A DNA stretch of 64,000 bases, taken from positions 124,001-188,000 of the forward strand of contig NZ_JACHBD010000002.1 in NCBI RefSeq assembly GCF_014200175.1, in the 5' to 3' direction. The position numbers were made by a program, and so were the translations under genes. The notes under the pieces were generated by a model. That model saw only the letters and a list, made by a program, of their open reading frames with translations. It searched no databases and was not told where the DNA came from. This document shows positions 1 to 64,000 of this stretch, piece by piece; position 1 is the stretch's first letter, and the number at the start of each line of letters is the position of its first letter. Source of the stretch: Rhizobium lentis. Its GTDB lineage: Bacteria; Pseudomonadota; Alphaproteobacteria; Rhizobiales; Rhizobiaceae.

Positions 1-692
1 GCTTCGCCGAAGGAAACCTCCGCGTCGAGGGCGCCGCATCTGACGATGTCGATCAGGTGCGGCAAGAGCTCGATATCGCCCGGCCAGGCGGCGAGCGGCC
101 TGTGATAGCGTCCCATCGGGATGCCGTGCACGCGGGTATAGGCAATCGCCACCGGCTGCACCACGACGGTCCCCGTCGGGGAGGCGGGCACGGCCATCGC
201 GGCGGCGCCGAACAGCGAGGATTTCACCTCCAGCAGCCGGTTGCCGTCCGAGGTCGTGCCCTCCGGGAAGAGCACGATGATTTCGCCGTCGGCCATGCGC
301 CCGGCGATCTCATTGGCCTGATGGCCGGTTTTGCGCCGCTCCTCGCGCACGACGAAGACGCTTTTCTGCAGTTTGGCGAGCGTACCGAAGATCGGCCACT
401 CGGCCACCTCGATCTTGGCGATGAAGGCGACGTCGGCCACGGCCGACATCACCATGATATCCATCCAGGACGAATGGTTGGAGCAGAGCATCAGCGGCCG
501 CCGGTCTTCCAGCCTGCCGGTGACGCGCACGCGGATGCCGAGGCAATAGCAGATGATGCGGTGCCAGACGCGCGGCAGCCGGCGGCGCAGCCGCCAGTCG
601 AAACGCAGCGCCAGCAGCTGCAGCGGTATGAGCACGATGCTGACGGCAAGGATGACGGCCGCAGCCAAAGCGATGCGCAGCCAGGCGATCAA
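1..692 (-). CDS. olsA: Lyso-ornithine lipid O-acyltransferase (PlsC family), C-terminus outside window
   Basis: PlsC/LPLAT-family acyltransferase that would transfer an acyl chain to lyso-ornithine lipid, the second step of ornithine lipid synthesis, at the inner membrane. About 230 residues are visible: an N-terminal hydrophobic segment (about residues 7-28), the catalytic HX4D motif (H73, D78) and the FPEG acyl-acceptor motif (142-145). The start is TTG at 692, preceded by GGAG with 8-nt spacing; the nearby ATG at 715 runs into a stop after eight codons. The gene begins 27 bp after mur, so the two may be co-transcribed. OlsA rather than a glycerolipid PlsC is inferred from synteny: in Sinorhizobium, as I recall, olsA lies a dozen genes from olsB with mur, glnD, mutS and tme between, as here. 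Confidence 0.75.
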   Translation of the reverse strand, partial: MIAWLRIALAAAVILAVSIVLIPLQLLALRFDWRLRRRLPRVWHRIICYCLGIRVRVTGRLEDRRPLMLCSNHSSWMDIMVMSAVADVAFIAKIEVAEWPIFGTLAKLQKSVFVVREERRKTGHQANEIAGRMADGEIIVLFPEGTTSDGNRLLEVKSSLFGAAAMAVPASPTGTVVVQPVAIAYTRVHGIPMGRYHRPLAAWPGDIELLPHLIDIVRCGALDAEVSFGE

Positions 693-719
693 AGGTGCTG
701 CTCCCGGGCGGCCATTGCT

Positions 720-1148
720 TCAGAGATCGTCCTTCTTCAACGGAATGCCATAGAGCTCCAGGCGGTGGTCGACCAGCTGGAAGCCGTGTTCGCGGGCGAT
801 GCGCTCCTGCAGCGCCTCGATCTCCGGCGAGCGAAATTCGATGACCGTGCCGGTTTTCAAGTCGATGAGGTGGTCGTGGTGCTCTTCCGGCACTGTTTCG
901 TAGCGCGAGCGCCCGTCGCGGAAGTCGTGGCGGGCGATGATGCCGGCATCCTCGAACAGTTTGACGGTGCGATAGACGGTCGAGATCGAGATTTTCGCAT
1001 CGACTTTCACCGAGCGGCGGTAGAGCTCTTCGACGTCGGGATGGTCTGCCGAATCTTCCAGGATACGCGCGATCACGCGGCGCTGCTCGGTCATGCGCAT
1101 GCCGCGTTCGGCGCAAAGCTCCTCAAGGGTCTTGGCTACATCAGGCAT
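720..1148 (-). CDS. mur: Fur-family manganese-responsive regulator Mur
   Basis: Fur-superfamily metalloregulator of 142 residues: winged-helix DNA-binding domain (about 1-85, recognition region ISISTVYRTVKLFEDAGI) followed by a dimerisation and metal-binding domain. The metal-site block with H90, H91, D92 and H93 is present. The two cysteines that make the structural CxxC zinc site just after this block in E. coli Fur are replaced by D96 and T99. Rhizobial and Agrobacterium Fur orthologues act mainly as Mn(II) sensors repressing sitABCD and mntH (Mur). Mur rather than Fur, Irr or Zur is inferred from this block, the absence of the Irr haem motif and the genomic position. It lies 83 bp downstream of rimI. 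Confidence 0.82.
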   Translation of the reverse strand: MPDVAKTLEELCAERGMRMTEQRRVIARILEDSADHPDVEELYRRSVKVDAKISISTVYRTVKLFEDAGIIARHDFRDGRSRYETVPEEHHDHLIDLKTGTVIEFRSPEIEALQERIAREHGFQLVDHRLELYGIPLKKDDL

Positions 1149-1231
1149 GGCCCGCCTTCAAAAATATTCGCGTTTCGACAACGCCCGCACGGTCGTCGCG
1201 CCAGCCGGCCTGTCATCTCTCTGCCACGGAA

Positions 1232-1726
1232 CTACCGAAGAACGCGCTTCATGACAAGCGCCGTGGAAAGGACGCCGTTTTCCTGCTTGTAGTAGCCTTG
1301 GCGCTCGCCGACCTTCTCGAAGCCGAGCTTGCGGTAGAGGCCGAGTGCGGCCGTATTGCCGTTGTCGACCTCGAGAAACATGCTCTCACCGCCGCGCGCC
1401 CGCGCCTCCCGCATCGCCGCCTGCATCAGCCGCCAGCCGAGCCCGGAACGGGCGACCTTTGCCTGCACGGCGACCGTCAGGATTTCCGCCTCGCCGGCGA
1501 CCTGGCGGGCAAGAATGAAGCCGGGCAGCGGCTTTTTCAGGATGGCATTGGTCTGGCGCGCGACGAAGCCGAACACGGTCTCCTGCGACAGCAGGCTGTG
1601 GAACTCGCCGTCGCCCCAGGGCCTTGCGAAACGCTCGCCATGCAGCACGGCGACGTCGCGGCAATCCTCGCGCTCCATGGCGATGATCTCGAATTCCGGC
1701 TTCAGCGTCAGATAGGCTTCCAGCAT
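1232..1726 (-). CDS. rimI: Ribosomal protein S18-alanine N-acetyltransferase
   Basis: GNAT-fold acetyltransferase of 164 residues, predicted to acetylate the N-terminal alanine of ribosomal protein S18. The acetyl-CoA loop appears as GLGWRLM and the C-terminal block as NTAALGLYRKLGFEKVGERQ, followed by a tyrosine pair typical of RimI. It starts 2 bp after the tsaB stop, so the two genes are almost certainly translated from one message. The tsaB-rimI pairing is widespread in bacteria and supports RimI over a generic GNAT enzyme. Confidence 0.88.
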   Translation of the reverse strand: MLEAYLTLKPEFEIIAMEREDCRDVAVLHGERFARPWGDGEFHSLLSQETVFGFVARQTNAILKKPLPGFILARQVAGEAEILTVAVQAKVARSGLGWRLMQAAMREARARGGESMFLEVDNGNTAALGLYRKLGFEKVGERQGYYKQENGVLSTALVMKRVLR

Positions 1727-1728
1727 GG

Positions 1729-2391
1729 TTACACTCGTCGCGCAATCGCATATCCGGCCTGCGGTTTGGCATCCGGTCCGCGCAGATAAAGGGGCTTTGG
1801 CTTTCCGGCATCGGCCGCGGCGGCAGCACCGAGGCGCGCCACCACCGAAATCGGAAAAACGTTGGCATGGTTGCCGCCGGCGTCCGCCTTCAGGAGCGGC
1901 GTTGCCGAACCGGTGATCTCGCCGTCGAAGCCGGCGGCGAAAGCCTGGGCCTCGGCGACGCTTGCCGCCCGGGCTGCATCGAGCGGAGAACCATCCGCCG
2001 CAAAGGCCTGGAGATAGATTTCGTCCCGCTTGGCGTCCATGGCGGCAAGCACCGGGCGGCCGGGCGTCCTCTCACGCTCTGCGGCGGCCATCACTTCGAG
2101 CGTGGTGACGCCGACCACGGGGATTTGCAGCGACAACGCAAAGCCGCGGGCTGCGGCCACGCCGACGCGGATACCGGTAAAGGAGCCGGGGCCAATGGTG
2201 ACGGCAAGGCGGTCGACCTGGGAAAGCGTCATATCGGCCTGAGCCAGCGCACGGTCAACGATATCGATCAGATGTTCAGCATGCCCCTTGCCGATCATGT
2301 CCGATGCCTCCCCCAGCACCGTATTCCTGCCGCTGTCATAAACTGCGGCAGAGCAATCCACACCTGCCGTGTCGAGCGCCAGAACGATCAT
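1729..2391 (-). CDS. tsaB: tRNA t6A37 threonylcarbamoyl transferase complex subunit TsaB
   Basis: TsaB (YeaZ), an ASKHA-fold, catalytically inactive partner of TsaD required for the universal N6-threonylcarbamoyladenosine at position 37 of ANN-decoding tRNAs; cytoplasmic. It has 220 residues, normal for the family. It begins MIVLALDTAGVDCSAAVY and contains the family motif GPGSFTGIRVGVAAARGFA near residue 70. I use the ATG at 2391 because residues before it do not match the family and a longer reading frame would overlap the upstream Nfu gene; GGAAA lies upstream. tsaD is not in the window. Confidence 0.88.
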   Translation of the reverse strand: MIVLALDTAGVDCSAAVYDSGRNTVLGEASDMIGKGHAEHLIDIVDRALAQADMTLSQVDRLAVTIGPGSFTGIRVGVAAARGFALSLQIPVVGVTTLEVMAAAERERTPGRPVLAAMDAKRDEIYLQAFAADGSPLDAARAASVAEAQAFAAGFDGEITGSATPLLKADAGGNHANVFPISVVARLGAAAAADAGKPKPLYLRGPDAKPQAGYAIARRV

Positions 2392-2479
2392 GCCATCAAT
2401 TTCCGAATAAACTCTTGTCGCTAACCATAAACCCGTCCGGCCGAACGAGAGATGAACGGCTGGAACGAATTTGAGCTTT

Positions 2480-3046
2480 TCAAGCGGCAATCACTTCCTG
2501 CACTTCGGGTACGAAATGGCGCAGTAGGTTCTGGACGCCATGCTTCAGCGTCGCCGTCGAAGACGGGCAGCCGGAGCAGGAGCCCTTCATGTTCAGATAG
2601 ACCTTGCCGTCCTTGAAGCCGCGGAAGGTGATGTCGCCGCCGTCCTGGGCAACGGCCGGGCGCACGCGGGTCTCCAGAAGTTCCTTGATGGTCAGCACGA
2701 TCGATTCGTCGCCTTCGTCAAAGAATTCGTCGCCGGCATCGGCGTCCTCGGACAGAATGGAGGCGTCGCCCATGACCGGCTTGCCGGACATGAAATGCTC
2801 CATGATCGAGCCTAATATAGCCGGCTTAAGATGCTGCCATTCGGCATTGTCCTTGGAGACGGAAATGAAGTCGTAGCCGAAATAGACGCCGATGACGCCA
2901 GGAATTTCGAACAGCCGGGCGGCGAGCGGCGAGGCTTCGGCCTCCTCGGCGCTGCGGAATTCGGCGGTGCCGTTTTCCATGACCACCTTGCCCGGCAGGA
3001 ACTTCTGCGTGGCGGGATTCGGCGTGGCTTCGGTCTGAATGAACAT
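2480..3046 (-). CDS. NifU/NFU1-type iron-sulfur cluster scaffold or carrier
   Basis: Protein of 188 residues with an N-terminal Nfu_N domain (starting MFIQTEATPNPATQKFLPG) and a C-terminal NifU-like domain with the CSGC cluster-binding motif at C157 and C160. This is the mitochondrial NFU1-like architecture common in alphaproteobacteria, which passes 4Fe-4S clusters to client enzymes. Start at 3046: four residues earlier there is another ATG (3058), but MFIQTE is the conserved N-terminus. The stop lies 88 bp upstream of the tsaB start. Not the nitrogen-fixation NifU, which is larger and has an extra IscU domain. Confidence 0.88.
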   Translation of the reverse strand: MFIQTEATPNPATQKFLPGKVVMENGTAEFRSAEEAEASPLAARLFEIPGVIGVYFGYDFISVSKDNAEWQHLKPAILGSIMEHFMSGKPVMGDASILSEDADAGDEFFDEGDESIVLTIKELLETRVRPAVAQDGGDITFRGFKDGKVYLNMKGSCSGCPSSTATLKHGVQNLLRHFVPEVQEVIAA

Positions 3047-3155
3047 CTGGCTCTCCATGCGGCGGGCCCAAGACCTCGGCCGTCTTTAGAATTCTTCAAA
3101 AGAAAATAGGCCCATTGCCTGATCTAATCAAGAGACTTGTACTCAAGAAATAGGC

Positions 3156-3647
3156 TCAGCAGAGGGCGTCGATTTCCTCGTTCGTCAGCGTATCCGGCAG
3201 CACGGTCACCGGAATCGGAAAGGCCGCCGCGCGTCCGGCGACCGACGAAACGAGCGGTCCCGGACCTTCCTTTGCCGAACCGGCGGCAAGAACGAGGATC
3301 GCCACATCGCGGTCTTCCTCGATCACGGCGTTGATCTGTTCGGCCGCACTGCCTTCACGGATGACGATCTCCGGCTCGATGCCGATCGTCTCGCGCACGA
3401 TCTGGGCGATCTTGGCGACGGTCGCTTCGGCTTCCTCGCGCGCCTCGGCCCGCATGATCTCCTCGACGCCGAGCCATTGCTGGAAATCGCCGTCGGGGAT
3501 CACATAGAGCAGCACCAGGCCGCCATTGGAATTCTTCGCGCGCCGGCCGGCATAATGAACGGCGCGCTGGCATTCGGGTGTCCCGTCGATCACAGCCATG
3601 AATTTGCGCCGGTGACCTTCGAGCCGTGAGAGTCGCTTCGATACCAT
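3156..3647 (-). CDS. Universal stress protein (UspA family)
   Basis: UspA-family cytoplasmic protein of 163 residues. The first beta strand reads FMAVIDGTPECQRAVHYA and the nucleotide-loop region VLAAGSAKEGPGPLVSSVAG resembles the G-2X-G-9X-G-S/T type of ATP-binding Usp proteins. The N-terminus has a basic extension of about 15 residues; an internal ATG at residue 17 would give a family-typical start, and no strong ribosome binding site decides between them. The gene stands alone between the Nfu gene and trpS. Its client process cannot be inferred. Confidence 0.82.
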   Translation of the reverse strand: MVSKRLSRLEGHRRKFMAVIDGTPECQRAVHYAGRRAKNSNGGLVLLYVIPDGDFQQWLGVEEIMRAEAREEAEATVAKIAQIVRETIGIEPEIVIREGSAAEQINAVIEEDRDVAILVLAAGSAKEGPGPLVSSVAGRAAAFPIPVTVLPDTLTNEEIDALC

Positions 3648-3711
3648 GGCGCGGACTCTGACACCCGAAGCGGAAAAATTGCAAGCGCAGTTTTCGGCGC
3701 GACGCCTCGGA

Positions 3712-3753
3712 AGCAGATACCCTTCTGCCCGGCGGCCAGAAGGGAGATCTGCT
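3712..3753 (-). terminator. Hairpin just downstream of trpS
   Basis: Inverted repeat with arms AGCAGAT..CCTTCTG (3712-3727) and CAGAAGGG..ATCTGCT (3737-3753), nearly complementary with one bulge. It begins 3 bases after the trpS stop in the direction of transcription. There is no immediate T run (a short one follows about 30 bases later), so intrinsic termination is likely but not certain. Confidence 0.55.
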
Positions 3754-3756
3754 GCC

Positions 3757-4821
3757 TCAGTAAAGGAAGCCGATGACGTCCCGCAGCTGGTTCATCGTCA
3801 CCTCGGCGCGAGCCCGGGCGCGTTCGCTGCCCTTGCGCAGGATCGCATCGATGTGGCTGGTATCGTCCATCAGCCGGCGCATTTCGCCGGTGATCGGCGC
3901 CAGCACGTGGATGGCGAGATCGACCAGTGCCGGCTTGAACACCGAAAACTGCTGGCCGCCGAATTCGGCAAGCACTTCCGACTTCGATTTGTCGGCGAGG
4001 GCCGCATAGATCGCCACCAGATTGTCGGCTTCCGGCCGGCCCTGCAGTCCGTCGACGTCACTCGGCAAACCATCCGGATCGGTCTTTGCCTTGCGGATCT
4101 TCTTCGAGATCGCATCCTCGTCATCCATCAGATTGATGCGCGACAGGTCCGAAGGATCGGATTTGGACATTTTTTTGGTGCCGTCGCGCAGCGACATGAC
4201 GCGCGGTGCCGGTCCGCCGATCAGCGGCTCGACCATCGGGAAATAGGCATGCACCGGTTCGTCGCCGACGGTGATGTCGACGCCGTAGCCGGTCCTGCCG
4301 ATATGCTCGGCATAATCGAGGTTGAACTTCATGGCAATGTCGCGGGCAAGCTCGAGATGCTGCTTCTGGTCCTCGCCAACAGGCACATGCGTGGCGCGGT
4401 AGACGAGAATGTCGGCGGCCATCAGGCTCGGATAGGCGTAGAGGCCGAGCGAGGCCTGCTCGCGGTCCTTTCCGGCCTTGTCCTTGAACTGCGTCATGCG
4501 GTTCATCCAGCCGATGCGGGCGACGCAGTTGAAGATCCAGGCGAGTTCGGCATGCTGCGGCACGGCCGACTGATTGAAGACGATATGTTTTTCCGGATCG
4601 ATGCCGGCGGCGATGAAGGCGGCGGCGATCGAGCGCGTCTGGGTCGGCATGTCCTCATGCACCAGCTGGGCGGTGAGCGCATGCATGTCGACGACGCAGT
4701 AGATGCAGTCATTGCCTTCCTGCAGCGCGACGAAGCGGCGGATCGCGCCGAGATAGTTGCCGAGATGCAGATTGCCGGTCGGCTGCACGCCGGAGAATAC
4801 GAGTTTCTTGAATTCGCTCAT
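3757..4821 (-). CDS. trpS: Tryptophan--tRNA ligase
   Basis: Class I aminoacyl-tRNA synthetase that charges tRNA-Trp; cytoplasmic. It has 354 residues. The HIGH-type motif is HLGN at 19-22 within [17 protein letters not shown], and KMSKS is exact at residues 217-221. Start chosen at ATG 4821 with GAGGAC six bases upstream; an upstream in-frame ATG at 4893 would add 24 residues that do not look like TrpRS. A hairpin follows the stop. Other rhizobia have the same usp-trpS-murJ neighbourhood. Confidence 0.95.
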
Positions 4822-4918
4822 GTCGTCCTCAATAGGCTGGTGGAGGGCCCCAAGGCTTTTTCGCCTGTGTTGCTGATGCCGCGGCTTATGCACGGGCGAC
4901 CCGTCGCAATCAAGGGGT

Positions 4919-5317
4919 TCAGCCTGCGGTATGCTGGATCAGATCGAAGCTGTTGCCATAGGGATCGGCAAAGACCGCGACCGTGCCGTAAACCTCGTGC
5001 CGTGGCTCCTCCAGAAAGCGCACCCCGGCTGCAAGCATGGCGGCATGATCACAGGCGAAATCGTCGGTCTTCAGGAAGAACCCGACACGGCCACCGGTCT
5101 GGTTGCCGATTGCCCCCCGCTGTACTTCGTTGGCCGCCTGCGCCAGCAGAAAGGCGGCGCCATCCCCGCCTCGCGGCTTCACGACCACCCAGCGTTTGCC
5201 GTCGGGCAGCGGCTTGTCCTCAAGGCAGTCGAAACCGAGCGCGCCGCAATAAAAGGCCTTGGCGCGGTCGTAATCGTCGACGACCAGAGTGACGAGGAAA
5301 AGCGACTGTACCGTCAT
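4919..5317 (-). CDS. VOC (glyoxalase/bleomycin-resistance) fold protein
   Basis: Protein of 132 residues with the paired beta-alpha-beta-beta-beta modules of the vicinal oxygen chelate superfamily. It has an N-terminal [22 protein letters not shown] block and a C-terminal [14 protein letters not shown] block that carries a usual metal-ligand glutamate position as aspartate or glutamine. The start is ATG 5317 with AGGAGA spaced 5 bases away. The substrate cannot be told from sequence; family members include isomerases, dioxygenases and resistance proteins. Confidence 0.8.
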
Positions 5318-5505
5318 GCGATTCTCCTGTGTTTGGACGTTTTTTCCATTTTGAGGCAGGCATTTCCCTAGTTTTAAGCCGAATTGATCAGGCTGTTTAG
5401 TTATAATTGAGTATAAAATTTCACAGAAAAGCTTTTATTGAACTGAAAATCCTCGACCGCGCAGGGTGGCCGGATGGCCGCCGTTCCAACCGCCCGGAGG
5501 GACCC

Positions 5506-5934
5506 ATGCAGAACCCCGCTTTGCTCGCCATGGCAGGCCTTTTCGCCCTACAATCAGCAACCAGCGCCGTCGGTCAAGACAGCAAAAGGCCGGCCATTCA
5601 TCTGCCGAAACATGAGGCGCGTCTCGCCTATACGGTCCAGACCGTCAGCGTCCGTGCCGGCTGTTTTCCGGCGCGTCTTCGGGCAGTGCTGTCGCATATC
5701 GCCGCGAGAACCGGACGCCGCCCGATGATAACCTCCGGCCTGAGGCCGCATCCTCGCCGTCATGGTTCCCTGCATGGCAAATGCCTGGCGGCCGATATCA
5801 GGGTTCCGGGCCTGTCGGAGCGCGCCATCATCGCCGCCGCAAGCAGCGCACCGGGTATCGGCGGCATCGGCAGCTATTGCAACGGCATCGTCCATGTCGA
5901 TGTCGGGCCGCGGAGGCGGTGGGTCGATTGTTAG
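5506..5934 (+). CDS. Exported M15_3-type peptidase domain protein
   Basis: Protein of 142 residues with an N-terminal signal-peptide-like segment (MQNPALLAMAGLFALQ, likely cleavage after residue 20-25) and a domain of the D-alanyl-D-alanine carboxypeptidase M15_3 / DUF882 type. The zinc-ligand pattern is visible: SLHG..LAADIRV gives His and Asp, and VHVDVG gives the last His. It is probably periplasmic and acts on or binds peptidoglycan stem peptides. The start at 5506 is chosen because GGAGG lies just upstream; the frame is open further upstream but without signal or ribosome site. It is convergent with murJ (3-bp gap). The fold call is good; activity is unproven. Confidence 0.75.
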   Translation: MQNPALLAMAGLFALQSATSAVGQDSKRPAIHLPKHEARLAYTVQTVSVRAGCFPARLRAVLSHIAARTGRRPMITSGLRPHPRRHGSLHGKCLAADIRVPGLSERAIIAAASSAPGIGGIGSYCNGIVHVDVGPRRRWVDC

Positions 5935-5937
5935 AGC

Positions 5938-7518
5938 CTATGCATCTTCCGCCGCCACCGGCTTGCGGTTCAGATTGCGCCGGATCATGCCAAGATTCGC
6001 TCCGCCGATCAGGAAGGCGGCGGCGAAATAGACCAGCATGGAGATCGCAATCAAGAGCCCCAGCGTACCGATCTTGGTGAGAAGCGGCGCGCCTGAGGCA
6101 AGCCAGGGCGCAAAATACTGCTTGAGGAAGACGATCGCCGCCCCCATGACGGCGGCAGCAACGATCAACAGCGCGGCGCGTTTCGCCAGTGCCCATTCCC
6201 ATGTCAGATGGCCGCGGCGCAACAGCGTGGTGAACAGCAGCACGGTGCTGATCCAGCCGGCGGTAGCTTCGGCGACCGCGATGCCGGGCGCGCCCATATA
6301 GGGGAAGAGTGTCAGCGCCGTGGCGCAATTGGTCGCGACGGCGATCGCCGAGAAGCGCATCGGCGTCTTGGTGTCCTCGCGGGCATAGAAGCCGGGCTGC
6401 AGCGCCTTGATCAGCACGAAGGCGGGCAGGCCGATGCCGTAAATCGCCAGGATCGAGCCGACGACGAGGGTGTTTTCCTGATGGAAGGCGCCGCGTTCGT
6501 AGAGCACGCGGATGATCTCGTCGGACAGGATCCAGAGTGCGAAGGCGGCCGGAATGGTCAGGAACAGCACGAATTCGATCGAGCGGTTCTGCAGATTGCC
6601 GGCCTCGCGCAGGTGGCCGGCCTTCAAGGCGCGCGCCAGCTCCGGCAGCAGCACCACGCCGACGGCGACGCCGACGACGCCGAGCGGCAGCTGGTAGATG
6701 CGGTCGGCATATTGCAGCGCCGCAATCGCGCCGTCGCGGGAGGAGGCGATCGCCTGGCCGATCAGCTGGTTGATCTGGGTGATGCCGCCGGTGACCGCGG
6801 CCGGCACCGCGAGGATCAGCAGCCGTTTGACGTTCGGCGTCATCTTCGGGAAGCGCAGGCCGATGCTCATGCCGGCCGCAAGCACGCCGACATAGACGAC
6901 GGCAAGCTGCAGCAGGCCGGCCACAAGCACGCCCCAGGAGAGATACCAGGCCGTCGCCAGCGGATCGGCGCCGGTGTAGAGCGCATAGAACAGCGCCCCG
7001 ATCATCACCACGTTGAGGAAGACGGGCGCGATGGCGGCGGCGAAGAAATGATGCAGCGAATTCAGCATGCCGCTCATCATTGCCGTCAGCGACATGCACA
7101 TGAGATAGGGAAACATCACGGCCGCCATGCGGATCGTGATCGAGAACTTCTCGGGATCGTCGGCAAAGCCCGGCGCGATGACGAAGCGCACCAGCAGCGG
7201 CATGGCAAGCTCCATCACGATGGTGATGAGGAGCAACACCGAAAACAACACGCCGAAGACTTCCTCCGAAAAGCGCTTGGCGCCATCCGTGCCATTCGCC
7301 TCGATCTCCTTGGCAAAGAGCGGCACGAAGGCGGCGTTGAAGGCGCCTTCGGCAAACAGCCGGCGAAAGAGGTTCGGGAAGCGGAAGGCGGCATAGAAGA
7401 CGTCAGCCATCGGGCCGGTGCCGAGTGCGGCCGCCATCAGCGTTTCGCGGGCGAAGCCGAAGATCCGGCTGCCGAGGGTGGCGCCGCCGACGGTCGCGAA
7501 TTTCTTGACGAGGCTCAT
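5938..7518 (-). CDS. murJ: Lipid II flippase MurJ (MviN)
   Basis: Polytopic inner-membrane protein of the MOP superfamily, 526 residues with about 14 hydrophobic segments. It flips lipid II to the periplasm for peptidoglycan synthesis. The N-terminus [21 protein letters not shown] with the following [12 protein letters not shown] block and the [21 protein letters not shown] segment are hallmark MurJ sequences. The start ATG at 7518 overlaps the glnD stop as ATGA, so translation is coupled to glnD. This glnD-murJ pairing is usual in rhizobia. Confidence 0.95.
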
Positions 7519-10421
7519 GCTGGGGAATCGGCTTTCTTTTCGGCTGGGGGCGATGTCCGGGCGGTGGCGGCAGGCGCGATGATGCCGGAGGGCATGCGCT
7601 CGCGCAGTTCGTCCTCCTCCTCGGCCATCACCGCCTTCATCCGGGCGGTGATGTTGGCGCGCTTGCTGTCGCCCGAGATTTTCTGGCCGACCAGATCGGT
7701 GACGTAGAAGGTGTCGATCACTTTCTCGCCGAAGGTGGTGATGCGGGCCGACTGGATGTCGAGCGACAGATCGGAGAGCACGGCGGTGATCTCCGACAAG
7801 AGGCCGGGCCGGTCGAGGCATTCGACCTCGATGACGGTGAACTTGTTCGACAGGCTGTTGGTAATGTTGACCGACGGCGGAATGACGAAGGCCTTGCTTT
7901 TCTTGCGGTTGCGCGTGCGCGTGGCGATGACCTCGGGCAGGCGCTTGCGCCCCGACAGTACGTCCTCGATCATCCGTCCGATGGTGCCGGCGCGGCGCAG
8001 TTCGTCGGCATCGTCGGCAAATTCACGGCTGACATGGATGGTGTCGAGCGCCCGCCCGTCCGACGTCGTGAAGATCTGCGCGTCGACGATGTTGGCACCG
8101 GCTGCCGCACAGGCGCCGGCAATGACGGCGAGCAGGCGTGGATGGTCGGGCGAAAGCACGGTGATCTCGGTGATGGCGTGGAAACTGTCGGTCCGCACCA
8201 TGGTAGCGAGCGCCTGGCCCGCCTTGTCGGCCTGGCGGATAAAGTGGGCGTGGCGGAGCTGGTCTTCCAGCGGCACGGAGAGCAGATAGGGCTGGTAATG
8301 CAGCTTGGTATAGGTATTGCGGTCCTTCTGGCTCCAGTCGGAGAGCGCAGCGCGCAGCGCCTCGGCGGCGGCGTTGGCGCGCTCCTTACGCGAGACTTCC
8401 GAGAAACCGCCGGCCAAAAGCAGCTCGGTTTCATAATAGAGCGTGCGCAGTAGCTGGCCCTTCCAGCCGTTCCAGACGCCGGGTCCGACGGCGCGAATAT
8501 CGCAGATCGTCAGGATCAGCAGCATCTTCAGCCGGTCGAGCGACTGCACCCGGTCGGCGAAATCGGTGATGGTTTTGCGGTCGGTGAGGTCGCGGGTCTG
8601 CGCCACCATCGACATCGTCAGATGTTCTTCGATCAGCCAGACGACGATTTCCGTCTGCTTCTGCGACAGGCCGAAGCGGGCGCAGAGCTTGCGGGCGACG
8701 CGGGCGCCGGCGATCGAATGATCCTCCAGCCGGCCCTTGGCGATATCGTGGAGAAGAACGGCGACGTAGAGCGCCTCGCGGTCCTCGATGTTCGAAATCA
8801 GCTTGTTGGCGAGCGGGTGCAGATCCTCGGCCCGCGACTTGTCGATCTCCGAGAGAACGTCGACGGTGCGGATCAGATGTTCGTCGACCGTATAGTGGTG
8901 ATACATGTTGAACTGCATCATCGCGACGATCTTGCCGAATTCCGGGATGAAGCGGCCGAGCACGCCGGCCTCGTTCATCCGCCGCAGGATCAGCGCCGGG
9001 TCGCGTTTCGATGTCAGGATCGACATGAACAGCCGGTTCGCCTCGTCGTTTTCCCGTAAGCTGTTGTCGATCAGGGCAAGCGAACGGGTGACGCGTTTCA
9101 GCGCATCAGGATGAAATTCCAGCCCATTGATGTCGGCGACATGGAAGAGCCGCAGGATGCTGACCGGATCGCGCTTGAACACCTCAGCGTCGGCGAGTGC
9201 GATGCGGCCGCGATCTTCGACGAATTCGACGCTGCCGGCGATCTTGCGGGTGCGATGGGTGAAACGGCTGATGACGCCGGTGAGGCCGGGGATCGATTTG
9301 GCCTGCTGGTCTTCGAGTGCGGCGCAGAGGATGCGGGTCAAATCGCCGACATCCTTGGCAACGAGGAAATAATGCTTCATGAAGCGCTCGACGGCCGAAA
9401 GGCCGGGGCGGGTGTGATAGCCGAAGGCCTCGGCGATCTCGCGCTGGATGTCGAAGGACAGGCGCTCCTCGGCCTTGCCGGTCAGGAAGTGCATATGGCA
9501 GCGCACCGCCCAGAGGAAGTCGTCGGCCTTCTCAAGCAGGCGGTATTCGTGCTTTGACAGGACGCCGAGCTTGATCAGCTCCGCCTGGTCGCGGACGTGA
9601 TAATAATATTTCGAGATCCAGAACAGCGTGTGCAGGTCGCGAAGCCCGCCCTTGCCTTCCTTGACGTTCGGTTCAACGAGATAACGCGTGTCGCCGGCCT
9701 TGCGGTGGCGTTCGTCGCGCTCGGCGAGCTTGGCGGCGATGAACTCAGGGCCGGTGCCGGTGACGATTTCCTTGTCGAAGCGGGTCTCGAGCTCGGTTTC
9801 CAGCCGCTGCAGCCCGCAGATAAAGCGCATCTCCAGAATGGCGGTGCGGATGGTCATGTCGGACTTGGAAAGCGCGATGCATTCCTCCACCGTGCGGGTG
9901 GCGTGGCCGACCTTGAAGCCCATGTCCCAGAGCACGTAGAGCATGAATTCGACGGCCTTGTGCGTCTCTTCCGCCGGCCGCGGCAGGAAGAGGAAGAGCA
10001 GGTCGATGTCGGAGCCGGGCGCCAGCGTGTCGCGGCCGTAGCCGCCAACGGCGGTGACGGCGAACTTGTCCTTCTGTTGCGGAAAGACATGGGCGGTGGC
10101 GAAATTGTAGAGGACGGTGATGATCTGGTCCTGCAGCCAGGAAATTCGGTAGGCACAATTCAGCCCGCTGCCGTCGGCGGCAAGGGCCGCACGCGCCTTT
10201 TGCCGGCCTTCCGTGCTCGCCTTTTTCAAGACGGCGAGAAGATCGGCGCGCATGACGTCGGGCCGGTTGCGGTTAGCTTCGGCAACGGCGTCGCATTTGT
10301 TCTGCAGCAGTTCGGTGTCGAGGATTGTGGAGAAATCGAGGTCGCGCATCGCTTTCGCCAGAGGGGCGTCCTGTTCATGCCGGGCTGGCGGTTCGCGGCC
10401 TGCCGCTTGTTTCGTCTGCAT
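7515..10421 (-). CDS. glnD: Bifunctional [protein-PII] uridylyltransferase / uridylyl-removing enzyme
   Basis: Primary nitrogen sensor: uridylylates PII proteins (GlnB/GlnK) when glutamine is low and removes UMP when it is high. It has 968 residues. Domains in order: nucleotidyltransferase with [19 protein letters not shown] (about 125-145), a GlnD helical region, an HD phosphohydrolase domain (VLLHDIAKG, near residue 540), and two C-terminal ACT domains (about 735-810 and 850-925) that bind glutamine. The start is ATG 10421 with GAGG nine bases upstream. The gene overlaps murJ by four bases. PII output reaches NtrBC and the RpoN-dependent genes, so it links functionally with rpoN in this window. 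Confidence 0.96.
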
Positions 10422-10554
10422 GCGCTATAGCCTCTTTGCCCGGCGATTGACACAGGTCCTCATACTGCAAGACCCTTTAAATTTGGCGAAATGGTGTTGG
10501 CCGGCAGCAGGGTGCCGGACGCTTTGACGCAAGCGGCGACTTTAGGCAAAAGCC

Positions 10555-10830
10555 TCATCCGGTCGCCTGCGCTCTCAGCGCGTAGAGCACCTGCCGTGTC
10601 TCGCCCAGGATCTCTTCGAGCGTCTGCCTGTCGCATTCGCGATAACCTGCCTTGGCGATCGCGGTTGCGAGCTCCGAGATCATAGCGCAACTGCGGGTGA
10701 TTTTCAGCAGGCCGATCGGCGAGGTCCAGCCGCGCGCATCGCGGTCCTGGTCGGCGCGCCGCATCGTGTCGAACATGGAGCAGATCAGTGAGAGGCGCTC
10801 GGTTTCGCGAACCAGCTTTTCCATGAACAT
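10555..10830 (-). CDS. Small conserved-looking protein of unknown function
   Basis: Predicted protein of 91 residues that I do not recognise. It has no signal peptide or membrane segment; it is mostly helical in appearance, with charged stretches (KLVRETERLSLICSMFDTMRRAD) and two cysteines. It starts 11 bp after the mutS stop with AGGAG eight bases before ATG 10830; a second ATG two codons on is equally possible. Its position between mutS and glnD on the same strand suggests one transcript. Support is a good ribosome site and tight spacing only; function is unknown. Confidence 0.6.
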   Translation of the reverse strand: MFMEKLVRETERLSLICSMFDTMRRADQDRDARGWTSPIGLLKITRSCAMISELATAIAKAGYRECDRQTLEEILGETRQVLYALRAQATG

Positions 10831-10841
10831 CGGCCGCGCTC

Positions 10842-13568
10842 CTATTTCAGCTTCTTCTTGAGATCGTATAGCGCATCCATCGCCTCGCGTGGCGTCATGT
10901 CGTCGAGGCTCATCGCCTTCAACGCCTCCTCGACCTTGGACGGGCCGCGAGCCGCGTCCTCGCGGCGCACGGCCACCTGGAAGAGCGGCAGGTCGTCGAT
11001 CAACTGGCTCGCCGGATTCTTGCGGTCGGCATCCTCGAGACGGGTGAGCACGTCGCGGGCGCGCGCCACGACCGAGGCCGGAAGCCCGGCGAGGCGGGCG
11101 ACCTGAATGCCGTAGGAGCGGTCGGCCGCACCGGGCCCGACCTCATGCAGGAAGATGACGTCGCCGTCCCACTCCTTGACGCGCATGGTGGCGTTCGATA
11201 GCCGGCCAAGTTTCTCCGACAGCACGGTCAGCTCGTGGAAATGCGTGGCGAAGAGGCCGCGGCAGCGATTGGCCTCGTGCAGGTGCTCGACGGCCGCCCA
11301 GGCGATCGACAGGCCGTCGAATGTCGCGGTGCCGCGGCCGATCTCGTCGAGGATGACGAGTGAACGGTCGCTCGCCTGATTGAGGATGGCGGCGGTTTCC
11401 ACCATCTCGACCATGAAGGTCGAGCGCCCGCGCGCCAGGTCGTCGGAGGCGCCGACGCGCGAGAACAGCCGGTCGACGATGCCGATATGGGCTGATGTCG
11501 CCGGCACGAAGGAGCCCATCTGCGCGAGGATCGCGATCAGAGCGTTCTGGCGCAGGAAGGTCGATTTACCGCCCATATTCGGGCCGGTCAGCAGCCAGAT
11601 GGCGCCGTCCTTGGCGCCGTCCTTCGGCGAAAGATCGCAGTGGTTGGCGACGAACGGGCCGCCCGCCTGACGCCGCAGGGCCTGCTCGACAACAGGATGA
11701 CGGCCGCCCTCGATAGCAAACATCTTCGAGCCGTCGACCAGGGGCCGGCAATAGGCCTGCTCTTCGGCGAGCAGCGCCAGGCCGGCGGCGACGTCGATCA
11801 CGGCCAGCGCGCGGGCGCCCGATTTGATAGCCTCGGCTTCAGCCACGACGGCGGCCGTCATCCTGTCGAAGGCTTCGAGTTCAATCGAAAGCGCCCGGTC
11901 GGCGGCGTTGGCGATGCGGCTTTCGAGATCGGCAAGTTCGGTCGTGGTGAAGCGCATCGCGCTCGCCATCGTCTGGCGGTGGATGAAGCGGGCCTTGGCT
12001 TCCCCCGTATCGGTCATCGGGGCTGCATTGCCGGCGGTGACCTCGATGAAATAGCCGAGAATATTGTTATGCTTGATCTTCAGCGACCGGATGCCGGTTT
12101 CCTCGGCATATTGCAGCTGTAGCCCGGCGATGACGCGGCGCGACTGGTCGCGCAGCGCCCGGACCTCGTCGAGTTCGCCGCTGGCGCCGTCGCGCAGGAA
12201 GCCGCCGTCGCGCTTCAGCAGCGGCAGTTCATCGGCAAGCGTCTCGGCAAGCAGCGTTTCCAGGCTCGTGGGAAGCGCTTTCAGCCCGGACAGCGCCTCG
12301 CCGAGTTCTTCCGGCAGCATGGCGTCTGCGAGCATGGCCGCAACGCCGCCCGCCGCCTGCAGGCCTTGGCGGATGGCGGCAAGATCGCGCGGGCCGCCGC
12401 GGTCGAGCGCCAGGCGGGAGAGCGCCCGCGGCATGTCGGGCACATGTTTCAGCGTGTCGCGCAGCTTGCCGCAGAGCGACGGCTCGTCGATCAGAAAGCC
12501 GATCGAATCGAGCCGGGCATTGATGCGGCCGGGATCGGTGAGCGGCGACATCAGCCGCTCGGCCAGAAGCCTGGCGCCGCCGCCGGTGACGGTGCGGTCG
12601 ACCGCCTTCAGCAGCGAACCGTTGCGATCGCCCGACAGCGTGCGGGCAAGTTCGAGATTGGCGCGGGTGGCCGGATCGATGAAGAGCGTTGAGGCGGCAC
12701 TCTCCCGCTCGGGCTGCCCAAGCGGCGGACGCTCGGCGATCTGAGTCTTCTCGACATAGGCGACGGCGGCTGCGGCCGCTGCAAGCTCGGCGCGCGAGAA
12801 ACTGCCGAAGCCGTCCAGCGTCGAAACCCCGAAATAGCGGGCGATCCGGCCTTCGGCGCTGGCGCTGTCGAACAGAACCGCCGGCTGCGGCACCGCCGTT
12901 CGGCCGAGCACGTCAAAGACGGGTTTCAGCTCGGCATCGTGGAAGATCGTATCGGGCAGGATGAGCTCGCGCGGATCGATGCGCAGGATGTCGGCGAGCA
13001 GGCGCGAACTTTCCGTCTCCGCCAGCCGGAAGACGCCGGTGGAAATATCGATCCAGGCAAGCGCCAGCGCCGGTTCGGCCCCACCGCGAATGCGGGCGAG
13101 CGACATCAGATAGTTGGATTCCGAGGGCGATAGCAGCTTTTCCTCAGTGATCGTGCCCGGCGTGACCAAGCGAACGACATCGCGCTTGACGACGGATTTG
13201 CCGCCGCGTTTCTTTGCTTCGGCCGGATCCTCGACCTGCTCACAGACGGCGACGCGGAAACCGAGGGAAATCAGCTTCTGTAGATAATCGTCAGCGGCAT
13301 GCACCGGCACGCCGCACATCGGGATATCCTGGCCCATATGCTGGCCGCGCTTCGTCAGCGTGATGCCGAGCGCGCGCGAAGCCTCCAGCGCATCCTCGAA
13401 GAACAGCTCGTAGAAGTCGCCCATGCGATAGAAGAGCAGCGAACCCAGATTGTTCGCCTTGATCTCGATATATTGCTCCATCATCGGCGTCGCCGACGCA
13501 CGGCTTTCCGCCGTGGCAAGCTCGGCAGCCGAAAAGGCTTCATTTCCAGTGTCTATTCGTGCGTTCAC
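10842..13568 (-). CDS. mutS: DNA mismatch repair protein MutS
   Basis: Mismatch-recognition ATPase of 908 residues. The mismatch-contacting Phe-x-Glu motif is in [12 protein letters not shown] near residue 50; Walker A is GPNMGGKST and Walker B is [10 protein letters not shown] in the C-terminal ABC-type ATPase domain. The start is GTG 13568; an ATG at residue 29 ([12 protein letters not shown]) marks the start of the conserved MutS core and could also be used. The ~28-residue extension is common in rhizobial MutS. It is divergent from tme. Confidence 0.95.
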
Positions 13569-13681
13569 GGAGGTGCAGTTTTTCCCAAAAAAACAGGTGC
13601 CAACCCTATCCGCGCGCCGCTATAGATGACAACAGCATTTGAGGAAGAGCAAAGCGTCGCCCACAGGACGTTGGAGGATTT

Positions 13682-15967
13682 ATGCCCGATATCGATAAGA
13701 AGAACCGGCCGGCGACATCAGTAACCGACCAGGAGGCGCTTGACTTTCATGCGATGGGCCGGCCCGGCAAGCTGGAGATCAACCCGACCAAGCCGATGGC
13801 AACGCAGCGCGATCTGTCGCTGGCCTATTCCCCGGGTGTCGCCGTGCCCGTCAAGGCAATCGCCGCTGATCCGCAGACGGCCTACGACTACACTGCGCGC
13901 GGCAACATGGTCGCGGTCATTTCCAACGGCACGGCGATCCTCGGCCTCGGCAATCTCGGCGCGCTTGCCTCGAAGCCCGTGATGGAAGGCAAGGCGGTCC
14001 TCTTCAAACGCTTCGCCGATGTCGATTCCATCGACCTCGAGATCGATACGGAAAATGTCGACGAGTTCATCAACTGCGTGCGCTTCCTCGGCCCCTCCTT
14101 CGGCGGTATCAACCTCGAGGATATCAAGGCGCCGGATTGCTTCGTCATCGAAAGCCGGCTGCGCGAGCTGATGGATATTCCGGTCTTCCATGACGACCAG
14201 CATGGCACGGCGATCATCGCCGCCGCCGGCCTGATCAATGCGTTGGAGCTGACCGGCCGCGACCTGAAGACGACCAAGCTCATCTGCAACGGTGCGGGCG
14301 CGGCGGCGATCGCCTGCGTCGAGCTCATCAAGGCGATGGGCTTTGCCCCTGAAAACATCATCCTTTGCGACACCAAGGGCGTCATCTACCAGGGCCGCAC
14401 CGAGGGCATGAACCAGTGGAAATCGGCGCATGCGGCAAAGACCGACGCCCGCACGCTGGAAGAGGCGATGAAAGGGGCCGACGTCATTTTCGGCTTGTCG
14501 CAGAAGGGCGCCTTCTCGGCCAAGATGATCCGCTCGATGGCGGATCGGCCGATCATCTTCGCCATGGCCAATCCCGATCCCGAAATCACCCCGGAAGAGG
14601 TGGCCCGCATTCGCGACGACGCCATCATGGCGACGGGCCGCTCGGACTATCCGAACCAGGTCAACAACGTCCTCGGCTTCCCCTATATCTTCCGCGGCGC
14701 GCTAGACGTGCGCGCCTCGACGATCAACGACGCGATGAAGATCGCCGCAGTCAAAGCGCTGGCCAATCTGGCCCGCGAGGATGTTCCCGATGATGTGGTC
14801 GCCGCCTATCAGGGCAACCGGCCGCGTTTCGGGGCGCAATATATCATCCCGGTTCCCTTCGATCCGCGGCTGATCTCGGCCATCCCGGTCGCGGTCGCCC
14901 AGGCCGCCATCGAAAGCGGCGTTGCCCGCAAGGTCATCACCGACATGGCCGGTTATGCCCGCGAGCTTTCGGCCCGCCGCGATCCGATCGCCTCGACGCT
15001 CGCCAGCCTCTATGAGCGTGTGCGCCGCCGGCCGAAGCGCATCGTCTTTGCCGAAGCCGAGGAAGAGCAGGTCCTGCGCGCCGCACTGTCCTATGCCAAC
15101 CAGCAGCTAGGCACCGCTCTGCTGCTCGGCCGCGAGGACTTGATCCGGGCGACGGCGGAGCGCGCCGGCATCGATCTCAACCGCCCTGGCCTCGAGATCG
15201 TCAATGCCCGCATCTCCACCCGCGTCGAGGCCTATATCGATTACCTCTATGCCCGGCTGCAGCGGAAGGGTTATCTCCACCGCGATGCGCAGCGGCTGAT
15301 TCACAACGACCGCAACCATTTCGCCGCCAGCATGGTGGCGCTCGGCGACGCCGACGGCATGGTGACAGGCATCACCCGCAACTATTCGACCGCGCTCGAG
15401 GATGTGCGCCGCTGCATCGACGAGAAGCCCGGCCACCGCGTCATCGGCGTGTCGCTGGCGCTCTGCCGCGGCCGCACCGTCTTCGTTGCCGATACCGCGG
15501 TGCACGACATGCCGAGCGCCGAAGAGCTTGCCGATATCGCCGAAGAGGCCGCCGGCCTCGCACGGCGCATGGGCTATCCGCCGCGTGTCGCGTTGCTCGC
15601 CTATTCCACCTTCGGCCATCCCTCCGGCGAACGTTCCGAGCGGGTCCGCGAGGCGGTGAAGATCCTCGACAGGCGCCGCGTCGATTTCGAATATGACGGC
15701 GAGATGGCCGCCGATGTCGCGCTGAACCGCAAGGTGATGGAGCAATATCCGTTCTGCCGCCTTTCCGGCCCCGCCAACGTGCTGGTCATGCCGGCCTTCC
15801 ACTCGGCTTCGATCTCGACCAAGATGCTGCAGGAACTCGGCGGTTCGACGGTGATCGGCCCAATCCTCGTCGGCCTCGACAAGGCCGTGCAGATCACCTC
15901 GATGGGCGCCAAGGACAGCGATATCGTCAACATGGCGGCGATCGCTGCCTACGGGGCGGGTTCGTAA
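13682..15967 (+). CDS. tme: NADP-dependent malic enzyme with C-terminal phosphotransacetylase-like domain
   Basis: Converts malate to pyruvate plus CO2. It has 761 residues: malic enzyme N-terminal and NAD(P)-binding domains (to about 430, with AYSPGVAVP and the dinucleotide loop GAGAAAIACVELI), then a phosphate acetyltransferase-like domain (about 435-761) that in this family is regulatory rather than catalytic. GGAGGATTT precedes ATG 13682. Rhizobia carry two such enzymes, Dme (NAD) and Tme (NADP); Tme is chosen because tme sits next to mutS and glnD in Sinorhizobium as I recall. Cofactor preference is not read from the sequence. Dme, not Tme, is the one essential for symbiotic nitrogen fixation in Sinorhizobium. 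Confidence 0.88.
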   Translation: MPDIDKKNRPATSVTDQEALDFHAMGRPGKLEINPTKPMATQRDLSLAYSPGVAVPVKAIAADPQTAYDYTARGNMVAVISNGTAILGLGNLGALASKPVMEGKAVLFKRFADVDSIDLEIDTENVDEFINCVRFLGPSFGGINLEDIKAPDCFVIESRLRELMDIPVFHDDQHGTAIIAAAGLINALELTGRDLKTTKLICNGAGAAAIACVELIKAMGFAPENIILCDTKGVIYQGRTEGMNQWKSAHAAKTDARTLEEAMKGADVIFGLSQKGAFSAKMIRSMADRPIIFAMANPDPEITPEEVARIRDDAIMATGRSDYPNQVNNVLGFPYIFRGALDVRASTINDAMKIAAVKALANLAREDVPDDVVAAYQGNRPRFGAQYIIPVPFDPRLISAIPVAVAQAAIESGVARKVITDMAGYARELSARRDPIASTLASLYERVRRRPKRIVFAEAEEEQVLRAALSYANQQLGTALLLGREDLIRATAERAGIDLNRPGLEIVNARISTRVEAYIDYLYARLQRKGYLHRDAQRLIHNDRNHFAASMVALGDADGMVTGITRNYSTALEDVRRCIDEKPGHRVIGVSLALCRGRTVFVADTAVHDMPSAEELADIAEEAAGLARRMGYPPRVALLAYSTFGHPSGERSERVREAVKILDRRRVDFEYDGEMAADVALNRKVMEQYPFCRLSGPANVLVMPAFHSASISTKMLQELGGSTVIGPILVGLDKAVQITSMGAKDSDIVNMAAIAAYGAGS

Positions 15968-16003
15968 ACCGGCCTCTGCCTCCAATTCGAGACGGCATTT
16001 AGC

Positions 16004-16030
16004 GCCCGGCCGGCAGCACGTCGGCCGGGC
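16004..16030 (+). terminator. Hairpin downstream of tme
   Basis: Perfect 9-bp stem GCCCGGCCG / CGGCCGGGC with a 9-nt loop, 36 bases after the tme stop. No T tract follows, so it may be a processing or Rho-independent-like stabilising hairpin instead of a classic terminator. Confidence 0.5.
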
Positions 16031-16183
16031 TGCGCCACTTTGGCCGTTTTGCGGCATTCTATCGGGCGGCCTATGGGGAGAACCCGTCGGACACGAGAAG
16101 GCGATCGGATCTATGAGGGCGCCGATCAGACAACCCGGCAGGTTTGCGCCAGGGCAGCATGCTGCAAGCTGGCCAGAGAAGGT

Positions 16184-17062
16184 CTAGCTCGCGAAGCGGC
16201 CGGCGTCGGCGCCGTAATAGTTCAGGTAGCGGTCGGAAATGCTGGAGATCGGCAGCACGATCAGCACGTCGGTCGTGTTGAAGGCGTGGTCGATGACGGC
16301 GCTGGAGCCGACCATTGCGCCGAGGCGCAGATAACCCTTGATGAGCGGCGGCAGGGCCATCAGCGCCCGCTTCGGGTTGACCGCCTCGACCGGCATCAGG
16401 TCCATGTTGCGGGCGAGATGCGGCAGTGCGCCGACGGCCCATTCATCCTTCGCCAGCACATTATGATAGAGGAAGGACAGCGCGAGCGCATGGCTTTCCA
16501 GATAGACGCCGGGGAACGAGGCGCAGCCGAACATGGCGCTCATCCCGTGCTTCAGCGCATAGGCCCAGTTGCCCTGCCAGAGAAGCTCGACGGTGCGCTT
16601 GGTGCGGTATTCCGGCAGCACGCAGGAGCGGCCGAGCTCCATGAAGCGCTTGTCCGGATGCTTGGCGAGAAGCCCCTCGATCTCGAATTCGGAAGCCGAG
16701 TAAAAACCGCCATTGGCCATGGCGACATCCTGGCGCAGCAGCCGATAGGTGCCGACGATCTGGTCTTCAGAATCGCCCTCGATCGCACGGTCGAGAACAA
16801 GCAGATGATCGCAGAAGGCATCATAGGCGTCGACATCACGCTGGCGGCGCATGGCGTCGAGCGGCAGCTGTGCCTTCATTTCGTCGACGAAGACGCGGTA
16901 GCGCACCGCCTGGGCGGCGTCGATCTCGCGCGCCGTGCGGGCAAGACGCGTTTCCAGATTGCCGATGCGGCCAAGGATATCGCCGTCCTTCTGCGCAGCA
17001 GCCGTCGACGGCCGTGCAGCCTCGGCTGTGACGTCACGATTGAGAATGTCGATGGAGGACAT
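16184..17062 (-). CDS. olsB: L-ornithine N(alpha)-acyltransferase OlsB
   Basis: GNAT-like acyltransferase of 292 residues that transfers a 3-hydroxyacyl chain from acyl-ACP to the alpha-amino group of ornithine, giving lyso-ornithine lipid. The conserved core includes QAVRYRVFVDEM, ELGRSCVLPEYRTKRTVELLW and MFGCASFPG, typical of OlsB/hemolysin-like acyltransferases. GGAG lies seven bases before ATG 17062. Together with olsA at the left end, both steps of membrane ornithine-lipid synthesis are in this window, though not in one operon. These lipids replace phospholipids under phosphate limitation in rhizobia. Confidence 0.88.
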   Translation of the reverse strand: MSSIDILNRDVTAEAARPSTAAAQKDGDILGRIGNLETRLARTAREIDAAQAVRYRVFVDEMKAQLPLDAMRRQRDVDAYDAFCDHLLVLDRAIEGDSEDQIVGTYRLLRQDVAMANGGFYSASEFEIEGLLAKHPDKRFMELGRSCVLPEYRTKRTVELLWQGNWAYALKHGMSAMFGCASFPGVYLESHALALSFLYHNVLAKDEWAVGALPHLARNMDLMPVEAVNPKRALMALPPLIKGYLRLGAMVGSSAVIDHAFNTTDVLIVLPISSISDRYLNYYGADAGRFAS

Positions 17063-17172
17063 GGCGATTCTCCGGTTGCCGGCTTATCGACGCCATAAAA
17101 CACTTCTGTACGACAGGAAAGTGACATATTGCATTTCCTGAGGCAAGACGCGTACCGATCCCCACGGGGGCT

Positions 17173-19452
17173 CTATCGTGCCTCTGCCCGGCGGGCGGAA
17201 AGTGCTGCTACCGCCTGAACTTCGGTCAGCAGCCGCAGCGGGTCGACCGGCTTCACCATGACCCGGTTGGCGCCGTTGAGCAAGACCTGGCGGCGCGATT
17301 CATCGCTCTTGTCGGCGGTCAGCACGATCACCGGCACGGGCGCAAGATCGAGCCGCCGTTCGTGACCGCGCAGCCGTGCCAGCATGTCGATGCCATTGCC
17401 GCCCGGCATCGACAGATCGCTGATGATGATGTCGGGGCGGGTATCGGCCTCGCCGAGGGCGCAATCGAGCAGCGTCTCGAAATCTTCGACATGACGCACC
17501 TTGTGGCCGCCTTTTTCCAGGACGACGCGCACCAGCATGGCGTTGATCGGATCGTCCTCACCGAGCAGGATGCTGAGCCCGCTCGCCGCCACCCTCGCCT
17601 CCGCCACCGAAAGCCCGAAGCCCGGCTGGTTGTCGTTCAGCGCGTCGCGCTTTTCCATGCCGCGCATGCGCCCGCGCAGCACATCGATCAGCGACTGTTC
17701 GCGCAGCGGCCGGATGAGCCAGGCATCGAACAGGTCGAGCGGATGGGCGCTGCGTTCTTCAGGGTTGACGAGCAGAACCTTGCGCAGGCCGAGCGCGGCG
17801 ATTTCGGCGCGGTCGGCAAGGTGAGTGGAAAATTCCGCCGACATGCGGTGGTCGACGATGATATCGGTCGGCCGGCCGCCGCCATTGGCCATGCCGAGCA
17901 GCTTTTCCCGCGCCGTCTCGCCGTCACCGACGAGATGGCAGACCCCGCCGAGCGCGGTGATGGTCTCGGCGATGGCGGTGCGCGCCGCCCCTGCCGGCGC
18001 CAAGAGCACGACGCTGTTGCCGGCAAGCAGCGTGTTTCGCCGGTCGGGCCGTTCGCTGCCGATCTCGACGGGAAAGCGGATGGTGAATTCGCTGCCGAGG
18101 CCCTTTTCGCTGGCAACCGTCAATGCGCCGCCGAATTCGCGCATGATGCGCGCAGAGATTGCAAGGCCGAGCCCGGTGCCGCTGCTCTTGTCGGCGACAG
18201 TGCCGCCCTGCTCGAACTCGCCGAAGACGCGCGCCTGCTCCTCCGCCGTCATGCCGGGACCGCTATCGGCCACGGTGATCAACAGGTTGCCGGCGTCAAG
18301 CGAGACGCGGATGAAGACGCCGCCGACCTGAGTGAACTTCACGGCGTTGCCAATGACGTTGAACAGAACCTGGCGCAGCCGCGCCGGATCGAAGCTCATC
18401 TGCTCCGGCACGTCGGATGACACGGTGGCGCCGATTTCGATACCCTTTTCGTGCGCCCGGTGGGCGAGCATCTCGACGACGCTCTCGAGCAGCTTGCGCA
18501 GGGATTCGGAGCGCGGGTGCAGCTCGAAGCGGCCGACCTCGATGGTGGAGAAATCGAGCAGATCTTCGACGAGCTGCGTCAGCGCGTGGCCGGATTGGCG
18601 GATATTGGTCAGATAATTCTGCTGTTCCTGCGTCAGCCGCGTCTCCGCGAGCAGATGGGTCATGCCGAGGATGCCGGAAAGCGGCGTGCGCACTTCGTGG
18701 CTGACGGTGGCGAGCAGCCTGGATTTGGCGGCGCTGTTATATTCGGCCTTCTGGCGGGCCTCCTCGCGGCTCTGCGCGATCAGCCGCTCTTCGGTGACGT
18801 CGCGGGCAACGCTCTGCAGCAACAGGCGGCCGTTCGCAGGATCGCGGGTGACGACGTCGCGCCAGACGAAAATGCGCTGGCCTTCCGGTGTCGAGATTTC
18901 GACATCGTAGCAATGTGGGATCGGACCGGGACGGAAGGCGAGGCCGATCTCCTCGCAGCTGCGTCCTTCCGGATGCAGCCGTCCGGTCAGACGGCGAAAC
19001 GTATCGTTGGCGGAGATGATGCGCCGGTCCATGGTGCGGCCGACCGTGATGTCGCCGAGCACGTCGTGCACGTCGGCGAACAGCTTTGTGCTGTCGTTGC
19101 GCTCCGGCAGCGATTGGCCGCCTGGCTTGTTTGCCCCCCGCCGGCGGATCGTCAGGACGAGGTAACCGGCAAGCACCGCCAGGCCGAGAACGACAAGCCC
19201 GCCCGGCAGCAGCAACGGATGGCCGGCATGGGCAAGCAGCATGAGGATCGTTGCGGCAAGCAGGCCGGCGCCGCGCAGCCAGTAGAACAGCAGGCGCCGT
19301 GTCGGGTCGGACGCCTGGCGCTGATTGGCTTCCGCATGTGCGCTTGCATGTGGTCGCAGGGAGGGCTGCCCCATCCGCTCCTGACACGGCGTGGTGGCGG
19401 GTCCGCCGAAGGCGGCGGACAATCTTTCCTGCAACTGTCCCAGGTTGTGCAT
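17173..19452 (-). CDS. Hybrid sensor histidine kinase / response regulator with PAS domain
   Basis: Protein of 759 residues. In order: two membrane helices (about 55-75 and 83-103), a PAS-like sensor domain (about 125-222), HisKA with H-box SHEVRTPLSG and phosphorylated H252, an HATPase domain (about 345-462, with NAVKF, DSGPGM and GTGLGLAIS), a degenerate receiver (about 478-600, acidic pair missing although D534 remains), and a complete receiver (about 626-750, DD633-634, D679, and a Lys in MVKPVD). The signal and partner are unknown; no cognate regulator is adjacent. The short gap to lspA suggests separate transcription or a minor operon role. Confidence 0.88.
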   Translation of the reverse strand: MHNLGQLQERLSAAFGGPATTPCQERMGQPSLRPHASAHAEANQRQASDPTRRLLFYWLRGAGLLAATILMLLAHAGHPLLLPGGLVVLGLAVLAGYLVLTIRRRGANKPGGQSLPERNDSTKLFADVHDVLGDITVGRTMDRRIISANDTFRRLTGRLHPEGRSCEEIGLAFRPGPIPHCYDVEISTPEGQRIFVWRDVVTRDPANGRLLLQSVARDVTEERLIAQSREEARQKAEYNSAAKSRLLATVSHEVRTPLSGILGMTHLLAETRLTQEQQNYLTNIRQSGHALTQLVEDLLDFSTIEVGRFELHPRSESLRKLLESVVEMLAHRAHEKGIEIGATVSSDVPEQMSFDPARLRQVLFNVIGNAVKFTQVGGVFIRVSLDAGNLLITVADSGPGMTAEEQARVFGEFEQGGTVADKSSGTGLGLAISARIMREFGGALTVASEKGLGSEFTIRFPVEIGSERPDRRNTLLAGNSVVLLAPAGAARTAIAETITALGGVCHLVGDGETAREKLLGMANGGGRPTDIIVDHRMSAEFSTHLADRAEIAALGLRKVLLVNPEERSAHPLDLFDAWLIRPLREQSLIDVLRGRMRGMEKRDALNDNQPGFGLSVAEARVAASGLSILLGEDDPINAMLVRVVLEKGGHKVRHVEDFETLLDCALGEADTRPDIIISDLSMPGGNGIDMLARLRGHERRLDLAPVPVIVLTADKSDESRRQVLLNGANRVMVKPVDPLRLLTEVQAVAALSARRAEAR

Positions 19453-19507
19453 GCTATCTGGCTAACATGAGGCCCCTTCCGAATGCCTTCAGGAATTCGA
19501 TAAGATT

Positions 19508-20011
19508 TTAGCGGCCGGCCTTTTTCGGCAGCAACAGCTCGTCGAGAATGACGCAAGCCGCGCCGATGGTGATGAAACTGTCGGCGAGATTGAAGACCGC
19601 GAAGGACCAGCTTTCGGTATAAAAGAGGATGTAGTCGATCACATGCCCGTAAGCGAAGCGGTCGACCAGATTGCCGATCGCGCCGGCGATGATCAGCGCG
19701 TAACCTAGATGAGCGAGCCAGCGATCTTTGGCGGTGCGGTACCACAGCCAGATGACGAAGGCGACGATGATGAGCCGCATGCCTACGATGAACCAGCCGT
19801 CCATGCCCGACAGCATCGAAAAGGCAACGCCGAGATTATAGGTGCGGTAGAGCGCCAACATCGGAAGAACCGGCACGGCTTCTTGCAGCGGCAGGTAATG
19901 GTCGACGGCGATCTTGACGATCTGGTCGATGAGAACGGCGGCGACGATGAAGAAGAGGATCGGCGCTGGGCGCGCAAAGAGCGCGGGGCGTGCATGCGTC
20001 TGTTCGGTCAT
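19508..20011 (-). CDS. lspA: Signal peptidase II (prolipoprotein signal peptidase)
   Basis: Inner-membrane aspartic protease of 167 residues with four membrane helices that cleaves lipoprotein signal peptides. The two catalytic aspartates are in the conserved blocks [19 protein letters not shown] and [11 protein letters not shown], and the family motif [11 protein letters not shown] is present. Its ATG (20011) overlaps the stop of the upstream methyltransferase gene as ATGA, so translation is coupled. Confidence 0.95.
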
Positions 20012-20868
20012 TTGCCCTCGGCAAGTGAGAGGAGATGGCGGCGCACCTCGAAAAGCATGATGGCGGTGGCGACGGCGAGGTTCAAGGAATCGGCGCGGCC
20101 CTGCTGCGGAATGCGGGCAAGCGCGTCGGCCTCTTTGGCGAGTTGCTCGGGGAGGCCGGATTGCTCGTTGCCCATCAAGAGCACGATCGGCTTCTTCCGG
20201 TAGTCGATCGTGCGGTAATCGACCGCGCCGGCAAGATGGGTGGCGACAATGGAAACGCCGGCCGATTTCCGCCAGGCGAGAAATTCCTCCGGCGTTGCGC
20301 GTGCGACCGGCACGGCAAAGACCGAGCCCATGGTGGCGCGCACGGTCTCGAGCGAAAAGGGATCGGTTGCCTCTCCGACCAGAATGACGCCGGAAGCCCC
20401 GGCCGCATCGGCCGTGCGAATGATGGTGCCGAGATTGCCGGGGTCGCGAACGCGGTCGAGCGCCACCCAGGTCTCGCCCTCTTTCGGCCGGATGTCCTTG
20501 AGCGGTTTCCAGCGCTGGTCGAAGATGCCGACGACCATCTGCGGGTTGTCGCGCCGGGTGATCGCGGCAATTACCTTTTCGCTGACTTCGAGCACCAGCC
20601 CGCCCGAGGCGACGGTCTTGGCCGCCATCTGCTCGACCAGCGGCTTGCCCTTGGCGGCCTTGGCATAGACCAGCGTGCGGATCGTCCAGCCGAGTTCGAT
20701 CGCATCGATGACGAGCTTCAGCCCTTCGGCGAGGAAAGTCCCGCTTTCCTCCCGCGACTTCTTGTTCGTCAGCGCCTTGATGTCCTTGATGATCGGATTG
20801 GCAAGCGAGGTGACTTCCTTCACCTGTCCGACCCTACGCGGTCCCTGATCGTGGAAGTCCTTGCTCAT
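20008..20868 (-). CDS. TrmH/SpoU-family RNA 2'-O-methyltransferase
   Basis: SPOUT-superfamily RNA methyltransferase of 286 residues. It has an N-terminal substrate-binding domain ([15 protein letters not shown]-like, seen as [15 protein letters not shown]) and the three SpoU motifs: [34 protein letters not shown] and [18 protein letters not shown]. It probably modifies a ribose in 23S rRNA or tRNA; the target nucleotide cannot be read from sequence. It overlaps both neighbours by four bases (ATGA at 20865-20868 and 20008-20011), the middle gene of a coupled three-gene set. Confidence 0.88.
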
Positions 20869-21962
20869 TTCGGCACCCAGCGGGAAAAGAGGGAGGTGGA
20901 AAGGGCGCGGCCCGGCGTCTTGCCGTCGAGGCCGGCTTCGCGGATGACCAGCTCGCCGGATTCGACCACGCCGCCGGCGCCCCGCATGGTCTCGCGCATC
21001 AGCTCGTGGATCGAATAGAAGCTGGCGCGGATCGAATAGGCGGTCAGCACCAGGCCGACGGCCTGCGGCGACAGGATCTCGCGGCAGACATCGAGCATCA
21101 ACGGCAGATGCTCGAAAAGATGCCAGACTTCGCCATTGGGGCCGCGGCCAAATTTCGGCGGATCGGTGAGGATGATGTCGTACTGGCTGCCGCGGCGTTC
21201 CTCGCGCAGGATGAATTTCATCGCGTCTTCGCAGATCCAGCGGATCGGCAGCTTCTCCATGCGCCCGAGCGCCTGGTTTTCGCGCGCCCAGCCGATCGCC
21301 TTCTTCGACGCGTCGACATGGGTCACCTCGGCGCCGGCTGCTGCGGCGACCAGCGAGGCGACGCCGGTATAGCCGAAGAGGTTCAAGACTTTCAGCGGCC
21401 GGCCGGCCCTTTCGACGTGATCCTTCATCCAGCTCCAGTGGACGATCTGCTCGGGGAAGACGCCGACATGGCGGAACGAGGTGAAGCGGCCGAGGAAATC
21501 GACGCCGAGCAGATTGAGCGGCCAGGTCTCGCCGAGTGCGGCCTTCGGGAAGCGCCAGCGGCCGGTGCCTTCTTCATCGGTATCGCCCGTAAAGACGGCA
21601 TCGACCTTTTCCCAGACATGAGAGGGCAGCGAGGGCTGCCACAGCGCTTGGGCCTCCGGCCGGATGATGCGATAGGGGCCGTATTGCTCGAGCTTTTGGC
21701 CGTCGCCGCTGTCGATCAGGTGGAAGTCGCCGGCGCCGAGTGAGTCGAGAATGACAGGCACGCGCTCGGCCGGACGTTCGCCGCTGCGCGCCGTCAACAA
21801 CCGCTCGACGGCTGCAGGCGCAGCAGCCTCGCGTACCGTCTCGCGGGCAGCCGCAGGCCGCGCGACCGGCTTCGGCGGCCGGCTTGCCCGATTGTCCCTG
21901 CGGCTTTCACCGGAAGGACCTGATGTCTTCTTCTGGCCCGCCTTGCGTTCTTTCTGTTTCAA
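20865..21962 (-). CDS. Class I SAM-dependent methyltransferase, RlmI/YccW-like
   Basis: Rossmann-fold methyltransferase of 365 residues. The first ~65 residues are low-complexity, Arg/Ala-rich and probably disordered. The catalytic part has the SAM-binding motif LNLFGYTGVASLVAAAAGA, an acidic strand end VTHVDASKKA and the NPPY-like motif DIILTDPPKFGRG, which indicates base methylation of RNA. It is the first gene of the coupled set ending with lspA. The target (probably 23S rRNA cytosine or guanine) is inferred from family only. Confidence 0.82.
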   Translation of the reverse strand: MKQKERKAGQKKTSGPSGESRRDNRASRPPKPVARPAAARETVREAAAPAAVERLLTARSGERPAERVPVILDSLGAGDFHLIDSGDGQKLEQYGPYRIIRPEAQALWQPSLPSHVWEKVDAVFTGDTDEEGTGRWRFPKAALGETWPLNLLGVDFLGRFTSFRHVGVFPEQIVHWSWMKDHVERAGRPLKVLNLFGYTGVASLVAAAAGAEVTHVDASKKAIGWARENQALGRMEKLPIRWICEDAMKFILREERRGSQYDIILTDPPKFGRGPNGEVWHLFEHLPLMLDVCREILSPQAVGLVLTAYSIRASFYSIHELMRETMRGAGGVVESGELVIREAGLDGKTPGRALSTSLFSRWVPK

Positions 21963-22286
21963 CGTGCTCTTCCGCGTCTGTCGGGGTGTCTCTACGGGGC
22001 TGCGCGCTCTGCCGCACCCTTTGAATTATGCAGTAGCCTAGAAAACCGTGCCGGATCAACTGCGCGCCGGCGCGGGCATCGATTTCAAGCTGTCTGAGGC
22101 GCGCGTAGTCAAATTATAGCTTTGACTGGACGTGCATGCGCGGAAGGGCAGTGTCAGGATGGGGGACGTTGGAGAATGCAGGGTCAATTTCCCGCTGCGG
22201 CGCCAGCCCGCAGATAAACATTCCTCGCCTTGGCAAAAGGCCCTCGCGCTGGGATAAGGTGAGCGAATCGCAAATGGGGCTGTCGA
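21963..22286. other. Intergenic region, 324 bp, no feature recognised
   Basis: Divergent intergenic stretch between the RlmI-like methyltransferase (minus) and the CoxG-like gene (plus), so it must hold promoters for both. I see no clear -35/-10 pair, no tRNA, no long repeat, and no convincing reading frame with a ribosome binding site. Confidence 0.6.
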
Positions 22287-22742
22287 ATGGATTTCACCGG
22301 CGAAGAACGCATCGCCGCGCCGCGGGACGTCGTCTGGGCGGCGCTCAACGATCCCGAGATCATGCGCGGCTGCATTCCGGGCTGCCAGAATATCGAGCGG
22401 CTGTCGCCGGAAAACTTCGAGGCGACGATCAAGGTCAAGTTCAGCCTGCTGTCCGCCACTCTCCATGGGCTGCTGACGCTTTCCAATGTGGATGCGCCGA
22501 GAAGTTATACGCTGTCGGCCGAAGGCAAGGGTGGTCTTGCCGGCTTCGCCAGGGGAAGCGCCGATGTCGTGCTCGAAGACAGGGGCGTGGAGACGATCCT
22601 GCACTATCGGGGGAGGGCTGAACTCGGCGGCAAGCTCGCCCAACTCGGCGCGCGCCTGCTCGATTCGACCTCGCAAAGGCTCGCCGAAGGCTTCTTCTCC
22701 GATTTCAATGCCGCCGTCGTTGCAAAAATGGTGGCAGATTGA
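22287..22742 (+). CDS. CoxG-like SRPBCC-fold protein
   Basis: Protein of 151 residues of the CoxG (carbon monoxide dehydrogenase subunit G) group in the START/SRPBCC fold. The N-terminal block MDFTGEERIAAPRDVVWAAL and the DPEIMRGCIPGCQNIE segment are characteristic. CoxG is associated with membrane recruitment of CO dehydrogenase, but no cox structural genes occur in this window, so this copy is free-standing and its partner is unknown. The ribosome site is weak (GGGG). Confidence 0.82.
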   Translation: MDFTGEERIAAPRDVVWAALNDPEIMRGCIPGCQNIERLSPENFEATIKVKFSLLSATLHGLLTLSNVDAPRSYTLSAEGKGGLAGFARGSADVVLEDRGVETILHYRGRAELGGKLAQLGARLLDSTSQRLAEGFFSDFNAAVVAKMVAD

Positions 22743-22794
22743 GTGCCGTCGCTGTGGACTTGGCGCGGGCAGGCGCTTGGTTTAAGGGCTGATC

Positions 22795-23229
22795 ATGACG
22801 TGGACAATCAGGCCGCCTCGGGCGGAAGACCAGGACATGCTTGCGGATATCTATCTGTCCGTTCGGCGCCAGACATTCGTTTGGGTCGATCCAGGCAGAT
22901 TCCATCGCGAGGATTTTGCCGCCCATACCAGTGGCGAGACGATCCTCGTCTGCGAGCATGCCGATGGCAGACTTGCCGGCTTCCTGTCGCTCTGGGCGGA
23001 GGACGATTTTATCCACATGCTTTACATAAGAGCGGAATTCCAGGGTCTCGGCGCCGGCAAGGCGCTGTTGCAGGCGCTGCCGGAATGGCCGCAACATAAA
23101 TACCGGCTGAAATGCCTGGTGAACAACCGGCGGGCGAAGGCCTTCTACCTCTCCCACGGCTTCCAGGTGACGGGCAACGGCGCGTCGCCGGAGGGGGATT
23201 ATGAGGAGCTGAGCTTCTTGCCGGTTTGA
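22795..23229 (+). CDS. GNAT-family N-acetyltransferase
   Basis: Protein of 144 residues with the GNAT fold: N-terminal TIRPPRAEDQDMLADIY, the acetyl-CoA pyrophosphate loop FQGLGAGKALLQALP, and the C-terminal VNNRRAKAFYLSHGFQVTG block. The substrate is unknown. It follows the CoxG-like gene by 52 bp on the same strand, so co-transcription is possible but not required. Confidence 0.85.
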   Translation: MTWTIRPPRAEDQDMLADIYLSVRRQTFVWVDPGRFHREDFAAHTSGETILVCEHADGRLAGFLSLWAEDDFIHMLYIRAEFQGLGAGKALLQALPEWPQHKYRLKCLVNNRRAKAFYLSHGFQVTGNGASPEGDYEELSFLPV

Positions 23230-23253
23230 CCGGCTGCCGAAATATGCGGCTGA

Positions 23254-23586
23254 CTACCGCGACGGCAGCTGGCCGGCGATATCTTCGGCGCGCGTCCTGT
23301 GGCGGTCGGCCTCGCCCTGCCAGCGGATGGCTTCCTTGGCCTCGGTGCGGGCGCGCTTGCGGTGTTTGCCCTGGCTGAACCAGGTGGCGGCCGAGCCGAT
23401 CAGCATGCCTGAAATCACCGCGATGAACAGGAAAACGAAGAAGGGCGCGGAGACCGCAAGCACCTGATCGTCAGGCCGGAACGGATTGAAGGCGAGCGTG
23501 ACGCTCTGCCGGTTGGCAACGCAGAAGACGATGAGAATGACGCCGAGCGGCAGCAGAATCAAGAGGTTGACGATCTTCTTGGCCAT
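23254..23586 (-). CDS. LapA-domain (DUF1049) inner-membrane protein
   Basis: Small membrane protein of 110 residues with two hydrophobic helices (about 5-24 and 45-68) and a basic, probably coiled C-terminal tail (KHRKRARTEAKEAIRWQ). The pattern CVANRQSVTLAFNPF between the helices is that of the LapA / DUF1049 family, linked in E. coli to LPS assembly control. The start is ATG 23586 with GGAGACC upstream. It lies downstream of ihfB on the same strand, separated by a long hairpin. Confidence 0.78.
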   Translation of the reverse strand: MAKKIVNLLILLPLGVILIVFCVANRQSVTLAFNPFRPDDQVLAVSAPFFVFLFIAVISGMLIGSAATWFSQGKHRKRARTEAKEAIRWQGEADRHRTRAEDIAGQLPSR

Positions 23587-23641
23587 TGGGGTCTCCACGC
23601 GTCGGACGGCGCCGCTCTCTTCGAATGGCGCATTGAATCTA

Positions 23642-23683
23642 CGCATCGGCCCGAAAATCGATTCCGATTTTCGGGCCGATGCG
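23642..23683. repeat. Perfect 19-bp palindrome with 4-nt loop
   Basis: Arms 23642-23660 (CGCATCGGCCCGAAAATCG) and 23665-23683 are exact reverse complements around the loop ATTC. It lies between ihfB and the LapA-like gene. It could be a dispersed palindromic element of the type known in rhizobial genomes (RIME-like), or act as an mRNA-stabilising or attenuating hairpin. No second copy was seen in this window. Confidence 0.7.
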
Positions 23684-23747
23684 CTAGCAGAATAGGAAAA
23701 CGGAGTTCAAGTTCAAGTGCGGTTTCGCCGCAGGCCGGTTGCGCCGC

Positions 23748-24047
23748 TCAATCCTCTTCGTCGGCCTGGCCGGGATTGAGCCGCTCGCGCAGTTCCTTGC
23801 CGGTCTTGAAGAAGGGAACCCACTTCTCCTCGACGAAGACGGTATCGCCGGTGCGCGGATTGCGGCCGGAGCGGGAAGGGCGGTTCTTGACCGAAAACGC
23901 GCCGAAGCCGCGCAATTCGACGCGGTTGCCCGCAGCCAGTGCATCGGTGATCTCGTCGAGAACCGCGTTGACGATATTTTCGACGTCGCGATGATAGAGA
24001 TGCGGGTTGCGTGCCGCAACAATCTGCACCAGTTCGGACTTGATCAC
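23748..24047 (-). CDS. ihfB: Integration host factor subunit beta
   Basis: HU/IHF-family DNA-bending protein of 99 residues, the beta partner of IhfA. The flanking-sequence contact region [21 protein letters not shown] is nearly canonical, and the N-terminus [18 protein letters not shown] and C-terminal [12 protein letters not shown] match IhfB rather than HU. IHF assists sigma-54 promoters and recombination. It lies 29 bp after sppA on the same strand. Confidence 0.93.
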
Positions 24048-24076
24048 AGTCGCCCCCTTAAATTATTGATTTCTTA

Positions 24077-25027
24077 TCAATCGTGGCCAACCTGCCAAAC
24101 TGAAAGCAGCCCGTCAAGAAGCAACTTTGGGGGCAGGATTCCATTAATATCCTGGCCTTTGACGAGATCCTCATAACCGAGGATCGTAATCAGCCGCGAA
24201 ACAGCCCCAGCGAGCAGAAACGGCGTGTTGCTCTTCTTGTCCCAGTCCACCAGCGGCAGATCGGCGTCGACCCCGCGCGATTTAAGATAGGCACGGATTT
24301 CGGGATCGCCGCCGATCGTATCGACGAGTTTCGCCTCGAGCGCCTGCCGTCCGGTATAGATCGTGCCGTCGGCGAGCTTCAGCACCTCTTCACGCGGAAG
24401 CTTGCGCCGGTCGGCCACGAGGTCAACGAACCAGTTGTAGCTGTCGAGCACCATATTGCGGATCATCGCCTTGGCCTCCTCGCTCGCCTCGTGGAAGGGC
24501 GAGGGCTCGGCCTTCAGCGGCGAGGATTTGATCTCCTGCAGCGACACGCCGATCTTGTCGAGCAACGGCTGGATCTGCGGATACTGAAAGATGACGCCGA
24601 TCGAGCCGGTAATCGAGCTGTCGCCGGCAATGATCGTATCGCCGGCAGTGGCAATCATGTAGCCGGCCGAAGCGGCCAGCGTGCGCACGTCCGAGACGAC
24701 GGGCTTCTTGGCCGAAATGGCACGGATCGCCTTGAAGATTTTTTCGCCGCCATAGGTCGTGCCGCCGGGCGAGGAGATCGAAATCACCGCTGCCTTCACC
24801 TGATCGCTGGTCTCGACCTTCTTCAGCCGCTCCAGTAGCTCGTCGTCGTCGACGATCAGCCCGGATATCGTCACATGAGCGATATGCGGGCGTTGGGTTC
24901 CGGCACCGCCGAAGGCGAAGCCATAGAAGGCCAGACCAAGCGCCACCACGAGGGCCACTGAGACGATGCGCCAGAAGCCGAGCTTGCGGCGCAGCCGCCG
25001 GCGATCGGCGATGATCGAACTGTCCAT
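24077..25027 (-). CDS. sppA: Signal peptide peptidase SppA (36K type)
   Basis: Membrane-anchored serine protease of 316 residues that degrades cleaved signal peptides in the inner membrane. It has one N-terminal membrane helix (about 20-40). The Ser/Lys dyad is visible: S120 in TLAASAGYMIA and K172 in IKSSPLKAEPSPF, with the GSIGVI block between. The start is ATG 25027 with GGAGG upstream; an ATG 11 codons earlier lacks a ribosome site. It is the short, single-domain form. Confidence 0.93.
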   Translation of the reverse strand: MDSSIIADRRRLRRKLGFWRIVSVALVVALGLAFYGFAFGGAGTQRPHIAHVTISGLIVDDDELLERLKKVETSDQVKAAVISISSPGGTTYGGEKIFKAIRAISAKKPVVSDVRTLAASAGYMIATAGDTIIAGDSSITGSIGVIFQYPQIQPLLDKIGVSLQEIKSSPLKAEPSPFHEASEEAKAMIRNMVLDSYNWFVDLVADRRKLPREEVLKLADGTIYTGRQALEAKLVDTIGGDPEIRAYLKSRGVDADLPLVDWDKKSNTPFLLAGAVSRLITILGYEDLVKGQDINGILPPKLLLDGLLSVWQVGHD

Positions 25028-25251
25028 GAGATACCTCCAGCGCTGGCCCGGCGTCGGCATGGCGCCGATCGATCCGGTGAATTAGGTGGCAGCGGCGCGT
25101 ACGAATGCCACTTTTTGATGTTTTTCCGTTTTGTTGCTTGTTGCAGAAAAAATTCCATATTGGCAAGCCAATGTAATAATGCGAAACGAACTGTGATTGG
25201 CGGCCGGCTTTGTTATAAGGCGCGGCAATCACCGCAGATGGAACGAGACCT

Positions 25252-25917
25252 ATGCTCGATACCCTGAAGAACAACGGAAATGCCGCTTATGCGGGCTCCG
25301 GCAGGAGCGCCTATGGCGATGCGTTGTTCCATTCCGCCCGCGTGCGGCGGCTGAAGATTCTGCTGCCTGTGGCCGCCCTCATCGTCGCCGCTGGCCTCGC
25401 GGCGGTGGCGCTTGTCAGCATCTACCTGCCCGAAAACGTCAAGTTCGAAGGTGCCAAGATCGAGAACGGCAAGGTCGTGATGGAGAAGCCGGCGATCGCG
25501 GGCCGCAATTCCGACGGCATCAACTATTCGATGCTCGCCGAACGGGCATTGCAGGATATCCGCAATCCCGATCTCATCACGCTGGAGACCATCAAGGCGG
25601 CCGTGCCGATGAATGACGGCCTGATCGCCCGCGTCGTGGCCTCGACCGCCGATTACAACCGCGCCACCGACAATCTGCATATGACGGCCCCCTTCACCCT
25701 GGTGCTGAGCAGCGGCCTCAATGCGCAATTCCAGTCCGCCCGGCTCGACATCAAGGGCGGCAACATGCGCAGCGACGACCCCGTCACCATCACCAAGGAC
25801 AATGCTTCCATTGTTGCGAAGACGCTTGAGATAACAGATAAGGGGCGGGTGATCACATTCGAGGGGAATGTTCGCATGAATGTCGATCCATCCACCATCC
25901 ATAAACAGGGCACCTAA
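25252..25917 (+). CDS. lptC: LPS export protein LptC
   Basis: Bitopic inner-membrane component of the LPS transport bridge, 221 residues: a short cytoplasmic N-terminus, a membrane helix (about 35-58) and a periplasmic beta-jellyroll domain (YRP..LPENVKFEGAKIENGKVVMEKP onward, ending in GRVITFEGNVRM). It accepts LPS extracted by LptB2FG and hands it to LptA. It is the first gene of lptC-lptA-lptB, with 15 bp to lptA. Confidence 0.88.
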   Translation: MLDTLKNNGNAAYAGSGRSAYGDALFHSARVRRLKILLPVAALIVAAGLAAVALVSIYLPENVKFEGAKIENGKVVMEKPAIAGRNSDGINYSMLAERALQDIRNPDLITLETIKAAVPMNDGLIARVVASTADYNRATDNLHMTAPFTLVLSSGLNAQFQSARLDIKGGNMRSDDPVTITKDNASIVAKTLEITDKGRVITFEGNVRMNVDPSTIHKQGT

Positions 25918-25932
25918 CCAGCCGGGTCATCC

Positions 25933-26568
25933 ATGACAAAAGATTGTCGCATTTCAGCTTGCAAGACGGGCGTAGCATTCATTGCCGGCGCGTTTGCCCT
26001 TATCCTGACGGCCTCGGGCGCCGGCGCGCAGCAGGCGACGGCGATGTCGGGGATGAAACTTTCCAACGACCAGCCGATCCAGATCGAAAGCGACAAGCTC
26101 GAGATCCATGACCAGGAGCACACCGCCCTCTTCACCGGCAATGTCAAGGTCGTCCAGGGAACGACGACGATGCAGTCTGGCAAGATGACCGTCTATTATA
26201 AGGATAAGGCGGCAAAGCCGGGCGCCGATGGGGCTCAGCCCGCCGCCCAGCCGGAAAAGTCTGCCTCGCTCGCATCGGGGAGTGCCGACATCGACAAGAT
26301 CCTGGTGACCGACAAGGTCCTGCTAACCTCGGGCACGCAGACGGCGACCGCCGATGACGGCAATTTCGACATGGCCTCGCAGACATTCATCCTGACGGCG
26401 GATCAGGGCAATAAGGTTATTCTGTCGGATGGGCCGAACGTCTTTACCGGGTGCAAACTGACCGTTCACATGCAATCCGGCCAGGCGGAGCTTGAAAGCT
26501 GCGGCGGGCGTGTCCAGATTCAGCTCGATCCGAAATCGCAGCCGAATGCGCAGCAGAAGCAGAACTGA
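25933..26568 (+). CDS. lptA: Periplasmic LPS transport protein LptA
   Basis: Periplasmic OstA-fold protein of 211 residues with a signal peptide (hydrophobic core about 12-28, cleavage likely after GAGAQ). The repeated short beta strands IQIESDKLEIHDQEHTALF, GNVKVVQGTTTMQSGKM and the later TSGTQTATADDGNFDM block are those of LptA. It bridges LptC and LptD. An Ala/Pro-rich insert of about 25 residues (near 92-115) interrupts the beta-jellyroll. Between lptC and lptB. Confidence 0.9.
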   Translation: MTKDCRISACKTGVAFIAGAFALILTASGAGAQQATAMSGMKLSNDQPIQIESDKLEIHDQEHTALFTGNVKVVQGTTTMQSGKMTVYYKDKAAKPGADGAQPAAQPEKSASLASGSADIDKILVTDKVLLTSGTQTATADDGNFDMASQTFILTADQGNKVILSDGPNVFTGCKLTVHMQSGQAELESCGGRVQIQLDPKSQPNAQQKQN

Positions 26569-26608
26569 GAAGCCGGCCTCCCACGTGAAATTATCATCGC
26601 TATCCACC

Positions 26609-27385
26609 ATGTTCGGCCAGCCCGAGCCACAAGCTGCGGGTGCCGCCGACAAGAGTCGCTATCAGGGAACGCTGATCGCCCGTGGTCTGACGAAGACCTA
26701 TGCGACGCGACGCGTCGTCAACGGCGTTTCGCTGGTGGTGCGCCGTGGCGAGGCCGTCGGCCTGCTCGGTCCGAACGGTGCGGGCAAGACGACCTGTTTT
26801 TACATGATCACCGGCCTTGTGCCGGTGGATGAAGGCACCATCGAAATCGACGGCAACGACGTGACGACTATGCCGATGTATCGCCGCTCCCGCCTCGGCG
26901 TCGGTTACCTTCCGCAGGAAGCCTCGATCTTTCGCGGGCTGACGGTGGAAGAAAATATCCGCGCCGTTCTCGAAGTGCATGTCAAGGACAAGGCCGATCG
27001 CGAGCAGAAGCTGAACGAGCTGCTGGAGGAATTTCATATCCAGAAGCTCAGAAAGAGTGCCGCCGTCGCTCTTTCCGGCGGCGAGCGCCGCCGTCTCGAA
27101 ATCGCCCGTGCGCTGGCGACCGACCCGACCTTCATGCTGCTCGACGAGCCCTTTGCCGGTGTCGACCCGATCTCGGTCGCCGACATCCAGAATCTCGTCC
27201 ATCATCTGACGGCGCGCGGCATCGGTGTTCTCATCACCGACCACAATGTTCGCGAGACGCTTGGTCTCATCGACCGCGCCTACATCATTCATGCCGGCGA
27301 AGTGCTGACCCATGGCCGGGCGAACGATATCGTCAACAATCCGGAAGTGCGCCGGCTCTATCTCGGCGACAATTTCAGCCTCTGA
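26609..27385 (+). CDS. lptB: LPS export ABC transporter ATPase LptB
   Basis: Cytoplasmic ATPase of the LptB2FG exporter, 258 residues. Walker A GPNGAGKTT, the Q-loop in LPQEASIFRGLTVEEN, signature LSGGERRRLEIARAL, Walker B FMLLDEPFAGVDP and the H-loop LITDHNVRETL are all present; LPQEASIFR and FAGVDPISV are distinctive for LptB. The start is uncertain: ATG 26609 is used, but GTG 26585 in the same frame is also possible and neither has a strong ribosome site. It lies 40 bp downstream of lptA. Confidence 0.94.
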   Translation: MFGQPEPQAAGAADKSRYQGTLIARGLTKTYATRRVVNGVSLVVRRGEAVGLLGPNGAGKTTCFYMITGLVPVDEGTIEIDGNDVTTMPMYRRSRLGVGYLPQEASIFRGLTVEENIRAVLEVHVKDKADREQKLNELLEEFHIQKLRKSAAVALSGGERRRLEIARALATDPTFMLLDEPFAGVDPISVADIQNLVHHLTARGIGVLITDHNVRETLGLIDRAYIIHAGEVLTHGRANDIVNNPEVRRLYLGDNFSL

Positions 27386-27579
27386 GGCCGGATCAGGCTG
27401 ATTTTCGAGCAAATCGGAATCCGTCATGCTCCCGTCGGCGCGGAAATTCACCTTGCCGCTTAGTTCCGCTTGACCAAATGAGATAAAAAAGCAATTTTTG
27501 GGCCAACTTGGTTTCCGTGGCCTGAGGCGTTAACTGGACGCGGTTTCCCGGAGGAATTGAGGGGAGTTTCGCGTCCGTC

Positions 27580-29139
27580 ATGGCACTGTCCGCCAATCTT
27601 TTCCTGCGCCAGAGCCAGTCCCTGGTGATGACACCGCAACTGATGCAATCCATCCAGTTGCTGCAGATGACGCATTTCGAGCTCAGCCAGTTCATCGCCC
27701 AGGAAGTGGAAAAGAACCCCCTGCTCGAATTCCCGTCAAACGACGGCGAGGCGGGCGACGAACGCGGTGGCGGTGAAGACGAGCAGTTTGGCCAGCCGCC
27801 GGAGGATGCCGGCTCGGACGACGGCGCCGACAATCGCGCCGAGGCGCTCTCCAGCGACTGGTACGACAATGGCGGCAGCGAAAGCACCGGCCGGCTGAAC
27901 GACGAGCTCGACGCCAATTATACCAATGTCTTTCCCGACGACGGCGCCCCGCAGCGCCTCGATGCGCCGGAGCTTGTCGGCCAGTGGAAGTCGATGCCGG
28001 GCAGCGCCGAGGGCGCCGATTACGATCTCGACGATTTCGTCGCCGGCCAGCTGTCGCTGCGCGACCACCTCGCTCAGCAGATCCCCTTCGTCCTGCCCGA
28101 TATGACCGACCGGCTGATCGCGCAGAATTTCGTCGATCAGCTCGACGATGCCGGTTATCTGCAGACCGATCTCGTAGAGATGGGCGAGCGGCTCGGCACG
28201 AGCCTGCCGCAGGTCGAACACGTTCTTGCCGCGCTCCAGACGCTCGATCCGCCGGGTGTTTTCGCCCGCAGCCTCGCTGAGTGCCTGGCGATCCAGCTCA
28301 GGCAGAAGGACCGCTACGACCCTGCCATGCAGGCGCTGGTCGACAATCTCGAACTGCTGGCGCGGCGCGATTTCGCCACGCTGAAGCGGCTTTGCGGTGT
28401 CGATGAGGAAGACCTCCTCGACATGCTCGCCGAGATCCGCCAACTCAATCCGAAACCCGGCAGCGGTTTCGAGGCGGGTGTTTCCGAAGCGATCATGCCC
28501 GATGTCGTCGTCAGGCCGTCGGCAGACGGCGGCTGGCTGGTCGAGCTCAATCCGGATACGCTGCCGCGCGTGCTGGTCAACCAGTCCTATTTTTCGCGCG
28601 TGGCCAGGAACGGTGAGGATTATGCCTTCCTTTCCGAGTGCCTGCAGAGCGCCAACTGGCTGACGCGCAGCTTGGACCAGCGGGCGAAAACCATCATGAA
28701 GGTGGCAAGCGAAATCGTCCGCCAGCAGGATGCCTTCCTGCTCAACGGCGTCGACCACCTGCGGCCGTTGAACCTGAAGACAGTGGCCGAGGCGATCAAG
28801 ATGCACGAATCCACCGTCAGCCGCGTCACCTCGAACAAATACATGCTGACGCCGCGCGGCCTCTTCGAGCTTAAATATTTCTTCACCGTGTCGATCAGCG
28901 CCGTCGAAGGCGGCGACAGCCATTCGGCCGAGGCCGTACGTCACAAGATCCGCGCCCTCATCATGCAGGAGAGCCCGGACGCGGTGCTCTCCGATGACGA
29001 TATCGTCGATATGCTGAAGAAGGGCGGCATCGATCTCGCCCGCCGCACCGTGGCGAAATACCGGGAAGCGATGAATATCGCCTCCTCGGTCCAGCGCCGC
29101 CGCGAGAAGCGGGCGCTCGCCAAGGTCGCGGGCTTCTGA
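27580..29139 (+). CDS. rpoN: RNA polymerase sigma-54 factor
   Basis: Sigma-54, 519 residues, directing RNA polymerase to -24/-12 promoters of nitrogen assimilation, nif, dicarboxylate transport and other genes. Region I is the Gln/Leu-rich N-terminus (LRQSQSLVMTPQLMQSIQLLQ), region II is a long acidic stretch (about 50-130), and region III has the core-binding part, the helix-turn-helix LKTVAEAIKMHESTVSRVT and the RpoN box ARRTVAKYRE near the C-terminus. It follows lptB by 194 bp and precedes hpf-ptsN, the usual proteobacterial order. Confidence 0.97.
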   Translation: MALSANLFLRQSQSLVMTPQLMQSIQLLQMTHFELSQFIAQEVEKNPLLEFPSNDGEAGDERGGGEDEQFGQPPEDAGSDDGADNRAEALSSDWYDNGGSESTGRLNDELDANYTNVFPDDGAPQRLDAPELVGQWKSMPGSAEGADYDLDDFVAGQLSLRDHLAQQIPFVLPDMTDRLIAQNFVDQLDDAGYLQTDLVEMGERLGTSLPQVEHVLAALQTLDPPGVFARSLAECLAIQLRQKDRYDPAMQALVDNLELLARRDFATLKRLCGVDEEDLLDMLAEIRQLNPKPGSGFEAGVSEAIMPDVVVRPSADGGWLVELNPDTLPRVLVNQSYFSRVARNGEDYAFLSECLQSANWLTRSLDQRAKTIMKVASEIVRQQDAFLLNGVDHLRPLNLKTVAEAIKMHESTVSRVTSNKYMLTPRGLFELKYFFTVSISAVEGGDSHSAEAVRHKIRALIMQESPDAVLSDDDIVDMLKKGGIDLARRTVAKYREAMNIASSVQRRREKRALAKVAGF

Positions 29140-29730
29140 CGCGGGTCTCATACAGGCGCCGGGTTCGACCGCATCTCCAGCCATACCAGGTGTCACCACG
29201 CCGCTGTCCGGCTAAATTTGGTGGACTTGCTGCACGGTGTTGATTCTACTGCGTATCAGACGGTTCTCGGCGCTTTGGACAATTCAAGAGATCGCCGCCC
29301 GCCACCAGCCGGATCGAGCCGCGGACCTCGACCCGGCAGGTTAGTGTGAGGGGCAGCCGTCGACGCCAACCGGACAGTAGTGGTGTCACCGCAATAATGA
29401 TAGCCGCAAGGCGGCACAGCTTAAGCGCGAAGCATTGAAAGCCATCGAAGCGGGGATCGTCAGGAGCGCTTGCCGGCAAGGAATCCTCCGCACGTTTCCC
29501 GCGCATCTCCGAAGGCCATTTTCCGCCCTATTGACTTTTCGGTAAGCTCTGGCTAGAAGCCCGCCGCAATCGACGCCGTGAGCGCTTTTAAAAGTTATCC
29601 CCATCATCCCAAGGGCACCGAGGACCCGCAGGCCCACGCCGATCTTGCTTGAGATTGCGCGAAGTGCTTGGATGAACCTGAGGCTTGGCGTAAACTGATA
29701 CCCGCAAACGACCATAAGAAGGGAAACTCC
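29140..29730. other. rpoN-hpf intergenic region with leader, 591 bp
   Basis: Long non-coding stretch between rpoN and hpf. I find no convincing protein frame. It holds a good sigma-70-type promoter (29531-29559), which would give hpf a leader of about 165 bases, and a weak -24/-12-like match (29218-29233). The leader has no strong hairpin that I can identify by eye. Confidence 0.55.
29531..29559 (+). promoter_or_regulatory. Candidate sigma-70-type promoter for hpf-ptsN
   Basis: TTGACT (29531-29536), 17-bp spacer, TAGAAG (29554-29559). Expected start of transcription is near 29566, about 165 bases before the hpf ATG. Assigned by matching consensus by eye only. Confidence 0.45.
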
Positions 29731-30306
29731 ATGAGTGTGCGTGTATCCGGGAAACATATGGAAATTGGTGAATCCTTCCGTCAAAAGATCGAGGACCAAA
29801 TTGGTATGGCCATCACGAAATACTTCGACGGGGGGTATTCCGGCCAGGTGACCGTCGAAAAGGCGAGTTCTCGTTTCTCGGCAGACTGCAAGCTTCATCT
29901 CGACAGCGGAGTGGTGCTGCATGCCGCCGGCGAAGCAACCGATCCCCAGCTTGCCTTCGACGCCGCTTCCGAGCGCATCGAGAAGCGTCTGCGCCGCTAC
30001 AAACGCAAGCTGAAGGACCATCATGCCGGAAACCACCTGAATGGTTTTGCAGAAGTCTCCTACACGGTCATGGACTCCGTTCCTGATCACGAGGATGAAA
30101 TTCCCGACGATTTCGCCCCAGCTATCGTCGCTGAAAGCACGAAGCAGCTGAAGACCATGTCGGTCGCCACCGCCGTGATGGCGCTCGACATGACCGACGA
30201 GCCGCTTCTCCTGTTCCGCAGCCCCGGCAAGGAACATCTGAACATTGTTTACCGTCGCCACGACGGGAATATTGGCTGGATCGATTCGGCCAATATCAAA
30301 GGCTGA
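29731..30306 (+). CDS. hpf: Ribosome hibernation promoting factor, long form
   Basis: Long HPF of 191 residues that dimerises idle ribosomes (100S) in stationary phase. The N-terminal S30AE/RaiA domain (about 1-100) starts MSVRVSGKHMEIGESFRQKI; the C-terminal dimerisation domain (about 130-190) contains KTMSVATAVMALDMTDEPLLLFRS and ends in NIVYRRHDGNIGWIDS. The start is ATG 29731 with AAGAAGGG upstream. Placement between rpoN and ptsN is conserved; rpoN-linked members were long called sigma-54 modulation proteins. Confidence 0.93.
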   Translation: MSVRVSGKHMEIGESFRQKIEDQIGMAITKYFDGGYSGQVTVEKASSRFSADCKLHLDSGVVLHAAGEATDPQLAFDAASERIEKRLRRYKRKLKDHHAGNHLNGFAEVSYTVMDSVPDHEDEIPDDFAPAIVAESTKQLKTMSVATAVMALDMTDEPLLLFRSPGKEHLNIVYRRHDGNIGWIDSANIKG

Positions 30307-30380
30307 GATCAGGGCGGTGAGCGGCGGTATCGTCGCCGCTCCCCCGCGTCATCTGATCCCGGCGACAGAAGGAAAAAGAA

Positions 30381-30845
30381 ATGGCATTGGCAGATTTGCT
30401 CCATCAGGATGCGATCATTCCCGCCCTCAGAGTAAATTCCAAGAAACAGTTGCTTCAGGAATTGGCGGCACGAGCCGCAAGGATCACCGGGCTCTCCGAA
30501 CGGGAGATCTTCGACGTCATCCTGCAGCGCGAACGCCTGGGCTCGACCGGCGTCGGCAACGGTATCGCCATTCCTCACGGCAAGCTGGTAAACATTCATT
30601 CGATCGTCGGAATCTTCGCCCGGCTGGAGCAGCCGGTCGATTTCGAAGCGCTGGACGACCAGCCGGTCGATCTCGTCTTCCTGCTGCTGGCGCCGGAAGG
30701 CGCGGGCGCCGATCATCTCAAGGCGCTGTCACGCATAGCCCGCGTCCTGCGTGATCACGATCTCGTGGCAAAGCTGCGCGCCACCGATTCCGCCTCGGCG
30801 ATATACGCCTTCCTCAACGAAGAGCAGACCTCGAACGCGGCCTGA
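30381..30845 (+). CDS. ptsN: Nitrogen PTS regulatory protein EIIA-Ntr
   Basis: EIIA-Ntr, 154 residues, terminal phosphoacceptor of the PtsP-PtsO-PtsN phosphorelay. The phosphorylated histidine is H66 in GNGIAIPHGKL. In rhizobia it controls potassium, ABC transport and other functions by its phosphorylation state. GGAAAAAG precedes ATG 30381; 74 bp follow hpf and a strong terminator follows the gene. Confidence 0.95.
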   Translation: MALADLLHQDAIIPALRVNSKKQLLQELAARAARITGLSEREIFDVILQRERLGSTGVGNGIAIPHGKLVNIHSIVGIFARLEQPVDFEALDDQPVDLVFLLLAPEGAGADHLKALSRIARVLRDHDLVAKLRATDSASAIYAFLNEEQTSNAA

Positions 30846-30863
30846 ACCGCTTCCATTCCTGAC

Positions 30864-30897
30864 AAAAAAAGCGCCTGATTTCGCAGGCGCCTTTTTT
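30864..30897. terminator. Bidirectional terminator between ptsN and chemoreceptor gene
   Basis: Stem GCGCCTG / CAGGCGC (30871-30877, 30884-30890) with an A run before it and a CTTTTTT run after it, so it can terminate both ptsN (plus) and the convergent chemoreceptor gene (minus). Confidence 0.9.
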
Positions 30898-30920
30898 CGT
30901 TATAAGACGGAACCGAACGA

Positions 30921-33260
30921 TCAGAACTCTTCCCAACTGTCCTGCGCCACGGCGGCGGAACCGCGCGACGGCGCGGCCGGTCGGCGGGCCGCCGGGGCGG
31001 CGGTCCGAGCTGAAGCGGCTGGGGCCGCCGGCGCCCGCATCTGCTGGGCGACGGCGGTGAGCTGAGCGGCGTTGCCCGAACCGGAGACCCGGAAGCGTGT
31101 GGCGAGCGCCTTCAGCGTCTGCGCCTCGTCGTTGAGCGCCACGCTGGCGGCGGTCGCTTCCTCGACCATCGCTGCGTTCTGCTGCGTAACCTGGTCCATC
31201 TGGTTCATGGCCTGGTTGATTTCCTTGAGACCCACGGCCTGTTCGCTCGCCGAGGCCGAGATCTGCCGGATGAGGTCGTTGATGCCCATCACCTGTTCGG
31301 CGATCTTGTGCAGCGTGCCGCCGGCACGCCCGACGAGATCGACGCCCTCCTTGACCTGGACGGCCGAGGTGTTGATCAGCGTCTTGATCTCCTTGGCGGC
31401 GTTGGCCGAACGCTGGGCGAGCTCGCGCACTTCCTGGGCGACGACGGCAAAACCCTTGCCGGCCTCGCCGGCGCGCGCCGCCTCGACGCCGGCATTCAGC
31501 GCCAGCAGATTGGTCTGGAAGGCGATCTCGTCGATGACGCCGATGATCCGCGAGACCTCGGTCGAAGACTGTTCGATCCCCCGCATCGAGGCGATTGCCT
31601 TCTGCACCACCTCGCCGGACCTTTCGGCATCCTGACAGGCGAGGCTAACGTTGTCGGCCGCCGTGCGCGCATTCTCGGCGCTGGAATCGACCTGCGCGGT
31701 GAGCTCGTTGAGCGCGGCCGCCGTCTCCTCCAGGCTGGCCGCCTGCTGCTCGGTGCGCTTGGCGAGGTCGGAGGCGCTGTTGCTGATCTCGCCTGTGCCC
31801 GAGCCGATATTGGCGACGCTGAGGGTCATGGTGTTGATGGTCTCTTCGAGGCTTGCAAGCGCCGCGTTGAAATCCTGCTTCAGCTTGCCGTATTCGCCGG
31901 GGAACTCGTCGGTGATGCGGTGGCCGAGATTGCCGCGCGACAGCTCGGAAAGGCCGGCGCCGACGATCGAGACGATGCGGCGCTGTTGCGACACCGATTC
32001 TTGCCGTTCCGATTCCGACCGGCCGCGCTCGGCCTCCGCCGCCTGCCGCTCTCTGGCAGCCTCGTCTTCGAGGCGCTTGGTGTCGGCGAGCGTGAAGCGG
32101 AAGCCTTCGAGCGCCTTGGCGACCGAACCGACCTCGTCGCTCCGATCCTGGGCTGCGACCGCCTCCTCATAGTGGCCGTCGCTCAGCGCCTTGACGCTGG
32201 CGACCAGCCCGCCGAGCGGCCGTTGCACGAGCGAACGGACGGCGAGATAGAGCGCCAGCATGACCGCGCCGAGCACGATCAGCCCGTTGATGATCATCAT
32301 GTATGTCTGGTCTTTGACCGGTGCATTGATGGCCGTGTGCGGGACATCGACGAGCACGACCCAGGTGGCGTTGACGCCGGGAACGGCGAAAGGATAGACG
32401 ACGCGGTCGAAGGGATCGAGGCCGTCATAGGTCAGGTTCCTGACGAGGCCGGGCTCTTTGTTCGACAGCGCCGCCTTGACGACGTCGGCGCCTTCTCCGT
32501 CATATTGCTTGGTCATCAGGTCGGGGTTTGGCGCGACAATCCAGTTGCCGGCCTGCGACAGCAGCGTCACGCGGCCGGAGCCGAAAGGATGCAGCGCCTG
32601 CAGCTTGTCGGTGAGCGACTTCAGCGAAATGTCGACGCCGGCGAGACCGATCATCTTGCCGCCGGCCGTGACGGGATAGGCGATCGAGGTCAGGAGCGTC
32701 GGGACATCTGTTCCCTCGGCAAGGTACGGCGTGGTGATCGCGCCCTTGCCGCTGTCAGCGGCGAGCTTCCACCATTCGGCAGTATAATCATTGTCGAAGG
32801 TTGAGTACTGGACGCCGCCATCCTTGGTCTTCGACCAGTAGGGCGTGAAGGCGCCGTTCTTGTTCGTCCCTTCGTCATTATTGTTGGCGATCTCGGTGGT
32901 CTTGCCGTCGAGCGCCCCGAGCTGCTCGCAGAACCAGCTGCCGAAGGCGAAGGCGTTCTGCTCGAGATTGGCTTTCAGCACATTGATCATGCCCTTGCGG
33001 TCGAGCGATTTGCCCTCATGGCCGCGGCCAATCACGCCCGACATGGTGCGTGCGGCGCTGGCGAGTTCGCCGACATTGGCGGCGATTTCGTTGGCGATCG
33101 ATTTTGCCTCGAGATTGGCCTGATCCATTGTCAGCGTCTGGACGCGATCCCGTGTCTGGCCGATGAGGAAAAAATTCGAGACGATGAGAACAAGCGCGAT
33201 GGCAATGCCAGTGATGACGAGAAGTTTCGCTGCAAGCGATTTCATGCGAAAAATAAACAT
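30921..33260 (-). CDS. Methyl-accepting chemotaxis protein with periplasmic dCache-type sensor
   Basis: Membrane chemoreceptor of 779 residues. Two membrane helices (about 8-30 and 300-325) enclose a ~270-residue periplasmic sensor resembling a dCache_1 domain (AYPVTAGGKMIGLAGVDISLKSL segment). A HAMP region follows, then a long signalling domain with the highly conserved hairpin tip [26 protein letters not shown]. The C-terminus ends SWEEF, matching the xWxxF pentapeptide that tethers CheR/CheB. The start is ATG 33260 with AGGA upstream. The ligand is unknown; small organic or amino acids are typical for dCache. Confidence 0.93.
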   Translation of the reverse strand: MFIFRMKSLAAKLLVITGIAIALVLIVSNFFLIGQTRDRVQTLTMDQANLEAKSIANEIAANVGELASAARTMSGVIGRGHEGKSLDRKGMINVLKANLEQNAFAFGSWFCEQLGALDGKTTEIANNNDEGTNKNGAFTPYWSKTKDGGVQYSTFDNDYTAEWWKLAADSGKGAITTPYLAEGTDVPTLLTSIAYPVTAGGKMIGLAGVDISLKSLTDKLQALHPFGSGRVTLLSQAGNWIVAPNPDLMTKQYDGEGADVVKAALSNKEPGLVRNLTYDGLDPFDRVVYPFAVPGVNATWVVLVDVPHTAINAPVKDQTYMMIINGLIVLGAVMLALYLAVRSLVQRPLGGLVASVKALSDGHYEEAVAAQDRSDEVGSVAKALEGFRFTLADTKRLEDEAARERQAAEAERGRSESERQESVSQQRRIVSIVGAGLSELSRGNLGHRITDEFPGEYGKLKQDFNAALASLEETINTMTLSVANIGSGTGEISNSASDLAKRTEQQAASLEETAAALNELTAQVDSSAENARTAADNVSLACQDAERSGEVVQKAIASMRGIEQSSTEVSRIIGVIDEIAFQTNLLALNAGVEAARAGEAGKGFAVVAQEVRELAQRSANAAKEIKTLINTSAVQVKEGVDLVGRAGGTLHKIAEQVMGINDLIRQISASASEQAVGLKEINQAMNQMDQVTQQNAAMVEEATAASVALNDEAQTLKALATRFRVSGSGNAAQLTAVAQQMRAPAAPAASARTAAPAARRPAAPSRGSAAVAQDSWEEF

Positions 33261-33669
33261 GGGGTCCTCGGGCAAGGATACGCCGAACGGGCATTCTCCG
33301 GCGCAGGAGCGAAGGCATCGCCCCGTCATGGAGCAGCCGGCCTGCAGCGGCGCGCGTCTTTCAAGACGCCACGGGACGCTGCAGCACTTTGAACTGGCGG
33401 CCGGCTGCAATAACGAAGGGCGCCGGCGACCACGAGGAAGATCGCCGGAGATACCTTAAATTTGAATGAAACTCGAATGGTCGAGGCAAGGAAAACCGCA
33501 GAAATTCCCTCAAAACCAATGGGTTTTCTTGGCGGCTTCGCAAAGAGACTGAAACTATAGTCTGTCCGCGACGTCCTTGCTTGACGGGATTGATGGCTGT
33601 CTCCCGATTTGAGGCATGCGAGCGAACCGGCGACCGCGGCGCCCGCGATCTACACGTCGAGCTTGTCGG
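33261..33669. other. Intergenic region carrying repeat copy 1 and rbsK tail remnant
   Basis: Region of 409 bp between the chemoreceptor (upstream side) and the AraC gene end. 33485-33634 is a diverged copy of 35712-35862. The rest shows no reading frame with a ribosome site. Confidence 0.6.
33485..33634. repeat. Direct repeat copy 1 flanking the araC/beta-propeller module, with rbsK 3' remnant
   Basis: About 150 bp aligned to 35712-35862 with roughly 12 differences and one 1-base indel (about 92 percent identity by eye). The right part (about 33555-33634) corresponds to the last ~27 codons of rbsK; the indel breaks its frame. The left part holds an inverted AAAACC/GGTTTT pair lost in copy 2. 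Confidence 0.85.
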
Positions 33670-34557
33670 CTACCCGTTGAGCATCAAATCGGAATGGCGG
33701 AGCGTGCTGGGGTTGGACCCGAATGCCGCCCTGAAGCGCTTTGCGAAATGCGCCCTCGATGCATAGCCCACCGCGATGGCGGCGGCTTGAGCGCTCTCGC
33801 GCTGCGCCATCAAATGCCGCGCCGCCAACATCCTTTCGCGCCGCAACAGTTTGGCGAAAGAGATACCTTCCTCCGCTAGTCGCCGGCGCATGGTGGATTC
33901 CGATAGGCCAATCATCCTCGCAACCTCGGGCGCCCGCCAGTCAAGGGAGAGGTCACTGGCGATCAGCCCAAGCACCCGCCCCGTGATCGACACGTCGAAC
34001 ATGGGACGCGCTGCCGGATCGCCATGGAGGAGCGCAAGAAGTTCGGTCAGCCGCGAGCGCCGCACGGAGGATTGCGCGGGGCCATCGGCGATCGCCGAGG
34101 CGGCATGAATCACGGCATCGACCAGATGTGGCGTCAGCTCGACCTGCAGGGGCTCGACGGCGGCCCTGCGGCGGTCGGCAATCGTCGACGGAACGCTGGC
34201 CTCGAGCAGGACCGAAGCGTCCGGCACCTCGAGGATCAGCGACTGATAGAAGCCGTGACTCTCATCCGGCAGGTTGAGGATGTCCATCTTCGTCTTTGCC
34301 GGCAGCACAAACAGCGAGCCGGCGCGAAGCGCAGAGCCGTTCATGCCGCGCCAGACTTCCTTGGCGCCGGAGACGACAACGCCCAGGATCGGATGCGGAA
34401 GTTCGATGGCGATCAGGCGTTCCTTGGCCAGGGCACAATAGGAAAACAGGTTCTCGCCATGCACGAGGCTGCCCCCGGTGCCCGCCGCTCGAAACCGTGC
34501 CAATCCCTCCAGCAGCGCGGAAGAGAGCGCTTGTTGTGATGCCTTCCCGATGTCCAT
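33670..34557 (-). CDS. AraC-family transcriptional regulator
   Basis: Regulator of 295 residues: an N-terminal ~180-residue sensing domain of the AraC_N / cupin-like type (ELPHPILGVVVSGAKEVW) and a C-terminal double helix-turn-helix (about 195-290) with MIGLSESTMRRRLAEEGISFAKLLR and the final GYASRAHFAKRFRAAFG. ATG 34557 has only a weak ribosome site. It is divergent from the exported beta-propeller gene at 34692, so that gene is the likely target. The pair is enclosed by two direct repeats. Confidence 0.88.
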   Translation of the reverse strand: MDIGKASQQALSSALLEGLARFRAAGTGGSLVHGENLFSYCALAKERLIAIELPHPILGVVVSGAKEVWRGMNGSALRAGSLFVLPAKTKMDILNLPDESHGFYQSLILEVPDASVLLEASVPSTIADRRRAAVEPLQVELTPHLVDAVIHAASAIADGPAQSSVRRSRLTELLALLHGDPAARPMFDVSITGRVLGLIASDLSLDWRAPEVARMIGLSESTMRRRLAEEGISFAKLLRRERMLAARHLMAQRESAQAAAIAVGYASRAHFAKRFRAAFGSNPSTLRHSDLMLNG

Positions 34558-34691
34558 GCGTATGACTTTATCCGATGGGCATGGCTGCGAAAATGATGGA
34601 TTGACCGAAATGGGCTCATCTCCGGTCGAAGCGGGCGCGATGAGGCGCGGCTTTCCCGCAATTCTCGCCACTCCGCAACAGGAGTGAGCTT

Positions 34692-35615
34692 ATGAGACAG
34701 ATGATTTCCAGGAAGGTGCTGCAGGCCACGGCGGCGGCGATCTTTGTAGCGACCAGCACCCTGACCAATGCCTCCGCCGAGGAAACGGCGAAGGTCGTCA
34801 CTGTTATCGATGGGTTTCAGTCACCCGAGAGCGTCCTGACCGTCGCCGATCGCCGCTTCGTATCGAATATGGGGAAGGCGCTCGATCCCATGGCGAAGGA
34901 CGGCGACGGCTTCATCTCCGAGGTTTCCGCCGACGGCAAGGTCGTGACGCTGCGAGCTTTCCCGCCCGCCGGCGAGACGCTCGATGCGCCGAAGGGCATG
35001 GCTGCGGTTGGCGGCCGGCTCTATGTCGCCGATATCGACCGCGTCGTCGGTTTCGACCTGACGAGCGGGGCGCGCGTCTTCCAGCAACGCCTTCCGGGAG
35101 AAGAGCCAGCGCTCGCGAACGATCTCGTCGCGACCGCGGACGGGCAATTGCTGCTGACCGATAGCTTGCGCAACGCCGTCTATCGGCTCGACCCGAAGGC
35201 CGGCAGCATCGCCGAGCTCGCCAGCGGTATTCCCGGCGCGAACGGGATCATCGTCGAGCCGCAAAGCCGGCGCGTTCTCGTGGCCGGAATCGGCAAGAAT
35301 TTCGGCGGCGGCGATATTTTTGCCATCGACGAGAGCGGCAAAGCAAGCCGCCTCGAACAGTCGCCGCATGGCCTGTTCGACGGACTGGCGACGCTGCCGG
35401 ATGGCCGGCTGGCGGTCTCGGATTGGAAGGCGGTCGATCGCCCGGTTCCTGGAGCGCTGATCCTCTTCTCGGTCGATGGCGCTCCGACCGGCGAAATCCG
35501 GTTGGAGCGGGACATTCATGGCCCTGCCGATTTCACCGTCGACGGCGCGGCCGGCACGCTCTGGATACCGGCGACGCGCGACAATCAGGTTGTGATTTTC
35601 CGCCCGGGTGGCTAG
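34692..35615 (+). CDS. Exported SMP-30/gluconolactonase-like beta-propeller protein
   Basis: Protein of 307 residues with a clear signal peptide (hydrophobic 10-24, cleavage near SAEE) and repeated propeller motifs such as SPESVLTV, DAPKGMAAVGGRLYVAD, LANDLVATADGQLLLTDS, GANGIIVEPQ and LFDGLATLPDGRLAVSD. These resemble SMP-30/gluconolactonase/LRE propellers, so it may be a periplasmic lactonase or binding protein. GGAG lies seven bases before ATG 34692. It is divergent from the AraC regulator and probably controlled by it. Substrate unknown. Confidence 0.75.
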   Translation: MRQMISRKVLQATAAAIFVATSTLTNASAEETAKVVTVIDGFQSPESVLTVADRRFVSNMGKALDPMAKDGDGFISEVSADGKVVTLRAFPPAGETLDAPKGMAAVGGRLYVADIDRVVGFDLTSGARVFQQRLPGEEPALANDLVATADGQLLLTDSLRNAVYRLDPKAGSIAELASGIPGANGIIVEPQSRRVLVAGIGKNFGGGDIFAIDESGKASRLEQSPHGLFDGLATLPDGRLAVSDWKAVDRPVPGALILFSVDGAPTGEIRLERDIHGPADFTVDGAAGTLWIPATRDNQVVIFRPGG

Positions 35616-35711
35616 CTCGGGCACGCACTGATCTTCTGTTGCCTGAACACGCGCTATGCCGGCACGGTCGTCAGCCTCCGTCCGTGGCGGCCGCCGGTCG
35701 GCGGGCACGTC

Positions 35712-35862
35712 GGCAAGGAAAACCGCAGAAATTCCGTCCAAACTAATGGTCTTTCTCGTCGGCTTCGCAAAGAGACTGAAACTATATTCTGTCCGCGACG
35801 TCCTTGCTTGACGGGATCGATGGCTGCGCCCCCGATTTGAGGCATGCGAGCGAACCGGCGAC
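35712..35862. repeat. Direct repeat copy 2 (overlaps rbsK 3' end)
   Basis: Matches 33485-33634. The right part is the intact end of rbsK (stop at 35782-35784), so this copy is the source and copy 1 the partial duplicate. Together they bracket 2.1 kb holding the AraC regulator and the propeller gene. Confidence 0.85.
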
Positions 35863-36681
35863 GGCCGCCCGGCGCAACGCCGTGGGAAAATCGAGGCCGT
35901 CGTCGAGGCTTGCGGCGAAATAACCGCAGAAGGTGTCTCCCGCCCCCACCGTATCGACCGGTTCGATTTTCAGGCCTTGCGCCCTGGAAACGACCCCGTC
36001 GCGGATGGCGATGACGCCATCGCCGCCGAGTGTGACGATCAGCGTCTGGCCGGTCTCCTGATGCAGGCGGTGAAGGGCTGCCTCGCGTGCCTCGGCGTCC
36101 ATGCCGTCCTGTCCGGCGAGCCGCTCGAACTCGGTTTCGTTGGCGATGACAATATCGGCCAGGCGGCCGAGACGCGGCGCATCGGGGATCAGCGGCGCGA
36201 GGTTGAGGATGCTGGTGATGCCCTTGGCGCGGGCAGCCGACAGCGCGTGTTCGACGGCATCGACCGGCACTTCGAGCTGCAGCATCAGGATATCGCCTTC
36301 GTTCATCCTGCCGACCGCCGTCTCGGCATCGGCAGCCGTCACCAGGCCGTTGGCGCCGGGGACCACAGCGATCATGTTCTCGCCATCGCCGCCGACGAGG
36401 ATCAGCGCCGTGCCTGTGGGGCCGTCGACATGCTTGACCAGGGAGAGGTCGGTTCCGGCATCATCGAGTAGGGCGAGCGCATCCGCGGCAAAACCATCCT
36501 TGCCGACGCCGCCGGCCATATGCACATAGCGACCAGCGCGGCGGGCTGCCAGCGCCTGATTGGCACCCTTGCCGCCGGCGGCCGTGGCAAATCCGTTGCC
36601 GGCGACCGTCTCGCCGGGCTTCGGCAGGCGCGCGGTCGTGGCGATGAGATCCATGTTGATGGACCCGAAAACTGTGATCAT
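35782..36681 (-). CDS. rbsK: Ribokinase
   Basis: PfkB-family sugar kinase of 299 residues that phosphorylates ribose at O5. N-terminal motif VFGSINMDLIATTARLPKPGE with the GGKGANQA block, and the C-terminal catalytic signature VDTVGAGDTFCGYF, are exactly those of ribokinases. The start is ATG 36681 with GGACATCC upstream. It follows rmuC by 85 bp on the same strand, without ribose transport genes nearby. Its last ~27 codons are also present as a remnant near 33.6 kb. Confidence 0.9.
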   Translation of the reverse strand: MITVFGSINMDLIATTARLPKPGETVAGNGFATAAGGKGANQALAARRAGRYVHMAGGVGKDGFAADALALLDDAGTDLSLVKHVDGPTGTALILVGGDGENMIAVVPGANGLVTAADAETAVGRMNEGDILMLQLEVPVDAVEHALSAARAKGITSILNLAPLIPDAPRLGRLADIVIANETEFERLAGQDGMDAEAREAALHRLHQETGQTLIVTLGGDGVIAIRDGVVSRAQGLKIEPVDTVGAGDTFCGYFAASLDDGLDFPTALRRAAVAGSLACLKSGAQPSIPSSKDVADRI

Positions 36682-36766
36682 GAGGATGTCCTGTCTTTTG
36701 GAACACGCGGGCGACGTGATGTTCCAACTCTTGTATGAAATGCGGGGCAGACACTGCCCGAAGCGG

Positions 36767-37984
36767 TCACTCCTCGTCAACCATCCGAAGCTTGAGAAGA
36801 CCGGTGCGGCTTTCCACTGATTTGGCCGGAGTCTCGTCGTCCGGCCTGATATCGCCGCTCGCCTCGAATTCCAGCGCTTCGATCTTGGCGCCGCGCCTGG
36901 TGAGCTTGTCGGCCGATGTAACGACCATGTCGATATCCTTCTGCGCCATGGCGAAATGGCCCTGCAGCTTGCGCACCCGCTCGTCGAGCCGGCCGAGATC
37001 GTCCATCAGCAGCGCCACCTCGCCCTGAATCAGATGCGCCTGCGCCCGCATGCGCTGGTCCTTCAGCACCGCCTGGATAACCTGGATCGACAGCATCAGC
37101 AGCGACGGCGAGACGATGACGATGCGCACCCGGTGCGCCTTCTGCACCACCGGCTCGAAATTTTCGTGGAGCTCGGCAAATATCGATTCGGACGGCACGA
37201 AGAGAAAGGCGGTATCCTGGGTTTCTCCCTGGATCAGGTATTTCTCGGCAATATCCCGGATATGGATCTCCATGTCGCGGCGGAACTGCTGGCCGGCGAG
37301 CTTGGCGGCCTCGGGGCTGCCGGCGTCGCGGATGGCGTTCCACGCTTCGAGCGGGAATTTCGCGTCGATGACGAGCGGCGGCGCGCCGTTCGGCATGCGG
37401 ATCGTGCAGTCCGGCCGCGAGCCGTTGGACAGCGTCTGCTGGAAGGCGTAGGCGCCCATCGGCAGGCCGTCGGCAACGATCGTCTCCATCCGCGACTGGC
37501 CGAAGGCGCCGCGCGTCTGCTTGTTGGAAAGTATCGCCTGCAGCCCGACGACGTCCTTGGCGAGCGTCTGGATATTGTTCTGCGCCGCATCGATGACCGC
37601 CAGCCGCTCCTGCAGCCGCTGCAGGTTCTCATGCGTCGATTTGGTCTGCTCGGCGATCGTCGAGTTCATGCGCTGCGACATGCCGTCGAGACGCTGGCTG
37701 ATCGTCTGGTTGAGTTCGCTTTGCCGCGCGCCGAAGACCTCGGTCATCGCCGCGATCCGACCCTGCATCTCCGCCTGGATCTTCAAAAGCTCGGCCATGC
37801 GCATCGCACTTTCCCTGGCGCGCAGATCCGCCTCCTCCGCCTGTTCGCGGCGAAGCCCGGCGGCGCGCAAAAAAAGGACGATCACCAGCAGGATGAGGAC
37901 TGCAAGAACGCCGCCGGCCAGCGCCAGCATGGTCGGGCTGATCGAGGCGACGGAAGCTGCGAGCGATTCGGAAGTGGCGGTCAT
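36767..37984 (-). CDS. rmuC: DNA recombination protein RmuC
   Basis: Protein of 405 residues with one N-terminal membrane helix (about 18-42), a long coiled-coil region (about 45-140) and an RmuC nuclease-like domain (about 150-380, with IDAKFPLEAW, MEIHIRDIAEKYL and FVPSESIFAELHE). It limits inversions at short repeats in E. coli. The start is ATG 37984; an ATG seven codons earlier is in frame and neither has a strong ribosome site. The end is acidic and variable, as usual. Confidence 0.9.
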   Translation of the reverse strand: MTATSESLAASVASISPTMLALAGGVLAVLILLVIVLFLRAAGLRREQAEEADLRARESAMRMAELLKIQAEMQGRIAAMTEVFGARQSELNQTISQRLDGMSQRMNSTIAEQTKSTHENLQRLQERLAVIDAAQNNIQTLAKDVVGLQAILSNKQTRGAFGQSRMETIVADGLPMGAYAFQQTLSNGSRPDCTIRMPNGAPPLVIDAKFPLEAWNAIRDAGSPEAAKLAGQQFRRDMEIHIRDIAEKYLIQGETQDTAFLFVPSESIFAELHENFEPVVQKAHRVRIVIVSPSLLMLSIQVIQAVLKDQRMRAQAHLIQGEVALLMDDLGRLDERVRKLQGHFAMAQKDIDMVVTSADKLTRRGAKIEALEFEASGDIRPDDETPAKSVESRTGLLKLRMVDEE

Positions 37985-38187
37985 GGCGCAACCATAACAG
38001 AACATATGGCAATATATAGATCAAAACGTGAACGAAATCGGTGATCCTCAATATCTTCCAAGGCCACCGCGCCTTGCCGGCCCACGCGGAAAATCGCGGT
38101 CGGATTTAATGATTGCTCAACCATATTCGCCAAAAGCTGTGGCGCAGAATTCCCTCCCGCGCCGTCGCGCCAAATACAGAGATACCC

Positions 38188-39684
38188 ATGACATCCCAGC
38201 AGACCGACAGCGCGCTCAAACAGCGTCTCGATTTCATCGAACTGGACGAGGCGTCACGCAAGTCGATGCGAGAGCTGCGCCCTGTGATTGCCGAGTTGAT
38301 CGGCGGCGCCCTCGATAAATTCTACGCCAAGATCGCGAGGACGCCCGCTGTGTCGAGCTTCTTCCCTGACAAGGTCCATGTCGGCCATGCCAAGAAGCGG
38401 CAGCAGGATCATTGGGCCAATCTTGCAGGCGGTACGTTTGATGAAAGCTATGTCGAAGGCGTGACCGCCGTCGGCCGCACCCATGCTCGCATCGGGCTGG
38501 AGCCGCGCTGGTATATCGGCGGCTATGCCCTCGTCATGTCCGAGCTCGTCAAGGGCATCATGGAGAAGCAGTGGCCGTCGGTCTTCGCGCGCCAGCAGGG
38601 CAGGCAACTGGCGGAGAAGCTGTCCGCCGTCATCAAATCGGGCATGCTCGACATGGATTATTCCATCTCGGTCTATCTTGAGACCCTGGAAGCCAAGCGC
38701 CGCGCGCTGGAAGAGGAGCGCGCCAAGGCGCAATCCGACCAGGTCATCGCGCTGGAGCAGCTGCGCCGCGGCCTGGAAGCACTGTCGAACGGCGATCTCG
38801 AAGCAACTCTGCCATCCGACCTGCCGGGTGATTTCAGGCAGATGGCCGAGGATTACAACCGCGCCGTCAGCGCTCTTCGCCAGTCTTTCGCATCCGTGCG
38901 CGATACGTCGGGCCAGATCATGAGCGGCGCCGACGTCATTTCCAATGCAACCAACGACCTGGCGCTGCGCACCGCCCAGCAGGCAGCCGGCGTCGAGGAA
39001 AGTTCAGCGGCCCTGCAGCAGCTTTCCGTCAGCGTCGGCCAGACCGCCGCCAATGCCGAAAAGGCTTCCGGCGCCGTGCGTGAGACACAGCAGAAGGCGA
39101 AGAATTCCGGTGAACTCGTCACCAGCGCCGTCTCGGCGATGGCCGGCATCGAAAAATCCTCGACCGAAATCTCCAAGATCATCGGCGTCATCGACGAGAT
39201 CGCCTTCCAGACCAATCTTCTGGCGCTGAATGCCGGCGTCGAAGCAGCGCGCGCAGGTGAAGCCGGCAAGGGTTTTGCGGTCGTCGCCCAGGAAGTCCGC
39301 CAGCTCGCCCAGCGCACGGCTGAAGCCGCCAAGGAGATCAAGAACCTGATCTCGCAGAGTTCCCGCCAGGTCAATGAGGGTGTGGGCATCGTCTCCAGCA
39401 CCGGCGAGGCGCTGAACGACATGATCAGCCGCATCGATATCATCAACCGATTCGTCGCCGATATTGCCGCCGCCGCCCGCGATCAGGCAACCGGCGTCAA
39501 CGAGGTCAGCGTGGCGATCCGCAGCATGGGCGAAATCACCCAGCAGAATTCCGGCATGGTCGAGCGCACCTCGGCGGAAACCCGCCGGCTCACCGATGAG
39601 GTGGGAAAGCTGATCGAGCTGCTGCAACACTTCCGCGCCCGGCCGGAAGGCCGCGCCGTCACGGCTGCCCGCCGTGCGGCTTGA
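38188..39684 (+). CDS. Soluble globin-coupled chemoreceptor (HemAT-like)
   Basis: Cytoplasmic chemoreceptor of 498 residues with no membrane helix. The N-terminal ~160 residues form a protoglobin / globin-coupled sensor domain; the block [23 protein letters not shown] carries the expected proximal haem histidine and the Trp-Tyr pair. A linker and possible HAMP-like stretch follow, then a signalling domain with [26 protein letters not shown]. It probably senses oxygen for aerotaxis. It lacks the C-terminal xWxxF tether. Not in a che cluster here. Weak ribosome site before ATG 38188. A hairpin follows the gene. Confidence 0.9.
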
Positions 39685-39703
39685 CGCGAATATGGCAAAA
39701 TTC

Positions 39704-39738
39704 CGGGCGGGGATGCAAAAAAGCGTCTTCCCCGCCCG
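39704..39738 (+). terminator. Hairpin downstream of globin-coupled chemoreceptor
   Basis: Perfect 10-bp stem CGGGCGGGGA / TCCCCGCCCG around a 15-nt loop, 20 bases after the stop codon. No T tract follows. Confidence 0.6.
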
Positions 39739-39782
39739 CCGGATAATTCCATAGTGAGAAAAGATGGGTTATTGGAACGCCC

Positions 39783-40298
39783 ATGACCATCAAGCCACTC
39801 ATCATTCTTCCCGATCCCCTTCTCCGCCAGCTCTCAAAGCCGATCGAGCGGGTCGACGCCGACCTGCAGCGTCTGGCCGACGACATGCTGGAAACCATGT
39901 ATGATGCGCCGGGTATCGGCCTTGCCGCCATCCAGATCGGCGTGCCGCGCCGCATGCTTGTCATCGACGTGTCGCGCGAGGGCGAAGAAAAGCAGCCGCA
40001 GGTCTTCATCAATCCCGAGATCGTCAAATCCTCCGACGAACGCTCGGTCTATGAGGAAGGCTGCCTGTCGATTCCCGATTATTATGCCGAGGTCGAGCGG
40101 CCGGCCGTCGTTTCGGTGAAATATCTCGACCGTGACGGCAAGGAACAGACGGTGGAAGCCGACGGCCTGCTCGCCACCTGCCTGCAGCACGAGATCGACC
40201 ATCTGAACGGCGTGCTGTTCATCGATCATATCTCGCGGCTGAAGCGGGAGATGGTGATCAAGAAGTTCACCAAGGCGGCGAAGTCCAAGGCGCTCTGA
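39783..40298 (+). CDS. def: Peptide deformylase
   Basis: Metalloenzyme of 171 residues that removes the formyl group from nascent proteins. All three motifs are canonical: [10 protein letters not shown] (motif 1), EEGCLSIP (motif 2 with the metal-binding Cys) and QHEIDHLNG (motif 3, HExxH). It works with Fmt, whose gene lies 758 bp downstream; in most bacteria the two are adjacent, but here a toxin-antitoxin pair lies between them. Confidence 0.96.
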
Positions 40299-40307
40299 GT
40301 GTTGCGT

Positions 40308-40349
40308 TGAACAGGCGCCGGCGAGGCACTATGATATCATCGATATCAT
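40308..40349 (+). promoter_or_regulatory. Promoter and overlapping operator of the toxin-antitoxin pair
   Basis: TTGAAC (40308-40313), 16-bp spacer, TATGAT (40330-40335). Overlapping the -10 and start region is a perfect inverted repeat ATGATATC-ATC-GATATCAT (40331-40349). Autoregulation through a palindrome here is what FitAB/VapBC complexes usually do, so this is the likely operator. Confidence 0.65.
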
Positions 40350-40371
40350 GATGGAGGTGCCGAATGGGTGA

Positions 40372-40623
40372 TTGCTTATTCGCGATGTTCCTGAGGCAAT
40401 GAAACGGCAACTTCAGGAAAGCGCGCAGCGTAATGGCCGCAGCCTTTCGGAAGAGGCGATCGAAATCATCCGCCGGCAGATTGCGGCCGGGCGTTCGGGG
40501 GCTTCCGCCGGACAGCGCCTGCGCTCGCTGATGAGCGATGAAAGATTGACCGATGAGGGGGTGGAATCCATCGCCGCATCCCGCCACGAACCCGATCGCG
40601 AACCGCCGCACTTCGACACATGA
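40372..40623 (+). CDS. FitA/VapB-type antitoxin, start apparently altered by a one-base loss
   Basis: Ribbon-helix-helix antitoxin of about 83 residues with LIRDVPEAMKRQLQESAQ and GRSLSEEAIEIIRRQI, the FitA DNA-binding part; the C-terminal half would mask the toxin. As sequenced it can only start at TTG 40372, because the frame is closed by TGA at 40369. The strong GGAGG (40353-40357) is six bases before ATG 40364, which is out of frame; adding one T in GATTGC would give MGDLLIRDVP, the typical FitA N-terminus. So either a natural frameshift, a sequencing error, or TTG initiation 14 bases from the ribosome site. It overlaps vapC as ATGA. Confidence 0.75.
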   Translation: MLIRDVPEAMKRQLQESAQRNGRSLSEEAIEIIRRQIAAGRSGASAGQRLRSLMSDERLTDEGVESIAASRHEPDREPPHFDT

Positions 40624-41036
40624 TCGTCCTCGATACGAATGTGATTTCCGAGTTGCAGGGGAGAACCCACAGCGAGCGGATATTGAACTGGCTGGATGGC
40701 TACGACGTTGAGGCGCTTTTCCTGACGACGATCGCCGTCGCCGAAATGCGCTATGGACTTGAACTCCTCGACGATGGCAGGCGAAAGACGGCGTTGATTT
40801 CCGACTTCAATCGGATCGAGTCGGAATTTGCCGGCCGTATCCCCGGTTTCTCTCTGAGCGCCGCCAATCGCTACGGCCTTCTGGCGGCGCAGCGCAGAAA
40901 GACGGGGCGGATGGAGACTAAGGATGCCATGATCGCCGCCATCTGCCTTGCAAACGGCGCCACGCTCGCCACCCGCAGCATCCGAGATTTCGAGGGGCTT
41001 GATCTCAAGCTCGTAAACCCGTTTGAAGACGGCTGA
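40620..41036 (+). CDS. vapC: PIN-domain toxin, VapC/FitB type
   Basis: Ribonuclease toxin of 138 residues. The acidic triad and fourth acidic residue of the PIN fold are in place: D5 (VLDTNVISE), E42 (VAEMRYGLE), D102 (METKDAMIA) and D123 (IRDFEG). Its ATG overlaps the antitoxin stop by four bases, giving the coupled antitoxin-toxin order. The full active-site set suggests it is functional, so the antitoxin must still be made in some way. Confidence 0.9.
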
Positions 41037-41056
41037 TCCTCAATTGGCGAGATAGA

Positions 41057-41992
41057 ATGTCTCTTAGCATCATTTTCATGGGAACTCCGGAGTTCTCGGT
41101 TCCGACCCTGCGCCTGCTCGTCGACGCCGGCCACAGGATCGTCGCCGTCTATACGCAGCCGCCGCGGCCGGGCGGCCGGCGCGGGCTCGATCTGAAGAAA
41201 TCGCCGGTGCATCAGGCGGCCGAGCTGCTCGGTCTCCCGGTCTTCACGCCGGTCAATTTTAAGGATGCGGAGGAGCGCGAGAGGTTTGCCGCGTTCAAGG
41301 CCGATGTCGCCGTCGTCGTCGCCTACGGGCTACTGCTGCCGGAGGCGGTTTTGAACGGCACCCGCGACGGCTGCTATAACGGCCATGCCTCGCTGTTGCC
41401 ACGCTGGCGGGGTGCTGCGCCGATCCAGCGGGCGATCATGGCCGGCGATGAAAAGACCGGCATGATGGTGATGAAGATGGACAAGGGTCTTGATACCGGC
41501 GCCGTCGCACTGAGCCACGAAGTCGAGATCGGCCCGAACATGACGGCAGGCGAATTGCATGACCGGCTGATGCTGGTCGGCGCCAAGGCGATGGCGGAAG
41601 CCATGGTGAAGCTGGAAATGAACGACCTGCCGCTGACGCCGCAGCGGCAAGACGGCGTGCTTTATGCCGCCAAGATCGACAAGGCCGAGACGCGCATCGA
41701 CTTCGCCAAGGAGGCGCGGGATGTGCACAACCATATCCGCGGCCTGGCACCGTTCCCCGGCGCCTGGTTCGAGCTGGAGATCGGCGGCAAGCCGGAACGG
41801 GTGAAGGTGCTGGGGTCAGAGCTGGCCGAGGGGCAGGGGACCGCCGGACAGTTGCTGACCGACGATCTCGTCGTCGCCTGTGCTTCTGGCGCCGTGCGGC
41901 TGACACGGCTGCAGAAGGCAGGCGGCAAACCGCTCGCCGCATCCGATTTCCTCCGGGGCACGTCGCTTGCGGCCGGCACGAGGCTTTCCTGA
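41057..41992 (+). CDS. fmt: Methionyl-tRNA formyltransferase
   Basis: Formylates initiator Met-tRNA using 10-formyl-tetrahydrofolate. It has 311 residues with an N-terminal formyltransferase domain containing the [16 protein letters not shown] signature and the catalytic N/H/D region, and a C-terminal OB-like domain. The last base of its TGA is the first base of the truA ATG. It starts 20 bp after the toxin gene, so it may be read from the toxin-antitoxin promoter or its own. Confidence 0.95.
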
Positions 41993-42795
41993 TGCCGCGC
42001 TACCGCATGACCGTCGAATATGATGGTGGTCCCTATGTCGGCTGGCAGCGGCAGGAGAACGGTCCGTCGGTGCAGGGTGCGATCGAAGCCGCGGTGCTGT
42101 CGCTGACCGGCGAGACCGTTTCGGTTCGCGGCGCCGGCCGCACCGATTCCGGCGTCCACGCCATGGGACAGGTGATTCATGCCGATCTTTCGAAGGAATG
42201 GTCGCCCTACCAGTTGCAGAACGCCCTGAATGCGCATCTGAGGCTGGCCGGCGAGCGCGTCTCCATTCTCGACGTCGCGGCGGTTCCCGAATTCTTCGAT
42301 GCCCGCTTCTCGGCTCTGCGCCGCCATTATCTCTACCGGATCGTCAGCCGCCGGGCGCCGCTGGCGCTCGAAGCCGGCAAGGCCTGGTGGGTGCCGAAGA
42401 CACTCGACCACGAGGTCATGCACGCCGCCGCCCAGCGGCTGGTTGGCCGGCATGATTTCTCCACCTTCCGCTCCGCCCATTGCCAGGCGAGCAGCCCGGT
42501 GCGCACGCTGGACCGGCTCGATGTGACGCGCAACGGCGCGCTGATCGAGATCCGTGCCACGGCGCAGAGCTTCCTCCACAACCAGATCCGCTCCTTCGCC
42601 GGGACGCTGAAGCTCGCCGGCGAGGGCAAGTGGACGCCCGACGATGTCGAGGCGGCGCTCGAAGCGCGCGACCGCAAGGCCTGCGGCCCGGTGGCGCCGC
42701 CCGACGGGCTCTATTTCCTGCAGGTGGATTATCCTGAGGTGATCACCGATCGCCGTAGGCTGCCCGCCGACGAAAGCGACGACGATCTCTCATGA
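41992..42795 (+). CDS. truA: tRNA pseudouridine synthase A
   Basis: Makes pseudouridine at positions 38-40 of the tRNA anticodon stem-loop. It has 267 residues; the catalytic aspartate is in the invariant block [13 protein letters not shown] near residue 46, and [13 protein letters not shown] and [13 protein letters not shown] are TruA signatures. Translation is coupled to fmt (TGATG). def-fmt-truA is a common alphaproteobacterial order. Confidence 0.96.
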
Positions 42796-42821
42796 TGTCC
42801 AATCTCATGCGATAACGCGGC

Positions 42822-43418
42822 TCAGGCGGGATAAATGCCGAGGAAGTGCTGCAGATATTCCGAAAGGATCATCGACGGCACCAGCAGCACCAGCGTCAGC
42901 GCGCCGACCATCAGCGCGTGATCGTGGCAGATCATCCGGAGGATCCGCGCCAGCACGAAGACCTGCGCCAGCATGAAGGCGAGCAGCAGCAGCGAGACGA
43001 GGCCGACGGCGCCGGGCAGGAAGAACACCAGCGCCAGCAGTAGGCCGTTGATGTAGGAGAGCGGCACGCCGAGCCAATTGACACTGACGACGACGGGGGC
43101 AAAGCGCTCGCCCATGCGGAAGGCCAGCAGCAGCAGCCCGGCAAAGACCAGCGGCACAATCCAGTTGGCGATCTCGACGAGGCCGAGCCTGACAAAAAAG
43201 GCAAAATTGACATCGGCTTCCGGCGGCAACGAGCGCAGGAAGGCCTGTCGCCACCAGAGCCAGGAAATGCCCATCGGCGGCAGGCACCAGGCGATCGCCC
43301 AGAACGAGCGGTTGACGCCACGCTCCGACAGATCGAGGAAGCGGAAGCCGCGCGGATCCATCCGGATCAGCAGCCAGAGGCCGGCCAGATAATACTGGAC
43401 TTCCCTAAGACCCGGCAT
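42822..43418 (-). CDS. Polytopic inner-membrane protein of unknown function
   Basis: Protein of 198 residues with about five hydrophobic segments (roughly 40-58, 80-100, 112-132, 135-158, 168-190). I do not recognise the family. Its start overlaps the dapE stop by 14 bases, so it is read from the dapE transcript. Convergent with truA (26-bp gap). Position after dapE is conserved in rhizobia as far as I recall; a role in lysine or peptidoglycan synthesis would be guesswork. Confidence 0.78.
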   Translation of the reverse strand: MPGLREVQYYLAGLWLLIRMDPRGFRFLDLSERGVNRSFWAIAWCLPPMGISWLWWRQAFLRSLPPEADVNFAFFVRLGLVEIANWIVPLVFAGLLLLAFRMGERFAPVVVSVNWLGVPLSYINGLLLALVFFLPGAVGLVSLLLLAFMLAQVFVLARILRMICHDHALMVGALTLVLLVPSMILSEYLQHFLGIYPA

Positions 43419-44598
43419 GGGCGAACCAGCGGGCGATGAAGGTCTCGTAGATCTCCGTCAGCGTCTCCAGATCGGCAACGGCGACGCGCTCGTCGACCAT
43501 GTGCATCGTCTGGCCGACGAGGCCGAACTCGACGACCGGGCAATAGTCCTTGATGAAGCGGGCATCCGACGTGCCGCCGGTGGTCGAAAGCTTCGGGGAT
43601 CGACCGATGGTGCTCTCGATGGCCGACGACAGCGAGGCGATCAGAGCATTGTTGCGGGTCAGGAAGACGTGGCTCGGCCGGTCGGCCCAGACGATATCAT
43701 ATTTGGCCGGCGGCCTGCCTGGACGCAGCTGGCCATTGCCTGCGGCGGCTTCGAGCCGGCGCAAGATTTCGACGCGCAGCGTTTCGACGGTCCAGCTGTC
43801 ATTGAAGCGGATGTTGAAGCCTGCCGATGCCTTGGCCGGAATGACGTTCGTCGCAGGGTTGCCGACATCGACCGTCGTCACTTCGAGGTTCGATGGCTGG
43901 AAATCGTCGGTTCCGCCATCGAAGGGCGGGTCCATCAGCGCCTGCGTCAGCTGCAATAGGCCGCGCACTGGATTGTCGGCAAGGTGCGGGTAGGCGGCAT
44001 GGCCCTGCACGCCATGCACTGTGATCTTCCCCGACAGCGAGCCGCGCCGGCCGATCTTGATCATGTCGCCGAGCCGGTCCGGATTGGTCGGTTCTCCCAC
44101 AAGGCAGGCGTCCCACCGTTCGCCGCGCTCCGCCGCCCATTGCAGCAATTTGATCGTGCCGTTGATCGCCGGGCCTTCTTCGTCGCCGGTGATGAGGAAA
44201 GAGATCGAGCCGGCCGGCGGCCCGTTCTTTTCGATATGACGGGCGACGGCGGCGACGAAACAGGCAATGCCGCCCTTCATGTCGACAGCGCCGCGGCCGA
44301 AGAGCTCGCCCTTTGATATCTCGGCGGCAAAGGGCGGATGTGTCCAGGCGGCTTCGTCGCCGACCGGCACCACATCCGTGTGGCCCGCAAACATCAGGTG
44401 CGGGCCGTCGCTGCCAAGTCGGGCATAGAGGTTCTCGATATCGGCTGTGCCCTCTTCGCGTGCCGTCACCTTATCGACCGTAAAGCCGAGCGGCGCGAGC
44501 ATGGCGTCGAGCGCCGTGAGCGCGCCGCCTTCGGCGGGTGTCACGGACGGGCAGCGAATCAACGTCTGGAGATTGGCGACGGGGTCGGTAGCGGTCAT
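43405..44598 (-). CDS. dapE: Succinyl-diaminopimelate desuccinylase
   Basis: Zinc M20-family deacylase of 397 residues in the succinylase branch of lysine/meso-DAP synthesis. Metal-binding residues are in MFAGHTDVVPVGD (His, Asp), GRGAVDMKGG (bridging Asp) and ITGDEEGPAINGT (catalytic Glu pair). Downstream of dapD, which makes the succinylated precursor, with 100 bp between; both are on the minus strand. A small membrane gene overlaps its end. Confidence 0.95.
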   Translation of the reverse strand: MTATDPVANLQTLIRCPSVTPAEGGALTALDAMLAPLGFTVDKVTAREEGTADIENLYARLGSDGPHLMFAGHTDVVPVGDEAAWTHPPFAAEISKGELFGRGAVDMKGGIACFVAAVARHIEKNGPPAGSISFLITGDEEGPAINGTIKLLQWAAERGERWDACLVGEPTNPDRLGDMIKIGRRGSLSGKITVHGVQGHAAYPHLADNPVRGLLQLTQALMDPPFDGGTDDFQPSNLEVTTVDVGNPATNVIPAKASAGFNIRFNDSWTVETLRVEILRRLEAAAGNGQLRPGRPPAKYDIVWADRPSHVFLTRNNALIASLSSAIESTIGRSPKLSTTGGTSDARFIKDYCPVVEFGLVGQTMHMVDERVAVADLETLTEIYETFIARWFAHAGS

Positions 44599-44698
44599 GG
44601 CGTCGAACTATCCGGCGGGAATGGCAAAGACATGGCAGGGCGGAGCCGCCTCGCGTAAAAAGACGCCGTCTGTTTAACGGATCAATGTGCCGGTGTCA

Positions 44699-45559
44699 TC
44701 AATCTCTGAGCAGCTCGTTGATGCCGGTCTTGGAGCGGGTCTGTTCGTCGACGCGCTTGACGATGACGGCGCAGTAGAGATGCGGCGCCGGCAGGCCGTT
44801 TGCCATCGTCGCATTGGCCGAGGCCATCGAACCGGCGACGACGACGGAATAGGGCGGCACTTCGCCGTACATGACCTCGCCGGTGGCGCGGTCGACGATC
44901 TTGGTCGACTTGCCGATGTAAACGCCCATGCCGAGCACGGAACCTTCACGGATGATGCAGCCCTCGACCACTTCGGAGCGGGCGCCGATGAAGCAATTGT
45001 CCTCGATGATCGTCGGGCCGGCCTGCATCGGCTCCAGCACGCCGCCGATGCCGACGCCGCCGGAGAGATGCACATGTTTTCCGATCTGTGCGCAGGAGCC
45101 GACCGTCGCCCAGGTATCGACCATCGTGCCTTCGCCGACATAGGCGCCGAGATTGACGAAGGAGGGCATCAGGATGGCGTTCGGCGCGATATAGGCGGAG
45201 CGGCGCACGACGCAGTTGGGCACGGCGCGGAAACCGGCGGCGCGGAACTGGTTCTCGCCCCAGTTTTCGAACTTCGAGGGAACCTTGTCCCACCAGGTGG
45301 AATTGCCCGAGCCGCCCTTGACCACCTCCATGTCGTTGAGGCGGAAGGACAGCAGCACCGCCTTCTTCAGCCACTGGTTGACCGTCCAGGCGCCGTCGGC
45401 GCCGCGTGTCGCCACGCGGACCTTGCCGGCATCCAGCAGATCGAGTGCTGCTTCGACCGCATCGCGGACCTCGCCCTTCGTCGACATGTTCACATTGTCA
45501 CGATTGTCGAAGGCGGCTTCGATGGTCTTTTCGAGGGATGCGAGGTCGGTGGCGCTCAT
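44699..45559 (-). CDS. dapD: Tetrahydrodipicolinate N-succinyltransferase
   Basis: Succinylates tetrahydrodipicolinate in lysine/DAP synthesis. It has 286 residues: an N-terminal alpha-helical domain and a left-handed beta-helix of hexapeptide repeats (from about 105 to 250, including [19 protein letters not shown] and [14 protein letters not shown]-like stretches). AAGGAATTCCC precedes ATG 45559. With dapE it forms the succinylase pair. Confidence 0.95.
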
Positions 45560-45752
45560 GGGAATTCCTTAAACTTCGATCTTTATCGTGGAGACGGCGC
45601 AGTCTCCGGAATTGCGGTTGGCGGGATGGTTTCCTGCTCTACAGCATGCGCCCGTAGAATGGAATTATTTTTCGGGCAGGATCAATCTGGTTTCAAGGCG
45701 TTATAGCGACATATCCGGCACTAAGGCCGGCAGTACTGAAAGGCATTTCGAC

Positions 45753-46613
45753 ATGGCGAAGGGACGTAACGGCGGTTCTAGGCGCAAGGATGGCGTATGG
45801 GACCCGCTGAAAAGCAGTTCGACCGACAGGCAGCGGGCGCAAGCCGTGCCGAAGACGCCGCAGACGATGTCACCTGCCTATCGTCTTGCCTATGTCGACG
45901 AGGATTTCCTCTGCCGCGAGGAACTGCGGCCGATCCGCTTGCAACTGGAACTGCTGAAGACCGAGATGATGCTGACGGAACGCGGCATCCGCTCCACCGT
46001 CGTCATGTTCGGCGGCGCCCGCATTCCTGCCCCCGGCCAGAGCGCCTGGGCGGCGCGCAACGACATCCAGCGCGTCAATCTGGAGGCGGCGTCCGTCTAT
46101 TATGACGAAGCCCGCAAATTCGCCCGGCTCTGCTCGAAATATTCGGCGAGTTTCGATTTCCAGGAATATGTCATCGTCACCGGCGGCGGCCCCGGCGTCA
46201 TGGAGGCGGGCAATCGCGGCGCGGCCGACGAGGGCGCACCCTCGATCGGCCTCAACATTGTGCTGCCGCACGAGCAGGCGCCGAATGCCTATGTGACGCC
46301 GGAGCTCAGCTTCAACTTCCACTATTTCGCCATTCGCAAAATGCATTTCATGGTGCGCGCCAAGGCGATCGCGGTCTTTCCCGGTGGGTTCGGAACGCTC
46401 GACGAATTCTTCGAATGCCTGACGCTGATCCAGACTGGTCGGATGGAGCGCCTGCCGCTGATCCTGTTCGGCGAGGCCTTCTGGCGAAGCATCATCAATT
46501 TCGAGGCATTGGCCGAATTCGGCACGATCGCGCCTGACGACGTCAAGCTGATCAGCTTCGTCGACACGGCCGACGCCGCATGGAAGATTGTTCAGGATTT
46601 CTACGAGCACTAA
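45753..46613 (+). CDS. LOG-family protein (TIGR00730/lysine decarboxylase-like Rossmann fold)
   Basis: Protein of 286 residues with the two LOG hallmarks GGGPGVMEAGNRGA and PGGFGTLDE. Such proteins are nucleoside 5'-monophosphate phosphoribohydrolases, some of which release active cytokinins. The ~100-residue N-terminal part before the Rossmann core is longer than in small LOG proteins. The start is ATG 45753 with AAAGG upstream. Divergent from dapD, convergent with the EF-hand gene. Cytokinin activation in a plant-associated bacterium is possible but unproven; housekeeping nucleotide turnover is equally likely. Confidence 0.85.
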   Translation: MAKGRNGGSRRKDGVWDPLKSSSTDRQRAQAVPKTPQTMSPAYRLAYVDEDFLCREELRPIRLQLELLKTEMMLTERGIRSTVVMFGGARIPAPGQSAWAARNDIQRVNLEAASVYYDEARKFARLCSKYSASFDFQEYVIVTGGGPGVMEAGNRGAADEGAPSIGLNIVLPHEQAPNAYVTPELSFNFHYFAIRKMHFMVRAKAIAVFPGGFGTLDEFFECLTLIQTGRMERLPLILFGEAFWRSIINFEALAEFGTIAPDDVKLISFVDTADAAWKIVQDFYEH

Positions 46614-46654
46614 GAATAGGGCCTAAGCGCAGGTCTCGATCGCGAAAGCTGTCC

Positions 46655-46678
46655 CTTTCCCCGCCGGAGCGGGGAAAG
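46655..46678. terminator. Hairpin between the LOG gene and the EF-hand gene
   Basis: Perfect 10-bp stem CTTTCCCCGC / GCGGGGAAAG with a CGGA loop, between two convergent genes. It can serve both strands; neither side has a long T run. Confidence 0.65.
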
Positions 46679-46702
46679 AGCGGGGCAATGGTTCGTCCAA
46701 CC

Positions 46703-47320
46703 TTACAGGAGCGGGCGGTCCGGCATGTCGTCGATCGAGATGACGCCGTCCTTGTTGCGGTCCATGCGGGTGAACAGTTTGTCGAAGGCGGCAACCGCTT
46801 CCTGTTTGGAAATCTGGCCGTTCTCGTCAGTGTCGGCCCGGCGCATCATCATCGACGCGCGCATGAAGGTGCCGCCATGGCGCATCCAGTGATGGCCGTC
46901 ATGCCCGTCGCGGGGCGGCCGCCCGGCCTCGTCATCCGGCATGTCGGCCGTCGCGTTCGCGTCTTTTTCGGCGCCGGCCTCCTGCTTGTGCTGATCCTTC
47001 ATCGCCTGCAGCTGCGTCTGCCGGTACTGGCGGATTTCGCCTGGAGTCAGCGAGCCGTCATTGTTGGTATCGATCGCGGCGAAGATCTTGTCGAGTCCAC
47101 TGCTCGCTTCCTCCTTGGAGACCTTGCCATCCTTGTTCGCGTCGAACTCTTTGAGCATGCGGACATAAGTGATTTCGAGGAAGGCGTCGCGGCCCGGACC
47201 GTCCATGCCGGCATGATGCGGACGCGGCCCGTTGCCGGGTGCGGCAAAACTTACCCCGGCGGCTCCGCCGAAAATGAAGACGGAGGAGAGCGCTGCCACT
47301 ATCAGCTTGTTGCGGTACAT
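46703..47320 (-). CDS. Exported EF-hand calcium-binding protein
   Basis: Protein of 205 residues with a signal peptide (hydrophobic 5-26, cleavage near SFAAPG) and four EF-hand loops: DANKDGKVSKEE (60-71), DTNNDGSLTPGE (84-95), DTDENGQISKQE (163-174) and DRNKDGVISIDD (187-198). They form two pairs joined by an acidic, His-rich linker (about 115-150). Predicted periplasmic or secreted calcium binder; rhizobia have other secreted EF-hand proteins (calsymin type), but this one is shorter. No partner gene nearby. Confidence 0.88.
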   Translation of the reverse strand: MYRNKLIVAALSSVFIFGGAAGVSFAAPGNGPRPHHAGMDGPGRDAFLEITYVRMLKEFDANKDGKVSKEEASSGLDKIFAAIDTNNDGSLTPGEIRQYRQTQLQAMKDQHKQEAGAEKDANATADMPDDEAGRPPRDGHDGHHWMRHGGTFMRASMMMRRADTDENGQISKQEAVAAFDKLFTRMDRNKDGVISIDDMPDRPLL

Positions 47321-47433
47321 CGTGTTTCCCTTTCGTAAGGTGTCCCCTCACGAAAGAGGCTATGGCAGCGGACCCAAAAGACCCAGTTAAACATCGGTAA
47401 GCTGGGTGAAACTTTGGTAAGGTGTCCGGTAGT

Positions 47434-48150
47434 CTAGCCGCCGGATCCGGTCACCTTGCCGAGGAATGCGACGAGATCGTCGGTGACGAAATCGATGTGA
47501 TCCTCCTCGCCGCTGGTTCTTTCCCACCACTCGACGACCGTGTCTTCCAGATTGCGTGGCACCAGCAGCACGGTCTGCATGCCGAGCGCCTTCGGCACCG
47601 TCAGATTGCGCGGCAGATCCTCGAACATCGCCGCTTTGCCCGTGTCGACGCGCTTCAGCGCCGCAAACTTGTCATAGGTAGCCTGCGCCGGTTTGGGCAC
47701 GTAGTCGGCGGCGACGATGTCGAAGATATCGTCGAAATGCTCGAGAATGCCGAGCGCTCCTGCCGTCATCTCGGCGTGTTTGACGCTGCCGTTGGTGAAG
47801 ATGAATTTACGCCCCGGCAGCGCCTTGATCGCCTGTCCGAGTTCCGGCTGCGGCATCAGCGCCGAATAATCGATTGCATGCGCCTTTTCGAGAAAGTCGT
47901 TCGGATCGATGCCGTGATGGATCATCAGACCCTGCAACGTCGTGCCGTGCTCGAGATAATATTGCTTCTGCAGCTTGCGCGCCTCTTCCCGCTCCATCTG
48001 TAAGAGCGCGGCGACATAGGCGGTCATGTTCCTGTCGATCTGCGCGAAGAGATTGACATGATGCGGATAGAGCGTGTTGTCGAGGTCGAAAACCCAGTCA
48101 GTAACGTGGTCGAAATCGGCTTTTTCGGGGGTGCGGTCGATCTTTGTCAT
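47434..48150 (-). CDS. HAD-family pyrimidine 5'-nucleotidase
   Basis: HAD-superfamily phosphatase of 238 residues. Motif I is FDLDNTLYP with the DxDxT nucleophile, motif II FTNGS, and the later FEDLPRNLTVPKALG carries motif IV. DLDNTLYPHHVNLFAQID marks the pyrimidine 5'-nucleotidase (SDT1-like) subfamily. It likely dephosphorylates UMP/CMP or damaged pyrimidine nucleotides. It stands at the left edge of what looks like an accessory block before argB. Confidence 0.87.
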   Translation of the reverse strand: MTKIDRTPEKADFDHVTDWVFDLDNTLYPHHVNLFAQIDRNMTAYVAALLQMEREEARKLQKQYYLEHGTTLQGLMIHHGIDPNDFLEKAHAIDYSALMPQPELGQAIKALPGRKFIFTNGSVKHAEMTAGALGILEHFDDIFDIVAADYVPKPAQATYDKFAALKRVDTGKAAMFEDLPRNLTVPKALGMQTVLLVPRNLEDTVVEWWERTSGEEDHIDFVTDDLVAFLGKVTGSGG

Positions 48151-48338
48151 GGCGGTCTTATGGCATGGCTGCCGCGGGAAACCAAAGGGCTTTTGCTCGA
48201 GTGTCCGCTTTCCCGTGGCCTTCTTAAAAATGCCGCTAGATTTTCACAACTTTAAAGAGATTCCGGCTGAATATCGCCATTGATCGCTGGTGACTTTCTG
48301 CCTGCGTCAGACAGGGGGACCCGCAAGGGTAAAGTCGC

Positions 48339-49868
48339 ATGAAGATCGTTCTGATCAATCCACCACATACCGCTATCGGTAGCCGTATTCCCGATGATCA
48401 CCTTCCACCGCTCGGCCTTCTCTCGGTCGCAGGTCCTCTGATCGATGACGGTCATGATCTCAGCCTCATCGATGCAGAGTTCGGACCGATGACGATTGCG
48501 GAAATCATCGACCGGATCACGGCGAACGGTCCTGATCTGGTGCTGATCGGCCATTCCGGCTCGACTTCGGCCCATCCTACTGCGCGCGCGATCGCAGAAG
48601 CGGTCAAGCGCAGCGATCCCGCGATCCGCGTTGTCTATGGCGGCGTGTTTCCCACTTACCATTGGCGAGAGGTCCTGGCCGAGACCGAGGCATTCGACAT
48701 CGTCGTGCGAGGGGAGGGCGAGGAAACGATGCGGCGCCTCGCCGGTGCCCTGGCCGCCAACCGTCCGCTTGATGCCATTGCCGGGATTGCCTATCGCGAC
48801 GGCCGCGGCGAAGTCCGGGCAACCCAGCCGGCGCAGGCGATCGCCGATCTCGCTGCCTATCGCATCGGCTGGGAACTGATCGACCATGCCAGCTACAGCT
48901 ATTGGGGTGGCAAGCGGGCCGTCGTTATGCAGTTCTCGCGTGGCTGTCCGCATCTGTGCAATTATTGCGGCCAGCGCGGCTTCTGGACCCGATGGCGCCA
49001 CCGCTCGCCGGAACTGTTTGCCCGCGAGATCGCCAGGCTTTATCACGAACAGGGAGTCGAACTCATCAATCTTGCCGATGAGAACCCGACCTCGTCGCGC
49101 AAGGCCTGGCTCGCGTTCCTCGAAGCGATGATCGCCGAGAATGTGCCGGTGCAGATCGTCGGCTCAACGCGCGCGGATGACATCGTCCGCGACGCCGATA
49201 TCCTGCATCTCTATCGCAAGGCCGGTGTCGTGCGCTGGCTGCTCGGCATGGAAAATACCGACGAGGCAACCCTGGCCCTGATCAAGAAGGGCGGAGCCAA
49301 AACGACCGACCGCGAGGCAATCCGGCTTCTGCGCCAGCACGACATCCTCTCAATGGCGACCTGGGTGGTCGGTTTCGAAGAGGAGAAGCTCAGCGATCTC
49401 TGGCGCGGCTTCCGGCAACTGCTCTCCTATGACCCCGACCAGATCCAGGCGCTCTACGTCACCCCGCATCGCTGGACACCCTTCTTCCGTATCGCCCGTG
49501 ACCGACAGGTGATCGAGACCGATATCCGCAAATGGGATTACAAACATCAGGTCTTGAAGATGCGGTACCTGAACCCCTTCGTGCTGATCGCCTGCGTCAA
49601 GCTCATCGAGGTGGCGGTCCAGGCGCGGCCGAAGGCGCTGGTGCGCATCCTCTTTCATCGCGACCGCGAGCAGCGCCATTCCATGCGTTGGTACACGCAG
49701 ATGGGGCGCCGGGTGTGGTTTCATGAGGTTCTCGAATTTCTTTTCCGCCGCCGCCATCTGAAGAATGGCCCGACGCTCGAGAATTTCTGGGGCGCGCCGC
49801 AGGATGACGAGGAGGAGTCGATGCTCCGACCGCAACGGCATATAAAGAGCCTCGACGCGGCGGAATAA
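48339..49868 (+). CDS. B12-binding-domain radical SAM enzyme, BchE-like
   Basis: Protein of 509 residues. An N-terminal Rossmann domain of the cobalamin-binding type (about 1-135, no DxHxxG base-off motif seen) precedes a radical SAM core with CPHLCNYC, i.e. C203, C207 and C210 for the 4Fe-4S cluster. The flanking FSRGC..CGQRGFWTRWRHR and LINLADENPTSSRKAW resemble the family of anaerobic Mg-protoporphyrin monomethyl ester cyclase BchE, though the motif differs from the photosynthetic enzyme I remember (SQWKFWRDYR). Substrate unknown. AAGGG precedes ATG 48339. No other bch genes are visible. Confidence 0.8.
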   Translation: MKIVLINPPHTAIGSRIPDDHLPPLGLLSVAGPLIDDGHDLSLIDAEFGPMTIAEIIDRITANGPDLVLIGHSGSTSAHPTARAIAEAVKRSDPAIRVVYGGVFPTYHWREVLAETEAFDIVVRGEGEETMRRLAGALAANRPLDAIAGIAYRDGRGEVRATQPAQAIADLAAYRIGWELIDHASYSYWGGKRAVVMQFSRGCPHLCNYCGQRGFWTRWRHRSPELFAREIARLYHEQGVELINLADENPTSSRKAWLAFLEAMIAENVPVQIVGSTRADDIVRDADILHLYRKAGVVRWLLGMENTDEATLALIKKGGAKTTDREAIRLLRQHDILSMATWVVGFEEEKLSDLWRGFRQLLSYDPDQIQALYVTPHRWTPFFRIARDRQVIETDIRKWDYKHQVLKMRYLNPFVLIACVKLIEVAVQARPKALVRILFHRDREQRHSMRWYTQMGRRVWFHEVLEFLFRRRHLKNGPTLENFWGAPQDDEEESMLRPQRHIKSLDAAE

Positions 49869-49924
49869 AAATAGACGCCCGATTTTCGGCGGACGCGACA
49901 GGCGCGGGATGCTAGAAAGCGGGC

Positions 49925-50998
49925 ATGCTGTTCGAACGCGCCGACGATGATACGCTCTATGACGCCCTGGTCGCGCGCAGCGCCGATTACGAGGGTCAGG
50001 CCTATGTCTGCGTGAAGACGACAGGCGTCTTCTGCCGTCTGACCTGCCCGGCGCGCAAGCCTAAGCGGGAAAACACCCTGTTCTTTGAGACGATCGCCGC
50101 CTGCATGCATTCCGGCTTTCGCCCCTGCCGGCGCTGCAAGCCGCTGGAGCAGCCGGGCCGTGAGCCGGTCGTCGACGCCTTGCTGGCCCGGCTGGAGGAC
50201 GAGCCGGAGGTCCGCTGGAGCGAAGACGAGCTCGTTCGCCGCGGCCATGATCCTTCGACCGTGCGCCGCGCCTTCAAGCGGGCGCTCGGCATGACTTTCC
50301 ACGATATCGTCCGTTACATCAGGCTCGGCGAAGCGGCCAGGCAGCTGGCCGATGGGGCACGCGTCATCGATGTCCAGATCGAAGCTGGATATGAGTCTCC
50401 GAGCGGCTTTCGCTCGGCTTTCCAGCGGCTCGTCGGCAAGGCGCCGGCGCTTTCGCAGAACCGCGAACTGCTCTTTGCCGGTTGGTTCGACACGCCGCTC
50501 GGGCCGATGATCGCGGTTGCTGACAGGACCTGTCTGCATCTTCTCGAATTTCATGATCGCAAGGCGCTGCCGGCCGAACTCGAAGCGCTGCAGAAACGCG
50601 TCCGCTCTTCGGTAGCGATCGGCCGCACCCCTGTCATCGATCAGATCGAGGCGGAAATCCGGGATTATTTCGAGGGCCGGCTCAGCGTTTTCAGGACGCC
50701 GCTGGCGCTCGGCGGCACGCCCTTCGAAAAACATGTCTGGGCAAAGCCGATGGAGATTCCGATCGGGCAGACGCGCGCCTATGGCGATCTCGCCAGGGGG
50801 ATGCAAAGGCCGGAGGTGGTGCGGGCCGTCGGCCGCGCCAATGGCGCCAACCAGCTGGCCATCATCGTGCCCTGCCATCGAATCCTCGGCGCGGACGGGT
50901 CGCTGACTGGTTACGGCGGCGGGTTCTGGCGCAAGCAATGGCTGCTGCGCCATGAAGAGAAGATCAGTACACAGGCAGAGATGGAGGAAAAAGCATGA
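49925..50998 (+). CDS. ada: Bifunctional Ada: transcriptional regulator and O6-methylguanine-DNA methyltransferase
   Basis: Adaptive-response protein of 357 residues. The N-terminal domain has the zinc cysteines C37, C41, C68 and C71 (VFCRLTCPARKP, FRPCRRCKP), where C37 would accept the methyl group from phosphotriesters and switch on transcription. An AraC-type HTH follows (about 85-185, ending GYESPSGFRSAFQRLVG), then the alkyltransferase domain with the active-site PCHR in IIVPCHRILG. Its stop overlaps the next start as ATGA. Confidence 0.94.
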   Translation: MLFERADDDTLYDALVARSADYEGQAYVCVKTTGVFCRLTCPARKPKRENTLFFETIAACMHSGFRPCRRCKPLEQPGREPVVDALLARLEDEPEVRWSEDELVRRGHDPSTVRRAFKRALGMTFHDIVRYIRLGEAARQLADGARVIDVQIEAGYESPSGFRSAFQRLVGKAPALSQNRELLFAGWFDTPLGPMIAVADRTCLHLLEFHDRKALPAELEALQKRVRSSVAIGRTPVIDQIEAEIRDYFEGRLSVFRTPLALGGTPFEKHVWAKPMEIPIGQTRAYGDLARGMQRPEVVRAVGRANGANQLAIIVPCHRILGADGSLTGYGGGFWRKQWLLRHEEKISTQAEMEEKA

Positions 50999-51765
50999 AC
51001 CAGACTGAAAAGGCCCGAGCATTCGGCGCGCTGCACCAGAAGGGCAATCCGATCGTCCTCTACAATATCTGGGATGCCGGCACGGCAAAGGCGGTGGCGG
51101 AAGCCGGCGCCAAGGCGTTGGCGACCGGAAGCTGGTCGGTCGCCGCAGCCCACGGGTATGCCGACGGCGAGAAGCTGCCAATGTCAGTGCTGGTCGAGAC
51201 GGCGAAATCCATCACCGATTTCGTCGACCTGCCGCTTTCCGTCGACTTCGAAGGCGCCTATTCGGCGGAGCCCGAGGGGGCGGCGGCCAACGTCGCCAGA
51301 CTGGTCGAGATCGGCGCCGTCGGCATCAATTTCGAAGATCGGGTGGTGTCCGGCGAGGGGCTCTATCCCGTCGAGAGCCAGGCGGCCCGCATCCGCGCCA
51401 TTCGTGATATGGCCGACGGCAAAGATATTCCCTTTTTCATCAACGCCCGCACCGATCTGTTCCTGGCCGAGAGCGATCTTGCCAAACATGCCGGTCTGGT
51501 GGACGAGGCGATTGAGCGGGGCAGGGCCTATGCGTCCGCCGGCGGCAGCGGCTTCTTCGTGCCCGGTCTGATCGATGCTGGTTTGATCGAAAAGATCTGC
51601 GCGGCATCGGCGCTGCCGGTCAATGTTATGATGCGGGCGGGCGCCCCTGATGTGAAAACGTTGGCACGGCTCGGGGTCGGCCGCATCAGCTATGGGCCGG
51701 GGCCTTACCGGTCGATGATGGAAAGGCTGAGACAGGAGGCGGCAGCGATTTACAGCCTGCTCTGA
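50995..51765 (+). CDS. Isocitrate lyase/PEP mutase-family enzyme
   Basis: TIM-barrel protein of 256 residues. The metal-site strands are visible as SVDFEGAYS and INFEDRV, and FFINARTDLFL matches the family; the isocitrate-lyase KKCGH motif is missing, so it is closer to the PEP-mutase/oxaloacetate-hydrolase/carboxyphosphonoenolpyruvate group. Translation is coupled to ada by a four-base overlap. The substrate is unknown and the link with alkylation repair is unexplained. Confidence 0.83.
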   Translation: MNQTEKARAFGALHQKGNPIVLYNIWDAGTAKAVAEAGAKALATGSWSVAAAHGYADGEKLPMSVLVETAKSITDFVDLPLSVDFEGAYSAEPEGAAANVARLVEIGAVGINFEDRVVSGEGLYPVESQAARIRAIRDMADGKDIPFFINARTDLFLAESDLAKHAGLVDEAIERGRAYASAGGSGFFVPGLIDAGLIEKICAASALPVNVMMRAGAPDVKTLARLGVGRISYGPGPYRSMMERLRQEAAAIYSLL

Positions 51766-51773
51766 GAAGTTTG

Positions 51774-51805
51774 CGGGCCGCATCCGCATGAAAGGCTGCG
51801 GCCCG
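51774..51805. terminator. Hairpin between PEP-mutase-like gene and lldD
   Basis: Perfect 9-bp stem CGGGCCGCA / TGCGGCCCG with a 14-nt loop between two convergent genes. It can act on both strands; no T run. Confidence 0.55.
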
Positions 51806-51824
51806 AAAATGACATCCCGTTTGT

Positions 51825-52973
51825 TCAGGAACGGAAGCGCAGATTGTGCCGTGTCAGCTGGTTGACCGAGGTGCAACCCATCAGCTTCATGTCGCGCTCG
51901 ATCTCGGTGCGCATCGTCTCCAGTGCCCGTTCGACGCCGGGCTGTCCGGCAGCGGCCAGCGGGAAGAGATAGTAGCGTCCGAGCCCGACGGCCTTTGCCC
52001 CCAGCGACAAGGCCTTGAGAACATGCGTGCCCCGCTGCACGCCGCCATCCATCATCACGTCGATCCGATCGCCGACGGCATCGACGATCTCGGCCAGCTG
52101 ATCGAAGGCGCTGCGGGAACCGTCGAGCTGGCGGCCGCCATGATTCGACAACACGATGCCGGTGCAGCCGATCTCGACCGCGCGTTTGGCGTCCTCGACC
52201 GACATGATGCCCTTGAGGCAGAATTGCCCGCCCCAGGCCTGCACCATCTCCGCCACGTCGTTCCACGACATCGAGGGGTCGAGCATCTCGGTGAAATAGC
52301 GGCTGATCGAGAGCGCGCCGCCATCCATCTTCACATGATTTTCGAGCTGCGGCAGCCGGAACGCCTCATGCGTCATCCAGTCGATCCCCCAGGAGGGCTT
52401 GATCGCAAACTGCATCATGCCGGCGATATTGAGCTTGAAAGGAATGGCAAAACCGGTGCGCTTGTCGCGTTCGCGGTTGCCGCCGGTGATGCTGTCGACC
52501 GTCAGCATCATCGCCTGGACACCGGCGGTCTTCGCCCGCGCCATCATTTCGTGGTTGAGACCGCGGTCCTTATGGAAATAGAACTGATAGACCTGTGGCC
52601 CGTCGCTGATCTGCCTGGCCTCCTCCAGGCTGATCGTGCCGAGCGAAGAAACGCCGAACATCGTGCCGTATTTGGCCGCTGCCGCCGCGACCGCCCGTTC
52701 CCCCTGGTGGTGAAACAGCCGCTGCAGCGCGGTCGGCGAGCAATAAACCGGCATCGCCAGCTTTTGTCCCATGACGGTCACCGACATATCGATGTCGGCC
52801 ACCCCGCGCAAAACGTTGGGCACCAGATCGCAAGCTTCGAAGGCCGCGGTATTGCGCCGATACGTCACCTCGTCATCGGCGGCGCCGTCGATATAATCGA
52901 AGATCGGCCCGGGAAGCCGCCGTTTGGCCATGCGCCGGAAATCGTGAAAATTATAGCAGTCTGTAAGGCGCAT
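51825..52973 (-). CDS. lldD: FMN-dependent alpha-hydroxy-acid (L-lactate) dehydrogenase
   Basis: FMN TIM-barrel enzyme of 382 residues oxidising L-lactate or a related 2-hydroxy acid. N-terminal block RRLPGPIFDYIDGAADDE and the active-site block LSNHGGRQLDG (catalytic His and Arg) are canonical. LldD is chosen over glycolate or mandelate types by overall resemblance only. The start is ATG 52973. No lactate permease or LldR is next to it; the LysR gene 158 bp upstream is also on the minus strand. Confidence 0.85.
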   Translation of the reverse strand: MRLTDCYNFHDFRRMAKRRLPGPIFDYIDGAADDEVTYRRNTAAFEACDLVPNVLRGVADIDMSVTVMGQKLAMPVYCSPTALQRLFHHQGERAVAAAAAKYGTMFGVSSLGTISLEEARQISDGPQVYQFYFHKDRGLNHEMMARAKTAGVQAMMLTVDSITGGNRERDKRTGFAIPFKLNIAGMMQFAIKPSWGIDWMTHEAFRLPQLENHVKMDGGALSISRYFTEMLDPSMSWNDVAEMVQAWGGQFCLKGIMSVEDAKRAVEIGCTGIVLSNHGGRQLDGSRSAFDQLAEIVDAVGDRIDVMMDGGVQRGTHVLKALSLGAKAVGLGRYYLFPLAAAGQPGVERALETMRTEIERDMKLMGCTSVNQLTRHNLRFRS

Positions 52974-53130
52974 CTTTTTGCTCGACCCGTTGAGTTTGGG
53001 CCGCAACCTAAAGCACGATTCGAAATCTTGCCAAGTCTAGATCGTTCGATTTGCGACCTGTCGGATGGATATTGCTGCTTGGGAGAGTTTCTGCGTCGGG
53101 CGGTGGTCAGCCAGTGTCGGGCAAACCTCC

Positions 53131-54048
53131 TCACCGCTGCTGCCGCACGGCACCCTCAAACCTCCGCTGCACGCTGATGGTTTGTGCGATGAAGTTGCGG
53201 ACGATGGGCGAGCGCTCGTCACGACGGGTTGATAGGGCCACACGTGCTATCGGCGCATCCCCTGAGATAGCGATGTAGCGGACGCCGGGAACATTGATCT
53301 TGGTCATTTCTACCGGCACGATCGAGATGCCGAGGCCGACGGCGACCAAGCTGGCAATGGACGTGATTTGCGGCGCCGGCGGGCCGAGAAGAGGTTCAAA
53401 TCCCGATCGTCGGCAGGCGGCGATAATGTCGTCAAAAAAACTGGCGCCTGCCTCGCGCGGGAAGAGGACGAAGCTCTCTTCCGCAAGCTCGTCGAGCCGC
53501 AATGCTTTTGCTTGTGACTTGTGATGTCCCGACGGCAGGGCGATAACCATCGGCTCTTCGGCCACAAGCGCAGACCGGGCTTGCGCCGGGTCAGAACTGC
53601 CCGGACGGATGAAGACGGCGTCGAGTTCGGCGGCGTCCAGCCGTTCCAGCAATCGCGCGGTGGGTGCTTCCTCCAGGCTGAGCTCGACCGCCGCATATTT
53701 CTCGCGAAAGACATTGATCGCGGAAGGCACGATGGGATTGAAAACCGCCGAGCTGGTAAATCCGACCCGCAGCCGACCCTGATGGCCGCGCGCTGCCCGC
53801 AATGCGCTTTGCTTTGCTTGTTCTGCCTGCAGCAGGATGGCTCGAACCTCAGGTAGAAAAGCCTTGCCCGCCTCCGTCAGTTCGGCGCCGCTCGGAAGTC
53901 GCCGGAAGAGCAAGGCGCCAATCTCATTTTCGAGATCGCGAATCTGGTTGCTCAACGGCGGTTGTCCGATGCCGACCCTGCGCGCCGCTCGCGTAAAGTT
54001 CAGTTCTTCAGCGACAGCAATGAAATAACGAAGGTGACGCAACTCCAT
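53131..54048 (-). CDS. LysR-family transcriptional regulator
   Basis: LysR-type regulator of 305 residues: winged HTH at the N-terminus (MELRHLRYFIAVAEELNFTRAARRV) and a periplasmic-binding-like effector domain (about 90-290). It is divergent from the short-chain dehydrogenase gene at 54165, with 116 bp between holding AT-rich inverted stretches (GATATCGATATC and AATAT..ATATT near 54064-54100) that could be its operator. That gene is the likely target. Effector unknown. Confidence 0.92.
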   Translation of the reverse strand: MELRHLRYFIAVAEELNFTRAARRVGIGQPPLSNQIRDLENEIGALLFRRLPSGAELTEAGKAFLPEVRAILLQAEQAKQSALRAARGHQGRLRVGFTSSAVFNPIVPSAINVFREKYAAVELSLEEAPTARLLERLDAAELDAVFIRPGSSDPAQARSALVAEEPMVIALPSGHHKSQAKALRLDELAEESFVLFPREAGASFFDDIIAACRRSGFEPLLGPPAPQITSIASLVAVGLGISIVPVEMTKINVPGVRYIAISGDAPIARVALSTRRDERSPIVRNFIAQTISVQRRFEGAVRQQR

Positions 54049-54164
54049 GTCATTCTTTTAAGATATCGATATCGCCTTTGCAATATATTGGAAATATTCA
54101 CGTCCTCCCGCCACATGATCACGGGCGCCCCCACAACAGGCGCGATCGTTAGCGGGAGTTCAAC

Positions 54165-55010
54165 ATGAGTGGATATGAAAAGCAGTTCCTGATTACCGGT
54201 GTCAGCTCGGGCTTCGGCCTCGCTTTTGCGCAAGCCGCATTGGAAAAGGGGCACAAAGTCGTGGGCACGGTGCGAACCGACGAGGCCGCGGTCCGCTTCG
54301 AGAATCTGGCGCCTGGCCGCGCCCTCACCGTTAACCTCGACGTCGCCGATGTTGCGGCGCTCGAACCGATTGTTACGGATATCGAAAGATCCGTCGGTCC
54401 TGTCGACGTGCTCATCAACAATGCGGGTTACGGGCATGAGGGGACGATGGAGGAATCGCCGATCGAGGAAATGCGGCGGCAATTCGAAGCGAATGTCTTC
54501 GGAGCTGTCGCAATGATGAAGGCTGTCCTGCCGTTCATGCGCCGGCGGCGGACAGGCCATATCATCAATATCACCTCCATGGGAGGTTTCATCACCATGC
54601 CGGGCATCGCATATTATTGCGGCAGCAAATTTGCGCTGGAAGGGATAAGCGAGGTTCTTGCAAAAGAAGTGAAAGACTTCGGTATTTCGGTCACGGCGGT
54701 GGCTCCTGGCTCGTTCCGAACCGATTGGGCGGGCCGGTCCATGGTCCGCAGCGGCAGGAGCATTGCCGATTACGATGCGCTTTTTGATCCGATCCGCAGG
54801 GCACGTGAGGAAAAGAACGGCAAACAGGCGGGGGATCCTCGTAAGGCAGCCGCAGCCGTAATGGCGCTGGTCGAGGCGGAAAAACCACCCGTCCATCTGT
54901 TGCTTGGAGCCGATGCCCTTTCGCTCGTCCGCGACAGGCTGAAAAGCTTGAGCGCGGAAATCGACGCCTGGGAAGATCTTACGCTTTCGACGGATTTTGC
55001 CGAAGCATAA
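54165..55010 (+). CDS. Short-chain dehydrogenase/reductase
   Basis: Classical SDR of 281 residues: nucleotide-binding TGVSSGFG (11-18), NNAG (85-88), catalytic S138 and Y151-x3-K155 (YYCGSK). N-terminal acidic residues after the second strand are not decisive for NAD or NADP. It resembles oxidoreductases of the DUF-type 'oxidoreductase, SDR family' with C-terminal extension. Substrate unknown; probably under the divergent LysR regulator. Confidence 0.92.
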   Translation: MSGYEKQFLITGVSSGFGLAFAQAALEKGHKVVGTVRTDEAAVRFENLAPGRALTVNLDVADVAALEPIVTDIERSVGPVDVLINNAGYGHEGTMEESPIEEMRRQFEANVFGAVAMMKAVLPFMRRRRTGHIINITSMGGFITMPGIAYYCGSKFALEGISEVLAKEVKDFGISVTAVAPGSFRTDWAGRSMVRSGRSIADYDALFDPIRRAREEKNGKQAGDPRKAAAAVMALVEAEKPPVHLLLGADALSLVRDRLKSLSAEIDAWEDLTLSTDFAEA

Positions 55011-55011
55011 G

Positions 55012-55029
55012 GGGCGCCCGCAAGCGCCC
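55012..55029. terminator. Hairpin between the SDR gene and argB
   Basis: Stem GGGCGC / GCGCCC (6 bp) with loop CCGCAA between two convergent genes, directly after the SDR stop and before the argB stop. Short, without T run. Confidence 0.45.
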
Positions 55030-55036
55030 TGTTCGA

Positions 55037-55924
55037 TCAGGGAACGATCAGCGTTCCGATGCCGTGCTCGGTAAAGATCTCGAGCAGGACGGAATGGGCG
55101 GTCTTGCCGTTCAGAATGACGACGCCCTGCACGCCGGCCTTGATCGCGTCGATGCAGGTCTCGACCTTGGGGATCATGCCGCCCGAGATCGTGCCGTCGG
55201 CGATCAGCGCATGCGCTTCGGCGACGGAAAGTTCCTTGATGAGCTGACCCTTCTTGTCGAGCACGCCGGGAACGTCGGTCAAAAACAGCAGTCGGGTGGC
55301 GTTCAGCGCGCCGGCAATGGCGCCGGCGAAAGTGTCGGCGTTGATATTGTAAGTCGCGCCGTCGCGGCCAGGAGCCACGGGCGCGATGACCGGGATCATC
55401 TCGGAGCGGGCGAGCAGATCGAGCAGCGTGCGGTCGACTTCGACCACTTCGCCGACAAAGCCGAGATCAAGCACCCGCTCAATGTTGGAATCCGGGTCTT
55501 TGATGGTCTTGCGTGCCTTTTCGGCGAAGACCATGTTGCCGTCCTTGCCGCAAAGGCCGATCGCCCATTCGCCCGTCTGGTTGATCAGCGCGACGATCTC
55601 CTTGTTGATCGAGCCGGCGAGCACCATTTCGACGATCTCGACCGTCTTCTGGTCGGTGACGCGAAGACCGCCTTCGAATTTCGATTCGATGCCCATCTTG
55701 GTCAGCATGGCGCCGATCTGCGGACCGCCGCCGTGAACGACGATCGGGTTGACGCCCGACTGTTTCAGAAGCGCGATGTCGCTGGCAAAGGCCTTGCCGA
55801 GCTCGGGATTGCCCATCGCATGGCCGCCGTACTTCACCACGATCGTTTTATTTTCGTAACGCTGCATGAAGGGCAGTGCCTTGGCAAGAAGCCGTGCCTG
55901 AAGTTCGCTTTCGGTTTCGTTCAT
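55037..55924 (-). CDS. argB: Acetylglutamate kinase
   Basis: Second enzyme of arginine synthesis, phosphorylating N-acetylglutamate; usually feedback-inhibited by arginine and relieved by PII, linking it with GlnD here. It has 295 residues: the phosphate loop [21 protein letters not shown], the [15 protein letters not shown] block and [14 protein letters not shown]. The start is ATG 55924; the upstream open frame is not family-like. The N-terminal helix ([17 protein letters not shown]) is the extension seen in arginine-sensitive, PII-binding enzymes. Confidence 0.95.
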
Positions 55925-56068
55925 GGGAACCCCGCAGAATTGATCGCGGCCTTTTATCGCAAGTTTCTGACAGAGGGAATAATCCAGAGCGCAATAGTTT
56001 TTCGTATGTGGCACGGGGCGGGAGGAGTTCGGTGCGCCGGCTGAGCCAAGCACGATATCAGGAACGGC

Positions 56069-56583
56069 ATGCAAGGCGATGAGATCAAGCACCTGATCGG
56101 CCGCGTCACGCTGGCGACCGTATGGCCTTCGCTGCCCTATACAGCCAGACCGCACCGAAACTTTTCGCAATTTGCCTGCGTATTCTGAAGGACCGCACGG
56201 AAGCCGAGGAGCCCTGCAGGAAGTCTATGTCAATTGGGCGAGCGGCTTGGGCGGTTTCCGGCAACCTCGGAGCCATCCTCGGCATGGTTGGCCGCAATTG
56301 CCGTTGCGTGCACGCAAGCCCGTCGCCGACGAATGCGATAGCATCTGCGATCTTGCCGATACCAACCCGATCCGGAAAGACAGACGGTGAGGAAGGATGA
56401 AGGAAGGCGGATTGACACCTGCATGGAAGAGTTGGAAGCTGATCGTGCGGTCGCCGTGAAACGGGCTTATGTCAAAGGACTGAGCTATCAGGAACTGGCG
56501 GATCAGTTTGGCGTTCCGCTGAACACGATGCGGACCTGGCTCAGGCGCAGCCTCTTGAACTGAGAGAGTGCATGGAACGATGA
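56069..56583 (+). pseudogene. Decayed ECF sigma factor gene
   Basis: Piecing frames together gives [13 protein letters not shown], then [20 protein letters not shown], then [30 protein letters not shown] and finally AVAVKRAYVKGLSYQELADQ with FGVPLNTMRTWLRRSLL: an ECF sigma factor with regions 2 and 4. It needs at least four one-base corrections (near 56113, 56210, 56370 and 56558) and has lost about 20 bases near 56301 between WLAAIA and LRAR, where an RNRAID-type stretch is expected. So this is a true pseudogene. Its restored end overlaps the anti-sigma start as ATGA. Confidence 0.85.
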
Positions 56584-57299
56584 CATCGCCCGACAAAAGC
56601 AAGGGAAATCGCTCCCGCGACGAGGTCCTCGCCGGTGAATATGTATTGGGCGTCCTGTCGCTACAGGATCGCCGGGTAGTGGAAGAGCGCATGCGCCGCG
56701 ACCGCACCTTTGCGGCGATCGTCAGCCGCTGGGAAACCAACCTCTCCGCCTTCAACGACGAATATGACGGCGTCGCGCCGAGCCGGGAAACCTTCAAGCA
56801 GATCGAGGCTCGGTTGTTCGGCGATGCCGGAAAGCCTGCATCCTTTTCGCAGGGGCTGTGGAATTCCGCGGTCTTCTGGCGATCGCTGGCGTTCGCCTGC
56901 ATCGTCGTCGCCGTCAGTGCCGTCATCTTCGCCTCCGGCCTTGTACCGCAGCCGCAGGGGCCGGCACCGCTGGTGGCCGAACTTGCGGGTCAAAACAACA
57001 CGATCAATCTCCGCGCCTCCTACGAGATCCAGAGCGGCCGGCTGAAGATCGTGCCGGTCGCCGCCGGCAAGCCGGAGGAGAAATCGCTCGAACTCTGGCT
57101 GGTGCCGGGCAGTGGCGTACCGAAATCGCTCGGCATCTTCGAGCCCGGCGAAAGCGGTGAACTCGTCATTCCCGCCGATCTGCGCAACAATGTCGCCGAT
57201 GGCGCAACCCTTGCCGTCAGCCTCGAGCCTTTCGGCGGTTCGCTGACCGGACAGGTGACCGGTCCGGTGATCGCAAGCGGCGCGGTGCACCGGCCATAA
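56580..57299 (+). CDS. Anti-sigma factor (RskA type), left without an intact sigma partner
   Basis: Protein of 239 residues: a cytoplasmic N-terminal part with the zinc-less anti-sigma pattern (LAGEYVLGVLSLQDRRVVEERM), one membrane helix (about 98-122) and a periplasmic RskA-like C-terminal domain (SLELWLVPGSGVPKSLGIF). ATG 56580 is used because it overlaps the sigma stop in the normal ATGA manner; GTG 56568 is an alternative. The sigma gene immediately upstream is decayed, but this frame is complete. Either it now regulates another sigma factor or it is awaiting decay. Confidence 0.85.
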   Translation: MTSPDKSKGNRSRDEVLAGEYVLGVLSLQDRRVVEERMRRDRTFAAIVSRWETNLSAFNDEYDGVAPSRETFKQIEARLFGDAGKPASFSQGLWNSAVFWRSLAFACIVVAVSAVIFASGLVPQPQGPAPLVAELAGQNNTINLRASYEIQSGRLKIVPVAAGKPEEKSLELWLVPGSGVPKSLGIFEPGESGELVIPADLRNNVADGATLAVSLEPFGGSLTGQVTGPVIASGAVHRP

Positions 57300-57448
57300 C
57301 GGTGCGTCGGCCGTAAATCAATTTCTCCCTGTCTGAAACTCTTCGGCGCGGCCTTCCGTAGTTCGACATGTCGGATGACGCTCAGGCATGCATGATGCCG
57401 GCTACTGCTTCTTGCGAAGGGTCGGGATCTCACTCCCTTGGGGCAGAT

Positions 57449-57730
57449 CTATTGCGCCGCTTCGGTTTTCGGGAAGACGAGGGAGACACTGCAATTCAAC
57501 ACGATATCAGTCAGCGCTTTCCCTCGACCTGTGGCCGGGAGCCCTGTCAGCCGTTCGAATTCGATGTTGACGTAAATCAGCGTCTCGCAGGTGCCGCCGA
57601 ACTCGAAGACGGCTACCGCGTAGGCGACATGATCGAGAAAGTATCGAAATTGGTCGCCGTCGAGGGCTTCGGTAAGATGGGCCAGGTTGCCGAAGCCCTC
57701 CGGCGATAGGGCTTCGTCTGTGTCAGTCAT
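57449..57730 (-). pseudogene. PAS-domain fragment of a sensor kinase
   Basis: Frame of 93 residues with DGDQFRYFLDHVAYAVAVFE and IYVNIEFERLTGLPATG, like the first PAS domain of rhizobial sensor kinases. The PAS pattern breaks off after about residue 70 and the frame soon stops; shifting frame there would give EGK-like continuation, so it is likely a frameshifted remnant. No kinase domain follows on this strand, and no ribosome site precedes it. Confidence 0.5.
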
Positions 57731-57952
57731 CAATGATTATTCGCGTATGTCGCTGCTCTTCAACAGCATGAGATGACGCGTTGCTTCAAAAACTGCGACG
57801 GCGCAAGCGCAATCAGTATCGCACGTAGTCGACAAGTGGTTTCCCGATGGAGCGACGGTCGATCTCCGCAACCTGCTTGGAATATTTCGATCGACAGGAC
57901 CAATCGAGCAGCGCGGATACAAAAGATCGCGATGTGTTTTAGCGAAGCCTGT
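57731..57952. other. Region with no recognised gene
   Basis: About 220 bp between the PAS fragment and the next small gene. A plus-strand frame near 57820-57950 reads KWFPDGATVDLRNLLG-like without start or known relatives. Possibly degraded coding sequence. Confidence 0.4.
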
Positions 57953-58228
57953 TTATGCTCGATCGTAGGTAAACGATGTCAGCAGCGTCGTGACGAAATT
58001 GCTCGCCCGTTCCTTGACGAGGACTTCCGTCCATTCATCTGTGCCGCGCAGCCGCAAATCGGTGTAAATACTGTCCACGGCCGCCTCTTCAATCCGTTTG
58101 ATATGTGTCTTGAACGACGCCTCGCCCCCGCCGCGATACATATCTCTGATGACCATGCGCAAAATTTCCTGAATGGCGATCTGCCACGCCGTGTTGATCG
58201 ACTGAAGTTCTTTCGCGTCCTCTGTCAT
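57953..58228 (-). CDS. Small protein of unknown function
   Basis: Predicted cytoplasmic protein of 91 residues, not recognised. It is helical in appearance: MTEDAKELQSINTAWQIAIQ, a Gly-rich turn RGGGEAS, then alternating charged and hydrophobic residues ending YDRA. No Cys. The start is ATG 58228 with AGGGAG upstream; longer starts lack a ribosome site and lead into Arg-rich non-protein-like sequence. It sits alone among remnants and small genes. Confidence 0.62.
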   Translation of the reverse strand: MTEDAKELQSINTAWQIAIQEILRMVIRDMYRGGGEASFKTHIKRIEEAAVDSIYTDLRLRGTDEWTEVLVKERASNFVTTLLTSFTYDRA

Positions 58229-58428
58229 TGAGGCTCCCTTTGGTATGAGTGAACTGCCGGCACGGCTCAGGCCGGTACCTGTGCCCTGCTCGTTCAACCG
58301 AACGCATTTTCTCGGGAAAATTCGGCGCCGGCACAACGCTGCGGCGACGCAAAGGACTATTTCCGGGCGGCGGATCACGATGCTTCAGTGCAATCGGCAC
58401 GGCGAGTGTACTTGGCCGCAGTCTTGCG

Positions 58429-58653
58429 TCAGCAGGCCTTGGCGCGCTTGGCAATAAGGGCCGACGTCGCCGACGCCCGGTCGTTGCGTTCCTTGGCAAG
58501 CCGCGCCTCCCGAAGCCGCAACGTCTTCGCCTGGAGGGATTGGGCGTCGGATTCGAGTTCTTCCACCGCCTTGTTCTTTGCGAAGAACTGCGATTGGACG
58601 TTGCCGAAGGCGATCTCGGCTCGCTGGCGTGATTTGCTGTATGTTTGGGTCAT
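58429..58653 (-). CDS. Small Ala/Lys-rich, probably coiled-coil protein
   Basis: Protein of 74 residues, strongly helical and charged (FFAKNKAVEELESDAQSLQ, KTLRLREARLAKERND), ending in basic AKRAKAC. No known family by eye; a coiled coil or nucleic-acid-associated role is possible but unproven. The start is ATG 58653 with GGAG upstream. It follows the cold-shock gene on the same strand after a terminator, so it is probably transcribed separately or by readthrough. Confidence 0.62.
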   Translation of the reverse strand: MTQTYSKSRQRAEIAFGNVQSQFFAKNKAVEELESDAQSLQAKTLRLREARLAKERNDRASATSALIAKRAKAC

Positions 58654-58696
58654 GTGGGCTCCGATACGGGAGGCTCGACGCGCGAGCGAAAACAAA

Positions 58697-58721
58697 AAGG
58701 CCAGGCAGATCGCCTGGCCTT
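58697..58721 (-). terminator. Terminator of the cold-shock gene
   Basis: Perfect 10-bp stem AAGGCCAGGC / GCCTGGCCTT followed, on the minus strand, by a T-rich tail (TTTGTTTT). About 64 bases after the csp stop. Confidence 0.85.
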
Positions 58722-58784
58722 GAATGGATAACGTGCTTCCGGCAGTGCCAGTACATCCGTGGTCAAAGGAAAGCAGATATCGAT

Positions 58785-58994
58785 TTAAGCGTTCTGGAGA
58801 TTGCAGGCGGACATTTTGCCCGACTTGGCGTCACGCTCAAGGTCGAAGCCGATCTTCTGGCCTTCGACGAGTTCACGCATTCCGGCGCGCTCGACAGCGG
58901 AGATGTGAACGAAGGCGTCAGCGCCGCCATTGTCAGGCTGAATGAAGCCGAAGCCCTTGGTGGAATTGAACCATTTAACTGTGCCAGTGGTCAT
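58785..58994 (-). CDS. Cold-shock protein (CspA family)
   Basis: Single-stranded nucleic-acid-binding cold-shock-domain protein of 69 residues: [20 protein letters not shown] contains RNP-1 (KGFGFI), and [13 protein letters not shown] contains RNP-2 (FVHIS). AAAGGG precedes ATG 58994. Transcription from the promoter at 59136-59164 gives a leader of about 135 bases, as in cold-inducible csp genes. A good terminator follows. Confidence 0.94.
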
Positions 58995-59135
58995 GATGAA
59001 CCCTTTCATAGCAATATTGAAGAACCGCAGCGCCAAAGCGATACGGATGGTGATAGCGATTTTTGAAAGGAAGTTCGTTCAGCCGCGGTGCCAGACGCGC
59101 GATAACCAAGCCAGCAAGCAAAATTCGGTAACCAC

Positions 59136-59164
59136 TATATAGGTGGGTTAATGCGCGCCGTCAA
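59136..59164 (-). promoter_or_regulatory. Sigma-70-type promoter of the cold-shock gene
   Basis: On the minus strand TTGACG (59164-59159), 17-bp spacer, TATATA (59141-59136). Predicted start near 59129, leaving a ~135-base untranslated leader before the cold-shock ATG. Confidence 0.75.
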
Positions 59165-59243
59165 CCGTTAGTTTTCTCTGGTGGGCACGAATAAACTTTT
59201 GGCTGTTTCGGCGACTCCGCAGCCGTAGCCCTGCCGGGGGCCT

Positions 59244-59897
59244 CTATTTCCAGTGGGCTATGCCGACGGTTTCAGCGATGGCCTGGCGCAGATCATCCAG
59301 CCCGTCGCCCTTTTCGGACGAGGTTGACAGCACATGGGGATAGGCGGCCGGGCGCTTGCGAATCTTTTCCGTCGTATCGGCAAGGAGTTTCGGCACGGCC
59401 GGCGCCTTGATCTTGTCGGTCTTGGTCAGCACCAACTGATAGGAGACGGCAGCCTTGTCGAGCAGATCGAGCACGTCATCGTCGTTCTTCTTGATGCCAT
59501 GACGGCTGTCGATCAGCACATAGACGCGCTTCAGCGTCGCACGGCCGCGCAGATAGTCGAAAACGAGCTTTGTCCACTTGTCGACCTGTTCCTTCGGCGC
59601 CTGCGCATAGCCATAGCCGGGCATGTCGACGATTGCCATCGGCGGCAGGTCGCCGGCTTCGCCTGAATAACCGTCCGGAACGAAATAATTGAGTTCCTGC
59701 GTGCGCCCAGGGGTATTCGACGTGCGCGCCAGACCCTTCTGGCCGACCAGCGCATTGATCAGCGACGACTTGCCTACATTCGAACGGCCGGCGAAGGCCA
59801 CCTCCGGCGGTCCTTCCGGCGGCAGGAAATTCAGCGACGGGACGCCACGGATGAAGATCCAGGGGTGTCCGAAGAGCGGCTTCTCGGTTTCGGTCAT
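59244..59897 (-). CDS. engB: Ribosome-biogenesis GTPase EngB (YsxC/YihA)
   Basis: Small GTPase of 217 residues needed for 50S subunit assembly. G1 is [17 protein letters not shown]3 is DMPGYG and G4 is [18 protein letters not shown] is the switch I region of the family. The start is ATG 59897; a TTG at 59963 would add 22 residues. It is downstream of yidC beyond a terminator. Confidence 0.94.
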
Positions 59898-60010
59898 GCG
59901 GGGCTCGGCAATCTCTACTTTCGTTCTCTCACCGGCCTTCGTGGTTTTGAAGGCGGATGTCAAGCTTTCGGGCGGTCCGCTCCATGCTTCTCCGCCGCCC
60001 GGAAAATGAA

Positions 60011-60032
60011 AAGCCCCGCCGAAGCGGGGCTT
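60011..60032 (-). terminator. Terminator of the rpmH-rnpA-yidC operon
   Basis: Perfect 9-bp stem AAGCCCCGC / GCGGGGCTT with, on the minus strand, a TTCG tetraloop and a TTCATTTT tail, eight bases after the yidC stop. Confidence 0.85.
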
Positions 60033-60039
60033 GAGAGCA

Positions 60040-61836
60040 TCATTTCGATGGCGCCGTCTTTCGTCGGAACAGGCCCTTCAGATTGTCGAAGAGCTCGATC
60101 TTGACGCCGTGACGCTTCATGATCACCGACTGCTGGATCACCGACAGCGTGTTGTTCCAGGCCCAGTAGATAACGAGGCCGGCCGGGAAGCTTGCCAGCA
60201 TGAAGGTGAATACCAGCGGCATCCAGTTGAAGATCATTGCCTGCGTCGGGTCGGGCGGCGTCGGGTTCATGCGCATCTGCACGAACATGGTGATGCCCAT
60301 GATCAGCGGCCAGACGCCGAGATGCAGGAAAGTCGGCGCCGTAAACGGCAGCAGGCCGAACAGGTTGACGATCGTGGTCGGATCGGGCGCCGAAAGGTCC
60401 TGGATCCAGCCGAAGAAGGGCGCGTGCCGCATCTCGATGGTGATGTAGATCACCTTGTAGAGCGAGAAGAAGATCGGGATTTGCAGCGCCACCGGCCAGC
60501 AGCCGGCGATCGGATTGATCTTCTCTTCCTTGTAGAGCTGCATCATTGCCTGCTGCAGTCCCATGCGGTCGTCGCCGAATTTCGCCTTCAGCTCCTCCAT
60601 CTTCGGCTGCATGCGCTTCATATTCGCCATCGAGGCGTACTGCTTGCTGGCGAGCGGGAAGAACAGCGCCTTGACGACGATGGTGGTGCATAGGATCGCC
60701 ACGCCGAAATTGCCGAAGAAGCGGAAGAAGAAATCCATCAGCTTGAACATCGGCTTGGTGATGAAATAGAACCAGCCCCAGTCGATCAGCCGGTCAAACT
60801 TCGGGATCGAATAGGAGGCCTCGTAGCCGTCGATGACCGGCACTTCCTTGGCGCCGGCGAAAACGAGGTTCTTGAGCTCGATCGATTGGCCGGGCGCCAC
60901 GGTGAAGGCGTCGTCCTTGTAGTCGGCCTGATAACGCGGCTGACCGTCGGCAAAATACGAGAATTTCGCCTCATAGGCAGCGCTCTGCGGCGGAACGATC
61001 GTTGCCGCCCAGTATTTGTCGGTGATGCCCAGCCAGCCGCCGGTGGATTTCGCCGGCGACACGGCTTGTTTCTCGACGGCACTATATTTGCTTTCGATCA
61101 GGCCGTCGTCGCCGATGACGCCGATAAAGCCTTCATGCAGGACGTAGACGGATGGCGTCGTCGGCTTGTTGTAGCGCATCACGCGGCCGTAGGAGGAGAG
61201 CGAGACGGGCATCTGGCCGGCATTTGTGACCTTGTCGGCGACGGTGAACATGTAGCGTTCATCGACGGAAATCGTGCGGGTGAAGGTCAGGCCCTTGTCG
61301 TTGGTAAAGGTGAGAGTCACCGGCGTCTTTTCGGTGAGCTTGGCGCCTTCCGGCGCCGTCCACAGCGTCGAGGCGCCGGGAACGCTGCCCGTGGCATCGC
61401 TGCCGATATAGCCGAGTTCGGTGAAGTAGCCGTCCTTGGTTTCCGCCGGACTGAACAGGGTGATGATCGGGCTCGAGTCGTCGACGGTCTCGTGATAGCC
61501 CTTGAGCTTCAGGTCGTCGAGCCGGGCGCCGGCAAGATTGATCGAGCCGGAAAGGGCGGGGGTGTCGATGGCAACGCGCGGGGTTTTTGCGAGCGCCTGC
61601 TCGAGCGTCGCCGTTGCGACGGCCTGGCCGGAAGGTGCCGTACCGCTCGTCGGGGCTGGCGTCGCGCCGCCGGCGGCAGGCGGCTGGACCTGCTCGGTCT
61701 GCTGCTGCGCCTTCTGGGCTTCCTGCGCCTTGCGCTGGGCCTCGATGCGCGGATTCATATAGAGAAACTGCCAGCCGAGGACGATCAGCACCGAGAGAGC
61801 GATCGCAATGAAGTAATTGCGGTTGTTTTCCATCAT
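60040..61836 (-). CDS. yidC: Membrane protein insertase YidC
   Basis: Inner-membrane insertase of 598 residues: an N-terminal helix (about 6-25), a large periplasmic domain (to about 355) and a C-terminal five-helix core (from about 365) with [16 protein letters not shown] and the [17 protein letters not shown] segment. It inserts membrane proteins alone or with SecYEG. ATG 61836 overlaps the rnpA stop as ATGA; the next codon (61833) is another possible start and fits the AGGA spacing better. Third gene of rpmH-rnpA-yidC. Confidence 0.96.
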
Positions 61837-62234
61837 ACGTTCCTGGGGCGTCCGTCTCCGGAGCGCCGGTGTTTCGGCCTGGTTTCCACGCGAAGCTTCA
61901 GCTCCGCGGCCAATTCCTGGAAGGACGCCTTAAGCACGTCCCTGCGCGCGACAACCACATAGTCGTGTCCGGGCTGCATTGCAAACCCCGCATGAAGCCG
62001 CACCGCCTCTTTCAGGCGGCGGCGCATACGGTTCCGTTCGACCGCGTTGCCATGTTTTTTGGTGACTGTAAAACCGACGCGGGCTTGGCTGTCGGGTTCC
62101 CTCCGGTCGAGAACTTCGAGGAGGAAGAGGCCGCCGCGGCGTTTTTCGCCTTCTCGGACAGCGAGAAACTGCGGGCGGCTTTTCAGCCGCCCGACAGTGT
62201 ATTTCTGTTCTTTGGTCGTCAACTCGCCCGCCAT
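61833..62234 (-). CDS. rnpA: Ribonuclease P protein component
   Basis: Protein subunit of RNase P, which removes 5' leaders from pre-tRNAs. It has 133 residues; [13 protein letters not shown] is the RNase P signature, with [13 protein letters not shown] before it. The start is ATG 62234 with GAGAAGAG upstream; the longer open frame runs into rpmH and is not protein-like. It follows rpmH by 22 bp. Confidence 0.95.
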
Positions 62235-62256
62235 CTCTTCTCGGGCAACCCGGCCC

Positions 62257-62391
62257 TTAAGCCGAAAGACGCTTGCGGCCCTGCGCGCGGCGGGCAGCGA
62301 TGACCTTGCGGCCACCCTTCGTGGACATGCGCGCACGGAAGCCGTGGCGACGCTTGCGAACAAGCTTGGATGGTTGGTAGGTACGCTTCAT
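62257..62391 (-). CDS. rpmH: Ribosomal protein L34
   Basis: 50S protein of 44 residues beginning [18 protein letters not shown] and ending GRKRLSA, a complete canonical L34. First gene of rpmH-rnpA-yidC and transcribed from the promoter at 62501-62529. Confidence 0.97.
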
Positions 62392-62810
62392 TTATTTAAA
62401 CACCGCGGAGTGCGGCCCTTCTTGAATTTGCATAGTGCAAGGAGCGTTGTTTTTCGAACGGGCTGACCATAGAGGCCTTGGGTGACCGGACGTGCGGCGG
62501 CTTATACGGATGAAGGCCGCAAAAGTCAATTATACCGGATCATTTCACAGGCAATGCTGACCGGCGCGCGGTTTTCGCACATAAGTGTTAACAATCCTGC
62601 TTTGCTCCAGAAGGTTGTACTTTGTCGCTGCCGGGATGAAAAGCCTTAGTTTTCAGCGATTTGCGTCTCTGAATTGAGCCGGCATTATTATTTTTTTGTG
62701 GTCATAATCGTAAACATTAGAAATCCAACTTTAAGGAATTCCGCCGATAGTCCGATGATCGGCTGGGAATTTGCTTTCCAGGCAGTTTTGGGTTGCTAGG
62801 AGGCACTGCA
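62392..62810. other. Divergent rpmH/chemoreceptor intergenic region, AT-rich, 419 bp
   Basis: Holds the rpmH promoter. The part 62520-62730 is clearly more AT-rich than the surroundings and includes a T run near 62690 (ATTATTATTTTTTTG). No dnaA box cluster that would mark an origin was recognised, and there is no reading frame with a ribosome site except the start of the chemoreceptor. Confidence 0.55.
62501..62529 (-). promoter_or_regulatory. Sigma-70-type promoter of rpmH-rnpA-yidC
   Basis: On the minus strand TTGACT (62529-62524), 17-bp spacer, TATAAG (62506-62501). Predicted start near 62494, about 100 bases before the rpmH ATG. Confidence 0.75.
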
Positions 62811-64000
62811 TTGAAGATCCGGGGGAAAATTAATCTGCTCGTTTGCGTGATGGGCGCGGTAGCGCTTTTGATTGGCGCAACGGCATTGTCCGCCATGCGC
62901 GAATACAGCCGCAACCTCACAGCCTACGAGCAGGCGGCCGGCCGCGCGTATGCCGGCGAGCGCCTCAACCGTTTCGTCACCGCGGTCGTCATGGAATCCC
63001 GCGGCATCTATGCGGCCAAGACAATCAAGGATACGCCGAATTTTGCCAAGGGGCTCATGGCCGCCTTGGACGAGATCGACAAGGTCATTGCCGGCTGGGC
63101 GCCGCTCGTTCCCGAAAGCGAGAAGGCCGATTTCGCCAAGCTCGTCGCCCGCGCCGCCGAATTTCGCACCTTCCGCATGGAAACGGCACGGCTTGGTACG
63201 GAAGTCGGGCCCGAGGCGGCCAGCCAGCAGGGCAACAACGAAGCCAATCGTGCCAACCGGAAGGCTTTCCAGGCGGAAATCGACGCCGTCGTCACGACCG
63301 ACAAGGCAGCGCTCGAGGCGGTCGACGCCGAGATCGAAAGCTTCCGCTCCTGGGTTCTCATGCTCGTCCTCAGCATTACCGGGATCGGCATCGCGATCGG
63401 CATCGGCATGGGCTTCTATATTGGCACCAGCCATCTCAGCCGCCCGATCAAGCGTGTCACCCACGCGATCAAGGAGGTCGCAAACGGCAATTTCGACGCC
63501 GAGGTTCCCTTTGCCGGTCGCCAGGACGAAATCGGCGAGATGGCCGCCGCGGTCGCGGTCTTCAAGGAGAATGGCCTGGCCGTCAAGCGCCTGAACGCCC
63601 AGGAAGCGGCGATGCGCGCCAAGAGCGACGATCTGCAGTCCAGCATGTCGGTCGTCGTCGCCGCGGCTGCGGCCGGCGATTTCAGCCATCGCATCGACAA
63701 GGATTATCAGGACGAGAACCTCAACCAGTTCGCCGGCAACATCAACACGCTGCTGTCGAGCGTCGATGCCGGCATCGGCGAGACGCGCCGCGTCATCGCA
63801 AGTCTTGCCGAAGGTGACCTCACCCAGATGATGAACGGCCGCTTCCAGGGCGCCTTTGCCGAGCTGCAGCAGAATGTCAACAACAGCCTCGTGACGCTGC
63901 AGGCGACGATGCGTGAAGTGCGCGAGACGACGGAAGCGATGAACGGCAACACCGCCGAGCTGCGCAATGCCAGCGATGATCTGTCGAAGCGCACCGAACA
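62811..64000 (+). CDS. Methyl-accepting chemotaxis protein, 3' end outside window
   Basis: About 396 residues visible: two membrane helices (about 8-26 and 182-204) enclosing a mostly helical periplasmic sensor of ~155 residues (four-helix-bundle type), then HAMP (SRPIKRVTHAIKEVANGNFD) and a second HAMP-like segment (about 300-345). The signalling domain starts at the window edge (NGNTAELRNASDDLSKRTEQ). It starts at TTG 62811, with AGGAGG nine bases upstream; the first in-frame ATG is 13 codons later and would cut the first helix. Ligand unknown. Confidence 0.9.
   Translation, partial: MKIRGKINLLVCVMGAVALLIGATALSAMREYSRNLTAYEQAAGRAYAGERLNRFVTAVVMESRGIYAAKTIKDTPNFAKGLMAALDEIDKVIAGWAPLVPESEKADFAKLVARAAEFRTFRMETARLGTEVGPEAASQQGNNEANRANRKAFQAEIDAVVTTDKAALEAVDAEIESFRSWVLMLVLSITGIGIAIGIGMGFYIGTSHLSRPIKRVTHAIKEVANGNFDAEVPFAGRQDEIGEMAAAVAVFKENGLAVKRLNAQEAAMRAKSDDLQSSMSVVVAAAAAGDFSHRIDKDYQDENLNQFAGNINTLLSSVDAGIGETRRVIASLAEGDLTQMMNGRFQGAFAELQQNVNNSLVTLQATMREVRETTEAMNGNTAELRNASDDLSKRTE

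Follow-up and report, generated by a model that had tools for sequence, protein, structure and literature searches.

The anti-sigma gene beside argB in the Rhizobiaceae appears to be an independent transcription unit, with its own promoter inside the reading frame of the sigma gene upstream of it, and to keep another function where that sigma gene has been lost. Comparison of sequences leads us to give this reading a probability of about 0.6. The locus lies in a window of 64,000 nucleotides (the whole stretch of DNA that was analysed) from the soil bacterium Rhizobium lentis, whose genome has a completeness rating of 99.99%. Its features are collected in Table 1.

Table 1. Features of the argB-linked sigma/anti-sigma locus, in window coordinates.
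Feature	Position	Strand	Remarks
argB (acetylglutamate kinase, named from sequence)	55037..55924	-	divergent neighbour, marks the orthologous locus
ECF (SigK-like) sigma gene remnant	56069..56583	+	five one-base losses, one 20-base deletion
40-nt element within the dead sigma gene, just before region 4	56402..56441	+	0 differences between the window and L002
putative -35 TTGACA of internal site P1	56412..56417	+	in 145/147 genus loci, 15/15 broken loci
putative -10 GAAGCT of P1	56435..56440	+	in 145/147 genus loci
RskA-type anti-sigma gene, intact	56580..57299	+	239 aa, no internal stop

Loss of the sigma gene

The sigma stretch of the window (locus L001) was compared with that of its nearest intact relative (L002, genome G018), which served as reference for the lesions. 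The one-base losses fall near 56112, 56210, 56234, 56362 and 56557 and the 20-base deletion near 56302, at the end of region 2. None of these six indels is a multiple of three, 51 further substitutions were counted, and the ORF list of the window contains no single open frame spanning 56069-56580. A first-pass annotation of the same DNA had described a pseudogene with one-base losses and a deletion of about 20 bases in region 2, and had held that the damage was no sequencing artefact; we agree on both points, as the lesions are too numerous and too scattered for sequencing error. It also had the restored sigma stop overlapping the anti-sigma gene. This is correct for the ancestral frame, whose TGA (56581-56583) still overlaps the anti-sigma ATG, an overlap also seen among the intact loci listed, but not for the actual region-4 frame of the remnant, which stops earlier, at the TGA at 56561-56563, because the last one-base loss shifts the frame. 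The differences between L001 and L002 number 20, 8 and 23 at codon positions 1, 2 and 3, that is 28 at positions 1 and 2 together versus 23 at position 3, whereas four of five intact pairs showed an excess at position 3 (10/28, 18/41, 4/5 and 10/26 for positions 1 and 2 over position 3). We take this pattern as no more than suggestive, because the fifth intact pair, L002-L009, had no such excess (14/11).

The sigma protein of the intact relative matched Sigma70_r2, Sigma70_r4_2 and NCBIfam sigma models. One of the NCBIfam models, NF008895, a 140-residue 'RNA polymerase sigma factor', covered residues 45-183 of this protein at 301.6 bits (cut-off 259), and may derive from a truncated version of the argB-linked sigma. 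When the same protein was searched against the genome of the window, the broken copy appeared as two overlapping matches, the longer of which had 59% identity and contained two TGA and one TAG internal stops. Ten other matches were 21-32% identical to the lost sigma, and no close second copy of it was present among the matches.

We then considered the 148 genomes of the genus set, in which 147 argB-linked loci were examined; genome G064, matched and not placed, was left out. An argB match adjoined the locus in all 147. The sigma gene was an intact ORF in 132 of them and broken in 15 (L001, L003, L005, L008, L012, L036, L059, L061, L091, L232, L243, L252, L253, L260 and L262). Not one anti-sigma frame was broken, all being within 226-259 codons, and hence no broken anti-sigma gene was seen beside an intact sigma gene among these 147 loci; the first-pass annotation had proposed to look for a stop or frameshift in the anti-sigma gene of sister strains as a sign of decay. 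Broken and intact sigma genes were called by rule (one long sigma match plus a long open frame), and the broken genus loci and the sigma-less loci of other genera were additionally checked by eye, except for L232, and for L008 beyond its alignment. In a tree built from the anti-sigma gene and 285 nt of argB, the broken loci occupied about 14 places, counting separately L001 and L003, which are sisters on the tree and share no indel. L059 and L061 are sisters with similar-looking damage. Two of the 14 losses, in L008 and L232, consist of one small indel each. In L008 (genome G020) the frame is broken by one extra base near codon 20, for which a sequencing error is possible. In L012 an insertion of about 355 bases interrupts the sigma gene; its ends resemble, by eye, long inverted repeats, and it looks like a small non-autonomous element.

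The search was extended to 70 genomes of other genera of the family, which yielded 60 loci, 48 of them beside argB; a locus was counted as not beside argB when the fetched flank contained no argB match. A first set of 40 genomes, 35 with a match, provided 30 loci; all 30 genomes of a second set provided loci. The sigma gene was broken or absent in 14 of the 48 argB-linked loci (L272, L274, L278, L280, L295, L313, L325, L329, L330, L332, L333, L334, L336 and L337), and intact in each of the 12 loci that were not beside argB. The single orphan anti-sigma gene seen by the first-pass annotation is real, but the annotation understated the extent of the phenomenon: sigma loss recurs across the family, and a 40-nt stretch of the sigma gene is kept.

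The anti-sigma gene and the selection acting on it

The anti-sigma frame is open over its 239 codons and carries the RskA_C domain, so that its description as complete stands. The protein matched RskA_C (PF10099) with 65.2 bits (cut-off 29.4) and the NCBIfam anti-sigma model NF052375 with 81.8 bits, under the curated cut-off of 100. An AlphaFold2 model (mean pLDDT 71.1, pTM 0.40) contained helices at residues 9-23, 28-40, 42-61, 69-80 and 97-118. The predicted layout has four cytoplasmic helices within residues 9-80, followed by a single helix of membrane type (97-118), and ends in the periplasmic beta domain, RskA_C. Foldseek returned no PDB match for the model at E ≤ 0.001, nor did phmmer yield one with E up to 1. 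A relative of the protein was present in 148 of 148 genomes of the same genus (E ≤ 1e-10), near full length among the matches listed.

Outside the genus, 12 of the 14 sigma-less loci keep a full-length anti-sigma gene. In the other two, L295 and L337 of genus g106, the sigma gene is gone and the anti-sigma gene ends at codon 124, right behind the membrane helix, with no continuation of RskA_C in three frames downstream; the third g106 locus examined, L313, has an anti-sigma gene of 239 codons. The natural deletion in L295 and L337 suggests that the useful portion is the cytoplasmic one.

Selection was estimated from pairwise dN/dS (Nei-Gojobori). For the 15 broken-sigma loci, each compared with its nearest intact relative, the pooled anti-sigma value was 0.18 (0.15 for the cytoplasmic and 0.21 for the periplasmic part). 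The 132 intact loci, each compared with a near intact relative, gave a pooled value of 0.13 (0.10 cytoplasmic, 0.15 periplasmic) and a median of 0.094. Four pairs apparently share one sigma deletion, and their divergence should therefore postdate the loss. In these pairs the anti-sigma dN/dS was 0.31 for L059-L061 (cytoplasmic part 0.17), 0.24 for L280-L330 (0.22), 0.29 for L325-L333 (0.12) and 0.17 for L329-L332 (0.17). After sigma loss the anti-sigma gene is thus clearly under purifying selection, if slightly weaker than in intact pairs, and the presumed sigma-binding cytoplasmic part fares no worse than the rest. The first-pass annotation, which had proposed dN/dS as a check, had also envisaged that the anti-sigma gene might be decaying. 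This is not what the genus loci indicate, since every frame is open and purifying selection persists, slightly weakened, beside a broken sigma gene.

A conserved element inside the sigma reading frame

Inside the sigma gene, just upstream of region 4, lies the 40-nt element that contains the site P1. In the window the two hexamers of P1 are 17 nt apart and the -10 hexamer is 139 nt from the anti-sigma ATG. TTGACA-N17-GAAGCT was invariant in 145 of the 147 genus loci; the exceptions are two basal ones, L264 and L265 (genomes G145 and G063), which match the third site type described below (TGGC.../TATGAT). In the 15 broken loci the element was free of indels and differed at 19 of 600 sites; its 3' flank differed at 164 of 1654 sites and had 15 gap columns (Fisher P 2.5e-8 for substitutions and 0.016 for gap columns, sites being treated as independent). 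The same contrast among intact pairs gave 29/5280 for the element and 544/14652 for the flank. L091 and L260 keep the element with little else of the upstream sigma gene remaining, and the most diverged copy among the broken loci, that of L262, has 8 differences in 40.

Conservation was also apparent at synonymous sites of the intact sigma ORF, profiled for the first 110 loci only. Across 101 intact loci, synonymous diversity was 0.05 at codons 121-130 versus 0.19-0.52 in all other ten-codon blocks; across 44 close relatives it was 0.00-0.05 at codons 121-150, but 0.04 also at codons 161-180. The codons ATT, GAA, TTG, GAA and GCT of the element are fixed in 145 to 147 of the 147 loci, and TTG and GCT are rare, each representing about 10% of its codon family in anti-sigma genes. 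The genus also contains second, intact sigma/anti-sigma pairs away from argB (L103 in G045, L107 in G071 and L109 in G128), and the element is absent from all three. Protein constraint does not explain the element, because these pairs encode the same kind of protein without that DNA.

A family-wide pattern scan allowing three mismatches found the element in 10 of 394 genomes, eight of the same genus and two of genus g107. A degenerate pattern scanned against public genomes returned 104 stretches, and all of the 80 matches listed belonged to Rhizobium, Rhizobiales or Rhizobiaceae. In 101 of the 104 stretches the pattern is followed, after 168-171 nt, by the start of an anti-sigma match; the remaining three, in which the pattern lies near the stretch end, had no anti-sigma match.

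Three other identities of the element were tried and rejected. Rfam models run on 55000-58500 (E up to 1) gave a single match, at 57697-57737 and far under its cut-off. The element is no repeat, as an 18-nt piece of it occurred once in the window and a 24-nt piece once in the genome, each with up to three mismatches. A sigma-54 geometry (GG-N10-GC) could be discerned by eye, yet in 14 of the 147 genus loci the GG is not kept, CGG being replaced by CGC.

In other genera the place of P1 is occupied by TTGACA-N17 followed by GAAGCT, GATTCT, GAATCT or GATCCT. In the sigma-less loci L274, L295 and L337, from two genera, this block starts between 82 and 137 nt upstream of the anti-sigma ATG and the remaining sigma gene is gone. 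A second site, P2, lies 78 nt upstream of the P1 place in the ORF and reads TTGACG-N17-GATYCT (GATCCT or GATTCT) in genera g71 and g103 and in L317; the P2 block is what survives in six sigma-less loci of genus g45 (at -69 to -143) and in L278. The third site, P3 (TGGC[AG]N-N17-TATGAT), was seen in genera g54 and g75, among others, and persists in L272, L313, L334 and L336. All 29 sigma-less loci, 15 in the genus and 14 elsewhere, retain P1, P2 or P3. In the 14 outside the genus the distance from the start of the site to the anti-sigma ATG ranges from 69 to 259 nt, a variation that a promoter would tolerate. One of the three sites is present in 147 of 147 genus loci and in 26 of 34 intact argB-linked loci elsewhere, the other eight of these having none, and in none of the 15 sigma/anti-sigma pairs for which the fetched flank contained no argB.

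These counts are to be read with the way in which the patterns were obtained. TTGAC[AG]-N17-GA[AT]NCT was derived from the first 30 other-genus loci, 10 of which match it; 19 of the next 30 match as well, but this second set was drawn from seven genera already sampled and is therefore no random test. All site patterns, P3 most of all, were defined after viewing the loci, the 17-nt spacing outside the genus is required by the pattern itself, and the loci are not independent because of their relatedness. When seven sigma genes were resampled synonymously, the P1/P2 pattern arose in 0.7-1.9% and P3 in 0-5.3% of the resamples. The weight of the site evidence lies in the three places within the ORF, together with the retention of one of them in each of several loci that were stripped separately.

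We compared the sites with the sigma-70 consensus. TTGACA is an exact -35 hexamer in 145 of 147 genus loci, and the 17-nt spacer, within the range of 16-18, was found in the window and in 145 of the 147. The -10 hexamer GAAGCT is weak, with two of six positions of TATAAT (the A in second and the T in last place), while TATGAT of P3 has five of six. A consensus scan requiring four of six positions per hexamer detected no promoter in 55900-57500, and the conservation also covers the P1 spacer, beyond plain promoter needs. In S. meliloti, according to a genome-wide study of 7,650 transcription start sites, starts within coding sequences are common, the -10 region of sigma-70 promoters is poorly conserved, and a motif of a conserved TTG plus one downstream A was ascribed to RpoD (PMC3616915). 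The TTGACA hexamer, the constant spacer, the A2 and T6 of the second hexamer, the varying distance to the gene and the survival without the host ORF together make this a promoter-like element, and we think it likely, from these sequence features, that it is the promoter of the anti-sigma gene.

The region between argB and the sigma gene was inspected as well. A stretch near argB, GAGGGAATAAT, was considered as the sigma gene's own promoter and set aside: by eye it is kept in sigma-less loci also and may be argB's own. A block GACAGAGGGAATAAT at 55969-55983 of the window recurs in intact and in sigma-less loci, in some genera as GATGGAATGATC, and is perhaps an argB promoter or leader. There is also a resemblance to GGGAATAA in the mapped promoters of RpoE1/RpoE4 (PMC6180224).

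Explanations and related systems

In the mechanism that we propose, a weak, probably sigma-70-type promoter (in its genus form TTGACA-N17-GAAGCT, 56412-56440) would drive the anti-sigma gene. Being independent of the sigma gene or of a sigma-controlled operon promoter, the anti-sigma gene would not be silenced when the sigma gene is lost, and such losses could occur many times. After each loss the sigma ORF would erode around the promoter, which would stay. Purifying selection on the anti-sigma gene would reflect another job, most likely the holding of another ECF sigma through the cytoplasmic domain, an action that the first-pass annotation had envisaged and that would fit these data. That there is a second ECF sigma target is a guess, made because this domain is kept; counting against it, the other sigma matches in the genome of the window are only 21-32% identical to the lost sigma. 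A more general formulation, that the argB-linked RskA-like protein of the Rhizobiaceae is a stand-alone regulator whose promoter is carried by the sigma ORF at three places depending on the genus, and that this uncoupling made the sigma expendable, is tentative, and we would put it at somewhat less than even odds.

The element may instead be a cis element of another kind: an operator bound by a regulator, the beginning of a small RNA in either orientation, or a site that acts within the sigma/anti-sigma mRNA. This would account for the conservation of the spacer CTGCATGGAAGAGTTG, the weak -10 and the silence of the consensus scan. We nevertheless regard it as unlikely, since TTGAC[AG] followed after 17 nt by an A2/T6 hexamer is found at two positions in the ORF, depending on the genus, the third site combines TATGAT with a weaker -35 at equal spacing, the distance to the anti-sigma ATG varies among sigma-less loci, and neither an Rfam match nor another genomic copy of the 24-nt piece was found. 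A small region-4 protein, translated from an ATG within the gene (at 56423 in the window), could also be what the anti-sigma factor binds, and the window frame from 56423 does cross region 4 down to the stop at 56561-56563. Yet region 4 is, by eye, frameshifted in L001 (last residues), L003, L005, L059, L061 and L091 and largely gone in, for example, L274, L280 and L295, L253 lacks the ATG, and fixation of synonymous sites is not required by a protein, all of which makes such a peptide very improbable.

The anti-sigma gene itself might be a passenger, either because the sigma losses are young and decay is still to come or because local context only has kept it. The few lesions of some loci (one base in L008, one insertion in L012) and the slightly higher anti-sigma dN/dS after loss go in this direction. 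However, L091, L262 and the six g45 loci keep almost nothing of the sigma gene, at a synonymous divergence of 0.2 to above 1, and still have an intact anti-sigma gene with dN/dS of 0.17-0.29; as no anti-sigma frame is broken in the genus either, we hold a passenger to be improbable. Sequencing or assembly error, on which the calls for L008 and L232 do depend through their single small indels, can hardly produce the six lesions and 51 substitutions of the window, the larger deletions and the insertion elsewhere, and a pattern spread over 29 loci of several genera. The independent, internally promoted anti-sigma gene with a function of its own is the reading that we prefer.

The arrangement of the locus, an ECF sigma gene followed by an anti-sigma gene with RskA_C (PF10099), is shared with SigK-RskA of mycobacteria, although the sigma of the intact relative reached 141 bits with the SigK model PRK09646, short of its 226-bit cut-off. 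In the SigK-RskA case of M. bovis it is the anti-sigma factor that is damaged and not the sigma. RpoE1/EcfR1 of S. meliloti and the other ECF26 pairs are rhizobial ECF sigma factors with an adjacent anti-sigma (PMC6180224, whose main text does not mention argB). There too the damage concerns the opposite partner: in the laboratory strain S. meliloti Rm1021 the anti-sigma gene ecfR1 is broken and the RpoE1 targets are highly and constitutively expressed (PMC6180224). The S. meliloti gene rsiA2 has been termed an orphan anti-sigma gene (PMC6180224), but it is no survivor of a lost operon: RpoE2 has two paralogous anti-sigma factors, of which RsiA2 is one (PMC3616915). The internal starts of S. 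meliloti differ from the present case, in which one promoter-like site is conserved genus-wide and outlasts its host ORF. Taken singly, the components are known already: anti-sigma factors of the RskA type, anti-sigma genes that are orphans, and transcription that starts inside genes. In the literature searched, which leaves out most subscription journals, we found no report of recurrent sigma loss with the anti-sigma gene and an internal promoter-like site being kept, and no match for SMc00724, a putative locus tag for an S. meliloti orthologue.

Anti-sigma factors are taken as servants of the neighbouring sigma gene. The pattern repeated across relatives suggests that this inhibitor has a job of its own, that such pairing can mislead, and that 'orphan' anti-sigma genes are not necessarily decaying. 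The sigma-less loci are natural knock-outs in which the other target of the anti-sigma factor may be sought, and the locus offers a case of a promoter that seems to outlive its host gene.
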